Shown here piece by piece: positions 1 to 23,039 of a stretch of 23,039 nt of DNA. Every line of letters begins with the position of its first letter. Position 1 is the stretch's first letter. Where the stretch lies: positions 1-23,039 of the IMG/VR virus record IMGVR_UViG_3300044546_000430; one strand, written 5' to 3'. The stretch is from a virus. Below the pieces are notes generated by a model. That model did not search any database. It was not told where the DNA came from and was given only the letters and a program-made list of their open reading frames with translations. Position numbers and translations under genes: made by a program.

Positions 1-171
1 CGTCGGCACAATCAAGCTAGGTCAATCGAGCATGGCGAACGCTGGATGTCTATGTACTTAAAAGAATACATTTATTTTAAGTTTGCCCTGTGGGAGCCGA
101 ATGAGTTTGTTGAATTGTGGGAAGAACTTGACCAGCAATACGAAGAGATGAATAGGAAAATGTCATGGTGA
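1..171 (+). CDS. 3' end of an unidentified early protein (partial)
   Basis: An open frame runs from the first base to a TGA at 169-171, giving 56 residues ending in EEMNRKMSW. The start lies outside the window. The visible part is rich in aromatic and acidic residues (for example FALWEPNEFVELWEEL) and looks helical, but I recognise no family. It overlaps the next gene by 7 nt (ATG at 165), the same coupled layout as the rest of this operon, which is the main reason to believe it is a gene. Function unknown. Confidence 0.6.
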   Translation, partial: RRHNQARSIEHGERWMSMYLKEYIYFKFALWEPNEFVELWEELDQQYEEMNRKMSW

Positions 172-683
172 CACAGCATAGGCTAAAAGATCTTTTAATA
201 TATGACGAAAATAGCGGGATTTTTTATTGGAAAAATCCAACAGCAAGCTGGATAAAACCGGGAGATATTGCTGGCGGGCTGGAGTCTGATGGAGCTATAA
301 GAATAAAGATCGACGGTAAGCTCTATCTTGCACATAGACTTGCATGGTTTTTTTTCTACGGTAAATGGCCGGATGGATGTTTAGACCACATCAACAGAAA
401 AAGAGCAGACAATAGAATTAAAAATCTAAGGCTCGCCACCCGTTCCGAAAACGGGCAAAATTCAAATGTGAGAAAAGACAACAGAAGCGGAACAACTGGT
501 GTATTTTTCAGACCAGACACAGGAAAATGGCGGGCAGTAATATGTGTTAACCAAAAGAAAGTGAACCTTGGAAGCTTTGATTCAAAATTATCTGCGATTG
601 CTGCTCGAAAAATTGCAGAAAAAAAATACTTCCCATTTAAGGTTTATAGCGAGGGAAGAATAGAAGAGGAAATGATGAGATGA
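165..683 (+). CDS. HNH endonuclease with C-terminal AP2 DNA-binding domain
   Basis: This 172-residue protein has the layout of phage homing-type HNH-AP2 endonucleases. The HNH core spans about residues 55-100: AHRLAW (H57), then CLDHINRKRADNR with D74-H75, N83 and N87, then the RLATRSENGQN tail. An AP2-like three-strand domain follows at about 107-155 (NRSGTTGVFF, GKWRAVI, LGSFDS). Such enzymes nick or cleave DNA near their own locus and spread as free-standing selfish genes. The gene is visibly AT-richer than its neighbours (17 G/C of 60 in 181-240), which suggests recent acquisition. It overlaps the upstream gene by 7 nt and the downstream gene by 4 nt (ATGA). It could instead have been kept by the phage for packaging or host-DNA attack; the family is sure, the role is not. 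Confidence 0.9.
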   Translation: MVTQHRLKDLLIYDENSGIFYWKNPTASWIKPGDIAGGLESDGAIRIKIDGKLYLAHRLAWFFFYGKWPDGCLDHINRKRADNRIKNLRLATRSENGQNSNVRKDNRSGTTGVFFRPDTGKWRAVICVNQKKVNLGSFDSKLSAIAARKIAEKKYFPFKVYSEGRIEEEMMR

Positions 684-919
684 GCGACCGCAACTTTCGA
701 AAAGAATATGATGAGTATCACGCCAAACCTGAGCAAAAAAAAAGACGAGCAGCCCGCAACGCAGCAAGAAAAAAAGCTATGGATAACGGTACTGTTCAAA
801 AGGGCGATGACAAAGAGGTTCATCATGTAAACGCTCCACGCACCGGGTCTCTTGAGAACGTCAAGACGCGCGTTGTACCCAAAACCGAGAACCGTAAACG
901 CCAACCGAAGAGGTCGTAA
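680..919 (+). CDS. Small basic HNH-like phage protein
   Basis: This 79-residue, very Lys/Arg-rich protein matches a small family common in podophages. It has an N-terminal basic helix (KPEQKKRRAARNAARKKAM), a KGD.KEVHHVN segment, and a C-terminal ENVKTRVVPKTENRKR stretch. In relatives I recall, the middle reads KGDGKDVDHKDGNP..N, an HNH-like beta-beta-alpha fold, so this is probably a degenerate or minimal HNH protein. The ATG at 680 sits in an ATGA overlap with the previous gene, and the stop at 917-919 forms TAATG with the next gene. Function is not established; nucleic-acid binding is likely from the charge and fold. Confidence 0.75.
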   Translation: MSDRNFRKEYDEYHAKPEQKKRRAARNAARKKAMDNGTVQKGDDKEVHHVNAPRTGSLENVKTRVVPKTENRKRQPKRS

Positions 920-1083
920 TGAAAATCATTGACTACGGCACTCATACGAACGAAGACCTCCAGCCTGTGATGGTTTTAACGGTTGAGATCCCGCTCATGC
1001 TCGACTACTACATGCCTGATGAATTAAGAACCCAAATAGACGAATTCTTCCGTATGGAGCGGGAAAAGAAGAAGGATGGGTAA
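919..1083 (+). CDS. 54-residue hypothetical protein
   Basis: This short frame starts at the ATG of a TAATG junction at 917-921 and ends with TAA at 1081-1083. The product begins MKIIDYGTHTNEDLQPVM and ends in a charged helix, EFFRMEREKKKDG. It fills exactly the space between two other coupled genes and overlaps the next by 8 nt (ATG at 1076), which supports it as real despite its size. I recognise no family. Confidence 0.6.
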   Translation: MKIIDYGTHTNEDLQPVMVLTVEIPLMLDYYMPDELRTQIDEFFRMEREKKKDG

Positions 1084-1378
1084 TCAACACAGCAACAAGA
1101 ATAAGCCTTCGTTCTGGACGGAGGATAAGCTTGCAAAGCTTAGGAAGTTAAGGGAAGAGGACAAGAAAAGCTTTGGCAAGATTGGCAAAGAGCTTGGTGC
1201 CACAAAGAACCAAGTGCTTGCGGCTTGGAACAGGAAGATCATCAAGAAGAAGTTCAAGAGTGATCTCCCCGAAGAAGAGCGGGCTAAGCCAATTGTACCA
1301 TCTAAGCCCACTCTCGCTTGGGTTCCGGGTGTAGGCTCTAGTGGTAAGTACAAGACCGGGGTTTTGAAATATGAATGA
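1076..1378 (+). CDS. GcrA/Myb-like helix-turn-helix protein
   Basis: This 100-residue basic protein has an N-terminal FWTEDKLAKLRKLREEDKKSFGKIGKELGATKNQVLAAWNR segment at residues 13-53. It follows the pattern of SANT/Myb and GcrA-type DNA-binding domains (W-T-x-E-x2-x-x-L-x-x-L ... I-x-x-E-L-G-x-T-x-N-x-V). In GcrA, an alphaproteobacterial cell-cycle regulator, this module binds promoters with sigma70. The C-terminal half is proline- and lysine-rich with no evident domain. It overlaps both neighbours by 8 nt. The likely role is a phage transcription regulator; a GcrA-type origin would point to an alphaproteobacterial host. The fold is moderately sure, the target unknown. Confidence 0.6.
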   Translation: MGNQHSNKNKPSFWTEDKLAKLRKLREEDKKSFGKIGKELGATKNQVLAAWNRKIIKKKFKSDLPEEERAKPIVPSKPTLAWVPGVGSSGKYKTGVLKYE

Positions 1379-1877
1379 TTGGGCGAATTGTTCTGAGGAA
1401 CAGCGAGCAAAAAACAAAGAAAGATGTCGCAGGTTCTATGAAAAAAACAAAGACCATGTTAAGGAATATTCAAGACGTTGGTATGCAGAAAATAAAGAGA
1501 GATCTCTGGAGACAAAAAGAAAATACTTCAATAGCCCAAGAGGTCGAGCGGTTGAGCTTATGAACCGAATAAATAAGCAAACGAAAGGTAGGAGATTTGG
1601 TAAGCCGGGGTTTGAAACCAATCTTACAATTGAATGGATAGAGGAGAAAATCAAAAAAGGATTTTGCGAAACAACTGGGATTCCATTCGACTTTAATGAT
1701 CGCAAAGGTAGTTGGGCTCCATTCTCCCCGAGTGTTGATCGAATAGACTCAAAAAAAGGCTATACAATTGACAATTGCCGTGTGGTATGTAAAATTTACA
1801 ATATGGCAAAAAATCAATTCACCGATGAAGATGTTATAGTGATGTCAAAAGCATTGGCGAGTAAAAACAGTGAATAA
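1371..1877 (+). CDS. HNH-type nuclease-like phage protein (VDRID motif)
   Basis: This 168-residue protein has an N-terminal highly charged helical region (about 1-60: RRFYEKNKDHVKEYSRRWY, ENKERSLETKRKYF). A C-terminal module at about 95-160 carries CETTGIPFDF, FSPSVDRIDSKKGYTIDNCRVV and NMAKNQF. The S-[LV]-D-R-I-D-x(4)-GY-x2-[DE]-N motif marks a widespread HNH-like family in phages where Arg occupies the usual second-position His. It is markedly AT-rich against its flanks and sits between two GC-richer genes, which suggests insertion as a mobile or moron gene. It overlaps its neighbours by 8 nt on each side. Nuclease activity is inferred from the fold only; a DNA-binding role without cleavage is possible. 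Confidence 0.7.
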   Translation: MNDWANCSEEQRAKNKERCRRFYEKNKDHVKEYSRRWYAENKERSLETKRKYFNSPRGRAVELMNRINKQTKGRRFGKPGFETNLTIEWIEEKIKKGFCETTGIPFDFNDRKGSWAPFSPSVDRIDSKKGYTIDNCRVVCKIYNMAKNQFTDEDVIVMSKALASKNSE

Positions 1878-2322
1878 CTGGGCTGAAAAAAATACAGTTC
1901 AATGTGAAGTTGTAAAAATCGCGATGGCTCAAGACAGGAATGGTCATATCCTCAAGCTTGCTATCCACCCAAACGATCTTCCCAAGGATCTTGTTCTTGA
2001 CCCTTTAGGCTCTAGGTATGTTATGGTGTTGGCGCGTTTAAACGATCAGGATGAGGTGGTCCAACCAAAGGAAAAAACAGATGGCGATAAGGCAGTGGAT
2101 ATTGCTGGTCTTTTGTGCCGCAATGATCGTTTCGTTTCTTGGCTTTTTGATAATGGTTACAGTGGTAGCCGCGATCAATCTGGCGCTATTGCCGCCATCA
2201 GAGATGTCTGTGGTGTCCAGTCCCGCTCTGAATTCAGAACAAACGAAGATGCTCGCGGAAGATTTTTTGAACTGAAGGCCGAGTTTGAAGCGGCTTTGAA
2301 AAAGGGTGAGGTGAAGAAGTGA
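1870..2322 (+). CDS. Conserved phage protein of unknown function upstream of the integrase
   Basis: This 150-residue protein uses a GTG start at 1870, overlapping the previous stop by 8 nt; no in-frame ATG fits the N-terminus better. The N-terminal half (MNNWAEKNTVQCEVVKIAMAQD onward) looks beta-rich. The C-terminal half, with AGLLCRNDRFVSWL, GAIAAIRDVCGVQSRSEF and ARGRFFELKAEFEAAL, resembles a family I recall from many proteobacterial phages and prophages near replication or recombination genes (pattern GxLC-x-D-x-x-F-x-x-W ... IRxxCGVxSRxE). No enzymatic motif is visible. Its 4-nt overlap (GTGA) with the integrase suggests co-expression. Confidence 0.65.
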   Translation: MNNWAEKNTVQCEVVKIAMAQDRNGHILKLAIHPNDLPKDLVLDPLGSRYVMVLARLNDQDEVVQPKEKTDGDKAVDIAGLLCRNDRFVSWLFDNGYSGSRDQSGAIAAIRDVCGVQSRSEFRTNEDARGRFFELKAEFEAALKKGEVKK

Positions 2323-3152
2323 CTTTTGAAGAACTGTTTAAGGACTATAGCAACACAGATGCCTACAAGAAGCTGAGCGTTGCTTCTTGGCGGGGATATG
2401 CCTATGGGGCTAAGAATCTTTCGCACTTCTTTAAGGACCGGGACGCAACAAAGCTTCGCCGCTCTGACTTCATCAAGATGAAGGATGAGATGTCTAATAG
2501 GCCGGGATCTGCGAACCTTGTGCTGCGTGTGGCTTCCATCCTCTATGGACATGCTCTTGACCGGGATCTTATCGCAGCCAATCCTGTGGCCAACATGAAG
2601 AAGAACAAGCTTCAGGGCCATGAAAAATGGAACCCCGAGGAAGTAAGGAAGCTTATCAGTGAAGCTGACGAGCGTATCTCAATTGCTGTTGCACTGGCTT
2701 GGTACACCGGGCAGCGGGAAGGAGACATCCTCGCAATGCGTATGGGTGACTACACAGACGGTTATATTGCCCTCACGCAGAGCAAGACAAAGACAGAGAT
2801 GAAGATTAAGGTACACCCGGATCTTGAGGCCATTCTGTCTGCCATTGCACCGAAGCGAAACCCCGAAGATTACATTGTCTCCGGCACTAAAAGGATGGGT
2901 GACTCCAACTTCCGAAAGCTGTTCGCAAGCGAGTCAAAGCGCCTTGGCGTTGAGAAGGTGTTTCACGGAATAAGAAAGGGGGTCGCATCTTCCTTGGCGG
3001 AAAATGGACGCCCCATCAGTGAGATTGCCGCTATGCTTGGCCATAAATCCATTCGGATGGCGGCTTATTATGCGGAACAGGCTGACAGCACTAAACTTGC
3101 AGAGAGTGCCGTCAGTAACCTGACATCCGTTACCGTCCAAGCTTCTTATTGA
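2319..3152 (+). CDS. int: Tyrosine-family site-specific integrase
   Basis: This 277-residue recombinase has an N-terminal SAM-like core-binding helical domain (about 1-95) and a catalytic domain. Visible catalytic residues are Arg133 in TGQREGDIL, Lys156 in QSKTKTEM, His216 and Arg219 in FHGIRKG, His242 in MLGHKS, and the nucleophile Tyr250 or Tyr251 in MAAYYAEQ. The set is complete and the length is normal for a compact phage integrase, so it should be active and the phage temperate. It starts at GTG 2319 in a GTGA overlap with the preceding gene. Its last 23 bp overlap the 3' end of the convergent giant gene, and a strong hairpin follows 12 nt after its stop. No excisionase or attP was identified. 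Confidence 0.95.
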   Translation: MTFEELFKDYSNTDAYKKLSVASWRGYAYGAKNLSHFFKDRDATKLRRSDFIKMKDEMSNRPGSANLVLRVASILYGHALDRDLIAANPVANMKKNKLQGHEKWNPEEVRKLISEADERISIAVALAWYTGQREGDILAMRMGDYTDGYIALTQSKTKTEMKIKVHPDLEAILSAIAPKRNPEDYIVSGTKRMGDSNFRKLFASESKRLGVEKVFHGIRKGVASSLAENGRPISEIAAMLGHKSIRMAAYYAEQADSTKLAESAVSNLTSVTVQASY

Positions 3153-6100
3153 TTTCGCTAATCTGGGAGGTGAGCCTTGCTCTCACCTCCCGGAGCTTAT
3201 TCATGGCTTCAAACTTTTCATCGCGCGTCATTGTTTCATCGCGCTCGATCTGACGCTCACGGGCGCTGATCTTGTTTAAACCATCAAACAGCTTATAGAT
3301 GTACTTCTTATAGGACAAAACATCCTTGTTCTCCGCAAGGTAGTCCATCACCGCCTCTGTGTCGCCAGTCTGGCGAAGGCGACTAAAAGACCTATTCACC
3401 TCATCGACAACCCGGAAGAGTTCATAGGCCTGAGCCACGGACTTGGGGCTTCTTGATTCGGCATCAAGCAGGAACCTCTTGATCATGGGGAGTTGAGTGA
3501 TGTCCCTTGGAAGCCTCTCAGGCCCAGCACCTCCAGCCTCAATAAGCATGCCGACACCCTGCATAAGGTAACTGCCCATCGGGCCACCATATCCACTCAC
3601 AAGCTGGTCAATCACAATCGGGCTGACACCTTCAAACTTGCCAGTTGTGAAGTTGTACTTGATCGGGATGTCGCCAAGCATCCTCGCCACAGTGGATGTG
3701 CGGGAGTCATACTGGAGTTCTGGGGTAAGGCGCATCTTGCCTTCAGAGATGAGCGGAAGGTCGGTGTAGAAGTCGTGATTGACTATGACCTCAAGCGCCG
3801 GAAGAGCAATTTGCGGGATTGGGTTTAAACCAAACGTAGAGGCAAACTCCTCAAAGAAGAACTTCGCACCTTCACGAACAGAGGTCTCCCCCTTGAATGC
3901 CTTGTAGATTTCCCTCGGGATCGTGCTGAAAAGCAGGCCAGCTTCAAACGGGTTGGGAATGGCCGCGAAATACCCGCCTTCAATACCGAACCACTTGAGC
4001 GGGATAAGAAGATTGCTGTTCTTCACATAGTCCGGAATGTCTTTGTAATCTTCGTCATCTTCAAGCATCATCTCAAGAGCAACGGATAGCGCTGCAAGCA
4101 TTGTGCCGCGCACCAAGAATTTCTTACCAAGATTGGCGTCACGCTCCCCAAGGCGATATCCGCTGGCAGTCATGATGCCAGCCTTGCCAGCCTGATACAG
4201 CACATCCATACCCTGAATACGGGCATTCAAGAACGGGATAAGCTGGGTGAGGATCTTGAGCAATCCGCTCGATCCTCTCCTGCTGAAGTTCATAATCTCA
4301 ATGGCGCGGAATGCAGCCTCTGCCTCGCTCATGCCGCTCTTGATCGCGGCCTCATACACCGCGATACGGGTCGCGGCGTCAGATGCTTCAGACCAAACGC
4401 CAAGCCTGTCCCACCCGGCCATAATGAGGCCTTGGGCACCCTGAGTGCTTGCGATGTTCAGCACGTTCCCGGGCAATGCCCTGCGCCGGATGATCGCCGC
4501 CATCTCTGCGGGGGAACGCATGGCAAGATCGTGTGACCCAACCACACCACGCCCCATCAGGGCTTGGAAGCTTGCCGAGCCTTTAAGGGCACTTGCGAAT
4601 CCTTTCGCGGTGCCGATAAAGGGAGTGATGTCCTCACCGCTTGTGATCCAAGAAGAAAGAGTATCACGGAGAAGGTTGGCAACCATGAATGCGGGGTCGC
4701 GTGTGATCGTTTCGCGGATTGCACTTGTCGGCATCCCGAGAATCTCCATCGCGCGTCCCATGTCGGTGCGGTCATCGGCACCAAGCGATGTCACGAGAAG
4801 CGGGTCCTTGACGGCAAACCTCTTGAGAACGCCATCCTTGCGGTAGAACATCACCTGTTCGGATTCGCCACGAGAAAGATCGGGCTTTTCTGAAGCCCCG
4901 AGAAGACGGGCTTCACCCATGTTCTTCGCAAGCTCAAACGCCTTCGTGACCGCGATGTTGTGCGTGATTGCACCCATCCAGAAGTTTACATTGCTCAGGA
5001 TAACAAGCATCGGATCTTCGATAAGCTCACCGCGCTGCGAGCCCTTATACTCACGAATCTTAATGTCGCCAGCAAGCCTTGACGGAGCGCCGGGTGTAAG
5101 CTGTTCTTCATAAAGCTCACGATAGAAGCCGTAGTAGTCCATCTGCTGTGTGAACCTTCCAAGCTCCGCATCTGTGATGCGGCCAGCATCGCGAGCGGCA
5201 GTAAGGAGCTTCTTGTTGAAGCGCTGATAAGACTTGTAGGCCTCCACAATTTCAGGGTAGTTCTGCTGTGTGAACTGGATTGTGGTGTTGATGTAGGTGT
5301 CATCAAGCTCACGCGGCACAGGCTTACCAGCAGCCTTCAGTCCAATGGCGCGCATTGCTGTTGCGTAAGTTTTGAAGATCGTTCGCTTATCGCGGGGCTC
5401 GTTTGTGGCGGGGTCAACAGGCCCCGGCTGGAGCATGACGCGGAAGATATCGATTAGCTTGTCGGCATCATCACGCACAGCAACTGTGGCAGACTGGATG
5501 TCTCCGGGGCGTGTAAACTCAATCGTTGGAGCCCCGAGCATGACTGAAGACGCCGTAAGCTGCGACTTTCTGTCGGCCATAGCCAATGCCACAACAGCAG
5601 ACTGTGTGGCTTCACGGCGCTGGTAATTGCCCGTGTCTCTTTCGTTCGCAATTTTTTCCATAAGGTCAAACGCCGCATGCCTGTCAACAAGCGAAACCCT
5701 GCGGGCAAGGTTTGCGCGTGTGCCGAAGTAACCACCCTTCACGGTGATGTTGCCATACATCGGGCTGTTGAGAATTCTCTCTTCTGTTGACGGCCCCGTG
5801 AAGAAATCAAAGATGCTCTGGGCAATCGACTGCTTCTTTTCCGGCACAAAGAGAGTACGATTCTTGGCTTCGATGTAGGGGGGGAGAGGTGCCGCAGAAT
5901 ATCGAATGTCCTGAGAATCAGAAGAGAATCTTGAGTCCGGTGTTTTTACCTGTTCGGGATAAAACGCGATGTAGCTATCTGAACCTTTGTCCTCGTAAAG
6001 GTTCTTGTAAACGATGCCATCAAATCCTTCTTCTTTTGCCTTTTCAATTTCAGCGTCCCACTCTCCGTTTGCGCCGCCAACATCGGGCACTCTTTTAAGT

Positions 6101-9100
6101 TTCTGGATGCTCAAATAAACAGGAACGGTTACGCCAAGATCATCAACTTCAACATCTGAGTTCTCATCTCTATTGAGAACGTCTCTCCTCCCTGCGGCAA
6201 TGGCGTTTGATTCGCTTACATAGCCAGCCTCGCCAGCCTCCTCAGAGGTGAATCCGCTGCCATCATCCCAATGCCATAGACCGCTGTCATCCTGATATGC
6301 GATAACGGCAAGGAGGCTTTCTTCTGTGCGCTTGCCAAAAGCCCTCTCCTTTGCAGCTTCAAGCGTGCCAAAGTGCATCGGGGTTTTGGGGACAAAGTTT
6401 CCATCAGAAGTGAATGTGCCATGATGGTAGACAACCATTGGCTTTTTGTTGCGATCAACAACGCCGCTGTTCTTGAACCAGCGTTTAAAGTCCTCAGAAT
6501 TCAGTGCGGGTGCCGCAGAGAAGCGCTGGCTTGTCGCTGCGCCTTCTTCAAACTGGTTGAAGATAGACTTTACTTGAGTAGGGGAAAACGCCACCCAAAT
6601 TGGGTCGCCACCGGGCTCTTCAATTAAAGCACCGTCATACCCCTGCCTCTGAAGCTCTTCAGTGCTTTTGCCATCTAAGCCGCGATTTGTCGAGAGATAT
6701 GGGTTTTGAATGGAAAGCATGACCGGAAGGACTTGCGGAGCAAACTCCTTCAAGCCCATCATCTGCTTGATGTTGTCAAAACCAGAAGAGGGGCGGAAGT
6801 CGCCATCGTCACTGATCTTTATATTTCTCCGCGAATACGAGCTTGCCTGATCGGGATTTGTAGCAAAAAAGAATCCAGCTTGAGAACTCCTCCCTTTCCC
6901 AAGCTTACTCCTATCAAACTCCTCAAATGTCTTGTCTGTGCCGTGATAAACGACCAATGGGCTCCCGTCAGGGTTCACTGCCTTGCTGTTGCGGAACCAC
7001 CGCTTGAACTCTTCAGAGTTAAGCGCAGGGGCTGCGGAGAAGCGAGTTGAAGCCTCACGACCCACACCTTCACGCGCACCAATTTCACCAGCGTCGATGC
7101 CCTTGAAGATCTCCTGATACTTGTTGTCCTTGAGGATGCGAAAGATGCTGCGGAAGAATTCGGTGATGCGGTTGAGAAGGCCCCGTGAGTTCTGACCATC
7201 GGCACTCTTGCCAAGCTCAGCGGAGTTCTTGTTCTTTACCCAGTCCTTGTACATCTCGGCCACGGCTTCTTCGATCACCGCGTCAGGGTCTGTGTAGAGT
7301 TCAGAGATGGGTCGGCCACCGGGCGTGTAAATGGTCTGGGCCTTGTCGAGGTATGTGTAGGATCTTCCCGGCACCTTTGTTTTGACGGCGGCACGAGAAA
7401 GGATCTTCCACTCTGCGGGGCGGATCACACCTTGATCACGGAGAACGTGGATGATTTCGTGGTTGAGCGTTTCAGCAAGTTCGGCCACGGCCTGCTCCAC
7501 CGTCATGTCCGGACGGAGAATACCTGTAGAGAGGTCCACAACGCTCTTGATCCCATTCGGGGTTTTCTCAACGCGGGCCTGCCCACGGATAAGCAGATTT
7601 CTGTCCGTGCCGATAAGCTCCTCAAGCTTTACTTCAACATCCTTCGGCACCTTGCCCGAAAGCCTGCTCTTGAGTGCGGTGTAGATACCCGCATAGCGAT
7701 CAATTGTTGCCTGATTGTAATCCCGCAAGATAGGCCCTTCTGCCTCTGCCTGAGCAAAGGTGCGGCGGGGTGCAGGTGCTTCCTTAAGAGGGCCAGCAAG
7801 GGATCGGGGCTCCTCCGGAACGCCTTCCACAGGTGGCGCAGAAGGCTCAGGAGCCTCTGTAATGGTCGGGGCTTCCGGCTGAGCCAAAGATACTGGCTCA
7901 GGAGCCTCCACAATTGCAGGGGCTTCTGTGATAGGTCCTTCACCCGAAACGGCTTCAGCGGCCCCTATGGGAGCCTCCGGGGCCATTGCCTCGGGCATAA
8001 CGACTTCAGGTGTAATAGCTTCTGGTGCTGCTTCCGGTGCTATGGCTTCCGGCACTGTTCCTTCCGGCACCACAGCCTCGGGAGTGGCTGGCTGTCCTGC
8101 GCGCGAAAGGAAAAATGCGCGAGATTTGGGGATAGCCTCTCCGAGTTCATCACGAGCAGGGAATGGCTTCGCGGCAGCAACAAAATCATTAAGCTTCGTG
8201 ATCTTCTTGGTCATGTCGGCAACCTCGTCTTCGGTTGCCTTCTTGATCATAGCCTCAGAAACATTCTGGCGAGTAGCTTCGCGCTTAATGACATCAGGCC
8301 GGGACATATAGGATGCCAAGCCTTCAGCCTCGGCTACAAGGCTGTCGCGATCCGCAATCACTTCATCGGTGGTCTGGTATTCCTTGCCATTGATCTTCGC
8401 GGGGAACACGCTCGGAAGCTCGGATGGTTTGCGAACTGTAACCTTAGCGTCAGTACGCTTCTTATAAATATCAATGGCTTCTTCGGCCTCAACCGGGTCG
8501 AGGAAGTCTCCAACGGTGTTGCCAGCGGGGGTGCGGATTGTGAAGCGAGAAATGCCATCGAAGTCATCCTCAACAACTTCAACATCACCCTCAACATTGA
8601 ACTGACGAAGCTCTTCTGCGGCGCGGGAGATCTCACCCTGACGCTGAGCCTGAGCGTTTACAGCACTCTCCTTGGCGAGGTCTTCCTGAAGCTGGCGATA
8701 AGGGCGGAGCTTACGGCCAGCGGCAAGCTGGATCACACCTTCGACAAACGAACCAGCAAACGCGCCAGTGCCTGCATTGCTCAGGATGTCCTGACCAATC
8801 TCAACATCGGGATTATAGATCCCGTATTCCATGATGTCATTGGCGATACCGGACGCCACTTCTTGTGCGCCTTCAGCGGCACCAGCGCGTGTAATACGGC
8901 CAAGACGGCTCTGCACAATCTTATTGAGTGCCGGGGCCTGTGATACGGGAACCTTGCTGAGAAGCTGCTGGAGAGGCCCGAAGAACCTTCCAATGGGCAG
9001 CGCTTCAGATGCGCCAATAAGGCCGCTAAGCCTCTGCGCCGCAAGCTGCTGTTCTTCGCTGATATCCATGCCAGATGCAAGCTGGTTGCGGATTGTTTCA

Positions 9101-9621
9101 GCGCGACCTTCTGCGCCAAGCGCAACACCCTGTGCGCCAGCCGTGACTGTGGCCGCTCTACCAGCAGCCGCAGCGGTCTTCCCTGCAAGGCTTGCGCCCT
9201 TCGCAACGGCAGAACCCGGCACAAGGAATGACGCAACGCTGCCAAGAGCCTGTGCAGCCTGTTGTGCGGCAGTTGGATCTTTTGTTGGATCAATGCCGAA
9301 TGTTTCCTGAAGATACTTGCGGGCTTCTTCAGAAAACTGTCCGGGGGCAGTCTTAGCCGCCTCTTCAGCGGGATAAAAAAGAGAGGCAATACCGCCCGGA
9401 ATGTCAGTGAACCCGGTCCCAGCACCATAGGCAAAGCGCCCGAGAATGCTAGATTCATCGGGGCCTGTTGGAGCGGGTGGCGGCGCAGGTTCAGACGCAA
9501 CGCCAGCCGAAGGCGAAGTCGGAAAAGCACTCTTGAAGAAAGAGTCAACCTCCTGATCTGTTGCGCCATCCTTGAAAGAGAACGACCGCCCCAGTTCTGG
9601 AACGTAAACGATTCGCGCCAT
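3130..9621 (-). CDS. Giant phage polyvalent protein: zincin-type peptidase motif, two ADP-ribosyltransferase-like domains, helical C-terminus
   Basis: This 2163-residue protein is the last product of the virion operon. The N-terminus has the MARIVYVPELG ... FKDGATDQEVDSFF motif seen on many phage internal proteins, followed by Gly/Ala-rich, partly membrane-like helices (about 60-330). Residues 508-614 are a Pro/Glu/Ala-rich linker. A zinc-peptidase motif NHEIIH (H721, E722, H725) is followed by a candidate third ligand in EEAVAEM (784-790). Two ART-PolyVal-like domains follow: about 860-1032 (FKRWFRNS, VVYHGT at 890-895, closing WVAFSPTQVKS) and about 1033-1239 (FKRWFKNS, VVYHHGT at 1063-1069, closing YIAFYPEQVKT). 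The remainder to 2163 is mostly helical and contains DPAFMVANLLRDTLSSWITSG (around 1646), resembling large polyvalent-protein-associated domain LPD38. Such proteins are thought to be ejected with phage DNA and act in the host. I see no lysozyme or transglycosylase domain. The start ATG follows TAAGG at ideal spacing. Confidence 0.85.
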   Translation of the reverse strand: MARIVYVPELGRSFSFKDGATDQEVDSFFKSAFPTSPSAGVASEPAPPPAPTGPDESSILGRFAYGAGTGFTDIPGGIASLFYPAEEAAKTAPGQFSEEARKYLQETFGIDPTKDPTAAQQAAQALGSVASFLVPGSAVAKGASLAGKTAAAAGRAATVTAGAQGVALGAEGRAETIRNQLASGMDISEEQQLAAQRLSGLIGASEALPIGRFFGPLQQLLSKVPVSQAPALNKIVQSRLGRITRAGAAEGAQEVASGIANDIMEYGIYNPDVEIGQDILSNAGTGAFAGSFVEGVIQLAAGRKLRPYRQLQEDLAKESAVNAQAQRQGEISRAAEELRQFNVEGDVEVVEDDFDGISRFTIRTPAGNTVGDFLDPVEAEEAIDIYKKRTDAKVTVRKPSELPSVFPAKINGKEYQTTDEVIADRDSLVAEAEGLASYMSRPDVIKREATRQNVSEAMIKKATEDEVADMTKKITKLNDFVAAAKPFPARDELGEAIPKSRAFFLSRAGQPATPEAVVPEGTVPEAIAPEAAPEAITPEVVMPEAMAPEAPIGAAEAVSGEGPITEAPAIVEAPEPVSLAQPEAPTITEAPEPSAPPVEGVPEEPRSLAGPLKEAPAPRRTFAQAEAEGPILRDYNQATIDRYAGIYTALKSRLSGKVPKDVEVKLEELIGTDRNLLIRGQARVEKTPNGIKSVVDLSTGILRPDMTVEQAVAELAETLNHEIIHVLRDQGVIRPAEWKILSRAAVKTKVPGRSYTYLDKAQTIYTPGGRPISELYTDPDAVIEEAVAEMYKDWVKNKNSAELGKSADGQNSRGLLNRITEFFRSIFRILKDNKYQEIFKGIDAGEIGAREGVGREASTRFSAAPALNSEEFKRWFRNSKAVNPDGSPLVVYHGTDKTFEEFDRSKLGKGRSSQAGFFFATNPDQASSYSRRNIKISDDGDFRPSSGFDNIKQMMGLKEFAPQVLPVMLSIQNPYLSTNRGLDGKSTEELQRQGYDGALIEEPGGDPIWVAFSPTQVKSIFNQFEEGAATSQRFSAAPALNSEDFKRWFKNSGVVDRNKKPMVVYHHGTFTSDGNFVPKTPMHFGTLEAAKERAFGKRTEESLLAVIAYQDDSGLWHWDDGSGFTSEEAGEAGYVSESNAIAAGRRDVLNRDENSDVEVDDLGVTVPVYLSIQKLKRVPDVGGANGEWDAEIEKAKEEGFDGIVYKNLYEDKGSDSYIAFYPEQVKTPDSRFSSDSQDIRYSAAPLPPYIEAKNRTLFVPEKKQSIAQSIFDFFTGPSTEERILNSPMYGNITVKGGYFGTRANLARRVSLVDRHAAFDLMEKIANERDTGNYQRREATQSAVVALAMADRKSQLTASSVMLGAPTIEFTRPGDIQSATVAVRDDADKLIDIFRVMLQPGPVDPATNEPRDKRTIFKTYATAMRAIGLKAAGKPVPRELDDTYINTTIQFTQQNYPEIVEAYKSYQRFNKKLLTAARDAGRITDAELGRFTQQMDYYGFYRELYEEQLTPGAPSRLAGDIKIREYKGSQRGELIEDPMLVILSNVNFWMGAITHNIAVTKAFELAKNMGEARLLGASEKPDLSRGESEQVMFYRKDGVLKRFAVKDPLLVTSLGADDRTDMGRAMEILGMPTSAIRETITRDPAFMVANLLRDTLSSWITSGEDITPFIGTAKGFASALKGSASFQALMGRGVVGSHDLAMRSPAEMAAIIRRRALPGNVLNIASTQGAQGLIMAGWDRLGVWSEASDAATRIAVYEAAIKSGMSEAEAAFRAIEIMNFSRRGSSGLLKILTQLIPFLNARIQGMDVLYQAGKAGIMTASGYRLGERDANLGKKFLVRGTMLAALSVALEMMLEDDEDYKDIPDYVKNSNLLIPLKWFGIEGGYFAAIPNPFEAGLLFSTIPREIYKAFKGETSVREGAKFFFEEFASTFGLNPIPQIALPALEVIVNHDFYTDLPLISEGKMRLTPELQYDSRTSTVARMLGDIPIKYNFTTGKFEGVSPIVIDQLVSGYGGPMGSYLMQGVGMLIEAGGAGPERLPRDITQLPMIKRFLLDAESRSPKSVAQAYELFRVVDEVNRSFSRLRQTGDTEAVMDYLAENKDVLSYKKYIYKLFDGLNKISARERQIERDETMTRDEKFEAMNKLREVRARLTSQISEINKKLGR
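3165..3191. terminator. Perfect 10-bp inverted repeat after the integrase stop; terminator-like hairpin
   Basis: GGGAGGTGAG (3165-3174) and CTCACCTCCC (3182-3191) are perfect inverse complements around a 7-nt loop. RNA pairing could extend outward by a U-G wobble, a C-G and a U-A. It lies 12 nt past the integrase stop and inside the last codons of the convergent giant gene. There is no clear T-run on either side, so it is not a textbook Rho-independent terminator. It may be a bidirectional pausing or termination structure, an RNA-stability element, or a recombination-related site. Confidence 0.5.
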
Positions 9622-9633
9622 GTTTAAACCTTA
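9622..9633 (-). promoter_or_regulatory. TAAGGTTTAAAC translation leader of the giant gene
   Basis: Read on the - strand this is TAAGGTTTAAAC followed directly by the start ATG. The TAA is the stop of the upstream 466-aa gene, and AAGG serves as a Shine-Dalgarno core 7 nt before the start. The identical 12-mer precedes the first adaptor gene at 22033-22044. Confidence 0.6.
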
Positions 9634-11031
9634 CCGAGTCCTCAAGCCTGTTTTTAGGCTGTATGTGTCGAATGCAATGGGGCCATATGCCGATTCCCCA
9701 AGCGTAGAAAGACTACCGTCAACCTGATCTTTCTTTATGTAAAGATCTTCAATTTCTTTCTTAAGAGCATCAACGCGATCTTTCAAGGTGGGGTCCATGC
9801 TGGCTGACAGCGGATCGCTTGTCATTTCAGCAACTTGCCGTTCCTTTTCGGAAATCAGGCGGGCAAGTGATTCGCTTCTTTTCACAAAAATATCAGCTTG
9901 CTCTTTGGCGGAAAAGCTTGTCCTCTCGCGCTCCGCCCGTGCGGCGGCGCTTCTTTCCGCAGCTTGGCTCATGTCGTACTCAAGCAAGCCCTTCTTAAGA
10001 GAAAGCTCTGCCTCACGCTGTGCTCTGTCCCGCTCAGCCGCAGACTGTGCAAACGCCTGACCTGCGCCAACAAGGCTCTGCATCGTGGTCTTGGACGGAT
10101 CAAGGAACTGCTCCGCCATAGCAAAGTACCCTTGAGCCTTTTCCCAATCTGAGGGCTGTTGTGCGGCAAGGAGTTCCTCAAGGCGGGCGCGGTATTCGTC
10201 GGTGGTTTCGCCGGGTTCCGGAGGAGGGGGTTCTGCTTGACGCACAGGTGCCTTTGGCGGAGTGGTGAGGCTCATGCCACCTGAAGCTCCGGCGGGGATG
10301 GTTGGGAAAATACGATTATTTGCGGTGCTTGGAAGAGGTTTGCCAGTATCAAGCGTCCGGTTCATCTCTTCTTCAGAGGGAAGATCCTGAAGCTTCTTAG
10401 CTGCTTCAACCGTGCTTTCAGGCGAAGCAAAACCAGCGAACGGCCCCGAAAGACGATTCTCCAAAAGCTCTCGCTGGTAAGCCATGCCCTGACCGTATCT
10501 ACCTCCGGTAATCTGGGCTTGCTCATTTAAACGTTTCATATTTTGATCGCTCTGGTACTTTCGAAGAGCGGCGAGTTCTTCTGGCGTCATGCTCGAAAGC
10601 TGCTGAACGGTAGGGCTTCTTGACCCGTAAAGCTCACCCATCCTCTGCACTAGGCCCTGAGACTGATACCTCTGCACCATACCACCACCGCGCATAGTCT
10701 GCGGTTGAGCCTGCTGAGCAATGTCAGTCATCGCCTGTTGCTGCTGGAGTGCCATGACGCCCTGCATCTGGGGTGTCTGAGGGATCGTGGGAGGAGTGCG
10801 AGCGGGGGCATTCACATTCTGCGGCACATTCGCAAGCTGCTTTGTCAGGGTGTCAACCACTGATTCCTTGCTTCCGGACCCCGCAAACTGCTGACGGATC
10901 TGCTGACGCCTCTGAGCCTCTGCCGCAACAAGAAACGGCGGGATATCTCCCACGGGGTTCTGAAGAAGCGTCATGAGCCTTGTGTCGGGAAGGCCCTTGA
11001 GAAGATCTTGCTGTTCAATGATATTGGGCAT
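9631..11031 (-). CDS. Internal virion protein (466 aa)
   Basis: This 466-residue protein begins MPNIIEQQDLLKGLPDTRLM ... PPFLVAAEAQRRQQIRQQF. That N-terminal signature recurs in internal virion proteins of marine podophages, which form the ejectosome or inner core. Residues 65-135 are Gln/Pro-rich and contain MRGGGMV (113-119). The middle is helical (MTPEELAALRKYQSDQNMKRLNEQAQ). A Pro-rich linker lies near 265-285, followed by charged coiled-coil helices (ERDRAQREAELSLKKG, SARAERERTSFSAKEQ, LKKEIEDLYIKKDQ). No enzyme motif is visible. It ends at the TAA that forms part of the giant gene's ribosome site, so the two are likely co-translated. Its own leader has a weak Shine-Dalgarno. Confidence 0.65.
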   Translation of the reverse strand: MPNIIEQQDLLKGLPDTRLMTLLQNPVGDIPPFLVAAEAQRRQQIRQQFAGSGSKESVVDTLTKQLANVPQNVNAPARTPPTIPQTPQMQGVMALQQQQAMTDIAQQAQPQTMRGGGMVQRYQSQGLVQRMGELYGSRSPTVQQLSSMTPEELAALRKYQSDQNMKRLNEQAQITGGRYGQGMAYQRELLENRLSGPFAGFASPESTVEAAKKLQDLPSEEEMNRTLDTGKPLPSTANNRIFPTIPAGASGGMSLTTPPKAPVRQAEPPPPEPGETTDEYRARLEELLAAQQPSDWEKAQGYFAMAEQFLDPSKTTMQSLVGAGQAFAQSAAERDRAQREAELSLKKGLLEYDMSQAAERSAAARAERERTSFSAKEQADIFVKRSESLARLISEKERQVAEMTSDPLSASMDPTLKDRVDALKKEIEDLYIKKDQVDGSLSTLGESAYGPIAFDTYSLKTGLRTR

Positions 11032-11033
11032 TT

Positions 11034-11098
11034 TTACCGCTCGGGATTATTTGTTCTGAAAACAGATGCGGGGCTTAAAAATTTCCCGCTCGGGATTA
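11034..11098 (-). repeat. 13-nt direct repeat flanking a short intergenic gap
   Basis: The + strand word CCGCTCGGGATTA occurs at 11037-11049 and 11086-11098, 49 nt apart, on both sides of the 64-nt gap between the 565-aa and 466-aa genes. TTACCGCTC also recurs at 11034-11042 and 11096-11104. One copy overlaps the stop codon of the upstream gene and the other lies next to the start of the downstream gene. It could be a local duplication or a leftover of recombination. Confidence 0.55.
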
Positions 11099-12793
11099 CC
11101 GCTCATACATGTCGTAGTACTGGGGTTCAAAGTCTGCAAGACCGCCGCCACGGTAACGGCGCTGCAAGCCATTCGGGACAAGGCCACCGCCAGCACCACC
11201 AAAGCCAAGAGCACTTCCAATTCCTTTCACCGCGCCACCAATTGCGCCAAGCCCACCGAGACCAGATACAATACCAGCGCCAGCAGAAAGCCCGCCAAGG
11301 ATGTTTTGCATCGTGGATGTTTTCTGGGTTGACTGAGGGATTTGATTCGTGCCGCCAGAAAGAGGGGTCAGTACATTTCCCTGAAGAGCGGCGATGCCAA
11401 GAGGATATTGCGCCTTGGCGAGATCCCTCTCTTCTTGCTGCTGGCCCGCAGCCTGCTGTGCTGCAAGATTTGAAAGCTGCATCTGTTTGCGCTGCTCAGC
11501 GAGAAGAGCCTGCTGTTGAGCGGTTCCCGTCTGGCCAGCAAGGCCAGCGAATTCTGCTTCCTTTGCAGCCGCAGTCTGTGCTGCATCCTGCTGACGGGCA
11601 CCCATAAGACCTTCAAGGCCAGAGAACTCAGTCTGCTTGCCAAACTGACGAGAGGCTTCACCAGCCTGCCTTGCGGCAAGAGTGCCTTCCGCTCCAGCGA
11701 GACCAAGGTTTGCAGCGAACTGGCGAGAGGCTTCTTCAGCCTGCCGTGCATCCATAGTGCCGTTGAGAACATTAAGCTGCAACTGCTTCTGGTATTCAAG
11801 AACCCGCTGTTCAGCGTCCCTTGTCCCCATAAGCCCCGCGAGACTGGCCATGCCAGCCTGCTGGCCAAACTGCCGAGAAGCTTCAGCGGCCTGCTGGGAT
11901 GCCATCAAACCTTCGAGACTAGAGAAGTCAGCCTGCTGTCCAAACTGGCGAGAAGCCTCTCCAGCCTGCTGTGCAGCAAGGCGATCAGCCATCTCTTTGC
12001 TGTACAGGCCAGCACCAGATTCAAACGCGCCCTGAAGGCTCTGTGCGTCCAAGTCTGCAAGACGATCAAGATAATCTCTGCGTGCAATTTCTTCCTGAAT
12101 AGCCTGACCAGATCCACCAAAGCCACCAGAGCGGATTGCCTGAAGCTCTCTCTCGCCGCGAGCCTCATCATAGGATTTCTTTAAACGAGCCTTTTGCCTG
12201 CTGGCGACAAGCTCCTCATAAGGCGACATGCGCTCCTGAATATTTCGAGCGGTGTAGTCGGCCATCTGATATTCTTGCGGGGTATATCCGCGCTCGGCCT
12301 CATATCCAGCCTGAACCCCGGAATAGTCGCTCGGCGCGTATTGCCCCGCAGCCCTATAGCCTTCTGCAATATCACCATACTGTGTCGGGGTAAGCTGACC
12401 AATGCCAGAATACATTGACTCAACGTCATCATAGGACGTTGGAGCATATGCAGACCCAGTGCCATAAAGACCTTCAATGTCCCCGAAGTTTGTCGGGCCA
12501 TATGCGCCAGCACTCTGGTACAAAGCCCCAATATCAGCAAACGGGGTTTTGTCATACTGACCTGCTTCACCATAAGCACCGTAGAGCCCCTGAGTTCTCT
12601 GGAGGGCCTGAAGCTGCTCGGGGTCGCCATACATGTAGAGGCTGGGGATTCCGGCATAGTAGGACTTTGTGAAGTCTGACTCTTCAGGATAGCCATAGGT
12701 CTGTGCCGCTGCTGCGCCAGCTTTTGCCCGCGCAAGCATATCCTGAACGTATGCCTCAAGATCCTTGCCGTAGCCTGTCTTTTTCTCTGCCAT
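11096..12793 (-). CDS. Repeat-rich internal virion protein (565 aa), candidate DNA-ejection protein
   Basis: This 565-residue protein has an unusual modular layout. After a charged N-terminus, residues 77-184 are six 18-residue repeats with the pattern AGxYxPTxYxDIxxLYx. Residues 185-270 are charged helix. Residues 273-447 are seven 25-residue repeats of the type AARQAGEASRQFG..-EFSGLEGLM, predicted helical. Residues 496-540 are a Gly/Ala-rich, GxxxG-like hydrophobic segment (LGGLSAGAGIVSGLGGLGAIGG). The C-terminus carries YRGGGL. Position and composition fit the inner-core proteins of podoviruses that build a conduit across the envelope (compare T7 gp14-gp16), but I recognise no named family. 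It is separated by 2 nt from the upstream gene stop. Confidence 0.65.
   Translation of the reverse strand: MAEKKTGYGKDLEAYVQDMLARAKAGAAAAQTYGYPEESDFTKSYYAGIPSLYMYGDPEQLQALQRTQGLYGAYGEAGQYDKTPFADIGALYQSAGAYGPTNFGDIEGLYGTGSAYAPTSYDDVESMYSGIGQLTPTQYGDIAEGYRAAGQYAPSDYSGVQAGYEAERGYTPQEYQMADYTARNIQERMSPYEELVASRQKARLKKSYDEARGERELQAIRSGGFGGSGQAIQEEIARRDYLDRLADLDAQSLQGAFESGAGLYSKEMADRLAAQQAGEASRQFGQQADFSSLEGLMASQQAAEASRQFGQQAGMASLAGLMGTRDAEQRVLEYQKQLQLNVLNGTMDARQAEEASRQFAANLGLAGAEGTLAARQAGEASRQFGKQTEFSGLEGLMGARQQDAAQTAAAKEAEFAGLAGQTGTAQQQALLAEQRKQMQLSNLAAQQAAGQQQEERDLAKAQYPLGIAALQGNVLTPLSGGTNQIPQSTQKTSTMQNILGGLSAGAGIVSGLGGLGAIGGAVKGIGSALGFGGAGGGLVPNGLQRRYRGGGLADFEPQYYDMYER
11453..11977 (-). repeat. 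Seven 25-residue (75-nt) coding repeats
   Basis: Units begin at residues 273, 298, 323, 348, 373, 398 and 423 of the 565-aa protein, an exact 25-residue period. The best-conserved units read A[AS][QR]QA[GA]EASRQFG, then FSSLEGLM or FSGLEGLM. Units 3, 6 and 7 are diverged but keep register. Confidence 0.85.
12242..12565 (-). repeat. Six 18-residue (54-nt) coding repeats
   Basis: Units begin at residues 77, 95, 113, 131, 149 and 167, an exact 18-residue period. Examples are AGAYGPTNFGDIEGLYG and AGQYAPSDYSGVQAGYE. Conserved positions are a Tyr at 4, Pro at 6, an aromatic at 9, Asp and Ile/Val at 11-12, and an aromatic near 17. Confidence 0.85.
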
Positions 12794-12795
12794 TT

Positions 12796-13845
12796 TTACG
12801 CCGGAAGAAATTCGTTGGGTTCAATTGGTTCGGTGCCCATAATACGCTCGGAGCCTTCTTCACGAAGGCGGGCCACCATCGCGTCAAGAACTCTAGCACC
12901 AGCCTCTGTGGAGCCATCACCAAGTGTGGCGACCGCCCAAGCCGGGATCACATACTCACCGCTTGCGATTCTTACATCCTCACGGCCATCGATAGAACCG
13001 GGGATCAAATCCGCCACACCAGATCCGGGGCCACTCACCACACCGCCATCGGCATAGGAGCGCATAAGTTCTGCCGTGGCATCAGTGCCAAATGTTTTAT
13101 CGTAGGCATCAAGGGCTGACCTAGGGTCAGGATGCTGACCACGAAGTGCTGCGATGCCATCAGCGACCACACCACCCTTTGCGAGGTTCTGCTTCACAAT
13201 ACCGCCTGCGGCATAACCCATGCTACGGCGTGCAAGCTGAGCGAGAGAAGCGGCCTTCGAGCCATAATCGCTTAAGTAGCCAAGGCCAGAAAGGGCAGAC
13301 TGAGCGGGGCCAACAGCGAGATACGGGGCTGCATATCCAGCGATATCTCCAGCCATAGCGGCCTCCGGCATCTTCTCCTCGCCTTCCTTCATCGCATATT
13401 CTTGCTCAGCAAGGGAACGGTAGTAGTCCGCATCGTTCTCGTAGCCCATCATGTCCATGAGGGCGTCATAGCTGTAGTCGCCAGCGGCAATCCCATATTT
13501 GGCAGTGCCGAAGGAAGCCTTGTCTGCGGCGTTGCGGGCTGCTGTAGCGAGGTAGTCGAGATAACCCGGCTCAGTGCGCTTGACGCCACCGCCTTCCGCC
13601 ATTGTCTGGCCCGGACCCTTCTTGCTATAGGGCATCAAAGGCGTGATTGATTTCCCGCCAATGCCAGTTGTGGAGGATGTACCGCTGACATTCCCAAGCT
13701 GCGGGGCTGGCTGGTACTCATTCCTCTGCTGGGGTTGGATGCCTCCAATGCCTTGATTATAGCCTAGAACAGGCGTTTGCATAAGTTGATTGGGGTCCTG
13801 TTCGGGAGCAAGACCGAAGTTCTGAGGGATGTTGTTGAAATACAT
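12796..13845 (-). CDS. Virion-associated protein with GEYVIPA C-terminal motif (349 aa)
   Basis: This 349-residue protein has a Pro/Gln/Gly-rich N-terminus (1-90, ending AEGGGVKR) and a helical middle (95-210) with a mildly hydrophobic segment at 165-190. Its C-terminal region has DGGVVSGPGSGVADLIPG then ASGEYVIPAWAVATLGDGS at about 267-312. The pattern GPG-x-G-x-x-D-x-IP ... GE[YF]V[IV]PA is a recurring motif in tail or internal virion proteins of marine phages; its role is unknown to me. A run of GG-hydrophobic motifs (YAAGGIV, LAKGGVV, YADGGVV) is conspicuous. It lies 1 nt after the 85-aa gene and 2 nt before the 565-aa gene. Confidence 0.65.
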   Translation of the reverse strand: MYFNNIPQNFGLAPEQDPNQLMQTPVLGYNQGIGGIQPQQRNEYQPAPQLGNVSGTSSTTGIGGKSITPLMPYSKKGPGQTMAEGGGVKRTEPGYLDYLATAARNAADKASFGTAKYGIAAGDYSYDALMDMMGYENDADYYRSLAEQEYAMKEGEEKMPEAAMAGDIAGYAAPYLAVGPAQSALSGLGYLSDYGSKAASLAQLARRSMGYAAGGIVKQNLAKGGVVADGIAALRGQHPDPRSALDAYDKTFGTDATAELMRSYADGGVVSGPGSGVADLIPGSIDGREDVRIASGEYVIPAWAVATLGDGSTEAGARVLDAMVARLREEGSERIMGTEPIEPNEFLPA

Positions 13846-13846
13846 T

Positions 13847-14104
13847 TTAGCTCACAATCTTGAGTGTGCCGCCATCGGACCACACACTGCCGGAAGATAG
13901 ATTTGCGGAAGAGGTCGGGACATTCACAATTGTGAGCCCCGAAATGGGATATCCAACCGTTTGCTGGCTCAAGTCTGAACCAACGGTGAGTGGCCGAACG
14001 GCGTTAATTTTTGCAATAACAAGACTAAGCTGCTTAAGTAGCCTATTCATGTATTCTTGGCTGTAGTCCTTTGGAGGAAGTGGTAGTGCAGAGTTCGTTG
14101 TCAT
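13847..14104 (-). CDS. Small phage structural-type protein (85 aa)
   Basis: This 85-residue protein begins with a Pro/Leu-rich segment and an amphipathic helix (LPLPPKDYSQEYMNRLLKQLSLVI). It ends in LTIVNVPTSSANL-SGSVWSDGGTLKIV. The latter is a short beta motif (xxNLPTS...LxSGxxWxDGGTLKIV) seen in small proteins next to tail genes of aquatic podophages. Its start overlaps the hub stop as ATGA. It is probably a minor virion or assembly protein; no function is proven. Confidence 0.6.
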   Translation of the reverse strand: MTTNSALPLPPKDYSQEYMNRLLKQLSLVIAKINAVRPLTVGSDLSQQTVGYPISGLTIVNVPTSSANLSSGSVWSDGGTLKIVS

Positions 14105-16383
14105 TTGCGTCCATCCTGCCGCATATCAAGCCTTGGAACCCCGAGACGCCAAGATACATTAATAACATCACTCTCAACACGGAGGGCCACAGACCTCGCG
14201 CGAAGTCGTGTAAACACTTGGTTGGTGAATCTATTCACGTTCAGTGTTGCGGCACTATTCCTCTGCACATCCCGTTCATCACCAACACCAATTTCTCCAC
14301 CCGGATAATCCTGTGGCTTAATGGTGAACTTAACAATAGGCTGAGTGCCGTTGTTGGTTGTGGAGTTGCGGAATGTTAAATCAGGGATGACGCGATTGAT
14401 GAATAGGAAGTTGTTTCCATCCTCGATTTCAATCGGGCTGGACTGGATATAGGCATTGATTGGGGATGCGGGGCTTGTGGAGCCATCATCGAAGCCCGTC
14501 TCTTGATTATAGAGATATCCATCAGGGCTCACAGAGCGCGGGGTCGGGTGTGTGCGCCTGTCAATCCATGCCGTTCTCGCCATAGACCCATAATACCACG
14601 CACCCTCCGCATAGTTGTAAACAACATAACGGTCAACTTCGCGGAAGCCGGGAGTCCCGCCTTGGCTCTCAGAAGGGTAGAACCAGATGATCTCATTGTT
14701 GCCGGAATCGGCTGAGCAATAAACCTTATCGCCATCATCTTTGCTGAGATCAAGAAACACATAATCCCTGACGGTGCAGGGCATGGGCTCAACCTTACCA
14801 TTGTAGGCGTAGAAGTTGTTTGTGCCCATCCAGTACGCAACCGCACCAGTCACGATCTTGGCGTTCGGGCCGATAATATCAAAATTGGTGCCGACAAGAT
14901 TGAATCCATATCCTGTCGGAGGGCCAACATAAGTCATCGTGTAGAGCGATGAATCGGTCCAGATAAGGATCTCTTCGCGGTTCTGGATTGCGGTAACGAT
15001 ATAAGACCCCGAAGAAAGCCGTTGCTCACCGGATGTCTTTGTCGTGTCGGCAATGTCCCAGTTTGTGGGGTCAGAAGAATCAGACCACCTGATAATCATT
15101 GGGTCTTGTCCCTGCGTCACATCATATGGATTGCAGCCATATGCAATGATCTGACGGTTCTGGTCCGACACCATGACTTCAGCGGCCACATATGGAAGAT
15201 ACTTCTTCGCATATGCAGACCCAAGATTGCTAAGACTCACTGCGGGGCCGTCATCATCGGTGATATCCCAGTAAATGATGGAAGATGTAAACGCATAAGC
15301 GCCTGTGCCGCTAGAAGCGCTCGAAGTGGCTGTGTTCGCCACGGTGAAACTGTAGGCGTTGGCATTCACAACCGTGATTGTCTGAGTGCCGTTAAGTTGG
15401 CTTGCCGGGATGCCCCCGATCTCGCTTGTGACATTCCCAATAATAATCGCATTGCCATTTGAGAACGCATGGTTGGCCTGCGTAACGGTGATCACATTGC
15501 TTGTGTTTGTTGTGGCGATTGGATTATTGCCGAGAACATAACTATTGGTGAGGTCACGCGGACAGGCAATCATGTCCTCGCCGTAGTTGTCCACTGTCCA
15601 TAGGCCGCTGTAATATGTCGTGAGGGTTGTTGCGGGGCCGAATCCCCAACCATAGGAACCAGATATGCCGCCCCACGGGCCAGAACCCCAGCCTTCAAAA
15701 ACGGCTGTCTGAGCAATGCCGGGATGGAACTGATACTTTACAACCACACTTGAACCACCGCCAGAGCCTGTGGCCGTTGCATATCCCGTTGTCACAACGG
15801 CGTATGTATCGCTGTCTATGACTTGGAAGATCACGAACTCTTGATTTATTTGAGATGCTGTGATGCCATTTACACTTGTCGAGCCGGAGATCGTTATGTA
15901 ATCACCAGCAACTGCGCCATGATTTACGTCAGTGATAACGATAATATTCGGCTGTTCAATGTCTGACTGAGCGGTTCGGATGTAATAATTATTTGCTGTG
16001 AAATCAATTGCAAAGCCAACAACATTTTCGCCAAGAAGCTCTTCAGAACTATTCCCTGCATTTGTGTAAATTGGATTCGAGGAGAGGCTTGCAGTGCGGC
16101 GAAGCGGGGTAATATCAACAATGCTCGATGTGTTATCAACATAGAACTTGATATTCGTCGGGCAGGCAAGATACTGAGTGCCGATCAAACTCGACCAATC
16201 ATACATCTTTCGGCACTTCCCGATAAGAGCTTCCTGATTGGCGTAGATCCTTGTCCAGCCGCCAATCTTCTCGGGCAAGCCATTTCTGAAGCGAATATAA
16301 TCGGAATCAAACCAACCACCGCTGTTTGCGTAGTTGGTTGAGTCTCGATTAATACCCGGCTGTAATTTGATTTTGGCGAGCAT
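14101..16383 (-). CDS. Tail hub/nozzle protein (P22 gp10 / T7 gp12 type)
   Basis: This 760-residue protein begins MLAKIKLQPGINRDSTNYANSGGWFDSDYIRFRNGLPEKIGGW. That is characteristic of podophage tail hub or DNA-stabilisation proteins (P22 gp10-like, equivalent to tail tubular protein B). The second half has beta-propeller-like Trp/Tyr-rich strands (RWSDSSDPTNWDIADT, ILIWTDSSLYTMTYVG, YWMGTNNFYAYNGKV, WYYGSMARTAWIDRR), consistent with the family. Two homologous beta domains at residues 146-215 and 297-366 appear inserted into the fold. The leader reads TAAGGGCATTTAA before the ATG, where TAA is the stop of the upstream gene. It should form the distal tail tube below the adaptor. Confidence 0.8.
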   Translation of the reverse strand: MLAKIKLQPGINRDSTNYANSGGWFDSDYIRFRNGLPEKIGGWTRIYANQEALIGKCRKMYDWSSLIGTQYLACPTNIKFYVDNTSSIVDITPLRRTASLSSNPIYTNAGNSSEELLGENVVGFAIDFTANNYYIRTAQSDIEQPNIIVITDVNHGAVAGDYITISGSTSVNGITASQINQEFVIFQVIDSDTYAVVTTGYATATGSGGGSSVVVKYQFHPGIAQTAVFEGWGSGPWGGISGSYGWGFGPATTLTTYYSGLWTVDNYGEDMIACPRDLTNSYVLGNNPIATTNTSNVITVTQANHAFSNGNAIIIGNVTSEIGGIPASQLNGTQTITVVNANAYSFTVANTATSSASSGTGAYAFTSSIIYWDITDDDGPAVSLSNLGSAYAKKYLPYVAAEVMVSDQNRQIIAYGCNPYDVTQGQDPMIIRWSDSSDPTNWDIADTTKTSGEQRLSSGSYIVTAIQNREEILIWTDSSLYTMTYVGPPTGYGFNLVGTNFDIIGPNAKIVTGAVAYWMGTNNFYAYNGKVEPMPCTVRDYVFLDLSKDDGDKVYCSADSGNNEIIWFYPSESQGGTPGFREVDRYVVYNYAEGAWYYGSMARTAWIDRRTHPTPRSVSPDGYLYNQETGFDDGSTSPASPINAYIQSSPIEIEDGNNFLFINRVIPDLTFRNSTTNNGTQPIVKFTIKPQDYPGGEIGVGDERDVQRNSAATLNVNRFTNQVFTRLRARSVALRVESDVINVSWRLGVPRLDMRQDGRK

Positions 16384-16393
16384 TTAAATGCCC

Positions 16394-16750
16394 TTAAGAA
16401 AGGTTCTTCAGTTTGTAGAGGGTTTTGAGGTAGATGGCCACGATCTCATCAAGGATGTTTTCGAGTGCCGGGACACCATGACCGATCTTGGCGCGGTTAC
16501 GGGAAATCCAGTTGGCGTCATCTGTGAGGCACTTGATGATCTCCACGGACTCATCCTTGCAGGACAGATCAACATGACCAACGATGCCCTTCGAGCCCTG
16601 ACAAGCCTCTACAAGCTTGTCGAGGGCGTCGATAAGGTCATCATAAAACGATCCAAGAGCCTTATGCTCAGCATAGGATTTCGTCTTCCAATGGGCGAGA
16701 TGTGCTTGGTTGCGAGTCCGGAAGACCATTGCGATGAGTTCTTCGATCAT
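16394..16750 (-). CDS. DUF5856-like / Dps-like helical phage protein
   Basis: This 118-residue all-helical protein has the signature RNQAHLAHWKTKSYAEHKAL followed by GSFYDDLIDALDKLVEACQG. I associate this with the phage DUF5856 group and, more loosely, with the Dps/ferritin four-helix family. H17, H20, H29, D37, D38 and E48 are in positions reminiscent of a di-iron or metal site, but the spacing (H20 to H29) is shorter than in Dps, so ferroxidase activity is not established. It sits in the tail cassette between the 73-aa protein and the hub, with a good leader (GGGAG, 8 nt before ATG). It may be a virion-borne protective protein or an assembly factor. Confidence 0.65.
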   Translation of the reverse strand: MIEELIAMVFRTRNQAHLAHWKTKSYAEHKALGSFYDDLIDALDKLVEACQGSKGIVGHVDLSCKDESVEIIKCLTDDANWISRNRAKIGHGVPALENILDEIVAIYLKTLYKLKNLS

Positions 16751-16764
16751 TTTTTATTCTCCCA

Positions 16765-16986
16765 TCACCCTTCGGAAGTAACGCTGTTCCAGAGTTCAAC
16801 ATATGGTTCAACAAAGGAAAAATCACTAATCCATAAGCGTTCTCCGCGATGGACTTCAACCCATCCACGGTCATCTTGCCATTGAATAACGCGCCAGTTG
16901 GGATCAACATCTTGAAATACAAAGTTTGACTTTGGGATGAGATCAACAAGGATAAGGCTATCTTCAAATACAACTGTGACCTTCAT
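16765..16986 (-). CDS. Small acidic protein following the tail fibre (73 aa)
   Basis: This 73-residue protein begins MKVTVVFEDSLILVDLIPKS and contains WRVIQWQDDRGWVEVHRGERLW. Small beta-rich proteins of this shape (an opening strand, then W-x-V-x-W/Q-W-x-x-x-x-G-x-V/I-E) commonly lie just after tail fibre genes in aquatic phages and may be fibre assembly factors; this is an analogy. Its leader is TAAGG, 7 nt, ATG, with the TAA being the fibre stop. Confidence 0.55.
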   Translation of the reverse strand: MKVTVVFEDSLILVDLIPKSNFVFQDVDPNWRVIQWQDDRGWVEVHRGERLWISDFSFVEPYVELWNSVTSEG

Positions 16987-16995
16987 TGTGATACC

Positions 16996-18999
16996 TTACG
17001 TCTTGATAATGTAATTTAAGATAAATGTCGGTTGCACGTTATTGTGAGCCGTACTAGAGCCAGAACTAGCAGTGTTCGCGGTGTAGTTAGCGGACTGGAT
17101 ACTTGTGCCGATAACACCAGTTGCACCACCGCCAGTGTCACTGGTGTAAAATGCTGGGTGAGAGTGTGAAGCAAGCTCCGCCGTGGTCAGTGTGTGCGTC
17201 TCTGCTCCGCCAGCAGCACCAAGAATGTCACCGTCAACTCCGCCGGAGAGTCCTGTGAGCCGATTGGCAGAAGTGCCGCCCATATCGTCTTCACCCGCAA
17301 CAACGCGGCCACGAAGATCAGGAAGATTAAACGTGGTAGATCCATCACCAGAGCCGTAAGTCGTGCCGACCACCGCAAAAAGAGCCGCATAGGTTGCGCG
17401 ACTTATTGCTTGTCCAAAGCATAGAAGCCACCCGGTGGGGGCTGATGTTCCTGCATACGGTATTACAGAGGCAACAGGGACGCCACTTGCCGCCTGCCAA
17501 GTAGGTAGAGCAGCAGCACCATTTGATGTCAAAACATCTCCAGAGGAACCAAGCCCCGAGACGCTTTGAAGCGCGCTTGTAGAGGTTGTACCACCCGCAA
17601 TAACTGAATAGGCTGTAAAGCTTGACACACCAGTGCCGCCATCAGATACGGTCATATCTGTTACGCCAGTTATGGAGCCGCCAGTAATGCTTACTGCGTT
17701 CGCATCCTGTGTCGCGATTGTGCCGAGACCAAGTGTAGTGCGCTGAGCAGAGGCATCTGCGTCATCGATAAGAGCCGCGCCAGCAACAGAGACTGTCACG
17801 TTCGAGGCGGAGATATCAAGCGTTCTATTTGATGCCGCGCTAGTAGTTAATGTCAGCACTGTGTTGGCTGTGAGGTTAGATCCCACAGCTATCGTCATCA
17901 CGTTCGAAGCGTCAGCGTCCCTGATCGAGATGCCGGAAGCATTCGCAACAATTGTACCGCCCGTGATTGCAACAGCGTTGGCGTTCTGTGTGCCAAGCGT
18001 ACCGACTCCAAGGTTGGTTCTTGCAGTCGCTGCATCAGATGCCCCAGTGCCGCCGTCAGCAACAGCAAGATCTGTAATGCCAGTTATCGATCCACCAGTG
18101 ATCGAAACGGCGTTTGCGTTTTGCGTGGAAATCGTTCCGAGGCCGAGCGTAGTGCGCTGAGCGGAAGCGTCAGCATCGTCAATGAGTGCGGCACCAGCAG
18201 TGGAGATTGTCACATTTGATGCAGAGATATCGAGAGTTCTATTCGATGTGGCACCAGTTGTGAGTGTAAGGATTGTGTTCGCTGTGAGGTTCGATCCAAC
18301 AGCAATCGAAAGGATATTCGAGCCATCGCTATCTCTCACACTCAGGCTGGAGGCATTCGCGATAACGGACACGTTTGATATCGATGTATTTGATACAGTG
18401 ACGCCCGCCACAGTACCGCCAGTGATCGCAACGGCGTTTGCGTTCTGGGTTCCAATCGTTCCGATCCCGAGATTGGTTCTTGCCGTTGTAGCGTCAGAAG
18501 CACCAGTGCCACCATCTGCAACAGCAAGGTCTGTGATACCTATGATACTGCCGCCAGTGATGGCTACATTGTTGGCATCTTGGATTGCGATAGACCCTGT
18601 GATGGAGCGGGCGTCCGTTCCGTCAACATAAATAAATTCGATAATGCCATTGGGGACAGTTACGCCCGTCTGACCACTCACTTTGAAAACAACCGACTGA
18701 CCGCCAGTGGTGGCGTTCTTCACGACATAGAGCTTTTCAATCGCGGGGCAGATCACATTGCGAGTGGCTGTAAGAGCCCCCGTAAGGTTGATGACCATGT
18801 TGCGGGACTGGTCTGCGGAGCCGTTGCTTGTTGTGAGGGTGGTGTCGGCGACATCCGACACGGTGACAGACACATAGCCGCCAATAGCTTCCTCAAGAAG
18901 AGTGCCGAGGTTTGTGTTGGTGGTGGAGCCCCATGTGCCCTGCTGTTCACCAGTGGTGATGAGTTCAAGGCGAAGATTGGGAGAATAAGTTGATGCCAT
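16996..18999 (-). CDS. Tail fibre / tail collar-domain protein
   Basis: This 667-residue protein starts MASTYSPNLRLELITTGEQQGTWG, a conserved N-terminal tail-attachment module of many aquatic phage fibres (1-140). Residues 141-450 are a Thr/Ser/Asn/Ala/Gly-rich repetitive shaft, with (D/N)ANAV(A/S)ITGGS and DGGTG(A/V)S units and a large internal duplication. Residues 508-570 are a phage tail collar domain (PVASVIPYAGTSAPTGWLLC ... FNLPDLRGRVVAG). The C-terminus has TAELASHSHPAF, where the HxH is typical of trimeric fibre tips that bind metal, and it ends QPTFILNYIIKT as collar-domain proteins usually do. It should bind the host receptor. It starts 1 nt after the stop of the 56-aa gene. Confidence 0.9.
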   Translation of the reverse strand: MASTYSPNLRLELITTGEQQGTWGSTTNTNLGTLLEEAIGGYVSVTVSDVADTTLTTSNGSADQSRNMVINLTGALTATRNVICPAIEKLYVVKNATTGGQSVVFKVSGQTGVTVPNGIIEFIYVDGTDARSITGSIAIQDANNVAITGGSIIGITDLAVADGGTGASDATTARTNLGIGTIGTQNANAVAITGGTVAGVTVSNTSISNVSVIANASSLSVRDSDGSNILSIAVGSNLTANTILTLTTGATSNRTLDISASNVTISTAGAALIDDADASAQRTTLGLGTISTQNANAVSITGGSITGITDLAVADGGTGASDAATARTNLGVGTLGTQNANAVAITGGTIVANASGISIRDADASNVMTIAVGSNLTANTVLTLTTSAASNRTLDISASNVTVSVAGAALIDDADASAQRTTLGLGTIATQDANAVSITGGSITGVTDMTVSDGGTGVSSFTAYSVIAGGTTSTSALQSVSGLGSSGDVLTSNGAAALPTWQAASGVPVASVIPYAGTSAPTGWLLCFGQAISRATYAALFAVVGTTYGSGDGSTTFNLPDLRGRVVAGEDDMGGTSANRLTGLSGGVDGDILGAAGGAETHTLTTAELASHSHPAFYTSDTGGGATGVIGTSIQSANYTANTASSGSSTAHNNVQPTFILNYIIKT
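17656..18537 (-). repeat. Imperfect large tandem duplication in the tail fibre shaft
   Basis: Residues 155-196 match 309-350 (TDLAVADGGTGASDA..ARTNLG). Residues 213-310 match 350-448 (ANASxxSxRDxDxSNxxxIAVGSNLTANT, then DISASNV and ALIDDADASAQRTTLGLGTI). The first copy carries about 17 extra residues (VAGVTVSNTSISNVSV). The shaft therefore contains about 1.9 copies of a 140-155-residue unit. Confidence 0.85.
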
Positions 19000-19000
19000 G

Positions 19001-19171
19001 TCAGGTTACCACGGGGTTCCAGTTTGGAGTTTGGGTGTCGATTACAGAAACCCAGTTCGGGGTTTGATCTGTCGGAATTTCGTAAAAAAATGGAATGTCA
19101 AAGTTTACGATTACTGTGTTGGCAAGAAAGTCTATTTCCATACCCTTTTCGTAGACTTCCTTCCAAACCAT
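19001..19171 (-). CDS. 56-residue hypothetical tail-cassette protein
   Basis: The frame starts at ATG 19171, preceded by TTAGGATTGTTTAAAC in which AGGA is a Shine-Dalgarno core, and ends with TGA at 19001-19003. It reads MVWKEVYEKGMEIDFLANTV and ends DTQTPNWNPVVT. QTPNW appears twice (residues 37-41 and 47-51), a small internal repeat. The gene fits the 174-nt space between two tail genes, with 2 nt and 1 nt gaps. No family recognised. Confidence 0.65.
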   Translation of the reverse strand: MVWKEVYEKGMEIDFLANTVIVNFDIPFFYEIPTDQTPNWVSVIDTQTPNWNPVVT

Positions 19172-19173
19172 GT

Positions 19174-19599
19174 TTAAACAATCCTAATAATGGCAGATGA
19201 AGCATTCGCCGTTGGGAAGATGATTTCAAATGTGGCGTTGCTTACAGACTGGTCAGAGCCAAAGGCCAGAGAGGTAACAGATGCGTTCGCCGCATTTGCG
19301 TTGTAAATCAAAGCCCCGTTCGCCGTGAATGTTGCGGCGGGCCAAGAGACAGTCTGAAATGTTGCGTATGCAGTTGTGCCGGATGTTGTCGGGTCCACGT
19401 TTGTGAGTGTGGTGCCACCAGCAGTGTAGCCAGCACCAGTGATTTCCCCCACCGCAGTGTAGGCTGTTGTTTCTGCCCCGATAACAGCGGAAGATGCGTA
19501 GAGCGCAATCTTGAATGTGTCGCCCCCGGCAGCACTGAAATTATGCTTGCCCTCAAGAAGTTGCTTCTTGAAACTGGTTGTTAGTGCCGTGGATATCAT
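19174..19599 (-). CDS. Minor tail/virion protein (141 aa)
   Basis: This 141-residue, Thr/Ala/Gly-rich beta protein begins ISTALTTSFKKQLLEGKHNF, followed by DTFKIALYASSAVIG, EITGAGYTAGG, FTANGALIYN and FEIIFPTANASSAIIRI. I recognise this as a common structural protein of aquatic siphophages and podophages, encoded near tail fibres. No enzymatic motif is present. The upstream region has GTGAAG as a Shine-Dalgarno. The stop TAA forms part of the leader of the next gene. It is probably a fibre-adaptor or decoration component; the precise position in the virion is unknown. Confidence 0.7.
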   Translation of the reverse strand: MISTALTTSFKKQLLEGKHNFSAAGGDTFKIALYASSAVIGAETTAYTAVGEITGAGYTAGGTTLTNVDPTTSGTTAYATFQTVSWPAATFTANGALIYNANAANASVTSLAFGSDQSVSNATFEIIFPTANASSAIIRIV

Positions 19600-19608
19600 G
19601 TTGCTTCA

Positions 19609-20253
19609 CTAATTTGGAGTTATGCGGGGTTCTGAATTCCGATAAGTGTCGGAACGGTTACGGCCTTCACCGATAACCTTGAGAGCCTCGATAGCTTCCT
19701 TGTATCTTCCCGCATAGAGCGAAATAAGATCCGCTTCACCCTTTAGGTAGGAATAAGCCTCGAATAAACATCCATACAAAAGGGCGGTTTCGGCGTTCTC
19801 GCTCAGCCATGTGCCGGATGTTGCCTCCACAATCGACTGAGGCTCATAGAAGTAATGAAGCTCAACCTCGTAGTTCGAGTTCGGCGGGGGTGCGAGAATG
19901 ATCGTGTCGTTATCGAAGAGAGAGTAGTAGCGCGGCACACCAGTGGTGGTGGTTAAAGGGTAGGCTTCGCGCATGAACGCCACATCTTTCGGCAGGAGGT
20001 ATTCATAATTGCCATTGTTATTCACAGCAATTGAATATGTGGCGAGGTAGTCTGTCGGAGTAGAGAGGTAGCGGTTTCCGCTCGATAATGTCCCCGTCAC
20101 GTTCTTCTTGAGAACAGGGATCTGCACATCATAATAGATACGTTGCTCCGCCTGCCGAATGATTGTGTTCATATCGGCAGTCGGGATACCATTGGCATCT
20201 GTCTGGAGATACCCGTGGATAGCGTCTACAAGCTGTGCGTAGGTGAAGGACAT
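19609..20253 (-). CDS. Tail adaptor / head-tail connector protein (SU10-adaptor-like)
   Basis: This 214-residue protein has an N-terminal helix pair (FTYAQLVDAIHGYLQ, MNTIIRQAEQRIYYDVQIP), a beta middle (LSTPTDYLATYSIAV, GVPRYYSLFDNDTIILAPPPNSNYEVELHYFYEP) and a C-terminal helical bundle (AETALLYGCLFEAYSYLKGEADLISLYAGRYKEAI). This is the pattern of phage adaptor proteins of the SU10/gp9 type and related P22 gp4-like connectors, which sit between portal and tail. A second adaptor-like gene of similar layout is encoded at 21331-22032. The leader (CAGGG, 6 nt, ATG) lies inside the end of the 55-aa gene. Confidence 0.7.
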   Translation of the reverse strand: MSFTYAQLVDAIHGYLQTDANGIPTADMNTIIRQAEQRIYYDVQIPVLKKNVTGTLSSGNRYLSTPTDYLATYSIAVNNNGNYEYLLPKDVAFMREAYPLTTTTGVPRYYSLFDNDTIILAPPPNSNYEVELHYFYEPQSIVEATSGTWLSENAETALLYGCLFEAYSYLKGEADLISLYAGRYKEAIEALKVIGEGRNRSDTYRNSEPRITPN

Positions 20254-20254
20254 A

Positions 20255-20422
20255 TTAGCCCTGCTTCTCCGAGATCTTCAAACCCCGTGTGGCAGCGCCA
20301 CCGCCACGCATCTTGAGCGGCTTCTTGAGCACTTTCATATTGCCCACATTCACACCCCGCCTCATGCCATTCTCAACTGTGGCATCGGAGGGAAGCTTGA
20401 GCCGTGCGTTCTGCTTTGCCAT
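20255..20422 (-). CDS. 55-residue basic protein with GGAATRG motif
   Basis: The frame starts at ATG 20422 within a TAATG overlap with the upstream stop and ends with TAA at 20255-20257, 1 nt before the adaptor start. The product begins MAKQNARLKLPSDATVENGM and ends MRGGGAATRGLKISEKQG. It is basic and glycine-rich. Short proteins with a C-terminal GxGAAT(K/R)G motif are frequent in virion modules of aquatic phages; their role is unknown to me. Confidence 0.7.
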   Translation of the reverse strand: MAKQNARLKLPSDATVENGMRRGVNVGNMKVLKKPLKMRGGGAATRGLKISEKQG

Positions 20423-20955
20423 TATACCATCTTCCCCTTGCTCTTACCGCGCTGAGCGCAGCCATTTGCCTTCACAAGGCCACCCTTGGCGAGAGCCATG
20501 CCAATGCCCTTACGAGCAAGGCCACCGCCCTTCATGCCAGCCTTACGGGCCATCATGCCGCCCATCTTGGGCATACCGGGGTACTCTGTACCCTTACCAG
20601 CCCGCCCCATCATGCTCATCAAGCGATCCCGAATCTGACCGGGAATCTTCTTGCCTTCTGGGCGCATGGGCGGGACAACAACACCATCCCGGCCCTGAAC
20701 AGGAACACCACCGCCACCACGAACGGGCATAGCATTGCTGAGCGCATCGCTCATGGGTCCCTTACCACGGCCATAAGGAGCGGCGCGGGCCATGCCGCCA
20801 TCCATCATCCGCTTCATCTTCTTTTTCTTCTTCGGCACGGTTGTGACAGTGCCGGAGCCAACATAGTCGCCAGACTTGGGCTCTGTGCGCTCAATAAGCG
20901 CCTTCATGGATTTGGTCTGTTCCTTTGTGTAGCCGATGGGCTTCTTCTTATCCAT
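20422..20955 (-). CDS. Gly/Lys/Met-rich basic virion-cassette protein (177 aa)
   Basis: I place the start at ATG 20955 (MDKKKPIGYTKEQTKSM): it has AGAAAGAGAAC upstream and lies just past the stop of the previous gene, whereas the longer frame back to 21072 would run deep into that gene. The protein is extremely basic with Gly and Met runs (VPKKKKKMKRMM, PKMGGMMARKAGMKGGGLARKG). It ends LVKANGCAQRGKSKGKMV, a C-terminal signature common to small proteins in aquatic phage structural modules. It probably binds nucleic acid or membrane or is packaged; no direct evidence. Confidence 0.7.
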   Translation of the reverse strand: MDKKKPIGYTKEQTKSMKALIERTEPKSGDYVGSGTVTTVPKKKKKMKRMMDGGMARAAPYGRGKGPMSDALSNAMPVRGGGGVPVQGRDGVVVPPMRPEGKKIPGQIRDRLMSMMGRAGKGTEYPGMPKMGGMMARKAGMKGGGLARKGIGMALAKGGLVKANGCAQRGKSKGKMV

Positions 20956-20974
20956 TTTGTTCTCTTTCTTTTTA

Positions 20975-21331
20975 TTACATCTCACCTGAGTAGGTGACTT
21001 GGCTCTTAACGCCATTAATAACAAGAGAGATAATCCCAACCTGTCCTGTGGCGTAAACTGCGGGGTTTCCAACGGGGTTCCAGCCCCAAAGCTCTCGGCT
21101 TTCTACCTGAGCAGTGTCTGGGCGGGGATTAAGAAGCGCAATCGGGTCATTGATCGGAACGCGGCCAATGAAGTACTGCGGATGGTCCTTGTCGAGGCAA
21201 TAGGGGCAGTTCTTGATGTTTGTGGCTCGGCCTGCAACTATTTGAATTTTTAGGTCCTTGAGATCATACCTCTGGTTGCACGTGTCACAGAATGCAAAAC
21301 TCCATTTTCCTTTCGCATAGGGGACACTCAT
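20975..21331 (-). CDS. Zinc-ribbon protein in the tail cassette (118 aa)
   Basis: This 118-residue protein has two CxxC knuckles, C15-DT-C18 and C42-PY-C45, in the contexts FAFCDTCNQRYDLKDL and NIKNCPYCLDKDH, a clear zinc-ribbon pattern. The C-terminal half (RPDTAQVESRELWGWNPVGN, GQVGIISLVINGVK) is beta-rich and resembles a structural rather than regulatory domain. The start overlaps the first adaptor stop as TAATG, so it is coupled to adaptor synthesis. It is possibly a tail or neck completion protein stabilised by zinc; the function is not known. Confidence 0.65.
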   Translation of the reverse strand: MSVPYAKGKWSFAFCDTCNQRYDLKDLKIQIVAGRATNIKNCPYCLDKDHPQYFIGRVPINDPIALLNPRPDTAQVESRELWGWNPVGNPAVYATGQVGIISLVINGVKSQVTYSGEM

Positions 21332-22032
21332 TAGAAATTATACCCTACAAATGGTGTAAACCGTACACTGGAGCGGTCACGATCTTCGTCAGCCGCAAGC
21401 TGGAAAGCCTCATCATAGAGGTCCTTGAGCATTGAAATGCGGTCCTGAGCCTCGGGACGCTTGAGAGCGATGTGATATGCCAACCCCGCAGTCAATGCGT
21501 TGTAAAACCGAAACGGGATTTGAATTGTCTGGCTGATCGGATTGGTCGCATCGTCAAGACGCCGCAGATACCAATAAGCCAGCGTGTATGGCGTGCTGGA
21601 GTCGGGTACGGGCCATAGCGTGATTTGCGGAGAGGATGTCGCGCGGTTAACGTAGATCTGGTAGGGCCTGCCAGTTTGGTCCTTTGTCGGGATATTGGCA
21701 TAGGTCGAAACAGAAATGCGGTTGAGCGAAATATCGGTAGGAATTCCCGCACTGCTTGTGCGCGTCACATGCTCGATATAATCCACAGCGTCAGCCGGGA
21801 GACCATCAGCGGTGGTGTAGGTCTTCTGACCCGGCACAAGTGTGAGAGTGCCGGAAGCGACAGTCCAAAGATTTAAGCCCTTGTTCGCCCACTCGGTCAG
21901 AAGGAAGTTAAGGCTGCGGCGAGCCGTCTTAAGGTCGTAGCCAGAGCGGAGTTCGAGGCCCGCTCTCTCGAACGCCTCTTCCACGATCTCCCCAATATCG
22001 GGGTCCCAAGTTGTTGTGCCGCTTGTTGTCAT
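21331..22032 (-). CDS. Head-tail adaptor / packaged-DNA stabilisation protein (P22 gp4 / tail tubular A-like)
   Basis: This 233-residue protein has the conserved N-terminal helical motif DIGEIVEEAFERAGLELRSG followed by TARRSLNFLLTEWANKGLNLW, typical of podophage adaptors at the portal-tail joint. A beta domain (PYQIYVNRATSSPQITLWPV) and C-terminal helices follow (FYNALTAGLAYHIALK, DRISMLKDLYDEAFQLAADED). The overall plan matches the second adaptor (19609-20253), which suggests paralogous or stacked ring components. The leader is TAAGGTTTAAAC, identical to that of the giant gene. Confidence 0.75.
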   Translation of the reverse strand: MTTSGTTTWDPDIGEIVEEAFERAGLELRSGYDLKTARRSLNFLLTEWANKGLNLWTVASGTLTLVPGQKTYTTADGLPADAVDYIEHVTRTSSAGIPTDISLNRISVSTYANIPTKDQTGRPYQIYVNRATSSPQITLWPVPDSSTPYTLAYWYLRRLDDATNPISQTIQIPFRFYNALTAGLAYHIALKRPEAQDRISMLKDLYDEAFQLAADEDRDRSSVRFTPFVGYNF

Positions 22033-22117
22033 GTTTAAACCTTAATGTGAGCCCCGCTCCAAGAGGCATCCGCCGATTAAAGGAGCCGCCTACCCAAACG
22101 CTCACCGCCCGACTTCG
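22033..22117 (-). promoter_or_regulatory. 85-nt intergenic leader with nested complementary segments and the TAAGGTTTAAAC ribosome site
   Basis: This is the longest gene-free gap. On the + strand GTGAGC (22047-22052) complements GCTCAC (22100-22105), GCTCC (22056-22060) complements GGAGC (22082-22086), and GGC (22065-22067) complements GCC (22072-22074). The three could nest as one structured RNA just before the adaptor start. TAAGGTTTAAAC occupies 22033-22044. The stems are short and may be chance; a promoter was not recognised. Confidence 0.4.
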
Positions 22118-22261
22118 TTAAAAGCTTCCCCTGTTGCCCCTATCACCGCTCTTCGGACCAAGCTTTTTCGAACCCCGCAGATGCAAAGGTTTCGCCCTAC
22201 GGCGATGCTTAGTCTTGTAGAGCGTCACAACGGCACCAATTGCCTGCTTTGCTTTCGACAT
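22118..22261 (-). CDS. 47-residue very basic protein
   Basis: The frame starts at ATG 22261 and ends with TAA at 22118-22120. The product begins MSKAKQAIGAVVTLYKTKHRRR and ends KKLGPKSGDRGNRGSF. It has many Lys/Arg and almost no acidic residues, suggesting nucleic-acid binding. A good Shine-Dalgarno (GTAGGA) lies in the end of the upstream gene, 5 nt beyond whose stop this gene starts. No family recognised. The same frame stays open after the TAA for 62 more codons, partly overlapping the next gene. Confidence 0.6.
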   Translation of the reverse strand: MSKAKQAIGAVVTLYKTKHRRRAKPLHLRGSKKLGPKSGDRGNRGSF

Positions 22262-22266
22262 TAAAT

Positions 22267-23031
22267 TTATCCTACAGCCTGTCTCGCACTCAGCCTTTCA
22301 GCCAAGTATGTCTGATACTGAGTATAGTTCGGATCGCCCGGAGATGGAACATTCACACCAAGATCCCACATGTAATAGATGTCGGGGCGGCGTCCGGGAG
22401 TGGTGGACGGCGTGTCAGGTGTCGGGGTCGTTGTTTCGTCGCCCTTTGGCCTACCACCAAGAGAGGCGATGCCAGAATTTTCTCCGCCACCCTCTCGGCT
22501 GGGAGGAGCGCGAAGGCCAGACTTTTCAGCCCAGTTCGTATAGTTGCTCATGTCCCGCTTTGGCGTGAGGCCAGCATCGCTCGCGAACTTTGTGAGGTTC
22601 GGGTGCTTGTCTTCAAGCACAGCCTTTTGCTCATCTGTAGCTTGCATGTACGCACGCTTCAATTCTGCGCTGCCGCCTGCAATCGTTTCGCCAGTGAAAA
22701 GCTTAGTCAAGGCATCAGTGGCAGTGACTACAGGACCCACAACAGGGACCCTTTTCATCACCCCGATCCCCATCTTGTTGAGCTTTTCTTGATCTCCCAT
22801 CACTTCCTGTACCTCGGGGGCAACATATTTAGGACCGTAAATATCACCGGGTTCAAGATTAACCATCTTTGACCCAGTTTTTACTGCCCCAGAAGGCGGT
22901 TCGGCATCTGTCCCAAAATATCCACGAAGTCCTTCAATGCCTTGCTTATAGTACCCAGCAAGATCTTTGCCAATTTCTTTCGCGTAATTCTTGGCAACTC
23001 CAATTTTAACGGCATCAGGGACCAAAGACAT
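22267..23031 (-). CDS. Virion-cassette protein of unknown function (254 aa)
   Basis: This 254-residue protein starts MSLVPDAVKIGVAKNYAKEI. The sequence just before the ATG reads GGTTTA and forms TAATG with what is probably the end of an upstream gene, so the start is plausible although the frame is open to the window edge. The N-terminal half is helical with a hydrophobic stretch MKRVPVVGPVVTATDALTKL. The middle is Lys/Glu-rich. Residues about 175-215 are a Gly/Pro/Thr-rich linker (TTTPTPDTPSTTPGRRPD), and the C-terminus is MWDLGVNVPSPGDPNYTQYQ. The hydrophobic segment and linker are typical of internal or minor virion proteins, but I recognise no family. Confidence 0.6.
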   Translation of the reverse strand: MSLVPDAVKIGVAKNYAKEIGKDLAGYYKQGIEGLRGYFGTDAEPPSGAVKTGSKMVNLEPGDIYGPKYVAPEVQEVMGDQEKLNKMGIGVMKRVPVVGPVVTATDALTKLFTGETIAGGSAELKRAYMQATDEQKAVLEDKHPNLTKFASDAGLTPKRDMSNYTNWAEKSGLRAPPSREGGGENSGIASLGGRPKGDETTTPTPDTPSTTPGRRPDIYYMWDLGVNVPSPGDPNYTQYQTYLAERLSARQAVG

Positions 23032-23039
23032 TAAACCAT

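What the first reader, a model, noticed from the sequence alone, without database searches (positions are those of the whole stretch)
3130..9621. Ejected polyvalent giant combining a zincin-type peptidase motif with two tandem ADP-ribosyltransferase-like domains
One 2163-residue frame contains HEIIH (721-725) with a downstream EEAVAEM, then two adjacent ART-PolyVal-like modules (about 860-1032 and 1033-1239), then a roughly 920-residue helical region. Polyvalent proteins of phages and conjugative elements are known to carry such effector domains and are thought to enter the host with the DNA. The tandem duplication of the ART directly after the peptidase suggests a multi-effector package modifying host proteins (for example RNA polymerase or defence factors) at the moment of infection. 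The exact combination in a temperate podophage is worth a close look.
Basis: partly seen in the sequence, partly recalled or inferred. Interest (0 to 1): 0.8.

Follow-up and report, generated by a model that had tools for sequence, protein, structure and literature searches.

The report
Cut-apart phage effector polyprotein with zincin
A giant protein that a temperate phage probably injects into bacteria carries a metallopeptidase-like domain and two ADP-ribosyltransferase-like domains separated by a short repeated peptide; across related phages this peptide marks where effector pieces are swapped and, most likely, where the protein is cut into separate tools.

Summary
The gene is real, but on the minus strand (3130-9621, 2163 aa). 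HEIIH (721) and EEAVAEM (784) are present and conserved. ART1 is a solid ART-PolyVal domain. ART2 is a divergent, different subtype, not a simple duplicate. The C-terminal ~920 residues are an LPD38 chassis.

Found beyond that: the tag R[FY]SAAP stands at exactly the three borders zincin|ART1|ART2|C-terminus. In a syntenic relative (L328) the chassis is 49-60% identical, but both ARTs are replaced by an unrelated 585-residue cassette between the same tags. In about 300 related giants such border tags are private to each protein, are shared by unrelated domains of one protein (z=10), and track the resident zincin's active-site class (unseen set p=1.3e-6) but not the ART they abut.

Best explanation: an injected polyprotein chassis with an exchangeable effector slot, whose tags are cut by the zincin, releasing free ARTs. 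Proteolysis, injection and ADP-ribosylation are inferred; an LPD38 relative has been found in virions by mass spectrometry.

The parts
3130..9621 (-). Giant polyvalent protein gene, 2163 aa
   Evidence: ORF; LPD38 and ART-PolyVal Pfam hits; syntenic relative L328/L329
7072..7704 (-). Zincin-like metallopeptidase domain, residues about 640-850
   Evidence: HEIIH plus EEA[VI]A[ED] 62-67 residues downstream, conserved in most of the closest relatives; modelled core pLDDT about 70-90 for residues 710-830; no Pfam hit of its own
7447..7461 (-). HEIIH, residues 721-725, predicted zinc-binding/catalytic motif
   Evidence: identical in L328 and L171
7252..7272 (-). EEAVAEM, residues 784-790, predicted third zinc ligand
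7027..7044 (-). Border tag 1, RFSAAP, residues 860-865 (zincin|ART1)
   Evidence: RFSASP at the same place in L328
6553..7020 (-). ART1, residues 868-1023; H893, Y929, D996
   Evidence: Pfam E=2.4e-21 alone; Foldseek matches tankyrase/PARP catalytic domains; residue positions
6508..6525 (-). Border tag 2, RFSAAP, residues 1033-1038 (ART1|ART2)
   Evidence: 4 of 6 codons differ synonymously from tag 1
5905..6501 (-). ART2, residues 1041-1239, divergent HFGT subtype; H1066, D1201 kept, strand-2 Tyr not identified
   Evidence: Pfam 25.7 bits, below cut-off; profile hit; subtype in 6 of 366 ART domains
5887..5904 (-). Border tag 3, RYSAAP, residues 1240-1245 (ART2|C-terminal chassis)
   Evidence: RFSAAP at the same place in L328
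3133..5886 (-). C-terminal helical chassis, residues 1246-2163
   Evidence: 68 ORFs of the loci share it; model pLDDT 72, pTM 0.72
3499..4056 (-). LPD38 domain, residues 1856-2041
   Evidence: PF18857 E=4.9e-33
2319..3152 (+). Integrase gene, convergent, overlapping the giant's 3' end
   Evidence: phrog_1 E=6.9e-39; same arrangement in L328 at 53% identity

Best explanation
The protein is a modular, injected effector polyprotein. Its N-terminal region and LPD38 C-terminus are a constant chassis. Between them is a slot, bounded by short peptide tags, that holds exchangeable effector cassettes, here ART1 and ART2. The tags R[FY]SAAP are most likely cleavage sites of the protein's own zincin. Cutting would give about 92 kDa (N-terminus plus zincin), 19 kDa (ART1), 23 kDa (ART2) and 102 kDa (LPD38) pieces, so that the ARTs act freely on host proteins. 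Shown here: the architecture, the tags at every border, cassette replacement between the same tags in a syntenic relative, tag sharing between unrelated domains of one protein, and covariation of tag with zincin class. Inferred: that the tag is cut, that the zincin cuts it, when it is cut, that the protein is injected, and that the ARTs modify host proteins.
For: (1) R[FY]SAAP occurs three times in P0001, exactly at the three borders; 0.0005 expected from composition. In 2.77 million residues of translated loci R[FY]SA[AS]P is otherwise seen only at the two slot borders of L328/L329 and once in a short unrelated frame. (2) L328 aligns to P0001 at 1-865 (49%) and 1229-2163 (60%), with both ARTs replaced by an unrelated segment between RFSASP and RFSAAP, in the same gene order. 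(3) In 35 non-redundant giants with both an ART and an unrelated LPD-type domain, the two domain ends share the same tag: BLOSUM 8.2 own against 0.9 swapped, z=10, 0 of 20,000 permutations. The shared signal is confined to 4 residues and codon identity is near chance, 41 of 78 against 33 expected. (4) Tag recurrence elsewhere in the protein: unseen set 20 of 116 at p<=0.05, and 16 of 116 with all ARTs masked. (5) Zincin class against tag: HExGH with Q-tags 14/3 against 6/21 in discovery, 12/3 against 7/49 in the unseen set, p=1.3e-6; at unrelated LPD ends Q 7/13 for small-residue zincins against 0/33 for bulky ones. (6) Partial Mantel: tag follows zincin given ART (p=5e-4), and not ART given zincin (p=0.55). 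(7) Where the ART giant lacks a zincin, a neighbouring giant may carry one plus the same private tag (L301, L110). (8) LPD38 protein JC1 gp69 is in virions.
Against: No cleavage was observed and the scissile bond is unknown. The tag also correlates with the C-terminal chassis after controlling for zincin, so lineage or another phage protease could explain part of the covariation. Of 18 complete ART giants without HExxH or HExxxH, several have no zincin in the fetched stretch. N4 virion RNA polymerase carries an HExxH domain yet is reported to be packaged unprocessed (PMC5512222). The zincin has no Pfam hit, and no zincin is among the 50 Foldseek matches listed. Only a minority of proteins (18 of 61 discovery, 20 of 116 unseen) show a significant extra copy of their tag.
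Confidence: 0.62

Rival explanations
1. The tags are cleavage sites, but of a different, lineage-specific phage protease (for example a prohead protease) or a host protease; the zincin is an effector that cuts host proteins.
For: The tag also tracks the C-terminal chassis given zincin; some tagged giants have no zincin in the fetched stretch; host-directed zincins are considered possible by Iyer 2017.
Against: Covariation of tag class with the zincin's active-site residue replicated in unseen proteins and at an unrelated domain end; the tag follows zincin given ART and chassis (p=5e-4).
Confidence: 0.2
2. The tags are not cut; they are recombination seams or domain-insertion linkers that allow effector cassettes to be swapped.
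For: Cassette replacement in L328 coincides with the tags; homology breakpoints across giants are enriched for matching peptides on both sides, 74 of 707 slots at p<=0.05 against 35 expected.
Against: DNA-level seams predict shared codons, but tag copies differ synonymously (4 of 6 codons in P0001; 41 of 78 same against 33 expected), and the signal stops after 4 residues. Seams do not predict covariation with the zincin active site.
Confidence: 0.13
3. The protein is a single uncleaved ejection or structural protein; the tags are packaging or binding linkers and the ARTs act in the full-length chain.
For: N4 virion RNA polymerase, ArdC and TraC1 are transferred uncleaved although they contain zincin domains (PMC5512222).
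Against: Privacy of the tags and their tie to the zincin class have no obvious role in packaging.
Confidence: 0.05

Closest known systems
Polyvalent proteins of phages and conjugative elements (Iyer et al. 2017, PMC5512222)
   Same: Giant multidomain phage protein next to virion genes, with a zincin-like motif, ART-PolyVal and LPD38; autoprocessing by the zincin was already proposed there
   Different: That paper describes no linker or border motif and no cassette slot bounded by a tag; a text search found no use of 'linker', and 'cleavage site' only in a reference
Pseudomonas phage F116 ORF60
   Same: Temperate phage; zincin motif (HEMIH) about 150 residues before an ART-PolyVal, with FSR tags on both sides of the ART
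   Different: One ART, LPD23, no LPD38 hit at the threshold used; tag FSR rather than FSAAP
JC1 gp69 / Bcep22 gp75 'DarB-like' proteins (PMC9144972)
   Same: Giant late-gene protein ending in LPD38; JC1 gp69 present in virions by mass spectrometry
   Different: Much longer (4515 aa), carries transglycosylase, methylase/helicase and LPD3 regions; no ART reported
T4 Alt
   Same: ADP-ribosyltransferase injected with phage DNA, as a model of action (PMC5512222)
   Different: R-S-E type ART, single enzyme; no embedded zincin is described
MARTX toxins (analogy from own knowledge, not tested here)
   Same: Large delivered protein with an embedded protease that releases exchangeable effector domains at inter-domain sites
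   Different: Cysteine protease, bacterial toxin acting on eukaryotic cells, unrelated

Membership tests
Phage polyvalent protein | Several unrelated catalytic or LPD domains in one large polypeptide | tested here: met
   ART-PolyVal and LPD38 above Pfam cut-offs; zincin motif
Phage polyvalent protein | Encoded beside late/virion genes | tested here: met
   Same strand as virion structural, adaptor and collar genes
Phage polyvalent protein | Packaged and injected | not testable with these tools
   Only by homology: JC1 gp69 in virions
ART-PolyVal (H-Y-D ART), ART1 | Family score and H, Y, D residues in strands 1, 2, 5 | tested here: met
   77 bits; H893, Y929, D996; the model's best fold matches are PARP catalytic domains, E=4.6e-4. 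The Y was placed by eye from the alignment
ART-PolyVal (H-Y-D ART), ART2 | Family score and H, Y, D residues | tested here: not met
   25.7 bits, below 31.2; H and D present, Tyr not found at the expected place, HFGT subtype. ART-like, not a confirmed member
Zincin-like MPTase of polyvalent proteins | HEXXH helix followed by a helix with a conserved Glu | tested here: met
   HEIIH, then EEAVAEM 63 residues on, conserved in most close relatives; both lie in predicted helices
Zincin-like MPTase of polyvalent proteins | Zincin fold (three-stranded sheet, N-terminal helix) and peptidase activity | tested here: inconclusive
   Core modelled at pLDDT about 70-90, but no zincin among the listed Foldseek matches; activity not testable
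LPD38 | PF18857 match above cut-off | tested here: met
   115 bits against 27
Self-processing polyprotein | Cleavage at inter-domain sites by the resident protease | not testable with these tools
   Sequence evidence only

The most novel reading that the evidence does not exclude
Phage polyvalent proteins are a general class of self-cutting effector polyproteins. Each has a private 4-6 residue recognition site that co-evolves with its embedded, or neighbouring, zincin and stands between exchangeable effector cassettes. This gives a code by which cassettes can be delimited in any such giant and the zincin's specificity read from sequence.
Probability: 0.55. Interest if true: 0.85.

Novelty: new variant of a known kind. 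Interest (0 to 1): 0.72.

Why it matters
It was proposed in 2017 that zincins process polyvalent proteins, but I found no reported cleavage site. The border tags turn that proposal into a direct, residue-level test and give a simple way to find effector cassettes, including unknown ones such as the 585-residue cassette of L328, in many phage giants. They also suggest a large untapped set of sequence-specific zinc proteases whose sites can be read from their own genes.

Tried and rejected
'Tandem duplication' of the ART: rejected, because only the first 34 residues are alike and ART2 is another subtype. Exact combination as unique: rejected. A recent DNA duplication of the tags: rejected by synonymous differences. 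Tags as ordinary ART C-termini: rejected, because an unrelated domain end shares them and tag does not follow ART similarity. A single-protein scan of viral contigs with P0001 found nothing, and a first genome scan failed. No sequence relative in the PDB; the C-terminal model has no fold match. Literature searches for a published tag or cleavage motif found none, though most subscription papers are not held. The P1 virion paper gave no cleavage site for a polyvalent protein.

Full report
OBSERVATION. The frame is real but lies on the minus strand: ATG to stop, 3130-9621, 2163 residues. HEIIH is at 721-725 and EEAVAEM at 784-790. Pfam gives ART-PolyVal (E=1.3e-24, two stretches) and LPD38 at 1856-2041 (E=4.9e-33). 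Scanned alone, ART1 scores 77 bits and ART2 25.7, the latter below Pfam's cut-off of 31.2; the zincin segment has no Pfam hit. The window is a 23-kb virus record: integrase at 2319-3152 (+), and on the minus strand virion structural, adaptor and tail collar genes. The SU10-type adaptor and the absence of a recognised tape-measure gene fit a short-tailed temperate phage, but the record may be a fragment.

THE DOMAINS. ART1 keeps H893, Y929 and D996, the pattern named for polyvalent ARTs by Iyer et al. (PMC5512222), and the model of 640-1245 matches PARP/tankyrase catalytic domains (E=4.6e-4), although that model is poor overall (pLDDT 55.7). ART2 is 71% identical to ART1 over only 34 residues and then differs. 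It belongs to a rare HFGT subtype (6 of 366 ART domains), keeps H1066 and D1201, and has no Tyr at the expected place; its activity is uncertain. The zincin call rests on HEIIH plus EEA[VI]A[ED] 62-67 residues on, conserved in most close relatives, and on a reasonably modelled core. The C-terminal 920 residues are a helical module shared by 68 ORFs of the first loci, with no PDB fold match.

HOW COMMON IS IT. Pseudomonas phage F116 ORF60 already has zincin motif then ART. Forty-nine such pairs, including duplicate contigs, are in the fetched loci. Iyer et al. describe zincins as the commonest polyvalent domain, ARTs in up to 12 copies, LPD38 as phage-only, and zincin autoprocessing as a proposal.

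THE BORDER TAGS. R[FY]SAAP occurs at 860, 1033 and 1240, precisely between zincin, ART1, ART2 and the C-terminus; expected number by composition 0.0005. Copies 1 and 2 differ at four of six codons, all synonymous, and over the 34-residue block 16 of 24 conserved residues use different codons, so they are old and kept at protein level.

THE NATURAL EXPERIMENT. Contigs L328/L329 encode a relative with the same neighbours: integrase 53%, the large virion protein 70%. P0001 1-865 and 1229-2163 align (49% and 60%), HEIIH and EEAVAEM are kept, but both ARTs are missing. In their place is an unrelated segment without Pfam or PHROG hit, bounded by RFSASP and RFSAAP. The effector slot is thus exchanged between the tags.

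GENERALITY. In a discovery set of ART giants the residues after the ART form a tag private to each protein (FSIRED, YSLR, RFAV, LFQEAPP, STAR, LFMP and so on). Own tags recur elsewhere in the protein more than foreign tags: 18 of 61 at p<=0.05. An unseen, de-redundified set, with tags read by a profile, gave 20 of 116 (binomial 1.3e-6), and 16 of 116 with all ARTs and their N-borders masked. An unrelated LPD-type domain in the same proteins ends in the same private tag: z=10 in 35 proteins, and z=8.6 on only the four residues after the S/Q column. The shared signal spans offsets 0 to +3 and nothing beyond, with near-chance codon identity. This excludes domain ancestry and makes DNA copying unlikely.

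LINK TO THE ZINCIN. Zincins with a small residue before the second His (HExGH) go with tags containing Gln: 14/3 against 6/21 in discovery, p=1.4e-4; 12/3 against 7/49 unseen, p=1.3e-6. At LPD ends, small-residue zincins have Q in 7 of 13, bulky ones in 0 of 33 (Fisher p=3e-5). P0001 (HEIIH, S-tag) obeys the rule. Partial Mantel on 118 proteins: tag follows zincin given ART (r=0.16, p=5e-4) and not ART given zincin (p=0.55). On 93 proteins tag follows zincin given ART and chassis (p=5e-4), but chassis also counts given zincin (p=5e-4), so part of the signal is lineage. Some ART giants without a zincin sit beside a giant that has one and shares the private tag: L301 KS[AE]DR, L110 RF[AR]RD.

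CAVEATS. The hypothesis was formed on the discovery set. Five discovery tags were set by hand. The LPD test was motivated by 20 examples seen first, and its set overlaps the earlier ones. HExxH by regular expression includes some doubtful motifs such as HEGRH. The unbiased breakpoint test is positive but diluted by ART homology. No cleavage was observed and the cut bond is unknown.

MECHANISM. Most likely the phage packages the giant (JC1 gp69, an LPD38 protein, is in virions), and the zincin cuts at the tags before, during or after ejection, freeing ART1 and ART2 to modify host proteins. N4 virion RNA polymerase, with an HExxH domain but no processing before packaging, is the main counter-example.

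Noticed in passing
L328:8252-9958: The cassette that replaces the two ARTs in the relative is a segment of about 570-585 residues with no Pfam or PHROG match: a candidate unknown injected effector.
   Followed up: partly
window 3130-3152: The integrase gene and the giant gene converge and overlap by 23 bases; the same tight convergent arrangement is kept in L328.
   Followed up: partly
L110 (Cupriavidus pampae), ORFs at 4447 and 12726: Two neighbouring large frames carry six and five copies of R[FY][ARS]R-type tags; only one has a zincin-like motif (HELIGH). A possible trans-processing pair.
   Followed up: partly
window 165-683 and 1371-1877: Two HNH/endonuclease VII-like genes upstream of the integrase, in a more AT-rich stretch (41-43% G+C) than the rest.
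   Followed up: no
window 11096-12793: A 565-residue minus-strand protein with internal repeats (EASRQFGQQ-like and YG-rich units) and no family match, conserved in L328: probably an internal virion protein.
   Followed up: no
L009:7918-15081 (Dolichospermum phage Dfl-JY45): One protein with four ART copies of different subtypes and FAR/FSR/FYR tags.
   Followed up: partly
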